Below, in pieces: positions 1 through 64,000 of a stretch of DNA of 64,000 nucleotides (position 1 is the stretch's first letter; each line of letters begins with the position of its first letter). The notes below the pieces were generated by a model. The model was not told where the DNA came from and did not search any database. It worked only from the letters and a program-made list of their open reading frames with translations. Both the position numbers and the translations under genes were made by a program. Source of the DNA: Modicisalibacter coralii (lineage in GTDB: Bacteria; Pseudomonadota; Gammaproteobacteria; Pseudomonadales; Halomonadaceae); contig NZ_QWBW01000006.1 of assembly GCF_004117855.1 (NCBI RefSeq), forward strand, positions 1 to 64,000. The letters run 5' to 3'.

Positions 1-257
1 CTCCAGGCTATCAGTGCAAGGTGGCTTCACCGAGTGCGATAGCCTGGACACGACAGTAACGGGACAGGCAGCGAGCGTCAGGCCCTTCTTGAGTCACATG
101 CATCGACGAGGTGAGCCCTCGCCGCCAGGTGTTCCCGGGTCACCGACAGGTCCGAGGAAAGACACACTACCCGGTCGATCAGAGTGGGGGTCAGGAGACC
201 CGAGAACCCTCACGGCACCAGGTCTTTCAGCATAGGTCGATCGCTGTGTGAGTCAGG
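1..257. other. Left-end noncoding stretch
   Basis: No gene is supported here. The short open frames have no recognisable motifs. The stretch starts with an 11-bp inverted repeat (2-48) and runs into the broken 3' end of a transposase fragment. It may be flanking DNA of an insertion event or the noncoding end of a second element cut by the window edge; I cannot decide which. Confidence 0.4.
2..48. repeat. 11-bp perfect inverted repeat
   Basis: TCCAGGCTATC at 2-12 is repeated as its exact reverse complement GATAGCCTGGA at 38-48, with a 25-nt spacer. It can form a hairpin. No gene adjoins it on the right, and what lies to the left is not visible, so it could be the terminator of a gene outside the window or the end of a mobile element. 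No T-tract follows on either visible side. Confidence 0.5.
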
Positions 258-575
258 TCAACCCTGAAACACCCGGCATCTCTCAGTATTACTATCCGAG
301 TGAACGACGACCTTCTTGGGCATCTTACGGCGCCACAACGCCATCTGGAGCGCGTCCCCGGCCAGGTCGGCAGTCATTCGCTCGCTCATCGCCCAGCCGA
401 TCACCTTGCGTGAGAACAGATCGATCAGCACCGCCAGGTAGAGCCATCCTTCACCGGTCGCCAGATAGGTGATGTCGCCAACCCATTTCTCGTTCGGCGC
501 CGTGGCGGTGAAGTCTTGCTCCAGCAGGTTGGGTGCCACTTCTTCATCGAAGCTGCTTGCCTTGCCATGGGTCAC
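258..575 (-). pseudogene. IS3-family transposase (OrfB) fragment
   Basis: The leftward frame reads a clear piece of an IS3-type DDE integrase core: [20 protein letters not shown], then [20 protein letters not shown], then a helix containing [10 protein letters not shown] and the strand motif VVVHSD. In intact relatives HSD is followed by RGSQY and about 100 more residues. Here the frame instead runs [11 protein letters not shown] to a stop, so the gene is cut about 10 residues after HSD. The N-terminal HTH part (OrfA) is also absent. At 599-609 the string CGAGGTGTCCA may be what is left of a terminal inverted repeat. This is a dead remnant; the exact IS group cannot be named from this piece. 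Confidence 0.8.
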
Positions 576-892
576 CTCGTCTTAGTGTACGACCTTAACG
601 AGGTGTCCACTGCTGCTGGGCAAGATCACTGGGCCTGCTGGTGGTCGACAAGGAACTGCTCAGCGACGAGGACACCGACGCCGACTGGGCCAAGGTGCTC
701 GGCGCCAGCGTTACCCTGGCCAATGGCGGTATGCAGGCCATCGAGGGCGGGGCTCAATGGTGTGATAGCCCCGCTGCGCCCCAAGCCCACTCGATCAAAG
801 AGTTCATGTCGGCTGGTACCAGACAAACCCATCTCGCCGGTTCTCGTCGGTGCGCTAGGCTCGGTAAGAGTATTGACCACCGCGAGGGGCCC
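576..892. other. IS edge plus unidentified coding-like fragment
   Basis: From about 611 the rightward frame reads LGLLVVDKELLSDEDTDADW, then AKVLGASVTLANGGMQAIEG, up to about 740. Codon use and low-complexity-free composition look protein-coding, but no start, no ribosome-binding site and no recognisable family are visible. The frame runs on in phase into the downstream quinone oxidoreductase gene through sequence that no longer looks like protein. I read it as the 3' remnant of an unrelated gene cut by the IS insertion. 740-892 would then be the leader of the next gene. Confidence 0.35.
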
Positions 893-1480
893 ATGACCCG
901 GCGTATCGTGATCATCCAGGGCCATCCCGACGCCAGCGAACCGCACCTATGCCATGCCCTGGCCCAGCACTACCTGGAAGGGGCGGAGGCGACCGGCCAC
1001 GCGGTGCGGGTGATCGATGTCGCCACGCTGGATTTCCCGCTGTTGTGCAGTCAGAAGGCCTGGCAGGAAGGCCCGTTACCCGAGTCGCTACGCTCCGCGC
1101 AGGCGTCGATCGCCTGGGCGGAGCATCTGGTGCTGATATTCCCGCTCTGGCTCGGCGACATGCCGGCACTGCTCAAGGGCTTTCTGGAACAGGTGGCGCG
1201 GCCGGGCTTCGCTTTCGAGTACGAGAAGCACAATCCCTTCGGACGCAAGGGGCTTACCGGGCGTTCCGCACGGGTGGTGGTGACCATGGGCATGCCTGCG
1301 CTGGTTTACCAGCATTTCTATCGCGCTCACAGCGTCAAGTCGCTGGAGCGCAACATCCTGGGCTTCGTGGGCATCGCCCCTATCGAAGAAACACTGATCG
1401 GCCAGGTCGAGTCACTGACACTCAAGACCCGACAGGCCTGGTTCGAGAAGCTCCACGAACTGGGGCGCTGGGCACAATAG
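893..1480 (+). CDS. NAD(P)H dehydrogenase (quinone), flavodoxin-like fold
   Basis: A 195-residue protein of the NQO1/KefF/MdaB flavodoxin-fold family, which reduces quinones with NAD(P)H through FMN or FAD. Residues 4-13 read RIVIIQGHPD, the typical first strand and phosphate-binding loop. Residues 83-97 carry FPLWLGDMPALLKGF, the hallmark second motif of this family, and RPGFAFEY follows. The open frame extends further upstream without a stop, but homology begins at the ATG at 893, which follows GAGGGGCC. It stands alone between transposase debris and an SDR gene facing it. The physiological quinone cannot be told from sequence. No KefC-type antiporter gene adjoins, so a KefF role is not supported. 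Confidence 0.85.
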   Translation: MTRRIVIIQGHPDASEPHLCHALAQHYLEGAEATGHAVRVIDVATLDFPLLCSQKAWQEGPLPESLRSAQASIAWAEHLVLIFPLWLGDMPALLKGFLEQVARPGFAFEYEKHNPFGRKGLTGRSARVVVTMGMPALVYQHFYRAHSVKSLERNILGFVGIAPIEETLIGQVESLTLKTRQAWFEKLHELGRWAQ

Positions 1481-1651
1481 CGAGCTGCTGCCAATGCCCG
1501 GAGCCGTCGAACTCATTCCCGATAACGGCTGACCCGAGGCAATGTTTATCGCGAACCAGTTCGCTCCCACCGGAATGACCTGCCACCGATCTTTTCCTGG
1601 CCTCACCACGCCGGCGTGAGGAAATCAGCGAGTCGTGCTGATTCGAGAACT

Positions 1652-2398
1652 CTAGCGACCGCCGGTCACATCGATACAGGTCCCGGTGGTATACGAGGCC
1701 GCATCGGAAAGCAGCCAGAGGACCGCCCGGGCGACTTCCTCGGCTTGACCGCCACGGCGCATCGGCACCGTATCCTTGAGATGATCGACGCGTTCGGGTT
1801 CTCCGCCACTGGCGTGGATATCGGTATAAATGATCCCCGGACGCACGGCGTTGACACGAATGCCTTCGTCGGCGACCTCCTTGGCCAGGCCGACCGTGAA
1901 GGTATCGATGGCGCCCTTGGTGGCGGCGTAGTCGACATATTCATGGGGCGCGCCGAGCCGCGCGGCGACCGAGGAGAGGTTGACGATGGCGCCGCCGGTA
2001 CCGCCCTGCGCGATGGACATGCGGCGGATCGCCTCGCGGGCGCAGAGAAAGCTGCCGGTGACATTGACGGCCAGAATGCGGGCCAGACGGGCAGCATCCA
2101 TGTCGGCCACGCGACACTGCCGCTCGAGGATGCCGGCATTGTTGACCAGCGCGGTCACCGGCCCCAGTTCACGGTCGATGCACTCGAAGAGTCGCACGAC
2201 CTCGCCCTCCTCGGCCACATCGGCAGCCACGGCGATCGCCCGGCCGCCGGCCGCGACGATCTCGTCGACCACCGCCTCGGCGGCCTGCCGGTTACCCCGA
2301 TAATTGATGCAGACCCGATAACCCGCCGCCGCTCCCAGGCGGGCCACGGCGGCACCGATTCCCCGGCTACCGCCGGTCACCAGCATGACGTCACTCAT
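1652..2398 (-). CDS. SDR-family NAD(P)-dependent oxidoreductase
   Basis: A classical short-chain dehydrogenase of 248 residues, typical length for the family. The cofactor motif TGGSRGIG lies at 8-15, NNAG at 86-89, and the catalytic Ser142/143, Tyr157 and Lys161 (YAATK) are all present. The C-terminal TTGTCIDVTGGR is usual for the glucose-1-dehydrogenase/FabG-like subgroup. An in-frame ATG lies 12 codons upstream, but homology starts with MSDVMLVTGG at 2398, so I chose that start; neither has a strong Shine-Dalgarno. The gene faces the quinone oxidoreductase gene. The substrate is unknown. The NYRGN segment after the second strand suggests preference for NADP(H), which is inference. Confidence 0.85.
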   Translation of the reverse strand: MSDVMLVTGGSRGIGAAVARLGAAAGYRVCINYRGNRQAAEAVVDEIVAAGGRAIAVAADVAEEGEVVRLFECIDRELGPVTALVNNAGILERQCRVADMDAARLARILAVNVTGSFLCAREAIRRMSIAQGGTGGAIVNLSSVAARLGAPHEYVDYAATKGAIDTFTVGLAKEVADEGIRVNAVRPGIIYTDIHASGGEPERVDHLKDTVPMRRGGQAEEVARAVLWLLSDAASYTTGTCIDVTGGR

Positions 2399-2698
2399 CG
2401 CAATGTTCCGTTTCGTGTTGAAAGACGCCTCCATCCTGGGCGGCGACGCCGATTTTGGGAAGACGGAAACGCGAGATGTGATCTCTCGGCAGGTTGTTCA
2501 TTCGGCGCCTACCGGGCAAGGGAAGGTACGAAACCCATCTCCAGAAGGGCCGGATGCCTCCATGAGAATGCGCGTCTCATGCCACATGGTCGAATCCTGC
2601 TGGCCGCTCCGGCCATCGATGAAGGAGTGCGGGCTGCACCAGCCATAAAGCGCTCGCATCAATGACGCCTATGTTGAGCGATGCAAGCTGGAAAGGGA

Positions 2699-2720
2699 GA
2701 GGCAGGCATCTGCCTGCCTC
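2699..2720. other. Perfect 10-bp hairpin
   Basis: GAGGCAGGCA and its exact complement TGCCTGCCTC are separated by two bases. It lies directly before the transposase remnant. No T-tract follows, so a terminator reading is weak. It may be part of the decayed element. Confidence 0.5.
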
Positions 2721-2721
2721 G

Positions 2722-2793
2722 CTTCATCAGTACAACTGGCATCGCCCACAGGCCAGTTTGGGGTACCAACCTCCGGTTAGAGAAACGCTGCAT
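2722..2793 (+). pseudogene. Transposase C-terminal remnant (IS481/IS3 type)
   Basis: The rightward frame reads LHQYNWHRPQASLGYQPPV. The YN-W-RPH-SLG-PP pattern is the characteristic C-terminus of IS481-like and some IS3-like transposases, just after the catalytic glutamate region. Nothing recognisable precedes it: a hairpin sits where the DDE core should be, and the frame runs on past the usual end. It is a remnant of roughly 24 codons. It is on the opposite strand from the IS3 fragment at 258-575 and could be from the same or another element. Confidence 0.65.
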
Positions 2794-2986
2794 AAATGCC
2801 TACGCGGACTCGGCGTCCCCAACGAATCGCTTCGTTGCGTGGTACTGGGGCGCCAGCCCGGTCGAAAACTCGCCTAACTTCATGTTATGTCTCGTTTTCT
2901 GCATTCCATGCGCCTCGCGCTTCATCTCGCTCGTCGATTTATTCAGCATTTCCTTAGCCGGCCAGGCCTGACTGTGAAAAACCTCG

Positions 2987-4282
2987 CTAGGGATCGGCAC
3001 GTCTGCCGATGCCCCGATAGACTAGCCCTCGGGCAGCCACGTAGACGGGGTCGTAGATGTTGCGACCGTCGAGAATCAGGCGCGAGCCGAGGGTCTCCGC
3101 GAGACGCCGCCAGTCCGGGTTCCAGTAACACTTCCACTCGGTGACGAGCATCAGCGCATCGGCCCCTTCGCAGGCCGCATAGGGATCGTCCTCGTACAGG
3201 CTCAGCAACGGATGGGCGCCGACCTCCTTGCGCAGGGCCGGGAGTGCCGCCGGATCGTGGAGTTGCACGTGGACGCCCTGGGCCCACAGCGCCCGTAGCA
3301 GGGTCAGCACCGGCGCGTGGTCGATGCGCGTGGTCCCCGGCTTGAAGGCCGCCCCCCAGATGGCCACGCGACGCCCTTCCAGTTGGCCGTGGAAATGCGT
3401 CCACAGCTTGCGGAACAGCGTCTCCTTCTTGTGCTCGTTGATGTCCAGGACTTGCTCGAGCAACTGGGACTCGCGCCCGGTCTCGTGCTGGACATCGGCC
3501 AGACGCATCAGGTCGCGGGAGAAATTGGGGCCGCCGAAACCACACCCGGGATAGAGATACTCGTAGCCGATACGCGTGTCGGCGCCCATCCCCTGGCGGA
3601 CGTGCTCGACGTCCACGCCCAGCGAGTCCGCCAGCCCGGCCACCTCGTTCATGTAGCTGATGCGGGTGGCCAGCATGCCGTTGATCGCCAGCTTGGTCAG
3701 CTCGGCGGCACGCCGCGGCATGCGCTGAAAGACCTCGGCACGCCGGTTGAAGGCGCGCAACAGTTCGCGGACCTGATCCGCCGCCCAGTCGTCCTCACAG
3801 CCCAGCAACCAGCGCGACGGTCGGGTGAAGACCTGCCAGGCGCGCCCCTCCTCGAGCATGTCGGGCAGCACCACCGCCACCTGAGAGGCGTGCCGCAGCA
3901 GGGCTTCGAGCGATTCGGTCTGACCCACCGGGAAGGTCGAGTTGTTGACCACCACCAGCGGCGAGGTCTGCCCGCCGGCGATGGCGTCGATGAACTGTTC
4001 GGCGGCCTCGCGCTGGTCCGGCGCCAGGGCCAGCCATACGATATCCACCTCGCCGCAGGTCTCGAGACCGTCGGTGGCATCGAACACCTGCAGCGCCCCG
4101 GCCTCGCGGCTGGCCGAGAGCTGCTCGGCCACCGAGGGTTCGCGGGACAGCCAATCGGCTTCGGCCAGCTGGCTCCAGGGCGCATCGGGATGCGGATACC
4201 AGTCGACCTGATGGCCGACCGACGCCAGGGCCGCCGCGGCCGTGGCCGCCGCGAGCTCGCTTCCATGCACGATGATTCGCAT
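2987..4282 (-). CDS. UDP-glucose 6-dehydrogenase-like protein lacking key motifs
   Basis: The 431-residue protein has the full UGDH/nucleotide-sugar dehydrogenase layout: STFPVGQTE near 115, ELTKLAINGMLATRISYMNE at 194-213, GMGADTRIGYEYLYPG near 231, WGAAFKPGT at 309-317 and LDGRNIYDP near 404. Three hallmarks are altered. The N-terminal NAD loop, usually GxGYVG, reads GSELAA at 7-12. The active-site GGSCFPKD reads GGPNFSRD at 250-257, so the catalytic Cys is Asn253. The usual FKPxTDDxR reads FKPGTTRID. Conserved Lys197 and Asn201 remain. It starts 3 nt after galU stops, so the two are probably co-translated, as in the galU-ugd pair of P. aeruginosa. It may be a pseudoenzyme, a GalU partner, or an enzyme with other chemistry. 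It is intact, so not simply decaying. Confidence 0.75.
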   Translation of the reverse strand: MRIIVHGSELAAATAAAALASVGHQVDWYPHPDAPWSQLAEADWLSREPSVAEQLSASREAGALQVFDATDGLETCGEVDIVWLALAPDQREAAEQFIDAIAGGQTSPLVVVNNSTFPVGQTESLEALLRHASQVAVVLPDMLEEGRAWQVFTRPSRWLLGCEDDWAADQVRELLRAFNRRAEVFQRMPRRAAELTKLAINGMLATRISYMNEVAGLADSLGVDVEHVRQGMGADTRIGYEYLYPGCGFGGPNFSRDLMRLADVQHETGRESQLLEQVLDINEHKKETLFRKLWTHFHGQLEGRRVAIWGAAFKPGTTRIDHAPVLTLLRALWAQGVHVQLHDPAALPALRKEVGAHPLLSLYEDDPYAACEGADALMLVTEWKCYWNPDWRRLAETLGSRLILDGRNIYDPVYVAARGLVYRGIGRRADP

Positions 4283-4285
4283 CGC

Positions 4286-5173
4286 TTACCCCTCGCTGGC
4301 GTAACGCTGCAGAAGGGCGTTGAAGCCGTCGCCGAACTTGGGATGGCGCTTGGCGAAGACCAGCGTGGCCTCGAGATAGCCGAGCTGGTGGCCGCAGTCG
4401 TAGGTCGCGCCCTGCATCCGGTAGGCGGCGACCGGCTTGTCCTGACGCAGCCGGTCGATGGCGTCGGTGAGCTGGATCTCGTTACCGGCGCCCGGCGGGG
4501 TGTCGGCGAGCAGCGGGAAGATTTCCGGCGGCAGCAGATAGCGGCCGATCACCGCCAGCGTCGACGGCGCCTCCTCGACCTTGGGCTTCTCCACCATGTC
4601 GCTGATCGGGGCGCTCTTGCCCGGCGCCGGGGTCTCGCCGTCGAGCGCCACGATGCCGTACTTGTAGGTCAGTTCCTCGGGCACGTTCTCGACCATGATC
4701 TGCGCGGCGCCGGTCTTGTCGAAGGCCTCGATCATTCCCGCCAGATCGTTGCGCGTCAGGCCGGCATCGTCGACCAGCACGTCGGGCAGCAACACCGCGA
4801 ACGGATCGTCGCCGATCACCGGGCGCGCGCAGAGGATGGCATGGCCCAGGCCCAGCGCTTCGGGCTGGCGCACGGCGATGATGCTGACGTCGTCGGGCAC
4901 GATGCCGCGCACCTCGGCGAGCATGTCGTCCTTGCCCTTGGCCTCGAGCATCGCCTCGAGTTCGTAATGCTTGTCGAAGTGGTTCTCGATCGCCCCCTTG
5001 CTGGAGTGCGTGACCAGCACGATCTCCTTGATGCCGGCCTTGACCGCCTCCTCGACCACGTACTGGATCACCGGCTTGTCGACGATGGTGATCATTTCCT
5101 TGGGGATCGCCTTGGAGGCGGGCAGGCAGCGGGTGCCGAGCCCGGCGACGGGAAGTACAGCCTTACGGATCAT
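4286..5173 (-). CDS. galU: UTP--glucose-1-phosphate uridylyltransferase
   Basis: Makes UDP-glucose from UTP and glucose 1-phosphate for surface polysaccharides and glycolipids. The protein is 295 residues, normal for GalU. The nucleotide-binding signature GLGTRCLPASKAIPKEM is at 11-27, VDKPVIQYVVEEAVKAG follows, and the sugar-binding part carries NEIQLTDAI. A Cys stands where most relatives have Met or Phe after GTR. The start follows a strong AAGGAGGG. The TAA stop lies 3 nt before the UGDH-like gene, indicating an operon. The gene is divergent from mtaD across 250 bp. Confidence 0.95.
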   Translation of the reverse strand: MIRKAVLPVAGLGTRCLPASKAIPKEMITIVDKPVIQYVVEEAVKAGIKEIVLVTHSSKGAIENHFDKHYELEAMLEAKGKDDMLAEVRGIVPDDVSIIAVRQPEALGLGHAILCARPVIGDDPFAVLLPDVLVDDAGLTRNDLAGMIEAFDKTGAAQIMVENVPEELTYKYGIVALDGETPAPGKSAPISDMVEKPKVEEAPSTLAVIGRYLLPPEIFPLLADTPPGAGNEIQLTDAIDRLRQDKPVAAYRMQGATYDCGHQLGYLEATLVFAKRHPKFGDGFNALLQRYASEG

Positions 5174-5423
5174 GGGGTCCCTCCTTCATGCACGAATGAT
5201 TCGAGTATGTCATAGCGTTGCGTGACCCGCCGCATCCTGCAGCGAGCCGAGACGCCCGGGCGCCTCGTTCACAAACGATAACATCTATGCGCGCCCGACG
5301 TGACCGTCAACGGCGAATCGGTGGGGTAAACGCCAACCGCGACAGACATGCCAGCGTCCCGGCCGCCCCCCAAAGCGCTCGATAACAGGTAGAATGCCGG
5401 GATCATACCGCAGGAGGTCCGCG

Positions 5424-6788
5424 ATGCCATCTCATGCTCCGCCAGGCACCCCGCTCGACGTCGAGTTGTTGATCGAGGCCCGCTGGGTGCTGCCGATGAG
5501 CGAGGGTCTGCCGACCCTGGACGACCATGCCGTGGCGATCGATGCCGGGCGGCTGCTCGGCCCCTGGCCCATCGAGGAAGCGCGCCGTCGGGTCAGGGCG
5601 CGCCGAGTGCTGGCCCTCGGCCACCATGCCCTGCTGCCCGGTCTGGTCAACGCCCACAACCACGCCGGGATGAGCCTGATGCGCGGCTTCGCCGACGACC
5701 TGCCGCTGATGACCTGGCTCAACGAGCACATCTGGCCCGCCGAGGCGGCCCACGTCAATCCGCGCTTCGTCGCCGACGGCACGCGCCTGGCGATCGCCGA
5801 GATGCTGCGCTCGGGGACCACCACCTTCGCCGACATGTACCTGGCCCCCGAAGCGGTGGCGGAGGTGGTGGCCCAGGCCGGGATCCGCACCCAGCTCTGC
5901 ACGCCGCTGATCGACTTCCCTACCCCCTGGGCCGCCGATTTCGGCACCGGCCTCGAACGCACCCGGGCACTGGTGGAACGCTATCGCGATCATCCGCTGA
6001 TCGAACTGGCCTTCGGCCCTCACGCCCCCTACACCGTCGGCGACGACAGCCTACGGCGCCTGCTCGAGGCCCGCGAGCGGCTCGACCTGCCGGTTCAGAT
6101 GCACGTCCATGAGACCGCCGACGAGGTCGAGCAGGGGCTGGCCAAGCACGGCAAGCGGCCGTTGCAGCGCCTGTTCGAGGCCGGGCTGCTCGGCGAGCGC
6201 TTCCAGGCGGTCCACGTCACTCAGGTCGACGACACGGATTTGGCGATGCTGCGCGAGACCGGCACCCAGGTCATCCACTGTCCGCAGTCCAACCTCAAGC
6301 TGGCCAGCGGCTTCTGTCCGGTCGAGCGCCTGCGGCGCGCCGGCGTCAACGTCGCTCTGGGCACCGACGGCGCCGCCAGCAACAACGACCTGGACATGAT
6401 CGACGAACTGCGCAGTGCCGCGCTGCTCGCCAAGGGCGTCAGCGGCGATGCCGCGGCCCTGCCGGCCATCGAGGCACTGGCCATGGCCACCCGCGACGGC
6501 GCGCACGCGCTGGGGCTCGGCGACCGGATCGGCCAGTTGCGCGACGGCTTCGAGGCCGATCTGATCGCCGTCGATCTGCAGGCCGTCAACACCCTGCCCG
6601 TCCATCACCCCGCCTCGGCGATCGTCTACGCCATGAACAGCCGTCAGGTCAGCCATTCCTGGGTGGCGGGTCGCCCACGGCTGGTGGACGGCATTCTCTG
6701 CGACAGCGATGTCGAGGCACTCACGCGCATGGCCATGGAACAGCAGCGCGCCATGGCCGCCACCAGCCAATCGGGAGAGGCTCAATGA
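5424..6788 (+). CDS. mtaD: 5'-methylthioadenosine/adenosine deaminase, TRZ/ATZ family
   Basis: An amidohydrolase of 454 residues. Metal ligands visible are His78 and His80 (NAHNH), His227 and Glu230 in MHVHE, His264 and Asp315 (GTDG). Members beside ubiG and mupP in Pseudomonas deaminate 5'-methylthioadenosine to the inosine form for methionine salvage; this assignment rests on that conserved neighbourhood plus family membership. I chose the ATG at 5424 because AGGAGG lies 6 nt upstream; an in-frame ATG 30 nt earlier has no such site. The stop overlaps ubiG by 4 nt (ATGA), so the two are translationally coupled. S-adenosylhomocysteine or another purine substrate remains possible. Confidence 0.85.
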
Positions 6789-7516
6789 CTCAGGCGCAAA
6801 GCGAAGACCGCCGCCATAACGTCGATCACAATGAAATCGCCAAGTTCGAGGCACTGGCCAATCGCTGGTGGGACGCCGAGGGCGAGTTCAAGCCGCTGCA
6901 CGAGATCAACCCGCTGCGTCTCGACTTCATCGACGCGCGCGCCGGCCTCGCCGGCAAGACGGTGATCGACATCGGCTGCGGCGGCGGCATCCTCAGCGAG
7001 GCGATGGCCCATCGCGGCGCCACGGTGACCGGCATCGATCTCGGCGAGGCGCCGCTGTCGGTGGCCCGCCTCCATCAGCAGGAAAGCGGCGCCGAGGTGG
7101 TCTACCGCCAAGCCAGTGCCGAGGAGATGGCCCACGAGCATCCCGGCGAGTTCGACGTCGTGACCTGCCTGGAGATGCTCGAGCACGTGCCCGATCCGGC
7201 GGCCGTGGTGCGCGCCTGCGCGACGCTGGTCCGCCCTGGCGGGCATGTGTTCTTCTCGACCATCAATCGCAACCCCAAGGCCTATGCCTTCGCGATTCTC
7301 GGCGCCGAGTACGTTCTCGGCCTGCTGCCGCGGGGCACCCACGAATATCGCAAGTTCATCCGCCCCTCGGAGCTTTCCAACTGGTGCCGGGCGACGGGGC
7401 TGCGCGTGCGCGAGCAGAGCGGGCTCACCTACAACCCGCTGACCCGCCGCTATCGCCTCGCGGCCCATGACGTCTCGGTCAACTACCTCATGCACTGCTC
7501 GCTGGAGACGCCATGA
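6785..7516 (+). CDS. ubiG: Ubiquinone biosynthesis O-methyltransferase
   Basis: Carries out both SAM-dependent O-methylations in ubiquinone synthesis. The 243-residue length and N-terminal [17 protein letters not shown] are typical of UbiG. The SAM motif IDIGCGGG is at 61-68 and CLEMLEHV follows near 130. It overlaps mtaD upstream and mupP downstream by 4 nt each (ATGA), so the three genes form a tightly coupled operon. The AdoMet product chain links logically to mtaD, which handles a by-product of AdoMet use; that link is inference. Confidence 0.95.
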
Positions 7517-8196
7517 GCGAGCCCGCGACCACGCCTCCTCAGGCCCTGCTCTTCGACCTCGACGGCACCCTGGTCGACACTGCCCCGGACCTGGCCCGGG
7601 CCACCAACGCCCTGCGCGCCCATCACGGGCTCGAGGCGTTGCCCTATCCGCTGATTCGCGCCCAGGTCTCCAACGGCGGCAGCGCCCTGGTGACCCTGGC
7701 ACTGGGCCTGGAGGCCTCGCACCCCGATCACGCCAGCGCCCGGCAGTTCCTGCTCGACAGCTACGGGCGCGACGTCGCCGCCGAGAGCCGGGTCTTCCCC
7801 GGTCTGGAGCCGCTGCTGGCCGCCTGGTCGCGGCCGCGTATCGCCTGGGGAATCGTCACCAACAAGCCGCGCGCCTATGCGGCACCACTGATCGAGGCAT
7901 TGGGTCTCGAGCCCGGTGCCCTGCTGTGCGCCGACGATCTGCCGGTCAAGAAGCCCGCCCCGGAACCGCTGTGGGCCGCGGCGCGTGAACTCGGTGTCGC
8001 CCCGGATGCGTGCTGGTACATCGGCGATCATGCCCGCGACATGCTCGCCGCGCATGCTGCCGGCATGCGCGCGATCGCGGTGGGGTATGGCTACATCGAC
8101 GAGGCGGAGGATCGCGAGCGCTGGCAGGCCGACCGCTGGTTCGAGACGCCGCAGGCGCTGGCCGCGGCGTTGCTGGCGGTCGAGCGCGACGCCTGA
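7513..8196 (+). CDS. mupP: HAD phosphatase, MurNAc-6-phosphate phosphatase type
   Basis: A 227-residue HAD-superfamily phosphatase related to phosphoglycolate phosphatase. Motif I FDLDGT is at 14-19, motif II TNK at 116-118, and motif IV GDHARD at 171-176. In Pseudomonas the gene directly after ubiG is MupP, which dephosphorylates MurNAc 6-phosphate in the cell-wall recycling route that bypasses de novo UDP-MurNAc synthesis; the same placement supports that role here. Classical Gph (phosphoglycolate phosphatase) is the alternative. No other recycling genes (anmK, amgK, murU) lie in the window. Confidence 0.8.
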
Positions 8197-8213
8197 AGGC
8201 GGGATGGCGCGAC

Positions 8214-8241
8214 GCCGGTCGGCCCGGAGCGGGCGACCGGC
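8214..8241. terminator. Hairpin between convergent mupP and yciK
   Basis: GCCGGTCG (8214-8221) and CGACCGGC (8234-8241) form a perfect 8-bp stem around a 12-nt loop in the 56-nt gap of the convergent pair. There is no clear T-tract on either strand, so its role as a bidirectional terminator is only suggested by position. Confidence 0.4.
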
Positions 8242-8252
8242 GGGCTCAGCCC

Positions 8253-9014
8253 CTAACGCCGCGGCGGCTGAGCGTCGAACCGCTCGCCGGTATGCCCGCG
8301 GCTGTCCGGGCCCATCAGCCACAGATAGGTGGGCATGATCTGCTCGGCACTGCGCAGCGTCGCCGGGTCTTCGCCGGGAAAGGCGCTCTGGCGCATTCGG
8401 GTGCGCGTCGCACCGGGGTTGAGACTGTTGACGCGGATCGACGACAGGTTCTCGAGTTCGTCGGCCAGCACCTGGACGAAGCCCTCGGTGGCGAACTTGG
8501 AGACTGAGTAGCTACCCCAGAAGGCACGCCCCTTGCGACCGACACTGGAGGACGTGAAGATCACCGAGGCGTCGCGAGACGCCTTGAGCAATGGCAGCAG
8601 AGCCTGGGTCATCCATATCGGGCCATTCAGATTGACCTGCATGACCTGCTCCCAGAGTGCCGGCGGATACTGCTCGAAGGGCGTGATCCGTCCCAGCAGA
8701 CCGGCGTTGTGCAGGATGCCGTCCAGGCGGCCGAACGCCTTGTCGAGCGTTTCGGCCATCTCCTGATAGTCCTTGAGCGTTGCCCCCTCGAAGTTGAGCG
8801 GGAAGATCGCCGGCTGCGGGCCGCCGGCCGCTTCGATCTCGTCGTAGACGCTCTCCAGCTTGGCGGTGGTACGCCCCAGCAGGATCACCGTCGCACCATG
8901 GGCCGCATAGCTTTTTGCGGCGGCCCGACCGATCCCGTCGCCGGCTCCGGTCACCAGGATCACGCGATCGGCGAGCAGGTCGTCGCTCGCTCGATAGTCG
9001 ATCTTGCAGGTCAT
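8253..9014 (-). CDS. yciK: YciK-family SDR oxidoreductase
   Basis: A 253-residue short-chain dehydrogenase with the start MTCKIDYRASDDLLADRVIL typical of YciK. TGAGDGIG at 22-29 binds the cofactor, HNAG is the NNAG equivalent, and SYSVSK contains the catalytic Tyr and Lys. The C-terminus matches the family in giving a short tail with no membrane segment. The physiological substrate of YciK is not established. In Pseudomonas a yciK homologue follows ubiG and mupP in the same direction; here it faces them. GGGAGA precedes the start. Confidence 0.85.
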   Translation of the reverse strand: MTCKIDYRASDDLLADRVILVTGAGDGIGRAAAKSYAAHGATVILLGRTTAKLESVYDEIEAAGGPQPAIFPLNFEGATLKDYQEMAETLDKAFGRLDGILHNAGLLGRITPFEQYPPALWEQVMQVNLNGPIWMTQALLPLLKASRDASVIFTSSSVGRKGRAFWGSYSVSKFATEGFVQVLADELENLSSIRVNSLNPGATRTRMRQSAFPGEDPATLRSAEQIMPTYLWLMGPDSRGHTGERFDAQPPRR

Positions 9015-9033
9015 GACGCCGTCTCCCTGCCCC

Positions 9034-9801
9034 TCACAGGCCGGACTGGTTGAGGAAGTCCTTGGCCATGCTGGCGGCGTTGCTGTCGGGGTATTCCTGG
9101 GTCACTCGCTGGAGCAGTTGCTTGCTGGCATCGGGCTGGCCCTGGCGCGCCTTGAGCAGACCCAGCTTGTACAGGGCATCGGGCACCTTGCTGCTCTGCG
9201 AGTAATCCTCGATCACGGTATTGAACGACTGCGCCGCCTTGTCGAGTTCGGAACGCGCCGAATAGAGCTCCCCCAACCAATAATAGCCGTTGGGTCGCAA
9301 CGGCGACTGCGGGTAATCCTTGACGAACGCCTCGAAGGCACGGGTGGCGGCATCGAAATCCCGCGCCTGAACCTTCTCGAAGGCCGCCTGATAGGCCTGT
9401 CGGCCGTCCTGGCTGGCGGCCGCCACGCTGTCGGCGGCACCGTCGTCGACACGCTGACCGTCGGACGCGGCACCCGCGTCACTGCCTCCGGTACCACCAC
9501 CGCGGCCGAGCTGATCGACACGCTTCTCGAGATCCAGATAGCGTTCCTGGGAGAGCTGCTTCTGCTGTTCGAGCTGATAGCGCAGCTCCTCGAGCTGACC
9601 GCGCAGCTGCTTGATGGCCTCCTGATTCTCCTGGAGCTGGTTGAACAGTACCAGGTTGCCCCCGGGCTCCTCGCGAGCCTGGGTCTGCTGATAGAAGTTG
9701 CTCTGCTTGGCCGCGAGATCCTCGACCACGGGGGCGGCCCATACGGTCAGCGGGAGCACCAGGGCTCCCGCGCCGCACAGTCCTTTCAGACGGTGTTTCA
9801 T
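9034..9801 (-). CDS. cpoB: Cell division coordinator CpoB (YbgF)
   Basis: A periplasmic TolA-binding protein that coordinates peptidoglycan synthesis with outer-membrane constriction. The 255-residue precursor has a signal peptide (about 1-22, ending VWAA), a coiled-coil trimerisation segment rich in Gln/Glu/Leu (about 45-98), a Gly/Ala/Asp-rich linker, and C-terminal TPR repeats from about 133 (FEKVQARDFDAATRAFEAFV, YWLGELYSARSELDKAAQSF). It is the last gene of the tol-pal operon, 76 nt after pal, as in E. coli and Pseudomonas. Confidence 0.93.
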   Translation of the reverse strand: MKHRLKGLCGAGALVLPLTVWAAPVVEDLAAKQSNFYQQTQAREEPGGNLVLFNQLQENQEAIKQLRGQLEELRYQLEQQKQLSQERYLDLEKRVDQLGRGGGTGGSDAGAASDGQRVDDGAADSVAAASQDGRQAYQAAFEKVQARDFDAATRAFEAFVKDYPQSPLRPNGYYWLGELYSARSELDKAAQSFNTVIEDYSQSSKVPDALYKLGLLKARQGQPDASKQLLQRVTQEYPDSNAASMAKDFLNQSGL

Positions 9802-9877
9802 GCTCGACTCCGCCTATGACTGGAAGACATCGCCCGGACCGCCGATATCATCGCGGATCCGGGCGAGACAGCGTTGC

Positions 9878-10417
9878 TCAGTAATCGAGGATGACGCGAC
9901 GGTTCTTGGCGTAAGCCTGTTCGTTGTGTCCTTCCACCGCCGGACGCTCCTCACCGTAGCTCACGACATCGATCTGCGACGGCGACACGCCCTGCACGGT
10001 CAGGAAACGCTCCACCGATTGCGCCCGGCGCTCCCCGAGGCCGAGGTTGTACTCGCGGGTACCGCGCTCGTCGGTATGGCCCTGCAGGACGACGTTCGCG
10101 TTGGGGTGGCTGCGCAGATACTGGGCGTTCGAATTCAGCACCGACTCGAATTCGGGACGAATGGTGTCCTTGTCGTAATCGAAGTAGATGGTCCGCACGT
10201 CGGGGATGCCGGCCTGCTGCTGCTGCCCGCCTCCCATCTGGGTGCCGCTGACCTGGCCGCCGGAGACGCCCTGGCCACCGGCGCCCATGCCGCCTGCGGT
10301 GCCTCCGCCGGTGCCATTCATGCTCCCGTCCTGGGTGCCACCGCTGCTGGAACAGCCGGCCATCACGGCCAACGAGACAGCCACTGCCAGACCTTTGGCG
10401 TACGGTTTGAACTTCAT
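9878..10417 (-). CDS. pal: Peptidoglycan-associated lipoprotein Pal
   Basis: Outer-membrane lipoprotein that ties the outer membrane to peptidoglycan and works with TolB. The 179-residue precursor has a lipobox ending in Cys22 (AVMAGC), then a long Gly/Gln-rich linker with repeated GG and QQQQ (about 23-70), and an OmpA-like domain with FDYDKDTIRPEF, LQGHTDERGTREYN and KNRRVILDY. The start is the ATG at 10417, 6 nt after AAGGAG; a TTG two codons upstream is unlikely. The linker is longer and more glycine-rich than in E. coli Pal. Confidence 0.95.
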   Translation of the reverse strand: MKFKPYAKGLAVAVSLAVMAGCSSSGGTQDGSMNGTGGGTAGGMGAGGQGVSGGQVSGTQMGGGQQQQAGIPDVRTIYFDYDKDTIRPEFESVLNSNAQYLRSHPNANVVLQGHTDERGTREYNLGLGERRAQSVERFLTVQGVSPSQIDVVSYGEERPAVEGHNEQAYAKNRRVILDY

Positions 10418-10472
10418 TGTCAACTCCTTGCTCGGAATTCGAATGACACGAGATGTCGCTTGTCCCGCGACG

Positions 10473-11762
10473 TCAATTCATGAAGGGCGACCATGCCGGT
10501 TCGCGCACGTCGCCCTGGGCCGAGGGCAGACGGTAGGACGCATTGCCATCGGCCGACACCACACTCAGCACCCCGCGGTTACCCTGCTGGGTAGCGAAGA
10601 TTACCATGCTGCCGTTCGGCGCGACACTCGGTGACTCGTCCCACCGCGAGTCGCTGAGAATCGTCAGCCGGTTGGTGTCGAGATCCTGCCTGGCGACATG
10701 AAAGCCGTCGTTGCCGCGGTGAATCATGAACAGCGTCTTGCCGTCCGGGGAGAAGCGCCCACGGGAATTGTAGTTGCCGGTGAAGGTGAGGCGCTCGCTC
10801 TGCCCGCTGCCCAGATTGTAGCGGTAGAGTTGCGGGCCGCCGCTGCGATCCGAGGTGAACACCAGGCTCTGGCCGTCCGGCGCCCAGGACGGTTCGGTGT
10901 CGATCGAGTCGTTGTTGGTCAGGCGCTGCAGACCGCGTGACCCGATATCCATCACGTAGATTTCCGGCTGACCGTCCTTGGAGAGCGACATCGCCAGCCG
11001 CCGGCCATCGGGCGACCACGCCGGGGCGCCGTTGATGCCGGAGAACGAGGTCAGCTGCACACGCTGACCGGTCGCCAGATTCTGCACGTAGATCGCCGAG
11101 TTGCCCGACTCGAAGGACACATAGGCCAGCTTCTTGCCGTCGGGCGACCAGGCGGGCGACATGATGGGGTCGTCGGAACCGAGGATCTGCTGGCCGTTGT
11201 GGCCGTCGGCGTCGGCGACATGCAGCGCGAACTGGCGATCGTCGCCCGCGCCCTGTGCCGTGACGTAGGCGATGCGCGTCGAGAAGGCGCCACGCACGCC
11301 GGTGATCGCCTCGAACACCTTGTCGCTGACATAGTGAGCCCCGGCGCGTAACTGATTGGCCGAGACGGTGACCGCCTCGCCGAGCATGCGTTTCTCGCCG
11401 TAGACATCCATCAGCTCGAACTGGATGCGGTAGTCGTTGCCCTGCGGCGTGACCTGGCCGACGACCACGTAGTTGCTGTCGACGGCCCGCCAGTCACGAT
11501 AGTAGACCTGATCGCTGGTGTGGGGCGTGGCCACCAGGGCGCTGCGGGCGAGCGGATCGAACTGGCCGCTGCGGGCCAGATCGTTGCTGACGATATCGGC
11601 GATGTCCTCGGGCAGCGTGCCATCCTGTTCCGCGAAGGGCACCACGGCGATGGGAATCGCCTGATCGCTGCCCTTGGTGATCTGGATGGTCAGGTCGGCA
11701 CTGGCCAGACTGCTGAACAGCAGGATCAACCAGCCGCACAAATACGGGGTCAGTCGTTTCAT
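10473..11762 (-). CDS. tolB: Tol-Pal system protein TolB
   Basis: Periplasmic beta-propeller protein linking TolA and Pal. The 429-residue precursor has a signal peptide of about 22 residues (ending LASA), an N-terminal alpha/beta domain (about 25-165) and a six-blade propeller from about 200 with repeated SPDGK/APDGQ turns ([40 protein letters not shown]). Its ATG overlaps the tolA stop by one base (TGATG), giving translational coupling. A 55-nt gap separates it from pal. Confidence 0.95.
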
Positions 11763-12898
11763 CAGCGCACATCCTCAGGGTTGAAATCGAGATTGAAGTC
11801 ACGGAACTGGCGCTGTGCCGATGGCGGCAAGTCGCGCATTTCCCGAAACGGTGCCGCCCGCTCGACGGCCTGCAATACCGAGCGATCGAAAGTGGGATCG
11901 CCACTGCTCTTCTGGATCGTGGCATCCACCAGCTCGCCGGTGGGCAGCAGGGTGAGGTGCACCACGGCCCGAAGCTGATTGCTCGCCGATGCCGGAATGA
12001 TCCAGGCCTGTTCCACTGCACGCTTGACCAAATTCTTGAAGCCATTCGCCGCCTGGGCCGCCTGTCTGGCATTGGCGATCGCCTGCTCCTCGCCGGCAAT
12101 CGACTGATCGAGCGCCTGCTGGGCAGCCTGCTTGGCCGCTTGTGCCGCGCGTTCGGCCGCCTCTTCGGCCTTGCGCTTTTTCTCGGCTTCGGCCTGCTTG
12201 CGAGCCTCCTCGGCCTTGCGCTGTTTCTCGGCCTCGGCCTGCTTGCGAGCCTCCTCGGCCTTGCGCTGTTTCTCGGCCTCGGCCTGCTTGCGGGCCTCCT
12301 CGGCCTTGCGCTGTTTCTCGGCCTCGGCCTGCTTGCGGGCCTCTTCTGCCTTGCGCTGTTTCTCGGCCTCGGCCTGCTGCTTGCGAGCCTCTTCGGCCTT
12401 GCGCTGTTTCTCGGCTTCGGCTTGCCGGCGGGCCTCGGCTTCGGCCTTGCGCTGCTTCTCCGCCGCGGCCTGACGCTGGGCAGCCTGTTCGGCTTCCTCG
12501 GCACGACGCTGGGCGGCCTCTTCGGCCTGCTGACGCGCCTTCTCGATCGCCTCGAGTTGCTGCTGACGCGCCGCCTCGGCCTGTTGCTGCTTGGCGGCCT
12601 GTTCGCGCGCCTGCCGTTCGGCTTTCGCCTGGGCGTCTTCCTCGGCCTGTTTCGCCTTGGCGTCCTGCTCCGCCTGCTTCTGGGCCTCGGCGGCGCGCGC
12701 CTGGGCCTCCTGGGCACGCTGCGCCTGATCGGTCGCCGTCTCGGTACTCACCAGGGTCGCCTTGACGATCGACGCGGAGGACGGCTCGGGCTCGCTGGCC
12801 GGCCAGTGCAGGAGACTCAAGACGAGCACGCCCAGATGAAGGCCAATGGCGAGGACCACAGGTAGACCATAGCCTACCCGCCTTTCCTTTCTAGCCAT
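11762..12898 (-). CDS. tolA: Cell envelope integrity protein TolA
   Basis: Inner-membrane protein that spans the periplasm and uses the TolQR motor to act on TolB-Pal. The 378-residue protein has a short cytoplasmic start, one membrane segment (about 12-30), a very long Ala/Lys/Glu/Gln-rich helix (about 55-270) and a C-terminal TolA-III domain (about 275-378) with [11 protein letters not shown] and [20 protein letters not shown]. The helix contains six to seven near-identical 15-residue units ([15 protein letters not shown]) encoded by 45-bp DNA repeats, so its length may vary between strains. It lies 9 nt after tolR. Confidence 0.95.
12151..12425. repeat. 45-bp tandem repeats inside tolA
   Basis: Copies begin at about 12151, 12196, 12241, 12286, 12331 and 12379. 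Spacing is exactly 45 bp except for the last, where one extra codon makes it 48. Adjacent copies differ by only one to three bases. The unit encodes 15 residues, [15 protein letters not shown] on the gene strand. The near-identity at DNA level points to recent slippage or unequal recombination. Confidence 0.9.
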
Positions 12899-12907
12899 CG
12901 TGTTTCC

Positions 12908-13351
<444 letters not shown>

Positions 13352-13363
13352 GACCGTCGCTCC

Positions 13364-14053
13364 TCAGGCTGCCTCGCGATCACCGCGCCCCTGGAGGTTG
13401 CGGTGCAGGATGGAATGAAACTCCTCGGCGAAGTCCTCGTACTGGCCCAGGATCCGGTTGGACTGAGCGGACAGGCGATTGTAGAAGATCACCGCGGGGA
13501 TCGCCGCGAACAGCCCCATGGCGGTGGCGATCAACGCCTCGGCGATCCAGGGCGCGACCGTGGACAGCGTCGCCTGCTGGGCCATCGACAGGCCCATGAA
13601 GGAGCCCATGATGCCCCACACGGTACCGAACAGGCCGATGTAGGGGCTCGACGATGCCACCGTGGCGAGGAAGATCAGGTGCTGGTTGAGGCGCTCCTCC
13701 TCGCGCGACCAGGCGACCCGCATCGCCCGCTGCACGCCGTCGAGAATCGCCTGGCTGCTGCGCGTCTTGGGCATCAGCCGGTTGAATTCGCGAAAGCCGG
13801 CACGAAAGATGTGTTCGGCGCCGACCACGTCCTGTTCGGGCGGCGTCTCGCGATAGAGCTCATTGAGGTCGACCCCCGACCAGAAGCGGTCCTCGAAGGC
13901 ACGATGGGCCTTCTTCGCCCGGCTGAGGACGAAGCTGCGCTGGAAGATCACCACCCAGGAGGCGATGGACCCCACGATCAGCAGCAACATCACCAACTGG
14001 ACGACCAGACTGGCGTTCATGATCAGGTTGGGAATGGACAGGGAATCGTTCAC
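13364..14053 (-). CDS. tolQ: Tol-Pal system protein TolQ
   Basis: ExbB/MotA-like proton-channel protein that powers TolA. The protein is 229 residues with three membrane segments (about 13-35, 130-155 and 165-190); FGTVWGIMGSFMGLS and APWIAEALIATAMGLFAAIP are the family signatures with the conserved Thr and Pro positions. The start codon is GTG, 6 nt after GAGGA. It follows ybgC by 18 nt. Confidence 0.95.
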   Translation of the reverse strand: MNDSLSIPNLIMNASLVVQLVMLLLIVGSIASWVVIFQRSFVLSRAKKAHRAFEDRFWSGVDLNELYRETPPEQDVVGAEHIFRAGFREFNRLMPKTRSSQAILDGVQRAMRVAWSREEERLNQHLIFLATVASSSPYIGLFGTVWGIMGSFMGLSMAQQATLSTVAPWIAEALIATAMGLFAAIPAVIFYNRLSAQSNRILGQYEDFAEEFHSILHRNLQGRGDREAA

Positions 14054-14071
14054 GTGCGTCCTCGTCAGTGG

Positions 14072-14473
14072 TTAAGCGTATCCATTCAAGACCGCGGCAA
14101 GTGCCGCCGGCCACCGTGTAGGGCGAAGTCGCGTCGCGTCGATACAGGCGATATCGACGTCCGCGTCGCACAAGGGTTCCCCGCCTGCCAGCACCTGCTG
14201 GCGAAAACGCAGCCGGCACGACGTGCGTTCGACGACCTCGGCCGTGACCCGGAGCCGGTCGTCGAGTCGGGCGGGCTTGGCGTAACGGCATTCGAGCCGG
14301 TGCACGACCAGCTGGATGCCGTCGTCGAGCAATCCGCGCTGGGTCAGGCCTCCGGCGCGCAACCACTCGCTGCGTGCCCGCTCCATGTATTTCAGATAGT
14401 TGACGTAATAGACGATGCCACCGGCGTCGGTGTCCTCGATGTAGACCGTCACCGGAATCGCGAATGCCGTCAT
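14072..14473 (-). CDS. ybgC: Tol-Pal-associated acyl-CoA thioesterase YbgC
   Basis: A hotdog-fold thioesterase of 133 residues. The signature [20 protein letters not shown] near the N-terminus includes the catalytic Asp. Family members hydrolyse short acyl-CoAs or act on acyl-ACP and are linked to phospholipid metabolism. The ATG overlaps the ruvB stop by 4 nt, placing it in a ruv-ybgC-tol transcript. In E. coli ybgC directly precedes tolQ, as here. Confidence 0.93.
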
Positions 14474-15507
14474 GGGCGTCCCTCGCCACTCGCTTCGGGG
14501 GCGCCTTCCAGGGCCTCCAGACCGAAATGCAGATAGGCCTGGCGGGTGACCATGCGCCCCCGCGCGGTGCGCAGCATGAAGCCCTGCTGAATCATATAGG
14601 GCTCGATGACGTCCTCGATGGTGTCGCGCTCCTCGCTGATCGCGGCGGCGAGGCTGTCGACCCCCACCGGCCCGCCGTCGAACTTCTCGATCATCGCCAG
14701 CAGCAGCCGGCGGTCCATGTGATCGAGCCCGTGGCTGTCGACGTGCAGCATGTTCAGGGCCCGGTCGGCGGTCTCCTCGGTCAGCCGCCCGTCGCCGCGG
14801 ATCTCGGCATAGTCGCGCACGCGGCGCAGCAGCCGGTTGGCGATGCGTGGCGTCCCCCGCGCGCGCCGCGCGACTTCGGCGGCTCCCGCCGGCTCCGCCT
14901 CGATGCCCAGCAGCCGCGCCGAGCGGGCGACGATCTCGGTGAGCTCGTCGATGGCGTAGAACTCCAGGCGCTGGACGATGCCGAAGCGATCGCGCAGCGG
15001 CGAGGTCAGAAGCCCCGCGCGAGTGGTCGCGCCCACCAGGGTGAAACGCGGCAGATCGAGCTTGATCGAGCGCGCCGCCGGCCCCTCGCCGATCATGATG
15101 TCGAGCTGGAAGTCCTCCATCGCCGGGTACAAGACCTCTTCCACGGCGGCCGGCAGACGATGGATCTCGTCGATGAACAGCACGTCGCCCGCCTGCAGGT
15201 TGGTGAGCATGGCGGCGAGATCCCCGGCGCGTTCCAGCACCGGCCCGGAGGTCGACTTGATGTCGACCTCCATTTCGGAGGCGATGATGTTGGCGAGCGT
15301 GGTCTTGCCCAGTCCCGGCGGGCCGAATACCAGGGTGTGATCGAGACTGTCGCCGCGGCGGCGCGCGGCGGCGATGAAGATGTCCAGTTGTTCGCGGACC
15401 CGGGGCTGGCCGATGTAGTCGGTCAGCCGCCGGGGACGAATCGCGTGGTCGTGATGAGGCTCGCCCTCCTGGGGCGCGGCGGCTATCAGGCGATCGCTGT
15501 CGATCAT
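14470..15507 (-). CDS. ruvB: Holliday junction branch migration helicase RuvB
   Basis: AAA+ motor that drives branch migration with RuvA. The 345-residue protein has Walker [13 protein letters not shown] (about 61-72), Walker [10 protein letters not shown], sensor segment [19 protein letters not shown] and the C-terminal winged helix that ends [11 protein letters not shown]. The N-terminus carries [18 protein letters not shown]. It starts 6 nt after ruvA stops and overlaps ybgC by 4 nt. Confidence 0.97.
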
Positions 15508-15513
15508 CGCGGA

Positions 15514-16122
15514 TTATCCTGCAAACTTGCGGGCCAGGGCGGCCTTGATCAGCGCTTCCGTCGACAGACCCTCATCGAGTCCCGAGAGCATGCGGCCGGC
15601 CTCGGTCGGCTTGTAGCCCAGCGCCACCAGCGCCGCCTCGGCGTCGGCCTGCGGGTCGCTCGCCGGCGACGTGGAAGGCGTCGCTCCGTCGACGTCGAGA
15701 CCGCCCTGCCCGCCGGACCAGTGCGGAAAGCGGTCGTGCATCTCGACGATCAACCGCTCGGCGGTCTTCCTGCCGACCCCGGGGAGCCGGGTGAGCGCCT
15801 TGACGTCGCTGTCCATGACACAACGAATGAACTGGTCCTGCTCCATGCCGGAAAGAATCGCCAGGGCCAGCTTGGGCCCCACCCCGTTGACCTTGACCAG
15901 CGCCCGGAACAGCGCCCGCTCGGGTTCGCGGAAGAACCCGTAGAGCAGGTGCGCATCATCGCGAATGCTCAGATGGGTATAGAGCTGAACGGTGTCACCG
16001 ATGCCCGGCAGGGCCAGCAAGGTGTTCATCGAGGCCTCGAGTTCGTAGCCGACGCCGCCCACGTCGACGACCAGCCAGGGGGGCTGCTTTTCCAGCAGGG
16101 TGCCTCGCAGGCGTCCAATCAT
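15514..16122 (-). CDS. ruvA: Holliday junction branch migration protein RuvA
   Basis: Tetrameric protein that binds four-way junctions and loads RuvB. The 202-residue protein begins MIGRLRGTLLEKQPPWLVVD and holds the helix-hairpin-helix segments VNGVGPKLALAIL and LPGVGRKTAERLIVEM. The C-terminal domain III (ALVALGYKPTEAGRML) follows a Ser/Pro/Gly linker. The open frame runs 54 codons further upstream, but homology and an AAGGAAGG site support the ATG at 16122. Confidence 0.96.
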   Translation of the reverse strand: MIGRLRGTLLEKQPPWLVVDVGGVGYELEASMNTLLALPGIGDTVQLYTHLSIRDDAHLLYGFFREPERALFRALVKVNGVGPKLALAILSGMEQDQFIRCVMDSDVKALTRLPGVGRKTAERLIVEMHDRFPHWSGGQGGLDVDGATPSTSPASDPQADAEAALVALGYKPTEAGRMLSGLDEGLSTEALIKAALARKFAG

Positions 16123-16189
16123 GCGATACCTTCCTTGAGATGACTGGGTGATCACTATACTGGTCACCCGGACGACTGGCCAGCGCGGC

Positions 16190-16729
16190 TCACTCGGGTC
16201 GAAAGTCGCGCCACGCCTGGCGTCCGCTGCGACGCCGGGTGCTGCGTCCGGCCCGTGGCAGCAGGCCGGCGCGGGCATTGGCATGGGTCAGGGCGATGGC
16301 CAACGCGTCGGCGGCATCCGCCTGGGGCGTGGCGTCGAGCGCGAGCAGCGCCGTCACCATGTGCTGGACCTGAGCCTTGTCGGCCGCTCCGGTGCCGGTC
16401 ACCGCCTGCTTGATCTGGCGGGCCGCGTATTCATGCACCGCCAGGCCGTGATTGGCGGCACAGACGATCGCCGTGCCCCTGGCCTGGCCCAGCTTGAGCG
16501 CGGAGTCGGGATTGCGCGCCATAAAGACCTGCTCGATGGCGAATTCCGCCGGGCGATAGCGGGCAATCAACTCGGCCACGCCGGCATAGACCTGGGCCAG
16601 CTTCTGAGCCAGGTCGTCGGCCTTGATGCGGATGCAGCCGCTGGCGACGTAGGCGGGCCGCGTCGCGCCGAGATCCAGCACCCCGTAGCCGGTGATTCGC
16701 GAGCCAGGGTCGATGCCCAGCACGATCAT
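16190..16729 (-). CDS. ruvC: Crossover junction endodeoxyribonuclease RuvC
   Basis: Resolves Holliday junctions by symmetric cleavage. The 179-residue protein begins [20 protein letters not shown], containing the first catalytic Asp. The second acidic residue lies in FAIEQVFM and the last in [19 protein letters not shown]. An in-frame GTG four codons upstream (16741) is an alternative start; neither has a good Shine-Dalgarno. The lysine/arginine-rich tail ends [13 protein letters not shown]. It is 67 nt ahead of ruvA. Confidence 0.95.
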
Positions 16730-16774
16730 GCCGGGCGCCACCGATGCCGGCTCACGCGGGCGCCGGCCGCTGGA

Positions 16775-17524
16775 TCAGTGGAGCTCGGCGAGCACATCGT
16801 CGGCGAAGTCGGCGTTGGAATAGACATTCTGTACGTCATCCAGATCCTCGAGGCGGTCGAAGAGCCCGACGACCTTCCTGGCCACCTCGACGTCCTCGAT
16901 CGGTGAATAGGTCTCGGGAAACATCCCCACTTCGCTGTGCTCGGGCTCGAGCCCCCGGGCGACGAGCGCATCCTTGACCTCGCCGAAGGCCTTGGGCGTG
17001 GTGATCACCTCGATCGCGCCATCGTCGTGAGTCACGACGTCCTCGGCGCCGCCCTCCAGGGCCGCTTCCATGATCGTCTCCTCGTCGCTGTCGGCGGCAA
17101 AGTTCAGCCGCCCCTGCTTGTTGAAGAGAAACGCCACCGAGCCGGAGGTGCCCAGGTTGCCGCCGTGCTTGCTGAAGGCGTGCCGCACGTCGGACACCGT
17201 GCGGTTGCGATTGTCGGTCAGGCATTCGACCAGCACCGCGACACCGTCCGGCCCGTAACCCTCGTAGACGGCCTCTTCCATGGCGTCGCCGTCGGCATTG
17301 CCGGCGCCCCGATCGATCGCCCGCTGGATGGTGTCCTTGGTCATGTTGTTGGCGAGCGCCTTGTCGACCGCCGCGCGCAGTCGCGGATTGTCGTCGGGCT
17401 CGCCGCCACCCTGGCGTGCCGCCACGCTGAGTTCACGAATCAGCTTGGTGAATACCTTGCCCTTCTTGGCATCCTGCGCCGCCTTGCGGTGCTTGATGTT
17501 CGCCCATTTACTATGGCCAGCCAT
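16775..17524 (-). CDS. yebC: YebC/PmpR-family protein
   Basis: A 249-residue TACO1/YebC-family protein starting [20 protein letters not shown], the invariant family start. [10 protein letters not shown] and [18 protein letters not shown] are further signatures. Members have been described as transcription regulators (PmpR) and, more recently, as factors that relieve ribosome stalling; which applies here cannot be told from sequence. It lies between aspS and ruvC in the conserved order. Confidence 0.95.
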
Positions 17525-17662
17525 CTCATGGTCTCCTTAATCGGAAAGACCGGCGCCGCTGTGATCAGCTCGCCGGTCGCCGTGACGGGAATCGATGAGT
17601 CGTCGGCCCGCATCGGGTACCGAACCCGGGCCACCGTGTCGCGGCGGTCCGGGCCAGGCGCA

Positions 17663-19444
17663 TCACGCCTCGTCGGTCGCCACCTTGGGCTTCTGACGCA
17701 GGCGGATGTTGAGTTCCTTGAGCTGCTCGGCGCTCACCTCGCCCGGCGCGTCGGTCATCAAGTCCGCGGCGCTCTGGGTCTTGGGGAAGGCGATCACTTC
17801 ACGGATGGTGCGCGCCCCGGTCATCAGCATCACCAGCCGGTCGAGGCCGAACGCCAGACCGCCATGGGGCGGCGCCCCGAACTTCAGCGCCTCGAGCAGG
17901 AAACCGAACTTCTCGTTGGCCTCGTCCTCGCCGATGCCCAGCACCTCGAGCACCGCACGCTGCATCGCCTGGTCGTGGATACGGATCGACCCGCCGCCCA
18001 GTTCGGTACCGTTGAGCACCATGTCGTAGGCCCGCGACAGCGCCTCGACGGGGTTGTTCCTGAGTGTCTCGACGTCGCAGGACGGCGCCGTGAACGGATG
18101 GTGCAACGCCTGCAGGCGAGCACCGCCGTCGTCTTCGAACATCGGGAAGTCGACCACCCACAGCGGTGCCCAGGCCTGGGTATAGAGGTCGAGATCCTCG
18201 CCGAGCCTGACGCGCAGCGCGCCGATCGCCTCGCTGACGATGCGCGCCTTGTCGGCGCCGAAGAAGATGATGTCGCCGTCCTCGGCGCCAACCCGGTCGA
18301 GCAGCGTCTCCACGATGCCGTCCATGAACTTGACGATCGGCGACTGCAGCCCCTCGAGCCCCTTGGCGCGCTCGTTGACCTTGATCCAGGCCAGCCCCTT
18401 GGCACCGTAGATGCCCACGAAGCGGGTGTACTCGTCGATCTCCTTGCGGGTCAGCTTGGCGCCACCGCTGACCTTGAGCGCCGCCACGCGGCCGTCGTCG
18501 GCGTTGGCCGGGCCGGAGAAGACCTTGAAGTCGACGTCCTTCATCAGGTCGTCGACGTCGACCAGTTCCAGCGGAATACGCAGGTCCGGCTTGTCGGAGC
18601 CGTAACGGCGCATCGCCTCGGCATAGGTCATCCGCGGGAAGGCCGGCAGCTCGACGTCGAGCACGTCGTGGAAGAGCTGGCGGATCATGCCCTCGGTGAT
18701 GCCCATGATCGCCTCCTCGTCGATGAACGAGGCCTCGATGTCGATCTGGGTGAATTCCGGCTGACGGTCGGCGCGCAGGTCCTCGTCGCGGAAGCACTTG
18801 GCGACCTGATAGTAGCGATCCAGCCCCGAGACCATCAGCAACTGCTTGAACAGCTGCGGTGACTGCGGCAGGGCGAAGAAGTGGCCTTCATGGGTGCGGC
18901 TGGGGACCAGATAGTCGCGGGCACCTTCCGGGGTCGCGCGGGTCAGCACCGGCGTCTCGATGTCGAGGAAGCCCTCGTTCTCGAGATAGGCACGCACGCT
19001 GTGGGTGATCCGCGAACGCAGCCGCAGCTTGTCGATCATCTCCGGACGGCGCAGGTCGATGTAGCGATACTTGAGGCGTACCTCCTCGCCCACCTTGCCG
19101 TGCTCGTCGAGCTGGAACGGCGGCGTGGCGGCGGTGTTGAGGACCTCGACCTCCTTGGCCAGGACCTCGATCATCCCGGTGGGCATGCCGGGATTCTGGG
19201 TGCCCTCGGGGCGCAGACGAATGCGCCCGCGGATGCGCAGCACGTATTCGCTGCGGGCGCGGTCAGCATGGGCGAACGCATCCGGGGTATCGGGGTCGAC
19301 CACGACCTGGGCGATGCCGTCGCGATCGCGCATGTCGAGGAAGATCACTCCCCCGTGGTCACGGCGGCGGTGTACCCATCCGCACAGCGTGACCTCCTGG
19401 TCCACCAGAGTCTCGTTCAACTGGCCGCAATAATGGCTGCGCAT
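17663..19444 (-). CDS. aspS: Aspartate--tRNA ligase
   Basis: Class II aminoacyl-tRNA synthetase of 593 residues, normal for the bacterial type. The N-terminal OB-fold reads [20 protein letters not shown]. Motif 2 [20 protein letters not shown] and motif 3 [17 protein letters not shown] are clear, and the bacterial insertion domain lies between them. Archaeal-type sequences are excluded by length. The gene heads the leftward block, 138 nt before yebC. Whether it is discriminating or charges tRNA-Asn too depends on whether gatCAB and asnS are present elsewhere. Confidence 0.97.
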
Positions 19445-19506
19445 GTCAAATCCTGTTCCGTTGCTTTGAGAGTGCTTCTCCGCCGGCCGGCGCCGGCGGA
19501 GAACGA

Positions 19507-19773
19507 TCAGGCGGTTGCCTTGCTGTCGGCCGGCTTGGCGTCACCGCCCGACGACTTGCTGGCGTCACCGGCGAGGTTGCGCTTGGTACCACCGGACTTG
19601 AAGTCGGTCTCGTACCAGCCGCCCCCGGCGAGACGAAAGCCCGCCGCGGAGATCAGCCGCGACAACTCGCTGGCCTGACAGACGGGACAATCGGTCAGCG
19701 CCGGCGCACCGACCTTCTGAAGCTTTTCCAGGCGATGGCCGCAGGCCTTGCACTCATATTCGTAGATGGGCAT
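19507..19773 (-). CDS. FmdB-family zinc-ribbon protein
   Basis: An 88-residue protein starting [16 protein letters not shown], with a second Cys pair in TDCPVCQAS: a four-cysteine zinc ribbon. The segment [18 protein letters not shown] is the usual continuation of the FmdB/YhaP family. The tail is rich in Lys, Ser, Asp and Ala and probably disordered. The family is named from formamidase regulators but has no settled function; in many gammaproteobacteria it precedes aspS, as here (62-nt gap), so a link to translation is possible. Confidence 0.85.
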
Positions 19774-19968
19774 GGTTCTAATCACTCTGTGACGAAGTCT
19801 CTGCCGCAGGCAGCCTGCTCGAGCCTACGGCGATCATCCCTATGATGTGGCCAGCCGTCGCGCTTTCCAAGCCTGCCGCGAAAGCCGCATATTATAGCGT
19901 GCCGCGGCCCCGGGCGGGCAAGTTGTCGCTCGGCGGCGCGAGGAAGTTTCCGTCGACAAGGAATTGCC

Positions 19969-20907
19969 ATGAAAGCCGTGATACTCGATGCCGCCACGCT
20001 GGGCGACGACATCGACCTGCAACCGCTGCACCGCGAGGTCGATACCCTCGAGGTTTACGACCTCTCGCCCCCCGACACCTGCCGAGAGCGCCTGGCCGGC
20101 GCCGAGATCGCGCTGGTCAACAAGGTCGTGCTCGACGAGGCCCTGCTCGGCGACCTGCCCGAGTTGCGCATGATCGGCGTGCTGGCCACGGGGACCAACA
20201 ACATCGACATGGCCGCCGCCGAGCGACTGGGGATCACGGTGCGCAACGTCACCGCCTACGGCACGGCCAGCGTCGCCCAGCATACGCTGATGCTGATGCT
20301 CAGCCTGGCCAACCGCCTGCCGCTCTATCAGCGCGATGTCCGCGAGGGCGCCTGGAACCGCGCCCCGATCTTCTGTCTGCTCGATCATCGCACCCTGCAG
20401 CTCGACGGCAAGCGTCTGGTGATCGTCGGCAGCGGCGAGCTCGGACGTGCCGTGGCACGCCTGGCCGAGGCCTTCGGCATGCACGTCGACTTCGCCGCCC
20501 GCCCCGGCAACGAAGGCGAGGACTCCCGCAGACCGCTCGCCGACCTCGCGCCCGAAGCCGACATCATCAGCCTGCACTGCCCGCTCACCGAGGCGACACG
20601 CCACCTGATCGACGAGGCGTTGCTGACCCGGCTCAAGCCGGGTGCCCTGCTGATCAACTGCGCGCGTGGCGGCATCATCGACGAGGCGGCGGCGCTGACG
20701 GCGCTGCGCGACGGCCGGCTCGGCGGCCTGGGCGTGGACGTGCTGCCCGGCGAACCGCCCCGCGACGGCCACCCCCTGCTGAGCGCGCTCGAGGAACCGC
20801 TCAACCTGATCGTCACGCCTCATAACGCCTGGATCAGCCCCGAGGCACGCCAGAACGTGATCGCACTCACGGCCGACAACATCAGACACTGGAAAGCGAA
20901 TCGCTGA
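19969..20907 (+). CDS. hprA: D-2-hydroxyacid dehydrogenase (glycerate dehydrogenase type)
   Basis: A 312-residue NAD-dependent D-isomer 2-hydroxyacid dehydrogenase. The nucleotide loop reads VGSGELGRAVARLAEAFG (about 144-161). Catalytic Arg is in NCARGGIIDEAA, Glu in VLPGEPPRDGHPLL and His in VTPHNAW. Closest in pattern are glycerate/hydroxypyruvate reductases, which interconvert hydroxypyruvate and D-glycerate; the symbol rests on that resemblance. AAGGAATT precedes the ATG. It is followed 78 nt later by ribokinase in the same direction. Confidence 0.8.
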   Translation: MKAVILDAATLGDDIDLQPLHREVDTLEVYDLSPPDTCRERLAGAEIALVNKVVLDEALLGDLPELRMIGVLATGTNNIDMAAAERLGITVRNVTAYGTASVAQHTLMLMLSLANRLPLYQRDVREGAWNRAPIFCLLDHRTLQLDGKRLVIVGSGELGRAVARLAEAFGMHVDFAARPGNEGEDSRRPLADLAPEADIISLHCPLTEATRHLIDEALLTRLKPGALLINCARGGIIDEAAALTALRDGRLGGLGVDVLPGEPPRDGHPLLSALEEPLNLIVTPHNAWISPEARQNVIALTADNIRHWKANR

Positions 20908-20911
20908 GACA

Positions 20912-20939
20912 CGAGCGAAACCGCTCGAGATAACGGTAT
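20912..20939. other. Small hairpin plus partial AGATAACGGTAT motif
   Basis: CGAGCG (20912-20917) and CGCTCG (20922-20927) pair around AAAC just after the hprA stop. The hairpin is followed directly by AGATAACGGTAT (20928-20939), which matches 12 bases of a 17-base motif found exactly at 29865-29881 and 55219-55235. No T-tract follows, so a terminator reading is weak. Confidence 0.4.
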
Positions 20940-20985
20940 CAGCATCGTCGGGTCACACCGTCCGGACGACCGCGAAGGAGACGCC

Positions 20986-21906
20986 ATGCTCTACAACTAC
21001 GGGTCGATCAATATCGACCATGTCTACCGGGTTCCGCATCTGGTGCGCCCCGGCGAGACCCTGACCAGCCACGGTTATCGCCAGGTGCTGGGCGGCAAGG
21101 GAGCCAATCAGTCGCTGGCCATGGCCCGCGCCGGTGGCGACGTTACCCACTGGGGGCGACTCGGCCAGCAGGACCGCTGGGTGCTGGAAACGCTGGCCAG
21201 CGCCGGCGTCGACATCACCCCCATCGAGCTGACCGCCGAGCCCAGCGGCCACGCCCTGATCCAGGTCGACGACCATGGCGAGAACGCGATCATTCTGCAT
21301 CCCGGAGCCAATCACGGCTTTACCGACGCGCACCTCGCGACCCTGATGGCCTCGGCCCGGGCCGGCGACTGGCTGCTGCTGCAGAACGAATGCAACGCCC
21401 TGGAGCGCTTGCTGATCCGTGCCGAGGCCCAGGAACTGCGCATCGCCTTCAACCCGGCGCCGATGTCGGCCAACGTGCTGCGTCTGCCGCTGGAGCGTTG
21501 CCAGTTGTTGTTCCTCAACCGCGGCGAGGCCGCCGCGCTGGTCGACCGCAACGAACACGACACGGTCGACGGCCTCCTGGAGGCCCTGCGCCAGCGCCTG
21601 CCCACGAGCCAGGTGGTCCTGACCCTGGGCCGCGACGGGGTGGTCTTCCAGGACGCCACGCGACGCCTGCGGCTACCCGCCCATTCGGTCGAGGCAATCG
21701 ACACCACGGCGGCCGGCGATACCTTCATCGGCTACTTCATGGCCGCGCTGCAGCGCGACAACGACATCGTCGAGGCGCTACGCCTGGCCAGTGCCGCCTC
21801 GGCGCTGTGCGTCCAGCGCGAAGGGGCCGCCCCCAGCATCCCGGTCTTCAGCGAGGTCGCCGAAGCGACCCGAACGTGGGACGAGCTGCCCCTCGACGAA
21901 GCGTGA
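20986..21906 (+). CDS. rbsK: PfkB-family carbohydrate kinase, ribokinase type
   Basis: Phosphorylates ribose (or a similar sugar) with ATP. The 306-residue protein has the first PfkB signature GGKGANQSLAMARAGGDV near 44 and the second, DTTAAGDTFIGYF, near 240 with the catalytic Asp. FNPAPMS and TLGRDGVVF are typical of ribokinases. AAGGAG lies before the ATG. The next gene, 35 nt downstream, is a nucleoside hydrolase that would release ribose, so this kinase probably channels ribose from nucleosides into the pentose phosphate pool. Confidence 0.88.
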   Translation: MLYNYGSINIDHVYRVPHLVRPGETLTSHGYRQVLGGKGANQSLAMARAGGDVTHWGRLGQQDRWVLETLASAGVDITPIELTAEPSGHALIQVDDHGENAIILHPGANHGFTDAHLATLMASARAGDWLLLQNECNALERLLIRAEAQELRIAFNPAPMSANVLRLPLERCQLLFLNRGEAAALVDRNEHDTVDGLLEALRQRLPTSQVVLTLGRDGVVFQDATRRLRLPAHSVEAIDTTAAGDTFIGYFMAALQRDNDIVEALRLASAASALCVQREGAAPSIPVFSEVAEATRTWDELPLDEA

Positions 21907-21941
21907 CCCTTCCCTACCGAACCAACACGAGGATCGAGACC

Positions 21942-22883
21942 ATGACGACTCCCATCATCTTCGACACCGATCCCGGCGTCGACGACGCCCAGGCGATCGC
22001 CATCGCCCTGGCGCACCCCGACATCGAACTACTCGGGCTGACCACCACCTTCGGCAACGTCGAAGTGGCCACTGCCACCTACAACGCCCTGCTGCTCAGC
22101 GAGCTGGCGGGCCAGTCGATCCCGGTCGCCCAGGGCGCCGCGGCACCGATGAGCAAGCCCAAGTCGCCGCCCCCGGCGCACATCCACGGCGCCAACGGCC
22201 TGGGCAACATCGATCTGCCGCCGGTCAAGGGGCAGCCACAACCGGTCAGCGCCGGCCAGTTCATCGTCGACACGGTCAATGCCCGCCCCGGCGAGGTGAC
22301 CCTGGTGGCGGTCGCTCCGCTGGGCAATCTGGCCGCCGCCCTGCAGATCGACCCGAGCATCGTCGACAAGGTCAAGCGCGTGGTGGTGATGGGCGGCTCG
22401 ATTCGTGAGGGCGGCAACGTCACGCCGGTGGCCGAAGCCAATCTGTTCAACGACCCGCACGCCGGCGCCCGCGTGCTCACCGCCGGCTGGCCGCTGACAA
22501 TGGTGGGGCTCGACGCCACCCACCGGTGCGTGCTCGATCCGGCGGCGATGGCGCGCATCGCCGAGGCCCAGGGCGAGCTGGGCAAGGTCCTGGCCGGCAG
22601 CTACGAATTCTACAAGGCCTTCTACCAGCAGGCCCTGGGCTTCGACGGCTGCTGCCCTCACGACAGCTGTGCGCTGGCCTGGCTGATGAAGCCGGAACTC
22701 TTCACCACCCAGCGCGGCCATCTCAACGTGGTCACCGAGGGACATGCCGAAGGACAGACGATCTTCGCCCCCGAAGGCCGGCCATTCATCACCGAACGCT
22801 GGTCGACCACACCGCTGGCCGAGGTCTGCCTCGACGCCGACGGCGCGGCGGTGGTCGACTGGATCGTCGAGACCCTGAGCTGA
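21942..22883 (+). CDS. Nucleoside hydrolase (IunH/Rih family)
   Basis: Cleaves ribonucleosides to base and ribose. The 313-residue protein starts MTTPIIFDTDPGVDDAQAIA with the calcium-binding Asp cluster. VVMGGSIREGGNVTPVAEAN holds the conserved Asn and Glu, and HDSCALAW carries the His-Asp pair near the C-terminus. The open frame extends far upstream in another gene, but homology begins at this ATG, which has GAGGA before it. With the ribokinase gene it forms a nucleoside-ribose salvage pair. Base preference is not readable. No nucleoside transporter lies beside it. Confidence 0.88.
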   Translation: MTTPIIFDTDPGVDDAQAIAIALAHPDIELLGLTTTFGNVEVATATYNALLLSELAGQSIPVAQGAAAPMSKPKSPPPAHIHGANGLGNIDLPPVKGQPQPVSAGQFIVDTVNARPGEVTLVAVAPLGNLAAALQIDPSIVDKVKRVVVMGGSIREGGNVTPVAEANLFNDPHAGARVLTAGWPLTMVGLDATHRCVLDPAAMARIAEAQGELGKVLAGSYEFYKAFYQQALGFDGCCPHDSCALAWLMKPELFTTQRGHLNVVTEGHAEGQTIFAPEGRPFITERWSTTPLAEVCLDADGAAVVDWIVETLS

Positions 22884-22940
22884 GCCGAGACGCCACGGAG
22901 GCTCACTTGCGGGGCGGGCGGGCCTCCGGCAGACACCCCC

Positions 22941-23213
22941 TCAGCGGGTGACGAAGGTGTCGTGTTCCTGCCAGTCGATGCCCGCCAGTTCGACATGGGT
23001 CACCCGCGCCGCGGGTGGCCCCTTCCACAACCATTCGATCACGCCGTTCACCGCTTCGCCCCGGCCGCAGAGCACGACCTCCACGCTGCCGTCCGCCTGA
23101 TTCCTGGCATACCCCGTCACGCACGCACTCAGCGCCCGTTCCCGGGTCGCGGCGCGGTAGCCGACACCCTGCACCTTGCCGGTAACGCGTGCCTTGACGC
23201 AGCAATCGCTCAT
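22941..23213 (-). CDS. acyP: Acylphosphatase
   Basis: Small enzyme that hydrolyses acyl phosphates. The 90-residue protein has the signature ARVTGKVQGVGYRAATRERA with the catalytic Arg, and the second catalytic residue Asn in GYARNQADGSVEVVLCG. The start ATG at 23213 follows GGGAGGAGG; the frame extends upstream without homology. Two Cys in MSDCCVK are unusual for this family. It lies 104 nt after the BrkB gene in the same direction. Confidence 0.9.
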   Translation of the reverse strand: MSDCCVKARVTGKVQGVGYRAATRERALSACVTGYARNQADGSVEVVLCGRGEAVNGVIEWLWKGPPAARVTHVELAGIDWQEHDTFVTR

Positions 23214-23317
23214 CGCCTCCTCCCCTGTCGTGACGTATCGCCCCTCGTTGTAGCATTCCCGACGCGCGACGCCCAACCCGCGGCGGCGCCCACGGTCACA
23301 TTGCGCCCATCGCCCGC

Positions 23318-24223
23318 TCAGTCGTTGATCAGCTCATGGCGAACCTTCACCGCCACGTTGCGCGGCACGATACGCTTGCCGCGGGCTTCGAAATGCGTGC
23401 GGGTGAGCGCCGTGCCGAACAGCAGGATCAACGACGAGTAGTAGACCCACAGCAGGATCAGCACCACCGACCCGGCCGCCCCGTAGGTCGAGGCCGTCGC
23501 GGTATAGGCCAGGTAGGCGGCGATGGCGTAGCGGCCGAGGGAGAACAGCACCGCGGTGACCAGCGCCCCCACCGCCACGTCGCGCCAGCTCAGCACCACG
23601 TCGGGCAGCACCTTGAAGAGCGTGGCGAAGAACAGCGCGATGACCAGCAGCGATACCAGCACCTCGGCGCCGCTGAGCAGCGTCTCGGTCCACGGCAGCC
23701 AATCGCCGGCGAAGCGGAACACGGCACGCATCACCACGCCCAGTACCAGCGAGACCAGCAGCACGAAGCCGATCGCCAGCACCACGGCCAGCGACATCAC
23801 GCGCTGCTTGAGAAAGATGAGCAGGCTGTTGCGGTCGGGATTGGCGGTGACCCCCCACAGCACGTTGAACGAGTACTGCATCTGGGCGAACACCGTGGTG
23901 GCGCCCACCAGCAGCGTGAACACGCCCAGCAGGGTGGGCAGCAGCCCCGACGCCTGGATGCGCGAGGCGGCGACGGCGTTCTGCACCGCCTCGGCGGCCC
24001 CGGGGCCGATCATTCCCTGCAGGTTGGCGACGATCTGGCCCTGTGCCGCTTCCTCGCCCAGCACCACACCGATCACCGTGACCGCGATGATCACCGTCGG
24101 CGCCAGCGAGAACAGCGTGTAGAAAGCCAGCGATCCGGCGTAGCTGAAGGCGTTGCGGTCCAGCCACAGCTTGACGGCGTCGCGGAGGATGCGAATCCAG
24201 CGGAGGGGGGTCTTGACGAGCAC
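23318..24223 (-). CDS. YihY/BrkB-family inner-membrane protein
   Basis: An integral membrane protein with about six hydrophobic segments; the family start reads WLDRNAFSYAGSLAFYTLFS and later parts include FAQMQYSFNVLWGV and YGAAGSVVLILLWVYYSSLI. The name ribonuclease BN given to some members was an error; no enzymatic activity is established. The open frame extends over the promoter of the divergent NadM gene. I prefer the GTG at 24223 (VLVKTPLRWI, with AGGA 8 nt upstream), giving 301 residues, the usual length. The divergent gap to NadM is then 143 nt. Confidence 0.85.
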   Translation of the reverse strand: MLVKTPLRWIRILRDAVKLWLDRNAFSYAGSLAFYTLFSLAPTVIIAVTVIGVVLGEEAAQGQIVANLQGMIGPGAAEAVQNAVAASRIQASGLLPTLLGVFTLLVGATTVFAQMQYSFNVLWGVTANPDRNSLLIFLKQRVMSLAVVLAIGFVLLVSLVLGVVMRAVFRFAGDWLPWTETLLSGAEVLVSLLVIALFFATLFKVLPDVVLSWRDVAVGALVTAVLFSLGRYAIAAYLAYTATASTYGAAGSVVLILLWVYYSSLILLFGTALTRTHFEARGKRIVPRNVAVKVRHELIND

Positions 24224-24366
24224 GGGAACGTCCTGTTCGGAAAACGGATCCCAGCATAACCAAGCGCGGCGGCCGTGAAAAATCGCCAACCCATTCCATG
24301 CCCGGCGCGCCTTGCAGCCGGCAAGGCCGGCCACCATAATGGCCGCGCCTTTCCGATCGGAGACAG

Positions 24367-25464
24367 ATGGTGCCCGCCAACCCCTCGCCACCCGCCACCG
24401 GCCACGACTTCGACTGCCTGGTCTTCATCGGCCGGTTCCAGCCGCCGCATCTGGGCCATCTGACGGTGATTCACGAGGCATTGAAGCGGGCACGCCAGGT
24501 CATCGTGCTGATCGGTTCCGCCTGGCAGGCGCGCTCGCTGCGCAACCCCTGGCGCTTCGAGGAACGCCGCGACATGCTGCGCAGCGGCTTCGACGACGAC
24601 GACAACGCCCGCCTGGAGATCGAGCCACTGCTCGATGCGCTCTACAACGACGACGTCTGGGTCCGCGATGTCCAGCGCAAGGTCCGCGACATCGCCCGGC
24701 CCTGCCACGGCAAGCTGCCGCGCATCGGCCTGATCGGTGCCAGCCGGGGCCAGTCCAGCTACTACCTGAGCCTGTTTCCGCAGTGGGAGTCGGTCAGCGT
24801 GCCGCTGGTCGACGCCATCTCGGCAAGCCGTATCCGCGAGCGGCTCTTCCATTCCCGGGCTTCGGGCAGCGCCTACTTGGCTGACGACGCCGGCCACGAT
24901 TTGCCGGCCCACGTGCATCGCGCCCTCGAGGCCTTCCAGTCGACGCCCGCCTGCGACCAGTTGCTCGAAGAGCAAGCGTTGCTCGAACAGTATCGCAGCG
25001 CCTGGGCCCAGGCGCCCTACCCGCCGATCTTCGTCACCGTCAACGCCGTGGTCGTGCAGTCCGGCCACGTGCTGCTGGTCAGGCGCACCGCCGCGCCCGG
25101 CAAGGGGCTGTACGCCTTGCCGGGCGGCTTCATCCACCCCCAGGAGCGGCTGCTCGATGCCTGTCTTCGCGAACTCAAGGAGCGGGTCCGCCTCAAGGTT
25201 CCGGAACCGGTGCTCAAGGGCTCGCTGCGCGATCAGCGGCTGTTCGACGACCCGCATCGCAGCTGGCGGGGGCGCACCCTGGCCGAGGCCTTCTACTTCG
25301 CCTTGCGCCCCGAGCAGCAACTGCCGCGTCTGAAAGCCACCCGCGGCGGCGATCGGGCGAGCTGGGTGGCGCTCGCCGACCTCGAACCCGAGACCCTGTT
25401 CGAGGATCACTTCTTCATCATTCAGAATTTTCTGGGGCTTCCGGCCGGCTGGGCCAGCCCCTGA
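24367..25464 (+). CDS. Bifunctional NMN adenylyltransferase / Nudix protein (NadM-Nudix)
   Basis: N-terminal half (about 15-190): cytidylyltransferase-fold NMN adenylyltransferase with FIGRFQPPHLGHLTVI at 20-35 and ISASRIR at 151-157, making NAD from NMN and ATP. C-terminal half (about 218-350): Nudix domain, in related fusions an ADP-ribose pyrophosphatase. The Nudix box GGFIHPQERLLDACLRELKE at 253-272 continues with Arg273 where the consensus has the second Glu of the EE pair, and with Arg275 where Gly is usual. Hydrolysis may therefore be weak or lost. The 365-residue length fits the family. GGAGA lies before the ATG. The gene probably replaces or supplements nadD in NAD synthesis. Confidence 0.85.
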   Translation: MVPANPSPPATGHDFDCLVFIGRFQPPHLGHLTVIHEALKRARQVIVLIGSAWQARSLRNPWRFEERRDMLRSGFDDDDNARLEIEPLLDALYNDDVWVRDVQRKVRDIARPCHGKLPRIGLIGASRGQSSYYLSLFPQWESVSVPLVDAISASRIRERLFHSRASGSAYLADDAGHDLPAHVHRALEAFQSTPACDQLLEEQALLEQYRSAWAQAPYPPIFVTVNAVVVQSGHVLLVRRTAAPGKGLYALPGGFIHPQERLLDACLRELKERVRLKVPEPVLKGSLRDQRLFDDPHRSWRGRTLAEAFYFALRPEQQLPRLKATRGGDRASWVALADLEPETLFEDHFFIIQNFLGLPAGWASP

Positions 25465-25527
25465 AAGGGCCTTGAGAGGCCTGCGCTCGTCGAGCCGATC
25501 AACGCCCTCTGACACAGCACGGCCGGA

Positions 25528-26445
25528 TCAGGCCTGCAGGAAATCCCGCGGCAGCTTGGTCATCTGCCGCCACAGCCGCTCCACGCCCGGCTTGTGCACC
25601 AGCGAACAGCGATACAGCCTGACCTCGAGCGGAATGTCCCAGTGGGCATCGCCGGCCCTCACCAGACGCCCATCGTCGAGTTCCTCGCGGATACAGAAAT
25701 CGGGAATCCAGGCCATGCCCACGCCCTGCAACGCCATGCCCTTGAGCCCCTCGGCCATCGCCGTCTCGTAGACGGTCTTGAGCCGCATCCGGGTCGGATC
25801 GTTCTTGAGCAGCATGCGCACCGAGCGTCCCAGAAAGGCCCCCTGGGTATAGGCCAGGAACGGAATCGCCTCGTCACCCTCGAGCGGAAATCGCGGCCGT
25901 CCCCGCTCATCGGGGACACAGACCGGCAGCATCATCGCCTTGCCGATCGAGAAGGAGGGAAAGGCCTCGGCATCGAGCTGCATGGTGGCATAGGGGTCGT
26001 GATAGCCGAGCATCAGATCGCAGTTGCCTTCGCGCAGGACGTGGATGGCATCGCCCACGTTCATGGCCACTAGGCGGGTGGGCAGTTCGCCGACCCCCTT
26101 CTGCAAGCGCGAGATCCAGCGCGGATAGAACGCCAGCGCCAGCGAGTGTGCCGCGACGATGTCCAGCGCCTCGTTGGCCATCGCCAGCCCGCGCAGATGA
26201 CCGAGACATTCGCCGAGCTGCTCGACCAGGTTGCGCGCCGTAACCAGAAACAGCTGCCCTTCGGGGGTCAGACCCACGGGGGTCGTCGAACGATCGACCA
26301 GGGTCGCGCCGACCGCCTGTTCCAGCGAACGGATGCGCCGGCTGAAGGCCGGCTGCGTGACGTGGCGCTGCCGCGCCGAGGCGGAAAAGCTGCGTGTGTT
26401 GGCCAGGGCGACGAAGTCTTCCAGCCATTTCGTTTCGAGGTTCAC
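25528..26445 (-). CDS. LysR-family regulator, HypT (YjiE)-like
   Basis: A 305-residue LysR regulator. The N-terminal winged helix reads KWLEDFVALANTRSFSASAR then VTQPAFSRRIRSLEQAVG. The whole length lines up with E. coli HypT/YjiE: IVAAHSLAL, LREGNCDLMLGYHD and MALQGVGMAWIPDF have direct counterparts. E. coli HypT responds to hypochlorite through methionine oxidation. Met and Cys are present here, but conservation of the sensing residues was not checked. The start is GTG with GGAG before it. It faces the NadM gene, and no obvious target gene adjoins. Confidence 0.8.
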   Translation of the reverse strand: MNLETKWLEDFVALANTRSFSASARQRHVTQPAFSRRIRSLEQAVGATLVDRSTTPVGLTPEGQLFLVTARNLVEQLGECLGHLRGLAMANEALDIVAAHSLALAFYPRWISRLQKGVGELPTRLVAMNVGDAIHVLREGNCDLMLGYHDPYATMQLDAEAFPSFSIGKAMMLPVCVPDERGRPRFPLEGDEAIPFLAYTQGAFLGRSVRMLLKNDPTRMRLKTVYETAMAEGLKGMALQGVGMAWIPDFCIREELDDGRLVRAGDAHWDIPLEVRLYRCSLVHKPGVERLWRQMTKLPRDFLQA

Positions 26446-26578
26446 CGCGACTCCACTTGCCGTTGGCGGGCGCGAGTGCCACCACTCACCGCCGAAGCCA
26501 CGATTTTACCCAAGCTCCCACCCCGGCTCCACGCCTATGTCGATGTTTTGCAACACCTTGTCCACCCGCCATGAATGT

Positions 26579-27997
26579 TCACTGGACCGGGGCCAGCAGG
26601 TAAGCCGCGCGCGAGACCAGCTTGCGCCACAGCGAGCGCTGCTGGAGTTCTTCCAGGGTGACCTGACGGCAGTGCGTGAAATCGCGCTCGAGCATCGTCT
26701 CCACCTCGGCGGCGAACCCCCGGTCGGGAATGAAGGCGGTGATCTCGAAATTCAGCCGGAAGGAGCGATTGTCCAGGTTGACCGTCCCCACGGCCGCGCT
26801 GTGATCGTCGATCAGCAAGACCTTCTGATGCAGAAAGCCCGGCTGATAGCGATAGATCTTGACGCCCGCCCGAATCATGTCCGGCAGAAAGGAGAACGCC
26901 GAGAGAAACACCAGCAGATGGTCGGGCCGCTCGGGCATCATCACGCGCACGTCCACCCCGCGCATGGCGGCCAGCCGCAGGGCGTCCTGCACGCCCTGAT
27001 CGGGCACGAAATAGGGACTGGTCACCCATAGCCGATGCTGGGCGCTGGTGATGTTGTGCTGCATGAACAGGCTCGCGGTCTCCTGGGCGTCGGCCGGCCC
27101 CGACGGCACGATGACCACGTTCTGGCACTCCTCGCAGGTCACCTCCGGCATCCAGGTCAGGTCGATGACCCGGCCGGTCGCCCAGTGCCAGTCTTCCCAG
27201 AATGCCTCCTGAAGGCCCAGCACACTGGGTCCGGCGAGGCGCAGGTGGGTATCCCGCCAGGCACCGTGACGCGGGTTCTCGCCGAGATACTCGGTCCCCA
27301 CGTTGAGCCCGCCGGTCCAGCCCTGAACGCCATCGACCACCACCACCTTGCGGTGATTGCGAAAGTTCAGCTGGAAACGATGGCGCACGCCGCGCGACGA
27401 ATTGAAGGCGCTCACCTCCACACCGGCACGCCGGAGATCCTCCAGATAGCCCTCGTCCAGGGCCCGGCTGCCGATCTCGTCATACAGCAGGTGGACGCGC
27501 ACACCCTGCTGCGCCTTGCGTTCCAGTCGATCCTTGAGCGCCAGCCCCAGGCGGTCGCGACGGATGATGAAGAACTGCACCAGCACATAGCGGCTCGCCG
27601 ACTCGATGCCCGCGAACAGGCTCTCGAAGGTGGCCTCGCCGTCGATCAGCAGTTCGGCGCGATTGCCGCTGGTCAGCGGCATCATCGCCAGCTTTTCCAC
27701 GGCATGCACGTTGCCCTGACGCACGTCGGCCAGGTACGGCTCGATCAGCGGCCGATAGCGCTGCAGCACACGGCGCAGCGCCGTGTCCCGTTCACCCCGC
27801 GCCGACACGTAACCGTAGAAGCGCGGCCGACCGAAGATCCAGTAGGCCGGCAGCGCCAGATAGGGAAAGGTCACCAGGGAGATGATCCAGGCCACCGCCC
27901 CCTGCGACGTGCGACTCGACATCAACGCCAGCACGGCGGAGACCGCACCGGTGAGATGGATCACGAAGACACCGAGGCCCAGCAACCAGGAGGTCAT
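26579..27997 (-). CDS. cls: Cardiolipin synthase
   Basis: Phospholipase-D-family enzyme of the inner membrane that joins two phosphatidylglycerol molecules. The 472-residue protein has two N-terminal membrane segments (about 5-27 and 35-56) and both HKD motifs: NHRKVVVVDGVQGWTGGLN and LHQKVLLIDDHSAAVGTVN. RYVLVQFFIIRRDRLG is the usual lead-in. GGGAG lies before the ATG. It is monocistronic as far as visible. Cardiolipin rises with salt in halophiles, so salt regulation is plausible but no element is visible. Confidence 0.92.
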   Translation of the reverse strand: MTSWLLGLGVFVIHLTGAVSAVLALMSSRTSQGAVAWIISLVTFPYLALPAYWIFGRPRFYGYVSARGERDTALRRVLQRYRPLIEPYLADVRQGNVHAVEKLAMMPLTSGNRAELLIDGEATFESLFAGIESASRYVLVQFFIIRRDRLGLALKDRLERKAQQGVRVHLLYDEIGSRALDEGYLEDLRRAGVEVSAFNSSRGVRHRFQLNFRNHRKVVVVDGVQGWTGGLNVGTEYLGENPRHGAWRDTHLRLAGPSVLGLQEAFWEDWHWATGRVIDLTWMPEVTCEECQNVVIVPSGPADAQETASLFMQHNITSAQHRLWVTSPYFVPDQGVQDALRLAAMRGVDVRVMMPERPDHLLVFLSAFSFLPDMIRAGVKIYRYQPGFLHQKVLLIDDHSAAVGTVNLDNRSFRLNFEITAFIPDRGFAAEVETMLERDFTHCRQVTLEELQQRSLWRKLVSRAAYLLAPVQ

Positions 27998-28188
27998 CGC
28001 ACGCTCCCGCCCGGCGTGACCGGGCCGAACGCCCCTCGCCCGGCGCGGCGTATCCCCGCGCCGCCCCGGCAGGGGGCGATCGAGGCATGCTGATGGGCGC
28101 GTCCTGCACGTCGCATGGCGTTCCCTCGTCGTTGACGTGGCTGGCAGGCGGCGTCGCGGCCGACGCCGCCGCGTCGGTCATCCGCCGA

Positions 28189-29694
28189 TCAGGCCGGTTC
28201 GGCGATGATCGCCTGCCACTTGGCCGGACCGGTCCGGTGGACCGACTCGCCGCTGGAATCCACGGCCACGGTCACCGGCATGTCCTCGACCTCGAATTCA
28301 TAGATCGCTTCCATGCCCAGGTCCTCGAAGCCGACCACCCGTGAGGCCTTGATGGCCTGGGCGACCAGATAGGCGGCACCGCCCACGGCCATCAGATAGA
28401 CCGCCCGGTTGTCACGGATCGCCTCGATCGCCGTGGGCCCGCGCTCGGCCTTGCCGACCATGCCCAGCAGGCCGGTCTGTTCGAGCATGGTGCGGGTGAA
28501 CTTGTCCATGCGCGTGGCGGTGGTCGGACCGGCGGGGCCGACGACCTCGTCGCCCACCGGATCCACGGGCCCCACGTAGTAGATGAAGCGGCCCTTGAGA
28601 TCCACGGGAAGGCTCTCGCCCTTGGCGAGCATGTCGACCATCCGCTTGTGCGCGGCGTCGCGGCCGGTGAGCAGCTTGCCGTTGAGCAGCAGCGTGTCGC
28701 CCGGCTGCCAGTTGCGCACGTCCTCGGCGGTGACCGTGTCGAGATCGACGCGCTTGACGTTGTCGCCGACCTCGCGGGTGATCTCCGGCCAGTCCTCGAG
28801 CCTGGGCACCGGGAGTTCGGCGGCCCCGCTGCCGTCGAGGGTGAAGTGCACGTGGCGCGTGGCGGCACAGTTGGGGATGATCGCCACCGGCTTGTTGGCG
28901 GCGTGAGTCGGATAATCCTTGACCTTGATGTCGAGCACCGTGGTCAGTCCGCCCAGCCCCTGGGCGCCGATGCCGGTCCGGTTGACCTTGTCGTAGAGCT
29001 CGAGCCGCAGTTCCTCGGCGCGCGTCGAGGCGCCCCGCGCCTGGAGTTCCTGAATGTCGATCGGATCCAGCAGCGACTCCTTGGCGAGTTCCATGGCCTT
29101 CTCGGCGGTGCCGCCGATGCCGATACCCAGCATCCCGGGCGGGCACCAGCCGGCCCCCATCTTGGGCAACTGCTCGAGCACCCAGTCGACCACGTTGTCG
29201 GAGGGGTTGAGCATGGCGAACTTGGACTTGGCTTCGCTGCCGCCACCCTTGGCGGCGACGTGCACCTCGACGGTGTCGCCGGGCACCAGCTTGTGGTGAA
29301 TGACCGCGGGCGTGTTGTCCCGGGTGTTCTGGCGCTTGCCGTCCGGATCGGCCAGCACCGAGGCGCGCAGCACGTTATCGGGGTGCGTGTAGGCCCGGCG
29401 CACGCCCTCGTTGATCATGTCGTCGAGACTCATGTCGGTCTCGAAACGCACGTTCATGCCGACGTGCACGAAGACGGTGACGATCCCGGTGTCCTGGCAG
29501 ATCGGACGGTGGCCCGTGGCACACATCCGCGAGTTGATCAGGATCTGCGCGATGGCATCGCGCGCCGCCGGATTTTCCTCGCGCTGGTAGGCCGCATGCA
29601 TGGCCTCGATGAAATCCTTGGGGTGGTAATACGAAATGTACTGCAGCGCATCGGCGACGCTCTGGATCAGGTCATCCTGGCGGATCACGGTCAT
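28189..29694 (-). CDS. fumA: Fumarate hydratase class I
   Basis: Oxygen-sensitive [4Fe-4S] fumarase that interconverts fumarate and malate. The 501-residue single-chain protein has the class I alpha part (SRMCATGHRPICQDTGIVTV with two cluster Cys candidates, IIPNCAATRHVHF with the third) fused to the beta part (GDTLLLNGKLLTGRDAAHKR, GRFIYYVGPVDPVGDEVVGP). The ATG at 29694 is preferred to an upstream start because homology begins there; AAGGAG lies 10 nt before it. It is divergent from the glutamate-synthase-like gene. A perfect TATAAT on this strand at 29772-29777 is a likely -10 element. Confidence 0.92.
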   Translation of the reverse strand: MTVIRQDDLIQSVADALQYISYYHPKDFIEAMHAAYQREENPAARDAIAQILINSRMCATGHRPICQDTGIVTVFVHVGMNVRFETDMSLDDMINEGVRRAYTHPDNVLRASVLADPDGKRQNTRDNTPAVIHHKLVPGDTVEVHVAAKGGGSEAKSKFAMLNPSDNVVDWVLEQLPKMGAGWCPPGMLGIGIGGTAEKAMELAKESLLDPIDIQELQARGASTRAEELRLELYDKVNRTGIGAQGLGGLTTVLDIKVKDYPTHAANKPVAIIPNCAATRHVHFTLDGSGAAELPVPRLEDWPEITREVGDNVKRVDLDTVTAEDVRNWQPGDTLLLNGKLLTGRDAAHKRMVDMLAKGESLPVDLKGRFIYYVGPVDPVGDEVVGPAGPTTATRMDKFTRTMLEQTGLLGMVGKAERGPTAIEAIRDNRAVYLMAVGGAAYLVAQAIKASRVVGFEDLGMEAIYEFEVEDMPVTVAVDSSGESVHRTGPAKWQAIIAEPA

Positions 29695-29996
29695 GTGGCA
29701 GGAACTCCTTCGAGTGACAAGCAACTCGCCGCGGACCATCAGGTGTCTGCGGCGAATCTCCGTGGCCCCGGATTATACCCTATCCCCACCGGCCACGGCA
29801 GCGCTCGCGCCTGGCATCCCGAAAGGCTACCACCCGACCTCACAGCCTTTTGTTCCCGACTATAAAGATAACGGTATAAAAAGTAGACTTTTGCAACTCC
29901 GCCTCACTCTTACCAAACTAACGGGGTGGACCGACGCGCCGAACTGGGACGTCCGGCGCGTCGCTCGCGATCAACCGACTACTTGCAGGGATGCTC
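29695..29996. promoter_or_regulatory. Divergent promoter region, fumarase / glutamate-synthase-like gene
   Basis: 302 bp without a gene. On the minus strand TATAAT at 29772-29777 lies 78 nt before the fumarase start; no good -35 box is visible at 17 nt. On the plus strand the AT-rich segment 29859-29890 contains TATAAA at 29875-29880 with TTGTTC 19 nt upstream, a poor but possible promoter for the rightward gene. This segment includes the 17-base motif AAGATAACGGTATAAAA (29865-29881) seen again near gcvT. Confidence 0.5.
29865..29881 (+). repeat. 17-base intergenic motif, copy 1
   Basis: AAGATAACGGTATAAAA. An exact copy lies at 55219-55235, and 12 of its bases recur at 20928-20939. All three are intergenic and in the same orientation on the plus strand. 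AT-rich words this long are unexpected in such GC-rich DNA. Confidence 0.6.
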
Positions 29997-31574
29997 ATGT
30001 ACCGTCGCCACTTCGTCTCGTTTCTGTTCCTCGCCCTCGCCATCATCTCCGTCTGGCTGGTGTTCTGGCCCCCCGCCTCCTACCTGCTCATCGTGTGGCT
30101 GGCAATGGCCCTGCTCGGCATTTACGACCTGCGCTCGCGGCACAACGTGCTCAACAACTACCCGATCATCGGTCACCTGCGTTACATGCTGGAATTCGTG
30201 CGCCCCGAGCTGCGCCAGTATTTCTTCGAGTCCGAGCAGAGCGGCCGCCCCTTCAGCCGCGCCCAGCGCACGCTGATCAATGCCCGTGCCGACGGTAAAG
30301 CCGATACCTCGCCGTTCGGCACCCTGCGCGATTTCGAGGCCGCCGGGTTCGACTTCTCCGAACATTCGCTGGTGCCCAAGGACGTGGCCGAGGACGTCAC
30401 CCGCATCACCGTCGGCGGGCCGCAGTGCGAGCGCCCCTACCACGCCTCGCGCCTGAACATCTCGGCGATGAGTTTCGGCTCGCTGTCGGGTACGGCGGTG
30501 CTGGCCATGAACCTGGGTGCCAAGCGGGGCGGCTTCGCCCACAACACCGGCGAAGGCGCCATCAGCCCCTATCACCAGCGTCATGGCGGCGATCTGATCT
30601 GGGAACTGGGTACCGCCTATTTCGGTTGCCGCACCCGGGAGGGCCGCTTCGACGCCGAGGTGTTCCGCGACAAGGCCCGTGAGGACCAGGTCAAGATGAT
30701 CGAACTCAAGCTCTCCCAGGGCGCCAAGCCCTCCCATGGCGGCCTGCTGCCGGGGGGGAAGGTCAACCAGGAGATCGCCGAGACCCGTCAGATCGAGGCC
30801 GGCAAGGATTGCCAGTCGCCGGCTTCGCACCCCGAGTTCGATACCCCGATCGGGCTGCTGGAGTTCATCGTCCGCCTGCGCGAACTCTCCGGGGGCAAGC
30901 CGGTGGGCATGAAGATGTGCCTCGGCAAGCGCAGCGAATTCCTGAGCCTCTGCAAGGCGATGCGGGAAACCGGCATCCGTCCCGACTTCATCACCATCGA
31001 CGGTGCCGAGGGCGGCACCGGCGCCGCCCCGCAGGAGTTCTCGGACCGCCTGGGCAACTACATCAACGAGGCGTTGCCGTTCGTGCACCAGTGTCTCGTC
31101 GGCACCGGCCTGCGCGACGACCTCAAGCTGATCGCCAGCGGCAAGGTCGCGCTGGGCTTCGACATGGTGGTCAAGATGGCGCTGGGCGCCGACATGTGCA
31201 ACGCCGCCCGACCGTTCATGTTCTCGGTGGGCTGCATCCAGGCGCGCCGCTGCCACACCAACCAGTGCCCCACCGGGGTCACCACCCAGGACCCCAAGCG
31301 CAGCCGCGCCATCAACGTCGAGGAGAAGGCCTGGCGGGTCGCCAATTACCACGCGGGCACCCTCAAGGCCTTTCGCGATCTGACCGGCGCGATGGGGGTC
31401 GACCACCCGGACAAGCTGACGCCCGACATGATCTACCATCGCAACGACTACACCCCGGCGGTCAGCTACCAGCAGCACCTCGTTCCGCTGCGTCCGGGTC
31501 AGTTGCTCGACGGCAGCGAGATTCCGGCGGCCTATGCGCCGCACTGGGAGGCCGCCCGGGCCGATCGCTTCTAG
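29997..31574 (+). CDS. Membrane-anchored glutamate-synthase-domain protein (FMN-binding)
   Basis: A 525-residue protein with two N-terminal membrane segments (about 5-22 and 27-43) followed by a stand-alone glutamate synthase central/FMN domain. Visible are PYHASRLNISAMSFGSLSG, DGAEGGTGAAPQEFSD (FMN phosphate region) and the [3Fe-4S] motif CHTNQCPTG. There is no amidotransferase domain and no GltD partner gene, so it is not an ordinary glutamate synthase; its electron donor and substrate are unknown. ATG at 29997 is favoured because AGGG lies 6 nt upstream; an ATG at 29991 touches it. The next gene, 153 nt on, is a ThDP enzyme. Confidence 0.8.
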   Translation: MYRRHFVSFLFLALAIISVWLVFWPPASYLLIVWLAMALLGIYDLRSRHNVLNNYPIIGHLRYMLEFVRPELRQYFFESEQSGRPFSRAQRTLINARADGKADTSPFGTLRDFEAAGFDFSEHSLVPKDVAEDVTRITVGGPQCERPYHASRLNISAMSFGSLSGTAVLAMNLGAKRGGFAHNTGEGAISPYHQRHGGDLIWELGTAYFGCRTREGRFDAEVFRDKAREDQVKMIELKLSQGAKPSHGGLLPGGKVNQEIAETRQIEAGKDCQSPASHPEFDTPIGLLEFIVRLRELSGGKPVGMKMCLGKRSEFLSLCKAMRETGIRPDFITIDGAEGGTGAAPQEFSDRLGNYINEALPFVHQCLVGTGLRDDLKLIASGKVALGFDMVVKMALGADMCNAARPFMFSVGCIQARRCHTNQCPTGVTTQDPKRSRAINVEEKAWRVANYHAGTLKAFRDLTGAMGVDHPDKLTPDMIYHRNDYTPAVSYQQHLVPLRPGQLLDGSEIPAAYAPHWEAARADRF

Positions 31575-31727
31575 GCGCTATACCAAAACGGCCTGCGCTC
31601 GCCGCCTTTTCCTACAAACCCAGGCTTGGTTGCCTAGGCTTACTGTCACGTCGCCGGCCGCTTGCCGGCGGCGTTACCACGACCGGGTCCTCGCGATACC
31701 GAGATCGTCATCCAAAGGAGGGAATGC

Positions 31728-33518
31728 ATGTCAGACACGGTCAGCGATTTCATCGTCTCGCGCCTCAGGGACTGGGGTATCGAGCGTCTCTACGGTTATT
31801 CGGGCGACGGCATCAACGGCTTCATGGCGGCCCTGCGGCGCGCCGACGACGGGCCGCGCCTGATCCAGCCCCGCCACGAGGAGGTCGCCGCCTTCATGGC
31901 CAGCGGCCACGCCAAGTTCAGCGATCAGGTGGGGGTCTGCGTGGCGACCTCCGGGCCCGGCGCGGTCCACCTGCTCAACGGCCTCTACGACGCCCGCAAG
32001 GATCACATGCCGGCGGTGGCGATCGTCGGCCAGCAGGCGCGCATGAGCCTGGGCACCGACTACCAGCAGGAGCTCGACCTGATCGCGCTGTTCAAGGACG
32101 TCGCCGGCGATTACGTGCAGATGGTCACCGAGCCCGCCCAGGCGCGGCACGTCATCGATCAGGCACTGCGCATCGCCATCGCCGAGCGCACCGTGACCTG
32201 CGTGATCCTGCCCAACGACGTGCAGGACCTGCCCATGGCCGATCCGCCCGCCGCCCACGGCGCGGTGTTCTCGGGCGTCGGCTATCGGCGCCCGCAGCGT
32301 CTCCCCGCGGCCGAGGATCTCGACGCCGCGGCCGAGCTGCTCGACCAGGGCGAGAAGGTGGCGATCCTCGCCGGCGCCGGCGTCAAGCACGCGGTGGACG
32401 AGCTGCTGGAGCTCGCCGAGTGTCTCGGCGCCGGCGTGGCCAAGGCGATCCTGGCCAAGACCATGGTCCCGGACGATGTGCCCGGCATGACCGGCACCAT
32501 CGGCCTGCTGGGCACCGAGGCCAGCGAGAAGATGATGGAGGAGTGCGACACCCTGCTGCTGGTCGGCACGCGCTTTCCCTACGCCGAATTCCTGCCCAAG
32601 TCGGACCAGGCACGCGCCATCCAGATCGACGTCGCCCCCGAGGCGCTGGGGCTGCGCTACCCGACCGAGATCAACCTGCACGGCGACGCCCGCGGCACGC
32701 TGGCCGCCCTGACCGAGCGCGTGGCGCGCAAGGACAACCGCGAGTGGCGCGAGCGCGTCCAGGGCTGGATCGACGAGTGGTGGCGAATCACCGACGAACG
32801 CGCCGAAACCGATGCCGCACCGATCAACCCGCAGCGGCTGTTCCAGGCGCTCTCGCCGCGGCTGCCCGACGACGTGCTGCTGAGCTGCGACGTGGGGTCC
32901 GCCACCAACTGGTACGCACGCTACCTGAAGATCCGCCGCGGCATGCTGGGCTCGGTGTCCGGCGGCCTGGCCTCGATGGGCAACGGCGTGCCCTACCTGC
33001 TGGCGGCCAAGTTCGCCCACCCGCACCGTCCGGCGGTGGCGATGGTCGGCGACGGCGCCATGCAGATGCTCGGCAACCAGGCGCTGATCACCCTGGCCAA
33101 GTACTGGCGCGAGTGGGAGAACCCGCAGTGCATCGTGCTGGTGCTCAACAATCGCGATCTCAGCCAGGTGACCTGGGAGCAGCGCGTCATGGAAGGCGAC
33201 CCGCGCTTCGACACCTCGCAGGACCTGCCCGACTTCGCCTTCGACGAATACGCCCGGATGCTGGGTTTCACGGGGCTGCGCCTGGAGCGCGCCGAGGAGA
33301 TCGACCGGGTCTGGGACGAGGCCTTCGCCGCCGACCGCCCGGTGGTGATCAACGCCTACACCGACGGCGACATCGCCCCGCTGCCCCCGCACATCAAGTT
33401 CGAGCAGGCCAAGCACTACCTGAGTTCGATGCTCAAGGGCGATTCCTCGGCCACCCACCACGCGCGGTTGTCCGCCAAGCAACTGGGACGCAGCCTGCTG
33501 GGGCGCAACCGCTCCTGA
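31728..33518 (+). CDS. ThDP-dependent enzyme, acetolactate synthase/pyruvate oxidase-like
   Basis: A 596-residue thiamine-diphosphate enzyme with the three-domain layout of pyruvate oxidase and acetolactate synthase. Catalytic Glu51 lies in RHEEVAAFMASGHAKF, the central domain follows (ILAGAGVKHAVDELLELAEC), and the ThDP-Mg motif runs from GDGAMQMLGNQALITLAKYW to NNRDLS. AGGAGGG lies before the ATG. The subgroup is generally annotated only as thiamine-pyrophosphate-requiring protein; its substrate is not settled. No small regulatory subunit gene follows, which argues against biosynthetic IlvB. A hairpin (33555-33582) follows. Confidence 0.8.
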   Translation: MSDTVSDFIVSRLRDWGIERLYGYSGDGINGFMAALRRADDGPRLIQPRHEEVAAFMASGHAKFSDQVGVCVATSGPGAVHLLNGLYDARKDHMPAVAIVGQQARMSLGTDYQQELDLIALFKDVAGDYVQMVTEPAQARHVIDQALRIAIAERTVTCVILPNDVQDLPMADPPAAHGAVFSGVGYRRPQRLPAAEDLDAAAELLDQGEKVAILAGAGVKHAVDELLELAECLGAGVAKAILAKTMVPDDVPGMTGTIGLLGTEASEKMMEECDTLLLVGTRFPYAEFLPKSDQARAIQIDVAPEALGLRYPTEINLHGDARGTLAALTERVARKDNREWRERVQGWIDEWWRITDERAETDAAPINPQRLFQALSPRLPDDVLLSCDVGSATNWYARYLKIRRGMLGSVSGGLASMGNGVPYLLAAKFAHPHRPAVAMVGDGAMQMLGNQALITLAKYWREWENPQCIVLVLNNRDLSQVTWEQRVMEGDPRFDTSQDLPDFAFDEYARMLGFTGLRLERAEEIDRVWDEAFAADRPVVINAYTDGDIAPLPPHIKFEQAKHYLSSMLKGDSSATHHARLSAKQLGRSLLGRNRS

Positions 33519-33554
33519 CATGGCCGCGCCCTGACCCTTGCGGTCTGGCAACGA

Positions 33555-33582
33555 CGGCGGCCCCACCGAGGTGGGGCCGCCG
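33555..33582. terminator. Strong hairpin between convergent genes
   Basis: CGGCGGCCCCACC (33555-33567) pairs perfectly with GGTGGGGCCGCCG (33570-33582), in effect a 12-bp stem with a CGAG tetraloop. It lies in the 79-nt gap between the ThDP gene and uvrB, which converge. T-tracts are absent on both strands, but position and strength support a bidirectional terminator. Confidence 0.65.
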
Positions 33583-33597
33583 AACGTGCTTCCGGGG

Positions 33598-35628
33598 TTA
33601 CTTGAGTTCGATCAGCCGCGCATTGAGCGCCTGGGCCTGATCGCGGAGCCTCGCCGCCTCCTCGAACTCGAGATTCTGGGCGGCCTCGTGCATGGCGTCC
33701 TCGAGCTTGGCGATCTCGCGGGTCAGCTCGGGCACCGAGAGATTGCGCAGCATCTCGGCGCCGTAATCGGCCTGCGGCTCGGCGACCTTGCGCTCGCTCT
33801 TGCGCCGCGAGCCCTTCTTGCCGGGCGTCTGGGCGCCTTCCATGATATCGGCCACCGACTTGGTGACGGTCCGCGGCACGATGCCGTGCTTTTCGTTGTG
33901 GGCGATCTGCTTGGCGCGACGCCGTTCGGTCTCGTCGATCGCCCGGCGCATCGAATCGGTGACCCGGTCGCCGTAGAGGATCGCCTTGCCGTTGGCGTTG
34001 CGCGCGGCGCGACCGATGGTCTGGATCAGCGAGCGCTCGGCACGCAGGAAGCCCTCCTTGTCGGCGTCGAGGATCGCCACCAGCGACACCTCGGGAATAT
34101 CCAGGCCCTCGCGCAGCAGGTTGATCCCCACCAGCACGTCGAACTTGCCCAGACGCAGGTCGCGAATGATCTCGACACGCTCGACGGTATCGATGTCGGA
34201 GTGCAGGTAGCGCACGCGGATGTCGTGCTCGTCGAGGTATTCGGTGAGATCCTCGGCCATGCGCTTGGTCAGGGTGGTGACCAGCACCCGCTCGCCGACC
34301 TCGGTCCGCGCGCGGATCTCCGAGAGCAGGTCGTCGACCTGGGTGGAGGCCGGGCGCACCTCGACCTCGGGATCGACCAGCCCGGTGGGACGCACCACCT
34401 GCTCGACCACCTGGCCGGCGTGCTCGGCCTCGTAGGGCCCCGGCGTGGCCGAGACGAACACCGTCTGCGGACAGATCCGCTCCCACTCCTCGAAGGTCAT
34501 CGGACGGTTGTCGAGCGCCGAAGGCAGGCGAAAACCGTACTCGACCAGGGTCTCCTTGCGCGAGCGGTCGCCCTTGTACATGCCGCCCACCTGCGGAACG
34601 CTGACGTGGGATTCGTCGATGAACAGGATGGCGTCGGGCGGCAGGTAGTCGAAGAAGGTCGGCGGCGGCTCGCCCGGCGCGCGACCGGAGAGATAGCGCG
34701 AGTAGTTCTCGATGCCGTTGCAGTAGCCCAGCTCGAGCATCATCTCGATGTCGTAGAGGGTGCGCTGCTCGAGCCGCTGGGCCTCGACCAGCTTGTCGTG
34801 CTTGCGCAGCCACTCGAGGCGCTCGGCGAGCTCGGCCTTGATCTCCTCGGTGGCGGCGAGGATCGTCTCGCGCGGCGTCACGTAGTGGCTCTTGGGGTAG
34901 ATGGTCATGCGCGGCACCTTGCCACGCATCTCGCCGGTCAAGGGGTCGAACAGGCTGATCGACTCGATCTCGTCGTCGAACAGCTCGACGCGCACCGCCT
35001 CCTCCTCGGAATCCGCCGGGAAGATGTCGATCACGTCGCCGCGTACCCGGTAGGTACCGCGGCGGAAATCCATGTCGTTGCGGGTGTACTGCAACTCGGC
35101 GAGACGGCGCAGGAAGGAGCGCTGGTCGATCAACTCGCCACGGTTGAAGTGCAGCCGCATCTTCAGGTACTGGTCGGGATCGCCGAGACCGTAGATCGCC
35201 GACACCGAGGCGACGATCAGCGCATCGCGACGCTCGAGTAGCGCCTTGGTCGCCGACAGGCGCATCTGCTCGATGTGATCGTTGATCGAGGCATCCTTCT
35301 CGATGAAGGTGTCCGACGACGGCACGTAGGCTTCCGGCTGGTAGTAGTCGTAGTAGGAGACGAAGTACTCCACCGCGTTGTCGGGGAGGAACGACTTGAA
35401 CTCGCCGTAGAGCTGGGCGGCCAGGGTCTTGTTGGGCGCCAGCACGATGGTCGGGCGCTGCACGCGCTCGACCACGTTGGCCATGGTGAAGGTCTTGCCC
35501 GACCCGGTCACGCCCAGCAGCGTCTGGTGTGCCAGCCCGGCCTCGAGGCCCTTGACCAGGCCGTCGATCGCCGCGGGCTGGTCGCCGGCCGGGCGGTACT
35601 GGGAACGAATTTGAAAGGATTTGCTCAT
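33598..35628 (-). CDS. uvrB: Excinuclease ABC subunit B
   Basis: Damage-verifying helicase-like subunit of nucleotide excision repair. The 676-residue protein begins [20 protein letters not shown]; Walker A is [14 protein letters not shown] (about 39-52), the beta-hairpin segment [20 protein letters not shown] follows, and the C-terminal UvrC-binding UVR domain ends [19 protein letters not shown]. The frame extends upstream, but homology fixes the ATG at 35628. It lies 31 nt after the osmC-like gene in the same direction. No LexA box is obvious in that gap. Confidence 0.97.
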
Positions 35629-35659
35629 GAGCCTGAGATGGTAGCCGGGCGGGGAAAGT

Positions 35660-36076
35660 TCAAGCGCCGGAGGCCGTCGCCAGCCGGCTGGTGATGGCGA
35701 CCGTGGCATCGGTCATCAGCCGGTGGATGGGGCAGCGATCGGCGATCTCCAGCAACCGCGTGCGCTGCGCGTCGTCGAGATCGCCCTCGAAGGTCAGCGA
35801 CACCTCGAGGGTGTAACGCCCGTGGCGCTCCTCGCGGTCGTCGCGCGAGACCTCGACACGGACCGCCTCCAGCGGCCAGTCCTTGCGCCGGGCGTACATG
35901 CGCGCGGTGATCGCCTTGCAGGCGCCCAGCGCCATGTCGAAATAATCGTGCGGATCCGGCGCGCTCTCGTCGCCGCCGACGATCGCCGGCGCATCGGCGA
36001 ACAGGTCGTCGAAGTCCTCGATGTCGATGCGCTGGCGCAGGCTGTGATCGTCGACGCTGATGACGGTGATGGTCAT
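35660..36076 (-). CDS. OsmC-family protein
   Basis: A 138-residue OsmC/Ohr-fold protein. The two conserved cysteines of the family lie in [20 protein letters not shown] and [11 protein letters not shown], consistent with thiol-dependent reduction of peroxides or a related role. Length and the [11 protein letters not shown] motif match the YhfA/OsmC-like subgroup rather than Ohr. GGAGG precedes the ATG. It sits between a small HMA-like gene (29 nt upstream) and uvrB (31 nt downstream), all leftward, so the three may be one transcript. Confidence 0.88.
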
Positions 36077-36105
36077 GCCGCCTCCCTGCGTGGTTGATGG
36101 TTTGT

Positions 36106-36300
36106 CTAGCGAACCTCGACACCCAACTGCTTCACCGCCCGGATCAGCGCATCGCGCTGCACCCGGCCCTCGACCTCGGCACCGTGGCGCCCCACCTCGG
36201 CGCTCTCGACGCCATCGACCATCATTAGCGCCGTGGTCAGCCGGTTGACGGTGTCGGCATCGTCGACGTTGTCGAAGGTCAATGAGATCTGCTGGGCCAT
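36106..36300 (-). CDS. Small HMA-fold-like protein without CxxC
   Basis: A 64-residue protein starting MAQQISLTFDNVDDADTVNR. Its pattern (strand, helix, ALMMVDGVESAEVGRHGAEV, strand, helix, VKQLGVEV) fits the beta-alpha-beta-beta-alpha-beta fold of heavy-metal-associated domains. There is no cysteine at all, so the usual CxxC metal site is absent and classical copper or mercury binding is ruled out. GGGGGAC lies before the ATG. It precedes the OsmC-like gene by 29 nt. The fold assignment is by pattern only; function unknown. Confidence 0.6.
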   Translation of the reverse strand: MAQQISLTFDNVDDADTVNRLTTALMMVDGVESAEVGRHGAEVEGRVQRDALIRAVKQLGVEVR

Positions 36301-36467
36301 GTGTCGTCCCCCTGGTGCGGTTGGCTCGCTCGACTGCGCCTCCAGTCTAGCACGCGGGGGCAATCCGTCACTCGCCGGCCACACCCGGCGAGGGCTCCGA
36401 TGGCTTGCATTCGCCGCCCGGCGCCCCCATCTCGATAAGGATGACCCACCCCGGCAAGGGAGACGCC

Positions 36468-37517
36468 ATGACCGACTGGAACGCCCATCTCGAGAGCCAC
36501 GGCGCTCGCCACGTCGACGCTCGCCACGTGAGTTTCGCGGACCCGGCGCAGGTGCGCGAGGCCCTGGAGAAAACCGTCCTGCAACCGCTGGTCCACTTGG
36601 CGATCCTCGAGATTCGCGGCAGCGATGCCGAGCGCTTCCTGCAGGGGCAGACCAGCGCACAGCTCACCCTGGCCGACGGCGACTTCGCCGCACCCACCAG
36701 CTTCTGCACGCCCAAGGGACGCATGCTGGCCAACGGCCAGTTGATGCGCCGCGAGGAAGGCTGCTACTGGCTGCTGCTGGACGCCGGGCTGGTCGAACCG
36801 CTGCGCGGGCACCTGGCCAAGTTCGCGCCCTTCTACAAGGTCGAACTCACGGCGCGTGACGATCTGGCGATCATCGGCCTGACCGGTCACGCTGCCCCGG
36901 CGCTGGTCGAGGCCCGCTTCGATGTGACGCCACCGACCACCTGGCGGCAAGCGACCGTGGACGACGGCGTGATCGCGCGCCATCCCGGCAATCTGCCACG
37001 CCTGCTGCTCTGCCTCACCACGCCGGCGGCGATCGACGCCTGGGATGCCCTGGCGCACGACGCCACGCCGGTCGGCAACGACGTCTGGCAGTGGCAGGAC
37101 ATCCAGGCCGGTCTCGCCTGGCTGGACGCCAGCCTGCAGGACAGCTACCTGCCGCAGATGTTCAATTGGGAAGCGCTGGGCGGCGTGAGCTTCAAGAAGG
37201 GCTGCTACACCGGCCAGGAGGTCGTCGCCCGCGCCCACTTCCGCGGTCAGGTCAAGAAACGCCTGGTACGCGCCCGGCTCGAGGGCGCCAGCCTGCCGGG
37301 GATCGGCGACGCGGTGATCGACGCCGAGGGCAAGGCACGCGGCGAGGTCGTCGCGGCGGCGCTCGACGGCCAAGGCCAGGCCGAGATCCTCGCGGTACTG
37401 ACCACCCGCGAGAGCGCCGAGCCGTTGACGGTCGGCGAGCAGCGCCTCGAACGCCTCGAACTGCCCTACCCGGTGGAACGCCTCGACCCCGAGGCCATGG
37501 CGGTCGGCAGCCCCTGA
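36468..37517 (+). CDS. ygfZ: Folate-dependent Fe-S/tRNA-modification factor YgfZ
   Basis: A GcvT-like folate-binding protein of 349 residues that supports certain Fe-S enzymes such as MiaB. The family signature KGCYTGQEVVAR with its essential Cys246 lies at 244-255. FLQGQTSAQLTLADGDFAAP near 57 and CTPKGRMLANGQLMRREEGC near 80 are also typical. AAGGGAG lies before the ATG at 36468; the frame extends upstream without homology. It is divergent from the HMA-like gene and converges with tatD across 23 nt. Confidence 0.92.
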   Translation: MTDWNAHLESHGARHVDARHVSFADPAQVREALEKTVLQPLVHLAILEIRGSDAERFLQGQTSAQLTLADGDFAAPTSFCTPKGRMLANGQLMRREEGCYWLLLDAGLVEPLRGHLAKFAPFYKVELTARDDLAIIGLTGHAAPALVEARFDVTPPTTWRQATVDDGVIARHPGNLPRLLLCLTTPAAIDAWDALAHDATPVGNDVWQWQDIQAGLAWLDASLQDSYLPQMFNWEALGGVSFKKGCYTGQEVVARAHFRGQVKKRLVRARLEGASLPGIGDAVIDAEGKARGEVVAAALDGQGQAEILAVLTTRESAEPLTVGEQRLERLELPYPVERLDPEAMAVGSP

Positions 37518-37540
37518 CGGCTAGCGGCTCGGCCACCGCA

Positions 37541-38317
37541 TCACGACGATGGCCCATCGGCGAGACCGAACAGCCGGCGGGCGTTGGTCGTACTATGTTC
37601 GGCGATCGCCGCCATCGTCTGGTCGCGTAACCCGGCCACCCGTTCGGCAATGTCAGCGATTCGCGCCGGCTCGTTACGCTGGCCCTGGAAGCCGCACAGC
37701 GGCATGTCGGGGCTGTCGGTCTCCAGCAGGTAACCGTCGTCCGGCAAGGCGGCCACGGCGCGATGCAGGCGCTTGGCCCGCGGGAAGGTCGTCGCCCCGC
37801 CCAGGCCCAGGACGAACCCCAGATCGAGAAACGCGCGGGCCTGTTCGGGGCTGCCGGAGAAGGCGTGGATCAGCCCCCCGGCCGGTGGCGCCAGCTGGCG
37901 CAGCCGCTTGGTCAGCGTGTCGTTGCACTGCACGCAGTGGATCACCAGGGGCAGGTGCCGCGCCTTGGCCAGGCGCACCTGGGCATCGAACAGCCGCCAC
38001 TGGGCGTCCAGGCTGTCCGCGAAACGCGCATCGATACCGCACTCGCCCAGCGCCACCACCTCGGGTTGCGCATCGAGGGCCCGCGCCAGCGCTTCCACGT
38101 CCGCCTCGCCGTGGCGATCCATGAAATAGGGATGCAATCCCAGGCAGGCACTGACGTCGTCGCGCCGCCCCAGCGCCAGCACGGCGTCCCAGGCGGCCCG
38201 CGTGGTCCCCGGCACCACGAAATGACCGACGCCGGCCTCGCGGGCCCGCGCGAAGACCGCCTCACGGTCGTCGTCGAAGGCGGAAAAGTCGAGATGGCAA
38301 TGGGCGTCGATCAGCAT
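37541..38317 (-). CDS. TatD-family metal-dependent hydrolase
   Basis: A 258-residue TIM-barrel hydrolase. Metal ligands are visible in MLIDAHCHLDF, LGECGIDARF, VIHCVQCND, LIHAFSGSPEQARAFL and ETDSPDMPL. Relatives act as 3'-5' DNA exonucleases or D-Tyr-tRNA-like deacylases; the match is nearer to YjjV than to TatD itself. GGGAGAATGC lies before the ATG. It follows mscL by 40 nt in the same direction. Confidence 0.88.
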   Translation of the reverse strand: MLIDAHCHLDFSAFDDDREAVFARAREAGVGHFVVPGTTRAAWDAVLALGRRDDVSACLGLHPYFMDRHGEADVEALARALDAQPEVVALGECGIDARFADSLDAQWRLFDAQVRLAKARHLPLVIHCVQCNDTLTKRLRQLAPPAGGLIHAFSGSPEQARAFLDLGFVLGLGGATTFPRAKRLHRAVAALPDDGYLLETDSPDMPLCGFQGQRNEPARIADIAERVAGLRDQTMAAIAEHSTTNARRLFGLADGPSS

Positions 38318-38357
38318 GCATTCTCCCGTCTCGGACGCATCTGCCGTTCCAAGCAGT

Positions 38358-38834
38358 CTAGGCAGCGGTGTCCTTCAGGTGCGAGGTGCAGGCCGGGCAG
38401 CGCGTCGCCTCGAGCGGGATCTTGGACACGCAGTAGGGACAGGTCTTGACGGTCGGCGCGGCCGGCTCCGGCTCGTGATGCAGGTTCTTGAGCCGGTTGA
38501 TGTTGCGGATCAGCACGAAGGTGGCGAAGGCCACGATCAGAAACGACAGCGTGGCGTTGATGAACAGCCCGTAGTTGAGCGTCACGGCGCCCGCAGCCTG
38601 GGCCTGCTCGAGGGTGTGATAGGGCCCTTCGCCGCTGCCCGCGCGCAGCACCCAGAACTGATTGGTGAAGTTCACGCCGCCGGTGATCAGCCCGATCAGT
38701 GGCGTGAAGATGTCCTTGACCAGGCTGTTGACGATGGCGGTGAAGGCGGCGCCGATGATGATCCCCACCGCCATGTCGACGACATTGCCCTTGACCGCGA
38801 ATTCGCGGAATTCCTTGAGAAACCGAGATGCCAT
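38358..38834 (-). CDS. mscL: Large-conductance mechanosensitive channel MscL with zinc ribbon
   Basis: Emergency osmotic release channel of the inner membrane. The 158-residue protein begins [22 protein letters not shown]1 (about 18-44, [20 protein letters not shown]) and TM2 (about 88-110) are clear. After the cytoplasmic helix (NINRLKN) comes a four-Cys zinc ribbon, Cys132, 135, 146 and 149 (CPYC and CPAC). E. coli MscL lacks this ribbon, though other bacterial MscL proteins carry one. It lies between prfC and tatD. Such a channel suits an organism facing salinity drops. Confidence 0.94.
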
Positions 38835-38917
38835 GTCCGCTTCCCTCGATCCGGGGAGCGACGAGGGTCGCTCCTCGAACGCAAGATGTGCCATCACCCG
38901 GCTTCGGGCAAGTCGTT

Positions 38918-40507
38918 TCAGTGCTCGCGGGTGGCGTTGAAGCGTACCTCCGGCCAGCGTTCCTGGGTCATCTGCAGATTGACCCGGGTCGGTGCCAGGT
39001 AGGTCAGGTAGCCGCCCCCGTCGAGCGCCAGGTTGGTGCTCGCCTTGCGCCGGAATTCGTCGAGCTTCCTGGCGTCGTCGCAATACACCCAGCGGGCGGT
39101 CTGGACGTTGACGCCCTCATAGATGCAGTCGACCTTGTACTCCTCCTTGAGGCGATGGGCGACCACGTCGAACTGCAGCGCCCCGACCGCGCCGACGATC
39201 AGGTCATTGTTGTCCAGCGGCATGAACACCTGGGTGGCGCCCTCCTCGGAGAGCTGCTGCAGGCCCTTCTGGAGTTGTTTCATCTTCAGCGGATCGCGCA
39301 GGCGCACGCGCTTGAACAGCTCCGGCGCGAAGTGCGGGATGCCGGTGAAGCGCATGTCCTCGCCGACGGTGAAGGTGTCGCCGATCTGGATCGTGCCGTG
39401 GTTGTGCAGACCGATGATGTCGCCCGGCCAGGCCTGCTCGACGTGGGCTCGATCCGAGGCCATGAAGGTCAGGGCGTCGGCGATCTTGACGTCCTTGCCG
39501 ATGCGCACATGGCGCATCTTCATGTTCTTCTCGTACTTGCCCGAGCAGACGCGCAGGAAGGCGACCCGGTCGCGGTGCTTGGGATCCATGTTGGCCTGGA
39601 TCTTGAAGACGAAGCCGGAGAACTGGCCGTCACTGGCCTCCACCTCGCGGGCGTCGGTCTCCCGGGGCTGCGGCATGGGGGCATACTCGACGAAGCCGTC
39701 GAGCATCTCGCGCACGCCGAAGTTGCCCATCGCGGTACCGAAGTAGACCGGCGTCAGCTCGCCGCGCCGGTAGGCCTCGAGGTCGAATTCGTGGGAGGCG
39801 CCGCGTACCAGCTCGACCTCCATGCGCAGTTCCTCGGCCTGATCGGCGCCCAGCACCTCGTCGACCTCGGCGCTGTCGAGGCCCTCGATGCGCACGTCGT
39901 CGGGAATGCGGTTGCCCTGACCCTGCTTGTAGAGATGGATGACGTCGTCGTAGAGGTGGTAGACGCCCCTGAAGTGACGGCCCATGCCGATCGGCCAGGT
40001 CATCGGCGCGCACTGGATGTTGAGCACCGTCTCGACCTCGTCCATCACCTCGATGGGATCGCGGATGTCGCGATCCATCTTGTTGATGAAGGTGAGGATC
40101 GGGGTGGTGCGCAGCCGGCACACTTCCATCAGCTTGATGGTGCGATCCTCGACGCCCTTGGCGCCGTCGATCACCATCAGCGCCGAATCCACCGCGGTCA
40201 GCGTGCGGTAGGTGTCCTCGGAGAAGTCCTCGTGCCCCGGGGTATCGAGCAGGTTGACGATGCGCCCCTTGTAGGGGAACTGCATCACCGAGGTGGTCAC
40301 CGAGATGCCGCGCTCCTGCTCCATCTTCATCCAGTCGGAGGTGGCATGGCGATCGTTGCGCTTGCTCTTCACCGAACCGGCGAGCTGGATGGCGTTGCCG
40401 AACAGCAGCAGCTTCTCGGTGATGGTGGTCTTCCCCGCGTCGGGGTGCGAGATGATCGCGAAAGTCCTGCGCAGCTCGGCTTCGCGAGCGGTCTGGGTGT
40501 CTGACAT
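38918..40507 (-). CDS. prfC: Peptide chain release factor 3
   Basis: GTPase that recycles RF1/RF2 after termination. At 529 residues it has exactly the E. coli length. The G1 motif [16 protein letters not shown]2/G3 segments ([26 protein letters not shown]) and G4 [12 protein letters not shown] are all present. The frame extends upstream without homology; ATG at 40507 matches the family start [20 protein letters not shown]. It is divergent from the histidine-kinase gene across 194 bp. Confidence 0.96.
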
Positions 40508-40701
40508 CGAATGGTCGTCGTCTCGTTGCCCACCCGGTCGGCCAAGCGAGGCTTCGCGGTCGGGCGGATGGGCGTGCGTGAATCGAAGGCCGCCAATTCT
40601 ACGGCCTCGCGGGCACGAGTTGTAGCCCGGGCGGCCGCCACGGCCGCTGAGACCGTCGCCGTCTTCGGTTATCATGCCCCCAGCCTGACCTCGGAGCCGC
40701 C

Positions 40702-41979
40702 ATGCCACAGCCCACGCCCCTGCCCTTGCCCCTGTCGACCCCCAACCGCAATCTGGTGCGGTTGACCTTCGTGCGCGGGATCACCTGGACCGGTTTTCTC
40801 GCCGCGATCATCTTCGGCATCGAGGTGCTGGGTTTCCAGTTGCGCGTGGTGCCGGTGATCAGCGTGATCATCGCCATGGGCTTCATCAACATCGCCTCCT
40901 GGTGGCGCCTGGGCCGCCCGCGGGCGGTGACCGACGTCGAATACCTGCTGCACCTGCTCGCCGACATCGCCGGGCTGTCGTTGCTGTTCTTCTATACCGG
41001 CGGTTCGACCAACCCCTTCATCACCTACTACCTGGTGCCGGTGACCATCGCCGCCGCGACCCTGCCCTGGCTCTACGCCTGGATCATCGCCAGCGCGGCG
41101 ATGGCCGCCTACACCTTCCTGATGCTGTTCTACGACCCGGTGCCCCAGCTCAGTCACGGCATGATCGGGCCCGGCATCAGCCTGCACGTGCTGGGCATGT
41201 GGCTCAATTTCGGCCTCTCGGCGGGGCTGGTCACCTACTTCATCTTCAAGATGGCGCACGCCCTGCGCCGGCGGGACATCTCGCTGTCGCGCACCCGCGA
41301 GGCGGCCCTGCGCAACGAGCAGGTGCTGGCGGTGGCCACCCAGGCCGCCGGCACCGCCCACGAACTGGGCACCCCGCTGTCGACCATGGCGGTGCTGCTC
41401 AAGGAGATGCGTCAGGATGTGGCCGGCCAGCCGACCCTCGAGGCCGACATCGACCTGCTGCGCCAGCAGGTCGATACCTGCAAGTCGCGCCTGCAGAACC
41501 TGGTCGCCAATGCCGACCGGCGGCGGCTCGCCGAGCCCAGCTCGCGCCCCGCCCAGGCCTGGCTCGAGGGAGTGATCCAGCGCTGGCTGGTACTGCGCCC
41601 GGACGTCACCCATCAGATCGAGATCCTCGGCAAGCGCGGCACGCCGATACTGGCGGTCGACTCCACCCTCGAGCAGGCGCTGATGAACCTGCTCAACAAC
41701 GCCGCCGACGCCAACCCCGAGGGCATCGTCATCAGCCTCGACTGGAACAACGACGAGGTGATCATCGACATCCGCGACCACGGCCCCGGCGTGGCGATGT
41801 CGATCGCCGACCAGCTCGGCGAGACCTTCATTTCGACCAAGAGCAAGGGCATGGGCATCGGCCTGTTCCTGACCCACGCCACCATCAACCGTTTCGGCGG
41901 CGGCGTGAGCCTTTACAATCACGAAGAGGGCGGCACCCTGACCGAAGTCAAGCTGCCCCGGCTGATCGCCGGCGAATGA
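40702..41979 (+). CDS. roxS: Redox sensor histidine kinase, RegB/PrrB/RoxS type
   Basis: A 425-residue membrane kinase with about six membrane segments (about 22-182), an H-box [20 protein letters not shown] with phospho-acceptor His220, and an ATPase domain with [19 protein letters not shown] and [20 protein letters not shown]. The loop GGSTNPF at 100-106 matches the quinone-sensing GG-NPF loop of RegB, and Cys260 in [10 protein letters not shown] is in the place of the RegB redox cysteine. It probably adjusts respiration or energy metabolism to redox state; targets are unknown. GGAG precedes the ATG. The response regulator follows 34 nt later. Confidence 0.9.
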
Positions 41980-42013
41980 CGCGGCCATCGACCATCCACG
42001 AGGGGAAGACGCT

Positions 42014-42550
42014 ATGCCCACACCGGAACGCCTGCTGATCGTCGACGACGACGAGATGTTCTGCCATGTCATGGAGCGCGCGCTGAGCCGTCGCGGCTAC
42101 GAAGTGCTCATCGCCGCGGACGAGGAACAGGCCCTCGCCCTGGCGCGTCGCTCGCCGCCCGACCTGGCGACGCTGGACCTCAAGCTGGAACACTCCTCGG
42201 GACTCAAGCTGCTGCCCGACCTGCTGGCGATCGTGCCGGACTGCCGCGTGGTGGTCCTGACCGGCTATTCGAGCATCGCCACCGCCGTGGAGGCGATCAA
42301 GCTCGGCGCGGTCAACTATCTGTGCAAGCCGGTCGACGCCGACGAGGTACTCGCCGCCTTCGATCGCGACGGCGGCGACCCCGACATCGATATCGCCGAC
42401 AACCCGCCGTCGATCAACCGCGTGACTTGGGAGCACATCCAGAAGGTTCTGCAGGAGCACGACGGCAACATCTCCGCCACCGCCCGGGCGCTGGGCATGC
42501 ACCGCCGGACCCTGCAACGCAAGCTGCAGAAGCGCCCGGTAAGGCGCTGA
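42014..42550 (+). CDS. roxR: Response regulator, RegA/PrrA/RoxR type
   Basis: A 178-residue two-domain regulator. The receiver domain has the acidic pocket DDDE (11-14), phospho-acceptor Asp55 (TLDLKLE), Thr/Ser in VLTGYSS and Lys in LCKPVDADE. The C-terminal DNA-binding domain is a compact Fis-type HTH, ISATARALGMHRRTLQRKLQ, highly conserved in this subfamily. It is the cognate partner of the kinase gene just upstream. GAGGGGAAG precedes the ATG. Confidence 0.92.
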   Translation: MPTPERLLIVDDDEMFCHVMERALSRRGYEVLIAADEEQALALARRSPPDLATLDLKLEHSSGLKLLPDLLAIVPDCRVVVLTGYSSIATAVEAIKLGAVNYLCKPVDADEVLAAFDRDGGDPDIDIADNPPSINRVTWEHIQKVLQEHDGNISATARALGMHRRTLQRKLQKRPVRR

Positions 42551-42639
42551 TCGCGCGCCCGCACCGGCTGGGGCCAGCGGCGCGGCGATGCTAGACTGAG
42601 AGGCCTTCACGCTACCCCACTCTGCATCCAGGAGGCCCA

Positions 42640-43464
42640 ATGCAGCTTGCCGAGCGGCTCGCCATCGCGACACGGATCGCCGAAGAGGCCGGGCAAGAGA
42701 TCCGCCAGGCCCGCGAGCGTCAGAACTTCGAGCAGCGCTACAAGAAAGGCAGCGAGCTGGTGACCGATGCCGACGTCGCCGTCGACCGCCTGATCGGTGA
42801 ACGCCTCGAGGCACACTTTCCCGGCGAGACGCGGCTCAGCGAGGAGCTCGCCCCCGACCGCGAGACGCTCGGCCAGGGCGGCCCGCTGTGGGTCGTCGAC
42901 CCCATCGACGGCACGGTCAACTTCGCCCGTGGCCTGCCGCATGTCGCGGTGTCGATCGCCTGGGCGCTCGACGGCAAGGTCCAGATCGGTGTCGTCCACG
43001 CCCCCTTTCTCGACGAGACCTTCACGGCGATCCGCGGCGACGGGGCCCAACGCAACGGACAGCGCATCCGCGCCAGCCTGGCCAGCAAGCTCGAGCGCAG
43101 CGTGATCGCCACCGGCTTTCCCTATCGTCTCGACGGCCGCACGCCGCTGCTGCGACGGTTCGCGGCGGTCATGCAACAGTGTCAGGACGCGCGCCGCTGC
43201 GGCTCCGCCGCGCTCGACCTGTGCAACGTGGCCAGCGGCCGGATCGACGCCTACTACGAGAGCGTCTCGCCGTGGGACTTCGCCGCCGGGTTGCTGATCG
43301 CCCGCGAGAGCGGCGCCCGCACCGGGCACGTCTATCCCTGCCCGACCGGCATCCCGGAGGAGCTCTACGGCGAACACATCGTCGCGGCCGCCCCGGACAT
43401 CTACGTCGCGCTACGCAAGCTGCTGCAGCGTGCCGACGAGGACCCGCAGGCCGCCACGCGCTGA
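42640..43464 (+). CDS. Inositol-monophosphatase family protein
   Basis: A 274-residue Mg-dependent phosphatase. Visible are the metal-binding Glu pair in RLSEELAPD, the motif WVVDPIDGTVNFARGLPHVA and the C-terminal WDFAAGLLIARESGA. The early segment KKGSELVTDADVAVD is typical of SuhB/IMPase rather than of CysQ, but this protein lacks the SuhB-specific N-terminus, so I leave the symbol empty. Substrates may be inositol phosphates, histidinol phosphate or others. AGGAGG precedes the ATG. Confidence 0.85.
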   Translation: MQLAERLAIATRIAEEAGQEIRQARERQNFEQRYKKGSELVTDADVAVDRLIGERLEAHFPGETRLSEELAPDRETLGQGGPLWVVDPIDGTVNFARGLPHVAVSIAWALDGKVQIGVVHAPFLDETFTAIRGDGAQRNGQRIRASLASKLERSVIATGFPYRLDGRTPLLRRFAAVMQQCQDARRCGSAALDLCNVASGRIDAYYESVSPWDFAAGLLIARESGARTGHVYPCPTGIPEELYGEHIVAAAPDIYVALRKLLQRADEDPQAATR

Positions 43465-43597
43465 GCCACATCCTATAGCAGCCCGCAATGGCCCGCGTAG
43501 CCAGACTCTATTGGCGCCCGGGGTCGGATTGCGGAACAATGGGCGCAACGTCGCCGTTGACCGCCAACGAATTCAGGTTTCACCGACAGGAGATTGC

Positions 43598-43873
43598 ATG
43601 CTTACCGTCATCTTCGGACGTCCCGGTTGCCCGTTCTGCGTTCGCGCCAAGGAGCTCGCCGACCAGCTGAGCAACCTGCGCGACGACTTCAGCTACAAGT
43701 ACATCGACATCCACGAGGAAGGCATCACCAAGGCCGACATGGAGAAGACCATCGGCAAGCCGGTGGAAACCGTGCCGCAGATCTTCGTCGACCAGACCCA
43801 CATCGGCGGCTTCACCGAGTTCGACCAGTACGTTCGCGACAACCAATTGATGCCCGAATCGCCGGTCAACTGA
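43598..43873 (+). CDS. grxA: Glutaredoxin 1 (GrxA family)
   Basis: A 91-residue glutathione-dependent dithiol reductase. The active site CPFC is at 11-14 in IFGRPGCPFCVRAKELADQL; KYIDIHEEGITKADMEKTIG and VETVPQIFVDQTHIGGFTEF follow, aligning along the entire length with E. coli Grx1 (which has CPYC). It would reduce ribonucleotide reductase and protein mixed disulfides. CAGGAG lies before the ATG. A hairpin at 43894-43916 probably ends the transcript. Confidence 0.93.
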   Translation: MLTVIFGRPGCPFCVRAKELADQLSNLRDDFSYKYIDIHEEGITKADMEKTIGKPVETVPQIFVDQTHIGGFTEFDQYVRDNQLMPESPVN

Positions 43874-43893
43874 CCGCCATCGGCAATACCGCA

Positions 43894-43916
43894 ACGCCGG
43901 CCCCCAGGGCCGGCGT
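43894..43916 (+). terminator. Hairpin after grxA
   Basis: ACGCCGGCCC (43894-43903) and GGGCCGGCGT (43907-43916) form a perfect 10-bp stem around CCA, 21 nt after the grxA stop. No T-tract follows. Position supports termination, possibly Rho-assisted. Confidence 0.55.
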
Positions 43917-44028
43917 CTGCGTTGGCACCCACGGGCTGATGCAGATCAAGGGTCTCGCAATGCCGCTGGCGCCGGTTCCGGCCCCGGCCTAAAGTCGGAT
44001 GATCCTCGTCCTGCCAGGAGGCCAGCCC

Positions 44029-44976
44029 ATGGCACCCGAAACGCCCCCGAGCCCTGCCGGCGTCGCCGATCGCCACCGCCAGTTGATCGAGGCGACCCGC
44101 GGTTATCCGGCAATCCGCACCGCGGTGGTCCACCCCTGCGACGCCCCCTCGCTGGGCGGCGCCCTGGCCGCCTGGCACCAAGGCCTGATCGAACCGCTGC
44201 TGGTCGGCCCGCGCACGCGAATCGAGAGCACCGCCGAGGCCCTCGGCGAGTCGCTGGCGGGCCTGACCATCGTCGACACGCCGCACAGCCATGCCTCGGC
44301 GGAGACGGCCGTGGCGCTGGCCGCCAAGGACGACGCCCGCGCGCTGATGAAGGGCGCGCTGCACACCGATGAACTGATGAGTGCCGTCCTCGCCCACGAG
44401 GCCGGTCTGCGTACCGAGCGCCAGATGAGCCACATCTACGCCCTCGACGTCGCCAGCTACCCGCGCCCGTTGCTGATCACCGACGGCGCCCTGCATATCC
44501 AGCCCGACCTCGCCGCCAAGCGCGACATCATCCAGAACGCCATCGAGCTCGCCCACGCCCTGGGGCTCGCCCGCCCGCGCGTGGCGATCCTCTCGGCGGT
44601 GGAGACCGTCAACCCCCGCATCCCCTCGACCGTGGAGGCCGCGGCATTGTGCAAGATGAGCCAGCGCGGCCAGATCAGCGGCGGCGATCTCGACGGCCCT
44701 CTGGCCATCGACAACGCTGTGTCGGTCGAGGCCGCGCGCACCAAGGGGCTGACATCGGACGTCGCCGGCCAGGCCGACATCCTGGTGGCGCCCGATCTCG
44801 AGGCCGCCAACATGATCGCCAAGCTGCTCATCCACCTGGCCGACGCCCAGGCCGCCGGACTGGTCATGGGCGCCCGGGTGCCGATCATGCTCACCAGCCG
44901 TAGCGATGACATCGCCGCCCGCCTGGCTTCCGCGGCGCTGGCCTGCCTGGTCGTTCACCATGAGGCGACGCCATGA
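44029..44976 (+). CDS. Phosphate acyltransferase (short Pta/Ptb type)
   Basis: A 315-residue phosphate acetyl/butyryl-transferase consisting of the PTA_PTB domain alone, without the N-terminal regulatory part of E. coli Pta. TDGALHIQPDLAAKRDIIQN near 159, LSAVETVNPRIPSTVEAAAL and SGGDLDGPLAIDNAVS are the domain signatures. It would transfer an acyl group between CoA and phosphate. The ATG at 44029 has AGGAGG 7 nt upstream, better than an in-frame ATG 30 nt before. It overlaps the kinase gene by 4 nt (ATGA), so acyl-CoA to acyl-phosphate to acid plus ATP is one coupled unit. Chain-length preference unknown. Confidence 0.88.
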   Translation: MAPETPPSPAGVADRHRQLIEATRGYPAIRTAVVHPCDAPSLGGALAAWHQGLIEPLLVGPRTRIESTAEALGESLAGLTIVDTPHSHASAETAVALAAKDDARALMKGALHTDELMSAVLAHEAGLRTERQMSHIYALDVASYPRPLLITDGALHIQPDLAAKRDIIQNAIELAHALGLARPRVAILSAVETVNPRIPSTVEAAALCKMSQRGQISGGDLDGPLAIDNAVSVEAARTKGLTSDVAGQADILVAPDLEAANMIAKLLIHLADAQAAGLVMGARVPIMLTSRSDDIAARLASAALACLVVHHEATP

Positions 44977-46148
44977 GCCGCTCCCCGATCCTGGTCATCA
45001 ACGCCGGCTCGTCATCGCTCAAGTTCGCCCTGTTCGACGCCGACGCGGCGCTGGCCCGGGGCCAGATCGAACGCATCAACGACGCGCCTCGACTCACGCT
45101 CGACACCGGTGAAGCCAGCGCGCACGCGTTCCGCGTCGAGGGCCGCGGGCACGAGGCGGTCGTCGCCCCGCTGCTCGACTGGGTCAACGCGGTGCTCGAG
45201 GGCACGCCGCTCACGGCGGTCGGCCATCGCGTCGTGCATGGCGGGCGCGACTTCGCCGCGCCCCGGCGCATCGATCGCGACGTGATCGAACGGCTCAAGG
45301 CGTTGATTCCGCTGGCCCCCCTGCATCAGCCCCACGCCCTGACGATCATCGAGCAGTTGCACGAACGCTGGCCGACACTGCCCCAGGTGGCCTGTTTCGA
45401 CACCGCCTTCCATCGTACCCAGCCCTGGGTCAATCAATGCTTTGCCCTGCCGCGACGGCTGACCGACGAGGGCATCCTGCGTTACGGCTTTCACGGGCTC
45501 TCCTACGCCCACACCGCGCGCCGGCTTCCCGAACGGCTCGGCGAGCGCGGCCGCGGGCGGGTGATCGTCGCTCACCTGGGCCATGGCTGCAGCCTGTGCG
45601 CCCTGCGCGACGGCCGAAGTCAGGCGACCTCGATGGGCTTCACCGCCCTGGACGGGCTGGTGATGGGCCGACGCGCCGGCAGTCTCGACCCCGGAGTCAT
45701 CCTCTACCTGATGCAATCCCGGGGCTGGAGCGCCGCCGAGGTCGAGCACATGCTCTATCACGACAGCGGGCTCTACGGCGTCTCGGGGATCTCCGACGAC
45801 ATGCGCGACCTGCTCGAGAGCCCGGCACCGCCGGCGAGAGAAGCGATCGAGTTGTTCGTGCAGCGCGTGATTCGCGAGACGGGAGCGCTCGTCGCCCTGC
45901 TCGGCGGACTGGATGCGCTGGTGTTCACCGCCGGTGTCGGCGAGCATGCCGCGCCGATCCGCCAGGCGATCTGCGCGGGCCTGGGCTGGCTGGGCGTGGA
46001 TATCGACGAAGCGGCCAATGCCCGTCATGCCGAACGCCTCGACCGTGGACGCGGACCGGCGGTCGCCATCATGGCGGCCGACGAGGAAGCCGAAATTCAG
46101 CGTTCAACGATCGACTGCCTCGACACCGGGTCGGCCGCCTCATGCTGA
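44973..46148 (+). CDS. ackA: Acetate kinase
   Basis: A 391-residue acetate/propionate-type kinase. Conserved residues are Asn in INAGSSSLKF, Arg in VGHRVVHGG, Asp in CFDTAFH, His in RYGFHGLSY, Arg in VMGRRAGSLDPG and Glu in ADEEAEIQ. The ATP-site loop usually reads HLGNG; here it is HLGHG, and GVGEH stands where GIGEN is usual. The gene overlaps the phosphate acyltransferase by 4 nt. Together they can make ATP from acyl-CoA or activate acetate. Confidence 0.9.
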   Translation: MSRSPILVINAGSSSLKFALFDADAALARGQIERINDAPRLTLDTGEASAHAFRVEGRGHEAVVAPLLDWVNAVLEGTPLTAVGHRVVHGGRDFAAPRRIDRDVIERLKALIPLAPLHQPHALTIIEQLHERWPTLPQVACFDTAFHRTQPWVNQCFALPRRLTDEGILRYGFHGLSYAHTARRLPERLGERGRGRVIVAHLGHGCSLCALRDGRSQATSMGFTALDGLVMGRRAGSLDPGVILYLMQSRGWSAAEVEHMLYHDSGLYGVSGISDDMRDLLESPAPPAREAIELFVQRVIRETGALVALLGGLDALVFTAGVGEHAAPIRQAICAGLGWLGVDIDEAANARHAERLDRGRGPAVAIMAADEEAEIQRSTIDCLDTGSAASC

Positions 46149-46233
46149 GCCCGGGACAGCCTCGCGGGCGTTGAAAGCTCTGCGACTCCCAGCACCTATA
46201 CTGGTCAAGGCACCGCCTGGGAGAGCACCGCCG

Positions 46234-47001
46234 ATGCAACGCGACGAGTTCCTGCAGCAATTGTGGCTGGACTATGTCCACCTGCACCCCGACCTCGGGG
46301 CGCTCGACCTGTGGGTCAATGCGCCCGCCGCGGAGTACCTCGCCCTGGTAACCCTCAACCAGGGGCCCTTCAGCACCGAGACACTGTTGCCCACGCTCGG
46401 CCATTTCGGCTATCGGCGGGCCGGACAGTACGCCATGGCCGACCGCGGCGTGCTGGTGACCTGCCTGTCCCCCGCCGACAACGGCGCCTGGCTGTTGCTG
46501 GTCGAACTTCAGCCCGGGACCCTGACCCGCGAACCGCGCCGCCGTCTCGAAAGCCTGGTGGGCGATGCCCATCCCGCCGACTGCAAGGGGCAGAACCTGC
46601 TCTGTCGCGGGCGTCCGTGGCCGATGCCCGACTGGGCGACCTACCGGATGCTCCACCAGGCCCACCCGCTCGCCGCCTGGCTGGCGGCGCTGGGGCCACG
46701 CCTGCATCATGTCGGCTTCGATTGCGAACGCCTCGGGGGCTCCCTGGCGCAGGTCGATCACGACTTGCGCCAGGCCGGGCTGGTCGGCAATGCCGACCGC
46801 CGCCACGGTATCTTCCCGATCTCGCCCCTGCTCGACTACCGTTACTATCCGGCCTGCACACGGCGCATCGCCTTCGCCGACGGCGATGAACACCGGGTTG
46901 CCCTGGGCGGGCTGGCCATCGTCCAGCGCTGTATCAACGGCGAGCGCGAGCGCGCCGCCGAACTGCTGCTACCCCGCCACACTCGTTGCGAGGTCGCCTG
47001 A
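46234..47001 (+). CDS. DUF1338-like protein, possibly metal-site deficient
   Basis: A 255-residue protein beginning MQRDEFLQQLWLDYVHLHPD. The start, the segment TLLPTLGHFGYRRAGQYAMA and the later LHHVGFDCERLGG resemble the DUF1338 fold of 2-oxoadipate dioxygenase/decarboxylase (HglS). In that family a metal His lies in a segment like DHIALRT and a Glu near the end; here the matching stretches read EYLALVT and GGLAIVQ, so two of three ligands appear missing. The assignment is by pattern and only moderately sure. GGGAG is 11 nt before the ATG. It converges with the MFS gene across 20 nt. Confidence 0.5.
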   Translation: MQRDEFLQQLWLDYVHLHPDLGALDLWVNAPAAEYLALVTLNQGPFSTETLLPTLGHFGYRRAGQYAMADRGVLVTCLSPADNGAWLLLVELQPGTLTREPRRRLESLVGDAHPADCKGQNLLCRGRPWPMPDWATYRMLHQAHPLAAWLAALGPRLHHVGFDCERLGGSLAQVDHDLRQAGLVGNADRRHGIFPISPLLDYRYYPACTRRIAFADGDEHRVALGGLAIVQRCINGERERAAELLLPRHTRCEVA

Positions 47002-47021
47002 CAGTCACCCCAGCGGCTCAC

Positions 47022-48467
47022 TCAATCGGGCCGATCGAAGGACAGCGAGGTCGCGCGAGGCTGCGGATCCGGGCGTCGCCCCCGCGACGGGTCCTGCTCA
47101 TCGTCCTCGACCTCTTCCGCGCTGTCGCGCGAGTCCTCCATGGCGGGTTCTCGCGGGTCTTCCGAGGCTAGCGCCGCTTCTTCCTCGTATTCGTAGTACT
47201 CGAAGTCGAACTCCAGTTGCTGGGGATCGTGGCGGGTGTCGAGTTCGCTGTGATAGTGCGGGGTCTCCATCATCGGCATCGGCGCGTAGGGCTCCTGCGC
47301 GATTTCCGGCCGCGTCGTCGTGCGGGTTCCGTGCAGGCGCACCATGACGAACATCGCCAGCGCCAGCGCCGCCGCGCCCAGGAACAGCCACAACCCCTCG
47401 GGGCCAACCACCTGCATCACCAGCGAGGCACTGAAGGGCCCGATGATCGAGCCGATGCCGTACCAGATCATCAGCTTGGCGTTGGCGGCGATGATCTCGC
47501 TGGGCTCCAGCCAGTCGTTGGTGTGTGCCAGGCTCAGCGAATAGAGCGTGTGCAGCATGGCGGTATGCAAGCAGGCGACGACCAGCAGCATGAGGTAGCT
47601 GTAGGCCGCGGCGGCCGAGATGAAGACGCCGGTGACCGCCATGATCGCCGCCATGCACAGGATCACCTTGCGCCGGTCGAGCCGGTCGGAGATACGCCCC
47701 AGCGACCACTGGGCGATCAGCGCGACCAGCGTGGTCGTGGCCATGAACTGGGCCGTCTGGCCGGTCGACAGGCCGATCTCCTGACCGAAGAACGGGGTCA
47801 TGGCGAAGAAGGCCTGAACCATCAGCCCGGCTGTGAAGGCACCGACCAGGCCCACCGGCGCACGCTTGTAGAGTTCCTTGAGCTTGATCTTGTGGGCGAC
47901 GTCGTGGCTCGACTGCGAGGGGCCGTGAATACGATGGATCGACAGCGGCACCAGCGACAGGGCGAACAGCATCCCCGAGACCGAGAACAGCACCATCGTC
48001 GCCGGGTCGGCGATGTTGAGCATCCACTGGCCGCCGGCCAGCGACAACGTCGAGATGACCAGATACCAGCCCAGCACCTTGCCGCGGTTGTCGTTGCTCG
48101 ATTCCCCGGAGACCCACGATTCCATGACCATCAACAGGCCCGCCGTGGAGGCGCCACCGGCGACACGCCAGACCAGCCATGCCCAGGGGTTGACCCACAG
48201 CCCGTGGAGCATCGCGGTGACCGCCAGCATCGCCGCGCAGGCGGCGAAGACCCGGATGTGCCCCACCGAGCGGATGCGCTTCTCGAGGAAATAGCTGCCC
48301 AGCACGAAGCCCAGCGAGAAGCTCGACATCAGCAGGCCGGCCATCTGGGAGGGAAAACCCTCGAGGGACATGCGCACCCCGAGCAGGGTCATGATCAACC
48401 CGTGGCCGAGCAGAAAACTGATTTCACAGACGAAGAGAATCGGCAGCGTCGCCGGTAATCCGCGCAA
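47022..48467 (-). CDS. MFS transporter, YcaD type, with acidic C-terminal tail
   Basis: A major-facilitator protein with 12 membrane segments, including GRISDRLDRRKVIL between TM8 and TM9 and SWVSGESSNDNRGKVLGWYL, typical of the YcaD/UMF1-like group. After TM12 (about residue 380) comes a tail of about 100 residues rich in Asp, Glu, Tyr and Arg (LEFDFEYYEYEEEAA), predicted disordered and cytoplasmic. I place the start at a TTG (48467), because GGAGGAGG lies 6 nt upstream; an in-frame ATG at 48542 has no ribosome-binding site. The protein is then 481 residues. Substrate unknown. Confidence 0.8.
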   Translation of the reverse strand: MRGLPATLPILFVCEISFLLGHGLIMTLLGVRMSLEGFPSQMAGLLMSSFSLGFVLGSYFLEKRIRSVGHIRVFAACAAMLAVTAMLHGLWVNPWAWLVWRVAGGASTAGLLMVMESWVSGESSNDNRGKVLGWYLVISTLSLAGGQWMLNIADPATMVLFSVSGMLFALSLVPLSIHRIHGPSQSSHDVAHKIKLKELYKRAPVGLVGAFTAGLMVQAFFAMTPFFGQEIGLSTGQTAQFMATTTLVALIAQWSLGRISDRLDRRKVILCMAAIMAVTGVFISAAAAYSYLMLLVVACLHTAMLHTLYSLSLAHTNDWLEPSEIIAANAKLMIWYGIGSIIGPFSASLVMQVVGPEGLWLFLGAAALALAMFVMVRLHGTRTTTRPEIAQEPYAPMPMMETPHYHSELDTRHDPQQLEFDFEYYEYEEEAALASEDPREPAMEDSRDSAEEVEDDEQDPSRGRRPDPQPRATSLSFDRPD

Positions 48468-48871
48468 GTCGGGCCTCCTCCAAGATGCGTGATCGACGAA
48501 ACGAGACCGCCGGCCCGAAATAAGGCCGGCGGAGATGGGCATCGCAAAAGTGGGTAGAGTCTAGCCGCTTAACCCCAGTCGGACCAAACCTCGTCCGGTC
48601 GGGGAGTTATACACAGAAACTGTGCATAAGGTTGTGAGTGGCGGCTGAACAAGCCCCGCCGACGTAGAGACCGAGCCGCCCCCGCCGCCGCGCTCAAAAA
48701 ATCGCCGCCGGGTGACACACCCGCGAAACCGGCTGTCGAGCCCGGTATCGCCACCCAGGCCCGGGCGTATCACGCCCTTGGTCAGCGGCGGCATTCGGAG
48801 CCAGACTGACCACAAGGTCGATCTTGCGAGCGCCGCCCATCACCAGCCTGACGCGGAAGAGGAGGGTCAGC
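48468..48871. other. Divergent intergenic region with DnaA-box pair
   Basis: 404 bp between the leftward MFS gene and the rightward acetoacetyl-CoA synthetase gene. It holds a tight inverted pair of DnaA-type boxes (48607-48629) and a run of A (48694-48699). Frames crossing it have no homology-like features. No convincing -35/-10 pair was found for either gene by eye. Confidence 0.5.
48607..48629. promoter_or_regulatory. Inverted pair of DnaA-box sequences
   Basis: TTATACACA at 48607-48615 and, on the other strand, TTATGCACA at 48629-48621 both match the DnaA-box consensus TTATNCACA. They are separated by five bases (GAAAC), and with the flanking G/C form a 10-bp inverted repeat with one mismatch. 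The region is too small and lacks an AT-rich unwinding element, so it is not an origin; DnaA titration or control of a neighbouring gene is possible. Confidence 0.55.
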
Positions 48872-50821
<1,950 letters not shown>

Positions 50822-50917
50822 CGGTCAGCGGCGTCATGAGCCAGGAGTGAGCCGGGACGCTGGGCAGCCCGACACGCTTGCAGTAGCATGGTCGGCAAGT
50901 CATTGACGGAGAATGGC

Positions 50918-51817
50918 ATGTCGATCTTCAAGGGGCTCGTCAGCGTGCTGCTGCTGACGGTCAGTACCCTGTTCTGGGCGGTCCCGCTGTATGCGCTGAC
51001 GCTGGCCAAGCTGGTCACCCCGACCCGCCGCTGGCGCCTGCGTGTGCTGGGCGGCCTCAACCGCATCGCCCTGGCCTGGATCGGCACCAACCTGTGGTGG
51101 ATGCGGCGCTGGCTGCGTCCGGTACTGGACATTCATCTGCCCGACGGGCTGTCGCCCCACCAGTGGTGGCTGGTGATCGCCAACCATCGCAGCTGGACCG
51201 ACATCTTCCTGCTGCAGATGGCCCTGCACCGGCGCATTCCCATGCCGCGCTTCTTCCTCAAGCGCGAGCTGATCTGGGTGCCGGTGATCGGGCTGGCCTG
51301 GTGGGCCCTGGAGTTTCCCTTCATGCGCCGCTACAAGCGCGAGGCGCTGGCCCGCAATCCGGCATTGGCCCGCCGCGACCGCGAGGCGACCCAGCGGCTC
51401 TGCGATCAGGCCCGCCAGACGCCCATGGCGATCTACAACTTCGTCGAAGGCACCCGCTTCACCCCGGCCAAGCAACGCGAGCAGGCCAGCCCCTACCGCC
51501 ACCTGCTGCGCCCCAAGGCCGGCGGCAGTGCCCAGGTCATCGGCCTGCTGGGCCGTCAATTGAGCGGCATCCTGGATGTCACCCTCGCCTACGCGCGGGA
51601 ATGCCCGAATTTCTGGGACTTCCTGTGCGGACGCGAAGGGCCGGTCAGCCTGCAGGCGCGGCGCATCGCCGTGCCCGAGTGGATGCTCGAGGGCGATTAT
51701 CATCAGGACCCGGAGTACAAGGAACGCTTTCAGCAATGGCTCAACGCGCTGTGGCAGGAAAAGGATCGCCGGCTCGCCTCCGCGACGGGCTCGGCCGCTA
51801 CCGTGTCGGCGCGCTGA
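50918..51817 (+). CDS. 1-acyl-glycerol-3-phosphate-type acyltransferase (YihG-like)
   Basis: A 299-residue PlsC-family acyltransferase with an N-terminal membrane segment (about 5-27). The catalytic motif NHRSWTD is at 89-95 and the acyl-acceptor motif FVEGTRFTP near 175. Length and PMPRFFLKRELIWVPVIGLA match the YihG/LCLAT-like group, which makes or remodels phosphatidic acid. GGAG lies 6-8 nt before the ATG at 50918. Its last 82 nt overlap the start of the LysM/LytM gene in another frame, if that gene starts at 51736. Confidence 0.88.
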   Translation: MSIFKGLVSVLLLTVSTLFWAVPLYALTLAKLVTPTRRWRLRVLGGLNRIALAWIGTNLWWMRRWLRPVLDIHLPDGLSPHQWWLVIANHRSWTDIFLLQMALHRRIPMPRFFLKRELIWVPVIGLAWWALEFPFMRRYKREALARNPALARRDREATQRLCDQARQTPMAIYNFVEGTRFTPAKQREQASPYRHLLRPKAGGSAQVIGLLGRQLSGILDVTLAYARECPNFWDFLCGREGPVSLQARRIAVPEWMLEGDYHQDPEYKERFQQWLNALWQEKDRRLASATGSAATVSAR

Positions 51818-52701
51818 TACTGCTCCTGCTGTTGCTGAGCGGCTGCGCCAACTCGCCCCGGATCTCCTCCGGCTACACCTCGGTGCTGGCCGGCAACTGG
51901 GTGACCATTCGTTCCGGCGACACCCTGGGCGAAATCGCCCGGCGCGCCGGTGTCCCGCTGGTCCGCCTGCAGCGCTTCAACCCCGGGGTCGATGCCCGCC
52001 ATCTGCGCATCGGCCAGCGCATTCTGGTGCCCAGCCGCCGCGAGCGCGCGCCCTCCGGCGGCCCGTATCGCTACCAGATCCGCCCCGGTGACACCTACAC
52101 GGCCGTCGCGCGTCGCTTCGGCACCACCGCGGGGCGCATCCGTGCCGCCAATCCCGGCCTCGACCCCGCCGATCTCGACGTCGGCCAACTGGTTCGCGTC
52201 CCCCTGTCCGGCGGCACCCGCACCGCCGTTGCCACGCGCAGCACGCGCCAGTCGACGCCGGCCCAGCGCAAGCCCAAACCCAAGTCGACCCGGGCCGTTA
52301 GCCTGCCCGATCCGGGCCCGCTGCCCAAGCAGCGGGCCTGGCCCTGGCCGCTCGACGACTACCGCGTGGTGCGGGCCTTCGGCCGCGACAAGCGCGGCGC
52401 CCTGCAGCCGATGCTGCTCGCCGCCAAGCGCGGCGACGTCGCCCATGCCGTGGCCGATGGCGACGTCCGCTTCGCCAGCACCATGCGGCAACTGGGGCAT
52501 GTGGTGATCGTCCACCACGACGGCAACCTGCAGACCGTCTACGCGCTGTGCGACAAGCTCGAGGTTCGCGAGGGACAGACGATCGCCGCCGGCACGCCGG
52601 TCTGCACGGTCGGCTACAGCAACGTCACCCACCGCTACGACCTGCTCTTCGACGTCCGTCACGGCGGCAAGCCCATCGACCCGCGCAAGGTGCTGCGCTG
52701 A
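51736..52701 (+). CDS. LysM/LytM-domain lipoprotein, NlpD-like, catalytic residues absent
   Basis: A 321-residue lipoprotein precursor. A basic N-region is followed by GALILLLLLLSGC, a lipobox ending about residue 37. Two LysM domains bind peptidoglycan: VTIRSGDTLGEIARRAGVPL and YQIRPGDTYTAVARRFGTTA. A Lys/Pro/Arg/Ser linker leads to a C-terminal LytM (M23) domain, VVIVHHDGNLQTVYALCDKL. The zinc motifs HxxxD and HxH of active enzymes are replaced (the last reads YDLLFDVR), so it is probably an amidase activator like NlpD. The ATG at 51736 lacks a clear ribosome-binding site; a GTG at 51751 is the alternative. Confidence 0.78.
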   Translation: MAQRAVAGKGSPARLRDGLGRYRVGALILLLLLLSGCANSPRISSGYTSVLAGNWVTIRSGDTLGEIARRAGVPLVRLQRFNPGVDARHLRIGQRILVPSRRERAPSGGPYRYQIRPGDTYTAVARRFGTTAGRIRAANPGLDPADLDVGQLVRVPLSGGTRTAVATRSTRQSTPAQRKPKPKSTRAVSLPDPGPLPKQRAWPWPLDDYRVVRAFGRDKRGALQPMLLAAKRGDVAHAVADGDVRFASTMRQLGHVVIVHHDGNLQTVYALCDKLEVREGQTIAAGTPVCTVGYSNVTHRYDLLFDVRHGGKPIDPRKVLR

Positions 52702-52731
52702 GGCCGGCGGCGTCACACACTGTTCACCGCG

Positions 52732-52749
52732 CTGTCGTGTCGCTGTCAT
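52732..52749 (+). promoter_or_regulatory. Pho-box-like direct repeat
   Basis: CTGTCGT (52732-52738), four bases GTCG, then CTGTCAT (52743-52749): two 7-bp direct repeats at 11-bp spacing, the architecture of a PhoB box (CTGTCAT-N4-CTGTCAT), 13 of 14 bases matching. A weaker CTGTTCA at 52720 may be a further half site. It ends 51 nt before the GT4 start, and GATGCT at 52760-52765 could be a weak -10. This suggests phosphate-starvation control of the GT4-PAP2 pair. Confidence 0.6.
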
Positions 52750-52800
52750 CCCCGGCGGCGATGCTGACCCCGTCGCTCATTCGACGCGGGAGACACGCGC

Positions 52801-53955
52801 ATGCGCATCGCCATGGTCAGCGAGACCTGGGCACCGGACATCAACGGGGTGGCGCACACCCTCGGCCAGTTGAGTCGCGAACTGCATCGACGCGGGGTGT
52901 CGATTCAACTGGTACGCCCGGCGCCCCGGGAGCCGGGACGCGCCGAGCACGTCGCCAGCGAACTCCAGGTCCGCGGATTTCGCGCGCCGGGCTACCCCGA
53001 CGTGCAACTGGGCCTGCCCACTCGCCGCCGGCTGCTCGCCCTGTGGCGCGAGCAGCGCCCCGATGCCATCTACGTCGCCACCGAAGGCCCGCTGGGCTGG
53101 TCGGCGCTGAATGCCGCCCGACGCCTCGGTATCCCGGTGGTCAGCGGCTTTCACACCAACTTCGACCACTACGCGGGGGATTACGGCTGGCGCTGGCTGG
53201 CCTGGCCGGTGCGCGCCGTGCTGCGCCATTTCCACAACCGGACCCGGGCCACGCTGGTGCCCACCCGGCAACGCGCCGACGAGCTGGCGCGTTGCGGCTT
53301 CCGCGGCGTCCGCGTCATGGCCCGCGGCATCGATACCCGCCACTTCGGCCCGCATCGCCGGGACCCGGCCCTGCGTCGGGCGTGGGGCGTGGACCCACAG
53401 CAGCCGGTACTGCTGCATGTCGGCCGCCTCGCCCAGGAAAAGAACCTCGATCTGCTGATCGAGAGCTATCGCGCGATGCGCGCCACGAGCCCCGCCCTGC
53501 AGCTGGTGATCGTCGGCGACGGGCCGCTGCGCGGCGAACTCGAACGCCGCCTCCCCGAGGCCATCTATACCGGCTTCGTCGATAGCGATTCGCTGGCGCG
53601 GCACTATGCCAGCGCCGATCTGTTCGTGTTCCCCTCGCGTTCGGAAACCTACGGCAACGTGGTCCTCGAGGCGATGGCCAGCGAGCTGGGCATCGTCGCC
53701 TTCGATTACGCCGCGGCGGCCGCGATGATCGAGACGGGACATCACGGCTTCACGGTCGCGCTCGACGACGACCAGGGCTTCATCGACGCGGCCCTCGCGC
53801 TGTGTCGCAACCCGGGCCTCGCCGCCCGTCTGGGGCGCGCGGCCCGCCTGCGCGTCGAGCCCCAGGGCTGGTCGTCGATCGCCGACGACTTCCTGGCCAC
53901 GCTACGTCACGTTCAGGAGACGCCTCATGACACACCGCAACCTTCCGGCGTTTGA
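52801..53955 (+). CDS. GT4-family glycosyltransferase (glycolipid type)
   Basis: A 384-residue glycosyltransferase with two Rossmann domains. The start MRIAMVSETWAPDINGVAHT, SGFHTNFDHYAGDYGW, LHVGRLAQEKNLDLLIESY and the EX7E motif in SETYGNVVLEAMA are those of the MgtA/diglucosyl-diacylglycerol-synthase-like GT4 group, which transfers hexoses to diacylglycerol or related lipids. GGGAG lies before the ATG, and a Pho-box-like repeat is 51 nt upstream. The next gene, PAP2, overlaps by 29 nt, so the pair is coupled. PAP2 could supply diacylglycerol for it. Sugar donor and acceptor are not proven by sequence. Confidence 0.85.
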   Translation: MRIAMVSETWAPDINGVAHTLGQLSRELHRRGVSIQLVRPAPREPGRAEHVASELQVRGFRAPGYPDVQLGLPTRRRLLALWREQRPDAIYVATEGPLGWSALNAARRLGIPVVSGFHTNFDHYAGDYGWRWLAWPVRAVLRHFHNRTRATLVPTRQRADELARCGFRGVRVMARGIDTRHFGPHRRDPALRRAWGVDPQQPVLLHVGRLAQEKNLDLLIESYRAMRATSPALQLVIVGDGPLRGELERRLPEAIYTGFVDSDSLARHYASADLFVFPSRSETYGNVVLEAMASELGIVAFDYAAAAAMIETGHHGFTVALDDDQGFIDAALALCRNPGLAARLGRAARLRVEPQGWSSIADDFLATLRHVQETPHDTPQPSGV

Positions 53956-54475
53956 ACGACTCGATACCCTGGAATGGCAGGCCTGCCACCGGCTGGCCTG
54001 TTACAGCCGCTATCGAATGATCCTCTGGCTGTTCCGCTTCGCCAGCCGGGTCGGCGACTGGCCCGCCTGGGTGCTTCTGACACTCGTGGTGAGCCTCTCC
54101 GACGACACCCAGGGCTGGCGTACCGGCTTGCAGTTCGCCGCCACCGCGGCCGTCGGCGCGCTGGTCTACCGGCTGCTCAAGACCCGGCTGTGCCGCGAGC
54201 GCCCCTACATCACCTTCAAGCAGATCCCCTGCACCATGCCACCGCTGGATCGCTACAGCTTCCCCAGCGGGCACACCCTGCACGCTGTGAGCTTCTGTAC
54301 CCTGACGATCGCCCTGGCCCCGGCGCTGATCCCCTGGATCGCGCCGCTGGCGCTGTTGATCGCCCTGTCACGGGTGGTGCTGGGTCTGCATTACCTCAGC
54401 GATGTCGCCGCCGGCGCCCTGCTCGGCTACCTGCTGGCCAGCGCCAGTGTCTGGCTGTACCCGTTGCCGGTGTGA
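53927..54475 (+). CDS. PAP2-family membrane phosphatase
   Basis: A 182-residue membrane phosphatase. The three-part phosphatase signature is complete: KTRLCRERPY (KX6RP), PSGHTLHAVS and SRVVLGLHYLSD (SRX5HX3D). Four to five membrane segments surround it. Family members hydrolyse phosphatidic acid, phosphatidylglycerol phosphate or undecaprenyl pyrophosphate. AGGAGACGCCTC precedes the ATG. Overlap with the GT4 gene makes a lipid-phosphate substrate likely; production of diacylglycerol for the glycosyltransferase is inference. Confidence 0.88.
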   Translation: MTHRNLPAFERLDTLEWQACHRLACYSRYRMILWLFRFASRVGDWPAWVLLTLVVSLSDDTQGWRTGLQFAATAAVGALVYRLLKTRLCRERPYITFKQIPCTMPPLDRYSFPSGHTLHAVSFCTLTIALAPALIPWIAPLALLIALSRVVLGLHYLSDVAAGALLGYLLASASVWLYPLPV

Positions 54476-54523
54476 ACGGGTCCGGGCCTGGCCAGGTCGG
54501 CGTCGACATGCCAACCTGCCGGC

Positions 54524-55141
54524 ATGACCGAATCGAACCCTCCCAACTGGCAGCGACTACTCGACTCGCCCCCACTCTGGCGGCTCGACGGTGCCGTCAC
54601 GGCCGAGGCGGGGTGGCGCCTGCTCGAACGGCTCGACCGCGAGATTCCCTGGGAGACACCGACCCTGACCCTGTACGGCCGCCGCCACCCGATCCCGCGC
54701 TCGCAGTGCTGGATGGGCGACGCCGAGGCCCGCTACCGCTATTCCGGCCAGGACTTCGCGCCCCGGCCCTGGCATCCCGCGGTGAAGGAACTCGGCGAGC
54801 GGGCCCGGGCGCTGATCGACCAGTTGGGCGTGACGTCCGACGTCAACAGCGTGCTGCTCAACCGCTACCGCGACGGCGAGGAGAGCATGGGCTGGCATGC
54901 CGACGACGAGCCGGAACTGGGTCATGAACCGGTGGTCGCCGCGCTCAGCCTGGGCGCCGAGCGGCCCTTGCGATTCCGCCGGCGCCAGCCGCCGCGCGAC
55001 CCCTTCAACGTCTGGCTGCCCCACGCCAGCCTGCTGGTCATGGGGGCGGGCGTCCAGGAATGCCTGCAGCATGCGCTGCTGCCGCGCGCCATTCCCGGCC
55101 TGCGGATCAGCCTGACGTTTCGTCGCGTCATGCCGGGCTGA
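54524..55141 (+). CDS. alkB: Alpha-ketoglutarate-dependent DNA repair dioxygenase AlkB
   Basis: Iron- and 2-oxoglutarate-dependent demethylase for alkylated bases. The 205-residue protein has the iron ligands His125, Asp127 (GWHADDEPELG) and His183 (LQHALLPR), and the 2-oxoglutarate-binding arginines 194 and 200 in GLRISLTFRR. LLNRYRDGEESMGWH is the family lead-in. This is the bacterial AlkB-2/3-like subgroup, shorter than E. coli AlkB at its N-terminus. No clear Shine-Dalgarno is visible. It lies 48 nt after the PAP2 gene; no ada gene is near. Confidence 0.9.
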   Translation: MTESNPPNWQRLLDSPPLWRLDGAVTAEAGWRLLERLDREIPWETPTLTLYGRRHPIPRSQCWMGDAEARYRYSGQDFAPRPWHPAVKELGERARALIDQLGVTSDVNSVLLNRYRDGEESMGWHADDEPELGHEPVVAALSLGAERPLRFRRRQPPRDPFNVWLPHASLLVMGAGVQECLQHALLPRAIPGLRISLTFRRVMPG

Positions 55142-55179
55142 GCCCCGGCGACGACAAGGCGCCGTCTCCCAAACGAAAA

Positions 55180-55201
55180 GGCCGCCTCGATCGAGGCGGC
55201 C
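55180..55201 (-). terminator. Rho-independent terminator of gcvT
   Basis: GGCCGCCTCGA joined to TCGAGGCGGCC is a perfect 22-bp palindrome, and on the minus strand it is followed by CTTTTCGTTT, a T-rich tail. It lies between the convergent alkB and gcvT genes and best serves the leftward gcvT transcript. Confidence 0.8.
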
Positions 55202-55218
55202 CGGTAGGCGTCACATAG

Positions 55219-55235
55219 AAGATAACGGTATAAAA
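55219..55235 (+). repeat. 17-base intergenic motif, copy 2
   Basis: AAGATAACGGTATAAAA, identical to 29865-29881. Here it sits between the gcvT stop (55238) and its terminator (55201), so on the gcvT transcript it lies in the 3' untranslated part. Confidence 0.6.
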
Positions 55236-55237
55236 CG

Positions 55238-56350
55238 TTACCCTCGGTGGTAGCCCGGGGCCACGAAGGGCAGCTTGCTGACGGTCATCGGCAGGCGCTT
55301 GCCGCGCACTTCGGCATAGACCACGTTGCCGATCTCGGCCTCGTCGATCGCCACGTAGCCCATCGCCACCGGCTGGCCGACGGAGGGCCCGAAACTGCCG
55401 GAGGTCACCGAACCGATGGAACGATCGTCGGCGTTGAACAGCTCGGCGCCTTCGCGCACCGGGGCACGCCCCTCGCCGAGCAGGCCGACACGCTTGCGAC
55501 GATGATCGCGGGCCTGCAACTGGTGGAGGATGACGTCGGCCCCCGGGAAGCCGGCCTCGCGCTCGCCACCGACGCGCCGCGGCTTGCCGATCGCCCAGAT
55601 CAGGCTGGCCTCGATCGGCGTCGTCGACTGATCGATGTCGTGACCATACAGGCAGAGGCCGGCTTCGAGTCGCAGCGAGTCCCGCGCACCCAGCCCGATC
55701 GCTTCGACCTCGCTCTCGGCGAGCAGACACCGGGCGAGGCGCTCGGCCTCCTCGGCGGCGACCGAGATCTCGAAGCCGTCCTCGCCGGTATAGCCACTGC
55801 GGCTGACCCAGACCTCCATGCCCGCGATCTCGAATCGGCCGTGCTGCATGAAGACCAGGCGGCAGGCCGCCGGACACAGCCGCTCCATGACCTCGGCCGC
55901 CTTCGGCCCCTGCAGGGCGAGCAGACCACGATCCAGCTCCTCGACCGAATACTCGCCGCCAAGACCGGTACGCAGGTGGGCGATATCCTGGGCCTTGCAC
56001 GCCGCGTTGACCACCAGATAGAGATGATCACCGGCGTTGACCACCATCAGGTCATCGAGGATCCCGCCCTCGGTGCCGGTGAACAGCGCATAACGCTGCG
56101 CGCCTTCGGCGAGGCCGACGATGTCGGCACAGACCAGCGACTCCAGCGCCCGGGCCGGCTCCGGACCGCGCAGCACGACCTGGCCCATGTGCGAGACATC
56201 GAACAGGCCACAGGCAGTACGCGTATGCTCATGCTCCTTCTTGACCCCCATGGGATACTGGACGGGCATGTGGTAGCCGGCGAATTCCACCATCTTGCCG
56301 CCCAGTTCGACATGCAGGTCGTGCAGCGGGGTACGGTTGAGATCGGTCAT
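55238..56350 (-). CDS. gcvT: Glycine cleavage system T protein (aminomethyltransferase)
   Basis: Takes the aminomethyl group from lipoyl-GcvH and makes methylene-tetrahydrofolate and ammonia. The 370-residue protein begins MTDLNRTPLHDLHVELGGKM; VDFAGY-like VEFAGYHMPVQYP, FDVSHMGQV, SRSGYTGEDGFEISV and LRLEAGLCLYGHDI are the family signatures. It follows the symporter gene by 39 nt. Unusually, gcvT is on the opposite strand from gcvH and gcvP, which start about 2 kb away in the divergent direction. Confidence 0.95.
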   Translation of the reverse strand: MTDLNRTPLHDLHVELGGKMVEFAGYHMPVQYPMGVKKEHEHTRTACGLFDVSHMGQVVLRGPEPARALESLVCADIVGLAEGAQRYALFTGTEGGILDDLMVVNAGDHLYLVVNAACKAQDIAHLRTGLGGEYSVEELDRGLLALQGPKAAEVMERLCPAACRLVFMQHGRFEIAGMEVWVSRSGYTGEDGFEISVAAEEAERLARCLLAESEVEAIGLGARDSLRLEAGLCLYGHDIDQSTTPIEASLIWAIGKPRRVGGEREAGFPGADVILHQLQARDHRRKRVGLLGEGRAPVREGAELFNADDRSIGSVTSGSFGPSVGQPVAMGYVAIDEAEIGNVVYAEVRGKRLPMTVSKLPFVAPGYHRG

Positions 56351-56389
56351 CGGGTTGCTCCACCCTGAGTGAGCGTGAATGAACGGGCT

Positions 56390-57769
56390 TCAGCGATTCA
56401 GGTCTTCACCCGGCAACACCGTCTTGCCGGCAAAGTAGTCCTTGGTCAGCTTGAAGACCACCGGGGACAACAGGGCCAGCGCGATCAGGTTGGGGATCGC
56501 CATCAAGGCATTGAAGACACTGGCCATCAGCCAGACGAAGTCGAGCGGCGCCACGGCACCCGCCAGGATGGCGAGGATGTAGACGACGCGATACAGCTTG
56601 ATCGAGCGCACGCCGAACAGATACTCGAAGCACTTCTCACCGTAGAAGGCCCAGCCGAGGATCGTGGTGAAGGCGAAGACCGCCAGGGCGAACGACACCA
56701 CATACTGGCCCACGCCGGGCAGGGTGTTGTCGAAGGCCATGGTGGTCAGCGCGGCACCGGTCTCGCCCGAGGTCCAGTCCTGGGTGGTGAGGATCGCCAG
56801 CGCGGTGATCGAGCACACCACGATGGTGTCGATGAAGGTACCGAGCATCGCCACCAGCCCCTGACGAACCGGGTTCTTGGTCTGTGCCGCGGCGTGAGCG
56901 ATCGGCGCGCTGCCCAGGCCGGCCTCGTTGGAGAAGACGCCGCGCGCGACACCGAACTGGATCGCCTTGGCCACCGCCGCGCCGGCGAAGCCACCCGCCG
57001 CAGAGGCCGGCGAGAAGGCATGCCCGAAGATCAGGCCGAGCGCCGCACCGATCTGGTCGGCATTGATGACGAGGATCAGGACACCGCAGGCGAAGTAGGC
57101 GATCGCCATGATCGGCACCAGCTTGCCGGCGACCTTGGCGATACGCTTGATGCCGCCCAGGATCACCGCGCCGGCGAGCAGCATGATCACGATGCCGGTC
57201 AGCCAGTGCGGCAGATTCAATGACTCGCCCAGGCCGTCGGCCACGGAATTGGATTGCACGGTGTTGCCGATGCCGAAGGCCGCCACGGCGCCGAAGAAGG
57301 CGAATAGACCGCCCATCCACGCCCACTTGCGGCCCAGGCCGTTACGGATGTAGTACATCGGGCCGCCGACGTGATCCCCGGCTTCGTCGACCTCGCGGTA
57401 GCGCACCGCCAGCACCGCCTCCGAGAACTTGGTGGCCATGCCCACCAGCGCCGTGATCCACATCCAGAACACCGCCCCCGGGCCACCCAGGAAGATGGCG
57501 GTGGCCACCCCGGCGATGTTGCCGGTGCCGATGGTCGCCGACAGCGAGGTCATCAGCGCGTTGAACGGCGAGACCTCGCCCTCCTTCTCGTCGCCCTCGG
57601 CGGTGGTCCGCCCCTGCCAGAGCAGCTTGAAACCGGTCCCCAGCTTGCGGATCGGCATGACCTTCAACCCGGCCTGCAGGTAGAGCCCCACGCCGAGCAG
57701 CAGCACCAGCATCAAGGGGCCCCAAACGACGCCCTCGATAGCGCTCAGTAGATTCGTCAACGTTTCCAC
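56390..57769 (-). CDS. Alanine/glycine:cation symporter (AGCS family)
   Basis: A 459-residue sodium-coupled amino-acid symporter with about ten membrane segments. Family signatures: SATIGTGNIAGVATAIFLGG, GPMYYIRNGLGRKWAWMGG and FSNEAGLGSAPIAHAAAQTK. The start is GTG, with GGGAG 7 nt before it. It is the first gene of a two-gene unit with gcvT and is divergent from gcvH. This context makes glycine the likely substrate: uptake and cleavage would be controlled together. Alanine transport is also typical of the family. Confidence 0.9.
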   Translation of the reverse strand: METLTNLLSAIEGVVWGPLMLVLLLGVGLYLQAGLKVMPIRKLGTGFKLLWQGRTTAEGDEKEGEVSPFNALMTSLSATIGTGNIAGVATAIFLGGPGAVFWMWITALVGMATKFSEAVLAVRYREVDEAGDHVGGPMYYIRNGLGRKWAWMGGLFAFFGAVAAFGIGNTVQSNSVADGLGESLNLPHWLTGIVIMLLAGAVILGGIKRIAKVAGKLVPIMAIAYFACGVLILVINADQIGAALGLIFGHAFSPASAAGGFAGAAVAKAIQFGVARGVFSNEAGLGSAPIAHAAAQTKNPVRQGLVAMLGTFIDTIVVCSITALAILTTQDWTSGETGAALTTMAFDNTLPGVGQYVVSFALAVFAFTTILGWAFYGEKCFEYLFGVRSIKLYRVVYILAILAGAVAPLDFVWLMASVFNALMAIPNLIALALLSPVVFKLTKDYFAGKTVLPGEDLNR

Positions 57770-58012
57770 GTCATTACTCCCAGTGACAGTTTGTTGTTAG
57801 GCACGCATGTGCACGGTGTCGCGCCGTCCTGCCGACCGCCGTGACGGTGACCGGCAGGACGGTTGAAACGAACCGGCGTAACGATAGCGGAACCCGCCGC
57901 CCCGACTCCACTCGACCTTAGAAAAAACTGCACTTTCTTTTCCGGTCAGAACAAAGCTCATGGTGAACGCCGCCACTGCCGGACGAGTCTCCTGACAGAG
58001 TAAAGAGAAACT

Positions 58013-58028
58013 TTTTTCTTTTAGGAAA
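58013..58028 (+). promoter_or_regulatory. Candidate operator, copy 1 (TTTTTC-N4-AGGAAA)
   Basis: TTTTTCTTTTAGGAAA. All 12 fixed bases equal those of the copy at 58321-58336. It lies about 245 bp before the symporter start and 312 bp before gcvH. Its arms are roughly inverted (TTTTTC, then GAAA), as expected for a dimeric regulator. Confidence 0.5.
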
Positions 58029-58301
58029 CATCGCCACCTTACCCAGCCACCAGCCTCGGCGCAAGCACGTCGCCCGATCCGCCATCCCCGGTGGTAGCAT
58101 AGCCCGGACCCGCGGCCCCTGCCGCCCAGGTCGCCGGACGGGGCGTGCGCGTCACTCCAGGGATGGCGCTCCAGGACTGGACGGAGACGCCAAATCTGGC
58201 CACCCTTACCCCACGGTCAGGCACCAATGCTCGCGTTCGTATCGCCGCCGTGTCGCCGACCCTGACAAGAGAGTCGTCATTCAGGCAAAATCGCGATACG
58301 A

Positions 58302-58336
58302 TTCCCTAAAAAGAAAACCATTTTTCGTATAGGAAA
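58302..58336. promoter_or_regulatory. Candidate operator pair overlapping gcvH leader
   Basis: 58321-58336 reads TTTTTCGTATAGGAAA. Just upstream, the minus strand of 58302-58317 reads TTTTCTTTTTAGGGAA, matching 10 of 12 motif positions in the opposite orientation. The downstream site covers the gcvH Shine-Dalgarno (AGGA at 58331-58334). ATTTTTC (58320-58326) and GAAAAAT (58333-58339) also form a 7-bp inverted repeat with a 6-nt loop, so the same DNA could act as an operator or as a small RNA hairpin. Confidence 0.5.
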
Positions 58337-58340
58337 AATT

Positions 58341-58733
58341 ATGAGCAACATCCCCGCGAACCTGCGTTACACCGACAGTCACGAGTGGATCCTCGACAAC
58401 GGCGACGGCACGGTCACCATCGGGATCACCGATCATGCCCAGGAAGCCCTCGGCGACGTGGTCTTCGTCGAACTGCCCGACGTCGGCCGCGAGCTCGATG
58501 CCGGCGAGGAGTTCGGCGTGATCGAATCGGTCAAGGCGGCCTCCGACCTCTACGCCCCGCTGGCCGGCGAGATCGTCGCCGTCAACGAGGCGCTCGAGGA
58601 TGCGCCGGAAACCGTCAACGAGTCGCCGTACGAGGAAGGCTGGATCGCCCGAGTCAAGCCCAGCGACAGCGCCGCCCTCGACGACCTGCTCGATGCCGAC
58701 GCCTACGCCGCGATCGCCGACACCGACGCCTGA
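58341..58733 (+). CDS. gcvH: Glycine cleavage system H protein
   Basis: Lipoyl-carrier protein of the glycine cleavage complex. The 130-residue protein has the lipoylated Lys65 in [20 protein letters not shown], the start [10 protein letters not shown] and the acidic C-terminal helix usual for the family. The ATG follows AGGAAAAATT, whose ribosome-binding site lies within an inverted repeat. gcvP follows 92 nt later. Confidence 0.96.
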
Positions 58734-58825
58734 ACGACGGCGGGCGAGATCGCCCGCCGCGTTCGAGCGTGCCCCTTCCGTTTCTCAACCCGGGCCTGAC
58801 CGCCCCGTCACACTCAGGGTGCTCC

Positions 58826-61720
<2,895 letters not shown>

Positions 61721-61754
61721 GTGGCCCGCCACCCGGTATCACGGCAGCTAACGC

Positions 61755-61780
61755 AACGGCCCCGCATGTGCGGGGCCGTT
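61755..61780. terminator. Bidirectional terminator after gcvP
   Basis: AACGGCCCCGCA (61755-61766) and TGCGGGGCCGTT (61769-61780) form a perfect 12-bp stem with a TG centre. It lies in the 74-nt gap between convergent gcvP and the LysR gene, with short T/A tracts (GTTTCG) beside it. Confidence 0.75.
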
Positions 61781-61794
61781 CGCGTTTCGGGCGT

Positions 61795-62712
61795 TCAGAT
61801 ATCGAAACCGGGCTCCTCGACCAGGCCGTAGAGGGTATTGCGCCGTTCGTCGCGGAAATCGTCGAGCAGTTGTTGGTAACGGCGCGGCAGGTCGCTGCCC
61901 GATTGCGTGACGATGTAGAGGGATTCGTAGACCTGATTGGGCAGGGTCAGTGCCTTGACCTGACGCTGCCAGGGCGAGGTCTCGAGCACCAGTCGCGAGA
62001 TCACCGTGAAGCCCAGCCCGCGGGCCACGGCGTCGAGCACCATGGCGACCTCGTTGGTGAAACCCTGGCGGGGAAAATGGCTCATCGAGCGGAATTCGCC
62101 GGCGAAGTTGGCGCGCAGCAACTGACCGGCGTGATTGAGCCCATCCGAATAGTTGATGAAGCCCAGCGCCATCAATTCCTGCAACGAGGTCCCGGTGAAG
62201 TCGGCCGGGACCACCAGGCACAGCGGCTCCTGATGCCACGGCTCGAAGTGCAGCTCGGGATGCCGCACCCGCTCGGTGACGATGCCCAGGTCGTGTCGCC
62301 CGGCCAGCACGCCCTGCACGATCTCGTGGTTGAAGGCGAAGCTGTAATTCACCGTCAGCCCCGGGTGCATCTGCTGATAGCCGAGAATGAACGGGTAGAA
62401 CATCAGCCCGATGCTGCCCGGCGAGGCGACACGGCACTCCCCGGAGTGCGGGGACTCGTTGTCCAGCGAGTGGCGAAAATGCTCGTGCTCGGCGAACAGT
62501 CGAATGGCGTAGTCGTAGGCACGTCGCCCCGCCTCGGTGAGCGTGAAGCGTCGTCCATGGCGGTTGAGCAGCGGCTTGCCGAGATACTTTTCCAGCTTGC
62601 GGATGTGCTGACTGACCCCCGGCTGGGTCATGTCCAGACGGCGTGCAGTGTGCGTGAAGCTGCCGGTCTCTACCAGCGTGATGAAGGTACGAAAGTACTG
62701 GGCGTTGAACAT
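61795..62712 (-). CDS. LysR-family transcriptional regulator
   Basis: A 305-residue LysR regulator. The HTH reads FRTFITLVETGSFTHTARRL then MTQPGVSQHIRKLEKYLGKP; the effector domain follows with HDLGIVTERVRHPELHFEPW and AVARGLGFTVISRLVLETSP. I chose the ATG at 62712 (MFNAQYF), where LysR homology begins; an ATG ten codons upstream is possible and neither has a good ribosome-binding site. It lies between gcvP (converging) and ppnN (divergent, 283 bp away). It could control ppnN or act elsewhere; nothing visible shows a target or effector. Confidence 0.85.
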   Translation of the reverse strand: MFNAQYFRTFITLVETGSFTHTARRLDMTQPGVSQHIRKLEKYLGKPLLNRHGRRFTLTEAGRRAYDYAIRLFAEHEHFRHSLDNESPHSGECRVASPGSIGLMFYPFILGYQQMHPGLTVNYSFAFNHEIVQGVLAGRHDLGIVTERVRHPELHFEPWHQEPLCLVVPADFTGTSLQELMALGFINYSDGLNHAGQLLRANFAGEFRSMSHFPRQGFTNEVAMVLDAVARGLGFTVISRLVLETSPWQRQVKALTLPNQVYESLYIVTQSGSDLPRRYQQLLDDFRDERRNTLYGLVEEPGFDI

Positions 62713-62995
62713 GGATCGAGGGGTCCACTCGCTGGAAGTCATTGGTGGCGCGGCACAAGCGACGCCCCCGGGTCGGCGACACGGCTGGCCATGCCCAGGC
62801 CGATCAGGACACCGCCACAAGCTTAACAAAAATGCCCGCGCCCCGCAGCGCTGCGGGGACGAGAGCGGCGTGTTAGCATCGACGAAGACACTTCCCCGGA
62901 CCCGACAGATCACTGTCGGCGAGTGGCAGAATCGGCCTGACGAACGCTTGCCAGGGATTCGCCCTCGCCGGGGGCGGCATGACAAGGAACCCTAG

Positions 62996-64000
62996 ATGCC
63001 CGAAACGATATCCACGACGATTTCCCCGGAAGGCAGCCTCGAGGTCCTCTCCCAGCAGGAGGTCAACCGCCTGCGAGACACCTCGGCCAACGGCCTTCAC
63101 GACCTGCTGCGGCGTTGCGCGCTGGCGGTCCTCAATTGCGGCTCGCCCACCGACGACGGCCTGGCCGTGATGGAAGCCTTCCACGACTTCGACATCGAGG
63201 TGCTGCAGCAGGACCGCGGCATTCGCCTCAAGCTCACCAACGCCCCGGACGAAGCCTTCGTCGACGGGCACATGATCCGCGGCATTCGCGAGCACCTGTC
63301 GGCGGTGCTGCGCGACATCGTCTACGTCTTCAACGAAATCCAGCAGCAGCCGCGCTTCGACCTCTCCACCGGCGAGGGCACCACCAATGCGGTGTTCCAT
63401 ATCCTGCGCAACGCCGGCACCCTGAAATCCTCGCGCGAACCCAGCCTGGTGGTCTGCTGGGGCGGTCACTCGATCACCCGCGAGGAGTACGACTACACCA
63501 AGGACGTCGGCTACCATCTGGGCCTGCGCGACATGGACATCTGCACCGGCTGTGGCCCGGGCGCCATGAAGGGGCCGATGAAGGGCGCCAACGTCGCCCA
63601 CGCCAAGCAGCGTCGCAAGCACGGGCGCTATCTGGGCATTTCGGAGCCCGGCATCATCGCCGCCGAGTCACCCAACCCGATCGTCAACGAGCTGGTGGTG
63701 ATGCCCGACATCGAGAAGCGCCTCGAGGCGTTCATCCGGGTCGGTCACGGGATCATCGTCTTTCCCGGCGGCGTGGGCACCGCGGAAGAGATCCTCTACC
63801 TGCTGGGCATCCTGCTGCACCCGTCGAATGCCGACACGCCCTTCCCGGTGATCCTCACCGGGCCGTCGAGCGCCGCCGAGTACTTCAAGCGCATCGATGA
63901 ATTCCTCGCCTATACCCTCGGCGAGTCGGTACGCCAGCGCTACCGCATCATCATCGACGACCCGATCGGCGTGGCCCGCGCCATGCGCGAGGGGATCGAC
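62996..64000 (+). CDS. ppnN: Pyrimidine/purine nucleotide 5'-monophosphate nucleosidase PpnN (partial)
   Basis: The frame is open to the window edge: 335 codons are seen of about 450 in E. coli PpnN (YgdH). The N-terminal domain (about 1-140, ISPEGSLEVLSQQEVNRLRD) is specific for this long LOG subgroup. The catalytic LOG signature PGGVGTAEEILYLLGILL lies near residue 256, with CTGCGPGAMKGPMKGANVAH earlier. The enzyme cleaves nucleoside monophosphates to base and ribose 5-phosphate and in E. coli is stimulated by (p)ppGpp. AAGGAA precedes the ATG. The C-terminal part lies outside the window. Confidence 0.93.
   Translation, partial: MPETISTTISPEGSLEVLSQQEVNRLRDTSANGLHDLLRRCALAVLNCGSPTDDGLAVMEAFHDFDIEVLQQDRGIRLKLTNAPDEAFVDGHMIRGIREHLSAVLRDIVYVFNEIQQQPRFDLSTGEGTTNAVFHILRNAGTLKSSREPSLVVCWGGHSITREEYDYTKDVGYHLGLRDMDICTGCGPGAMKGPMKGANVAHAKQRRKHGRYLGISEPGIIAAESPNPIVNELVVMPDIEKRLEAFIRVGHGIIVFPGGVGTAEEILYLLGILLHPSNADTPFPVILTGPSSAAEYFKRIDEFLAYTLGESVRQRYRIIIDDPIGVARAMREGID

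Follow-up and report, generated by a model that had tools for sequence, protein, structure and literature searches.

Sequence comparison across related genomes suggests that two overlapping genes of Modicisalibacter coralii, one for a GT4 glycosyltransferase and one for a PAP2 membrane phosphatase, probably form an operon that PhoB activates and that serves to remodel membrane lipids. The pair lies in the window, the 64,000-nt stretch of DNA analysed here, downstream of an array of putative PhoB half-sites that most GT4 orthologues also have upstream, within the family as well as in Pseudomonas and the wider class.

The GT4 gene occupies positions 52801–53955 and the PAP2 gene positions 53927–54475, both on the forward strand, and the open reading frame listing of the window confirms that they overlap by 29 nt (53927–53955), as the first-pass annotation had stated. 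The Pfam domains agree with the two assignments: PF13439 and PF13692, both GT4 domains, are found in the first protein, and PF01569 in the second (76.7 bits, cut-off 27.2). Two sequences resembling ribosome-binding sites can be read on the same strand, CGGGAGA at 52787–52793 ahead of GT4, and CAGGAGA at 53914–53920, which lies within the GT4 gene and would serve PAP2. The overlap is conserved, with an ATG at −29 (30 loci), −32, −38 or −11 from the GT4 stop codon in 46 of 50 family loci, these offsets having been picked after inspection of the family loci, and this conservation makes translational coupling of PAP2 to GT4 probable. Directly 5′ of the pair (50888–52701) are genes for a YihG-family LPAAT and a LysM-M23 peptidase, which are also found upstream of GT4 in loci L111 and L112. 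Directly 3′ of PAP2 (54524–55141) is a gene for an AlkB-like 2OG-Fe(II) oxygenase, a relative of which holds the same place in L114.

The Pho-box-like repeat that the first-pass annotation had placed before GT4, CTGTCGT-N4-CTGTCAT, is present at 52732–52749, where it matches 13 of 14 bases, with one mismatch to CTGTCATNNNNCTGTCAT, and ends 51 nt before the GT4 ATG. These two units, the only ones caught earlier, are the last of a four-unit array of putative PhoB half-sites with an 11-nt period (52710–52749, forward strand), which is made up of GCGTCAC (52710–52716), TGTTCAC (52721–52727), CTGTCGT (52732–52738) and CTGTCAT (52743–52749). A −10-like hexamer, GATGCT (52760–52765, forward strand), starts 10 nt past the last half-site. 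The raw box is in itself no evidence at a tolerance of up to 3 mismatches, since the window then holds 3 matches against 3.4 expected by chance.

Across the 4.44-Mb genome, 7 places lie within one mismatch of the Pho box, compared with an estimated 1.4 or so for random sequence with equal base frequencies, and 24 sites lie within two mismatches, compared with 7 for the backward pattern. Of the 7 best sites, one stands before a PstS-like gene, two that overlap each other are found between PstS-like and PstC-like genes, and one is the GT4–PAP2 site, which thus ranks with the pst-like sites, in a tie by mismatch count to the consensus rather than by a trained weight matrix. The names of these reference genes rest on best NCBIfam matches that fall under the curated cut-offs: TIGR02136 at 155.9 and 203.8 bits (cut-off 206.6) for the PstS-like proteins, and TIGR02138 at 63.9 bits (cut-off 196) for the PstC-like protein, whose frame is cut by the end of the locus. 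The other three are putative 13/14 sites at G000:C12:16380 (L004), G000:C8:57957 (L003) and G000:C70:78623 (L007), which precede, in turn, an EAL-domain gene, hemB and a gene for a TctD/PmrA-like response regulator. The genome also encodes PhoB itself (351.7 bits, curated cut-off 296.2), with a partial array upstream of its gene.

Conservation upstream of orthologues shows that the site is real and beyond chance. GT4 orthologues occur in 54 of 61 family genomes, and upstream regions were read for 50 family, 26 Pseudomonas-family and 56 other order or class loci, all counts treating related genomes that are not independent of one another. For GTCA pairs that lie 4–40 nt from each other within 200 nt upstream of GT4, spacings of 11, 22 or 33 nt account for 75 of 101 family pairs, 27 of 35 Pseudomonas-family pairs and 37 of 53 pairs from the other order and class loci; the corresponding fractions for an ACTG control on the 11-nt period are 0/5, 0/5 and 4/9, a weak comparison with few pairs. 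When the four-unit array is scored at different steps, the mean at step 11 is 18.9, 18.8 and 17.3 for the family, Pseudomonas-family and order/class loci, against 12.8 to 14.3 at steps 7–10 and 12–15, and step 11 is the sole best or tied among steps 7–15 in 45/50, 24/26 and 41/56 of the regions. The true consensus reaches at least 10/14 in 82% of family, 81% of Pseudomonas and 66% of order/class regions (61 loci in this last set, five of them family loci), compared with 8%, 4% and 7% for shuffles and with 40%, 4% and 38% for the backward consensus, a weak control that still contains CTGTC.

The −10-like element is conserved as well. In 34 family loci chosen for their array, those left of the 50 once six near-duplicates, nine loci with scores below 17 and one row that was too short had been set aside, position +11 is always A and position +15 always T, and neither position played a part in the array scoring. 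In the order/class set the A is found in 25 and the T in 27 of 29 loci. In Pseudomonas, many of the regions upstream of GT4 likewise contain the array, with a GACACTG-like motif after it. Several observations count against this reading: nine of the 50 family regions score below 17, and for four of these (G016, G017, G018 and G037) a clear array is not seen upstream of GT4; another step outscores 11 in 15 of the 56 order/class loci; and at the locus of G257, which serves best as a substitute for P. aeruginosa, the four-unit array scores no more than 15. Taken together, the conserved array and −10 element and the sites of equal quality at the pst-like genes support the proposed control of the pair by PhoB.

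The GT4 protein groups beside a published glucuronosyl-diacylglycerol (GADG) synthase. A tree of 117 proteins built by a quick method places the window GT4 family as the sister of the Pseudomonas Agt2-locus clade (SH-aLRT 95), and the PlcP-linked Agt1 proteins fall apart from it, the window GT4 lying outside their clade. Not included in this tree were the broken L070, eleven family rows, most of them near-duplicates, and 16 of another 20 Pseudomonas loci. The window GT4 is 51% identical to that of G257, which represents P. aeruginosa PA0842 here, so the figure refers to the G257 protein. Reading of the sequences at its locus (L218) gives the gene order GGDEF–CysZ–(PlcH-type motif)–GT4–DegV–OYE, and we take CysZ, GGDEF, DegV and OYE to be the PAO1 neighbours of PA0842. 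This order fits the PA0842 locus, since PMC5150637 places PA0843, PA0844 and PA0845 (plcR, plcH and cerN) next to PA0842. Tree and synteny thus both identify the window GT4 as an orthologue of Agt2. According to PMC8528852, Agt2 makes GADG from diacylglycerol and UDP-glucuronate, and its gene carries a Pho box and is induced when phosphate is low; PA0842 and PA3219 also appear in a table of the most raised biofilm genes in PMC8627541. The glycolipid role first suggested for the window GT4 is accordingly well supported by homology, through its family's sister relationship with the Pseudomonas Agt2-locus enzymes. Some relatives carry further GT4 genes. Class loci L267, L275, L277, L281, L282 and L284 carry a second, more distant GT4 (27–34% identity, with its own clade in the tree) in the neighbourhood of the Agt2-type gene and its PAP2 or PlcP, and in loci L093, L094 and L095 (family f38) two Agt2-like GT4 genes lie about 9–11 kb apart, only one of them with a PAP2.

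The PAP2 protein has the three-part motif and the fold of its superfamily. The motifs K-x6-RP, PSGH and SR-x5-H-x3-D, a pattern that we take to be the catalytic motif, are intact, and K85, R92, P93, S114, G115, H116, S148, R149, H155 and D159 are invariant among 43 sequences. The predicted model (pLDDT 95) superimposes on A. aeolicus LpxE with a Z-score of 21.1 (2.0 Å over 164 residues), on B. subtilis PgpB with a Z-score of 19.4 and on E. coli PgpB with a Z-score of 15.6. The modelled fold is therefore nearer to LpxE than to E. coli PgpB, and it does not discriminate between substrates.

In 51 of 54 family genomes GT4 has a PAP2 gene next to it or a short way downstream (G002, G023 and G025 have none there). 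The same holds for 13 of 23 genomes from the rest of the order and for 33 of the 38 class genomes beyond the order that could be assessed, PlcP standing between the two genes in four of these 33. These counts leave out G430, where the contig stops at GT4, and in the order and class only genomes with a best GT4 match of E 1e-70 or stronger were taken to have the Agt2 type. The pair is widespread in the class and is not peculiar to this genome. No PAP2 was seen beside GT4 in the 26 Pseudomonas-family loci read, for twenty of which the 2 kb downstream were read with a best PAP2 match of E 0.018. Searches of whole genomes gave no PAP2 match at E 1e-15 for G179 or G203, and for G257 a single weak one of 63 bits that is unlinked; G395 and G584 are PAP2-less by adjacency only, and both have a PAP2 relative elsewhere. 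The tree points to a loss of PAP2 in Pseudomonas. Family f15 includes two genomes (L102 and L293) with a PAP2 after an Agt1-like GT4, the GT4 at L102 belonging to the Agt1 clade; no PlcP was found in these two genomes, and this may be a separate pairing.

It had been proposed that PAP2 could stand in for the lipase PlcP, and as stated this is not supported for the window genome. The window genome has a stand-alone PlcP homologue, unlinked to the pair (G000:C17:41292-42113; L118, L076), that is 41–43% identical to the PlcP of PlcP–Agt1 pairs, has conserved residues that are presumably metal ligands and is preceded by its own four-unit array; elsewhere PlcP and PAP2 occur together beside GT4. 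Simple replacement in the window genome is therefore rejected. Among family PlcP loci, step 11 is the best of steps 9–13 in 12 of 19.

Across genomes the relationship is less simple. PlcP is present in 19/61 family, 76/194 order and 103/369 class genomes, a genome being scored as lacking it when nothing matched at E 1e-30 in the family or at 1e-40 in the order and class, with the interrupted PlcP of G059 counted as present and weak PlcP-like matches in L264 and L269 (25–26% identity) not counted. It is found in 16 of 18 genomes whose Agt2-type GT4 lacks an adjacent PAP2 (G430 left out) and in 48 of 97 whose GT4 has one, and 49 of the 97 genomes with the pair have no detected PlcP. A Fisher test of this complementarity gives p 0.006 over 62 non-family rows, p 0.007 for order rows and p 0.30 for class rows, in a setup that treats related genomes as independent, enters G430 as PAP2-less and omits the two family genomes with neither gene, so that the pattern is suggestive only. 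In the family alone, PlcP is present in 19/54 genomes with GT4 and in 0/7 without it (p 0.09). Near GT4, within about 3.5 kb, PlcP is found in 6/39 class loci, five of which also have a PAP2. Two genomes, G023 and G025, have GT4 with neither PAP2 nor PlcP detected, which counts against a role of PAP2 as supplier. What stands of the original proposal is that PAP2 may act as a substitute in the many GT4–PAP2 genomes without detected PlcP.

In the mechanism that we favour, phosphorylated PhoB would bind the four half-sites at 52710–52749 when phosphate is scarce and recruit RNA polymerase to the −10 element at 52760–52765. The Agt2-type GT4 would then transfer glucuronic acid, and perhaps also glucose, from a UDP-sugar onto diacylglycerol on the cytoplasmic side, and the resulting phosphorus-free glycolipid would replace phosphorus-containing membrane lipids. 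PAP2, made by translational coupling, would dephosphorylate its candidate substrate phosphatidic acid at the membrane, which would both yield diacylglycerol for GT4 and free phosphate; supply of diacylglycerol from this substrate is the most likely role for PAP2. In the window genome the separately encoded and probably PhoB-controlled PlcP would be a second source of diacylglycerol, and in about half of the pair-bearing relatives PAP2 is possibly the main one. This proposal is weakened by topology, as the active site of PAP2 is expected to face the periplasm and that of GT4 the cytoplasm.

The main competing explanation, which we regard as unlikely but of real weight, is that GT4 draws the diacylglycerol for its glycolipid from PlcP or some other source and that PAP2 is co-induced for a different job that saves or recycles phosphate, for example the dephosphorylation of undecaprenyl-pyrophosphate, the lipid A 1-phosphate or phosphatidylglycerophosphate. 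PAP2 may well do something else, since it co-occurs with PlcP in the window genome and in nearly half of the pair-bearing genomes. The presence in the window genome of a PlcP homologue with its own array, the clusters that hold GT4, PlcP and PAP2 together and the two genomes with GT4 and neither partner all fit this explanation, as do the proximity of the fold to LpxE and the best NCBIfam match of PAP2, an undecaprenyl-diphosphatase model (49 bits, cut-off 250). It accounts less readily for the pair-bearing genomes without detected PlcP, for the conserved overlap, which suggests a common pathway, and for G179 and G203, which have GT4 and PlcP and no PAP2 match.

Two further alternatives bear on GT4 and on the promoter. 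GpgS is the best NCBIfam match of GT4, and a GpgS-like enzyme would glycosylate phosphatidylglycerol instead of diacylglycerol; however, its 163 bits fall far short of the 480-bit cut-off, the same genome encodes a true GpgS (601 bits) elsewhere, and GpgS forms a separate clade in the tree (support 100). We reject that identity for the window GT4 and hold the corresponding activity to be highly improbable. Still less credible is a chance match of the box before a pair outside Pho control. Three of the seven best genome sites do precede genes with no obvious phosphate role, but chance would hardly keep the 11-nt periodicity and the −10 element over many genera and in Pseudomonas.

On a broader view, we tentatively propose, at somewhat less than even odds, that the GT4–PAP2 pair is an old and widespread gammaproteobacterial glycolipid module with a dedicated PhoB-controlled phosphatidate phosphatase, which would allow remodelling without PlcP. 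In the parts of the literature examined, the replacement of membrane lipids by phosphorus-free ones in proteobacteria is attributed mainly to PlcP, and a search mostly outside the subscription literature found no paper recognisable by title or abstract as describing a Pho-controlled GT4–PAP2 pair. A P. aeruginosa plcP mutant keeps a little GADG, from which another supply of diacylglycerol was inferred (PMC8528852). A phosphatase that overlaps an orthologue of the GADG synthase is a candidate for such a PlcP-independent supply in other bacteria and, if the proposal is true, the two-gene module may hint at the unexplained supply in P. aeruginosa. The pair would also let lipid remodelling be predicted in genomes that lack PlcP.

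Among known systems, the closest is Agt2 of the PlcP–Agt pathway of Pseudomonas aeruginosa (PMC8528852), which has in common with the window system a sister-clade GT4 (51% to G257), an 11-nt Pho array upstream and a PlcP homologue in the genome, and differs in that the window GT4 is overlapped by a PAP2 that no Pseudomonas-family locus read has beside GT4. The PlcP–Agt1 operon (PA3219–PA3218) likewise links a lipase, to which the window genome has a homologue, and a GT4 for glycolipids to Pho control, but the window GT4 is outside the Agt1 clade and does not adjoin PlcP. GpgS of gpgSDF (PMC12713373) is also a GT4 acting on a glycerolipid, in a clade separate from the window enzyme. PgpB and LpxE share the fold and catalytic motifs of the window PAP2 at about 20% identity. 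Two sources of diacylglycerol are described in PMC4796936, the dephosphorylation of phosphatidate and a phospholipase C such as PlcP, and the first of them is suggested there for cyanobacteria. The order of steps proposed here, from phosphatidic acid to diacylglycerol to glycolipid, resembles that cyanobacterial route, and differs from it in that the candidate phosphatase overlaps its glycosyltransferase in a putative proteobacterial Pho operon.
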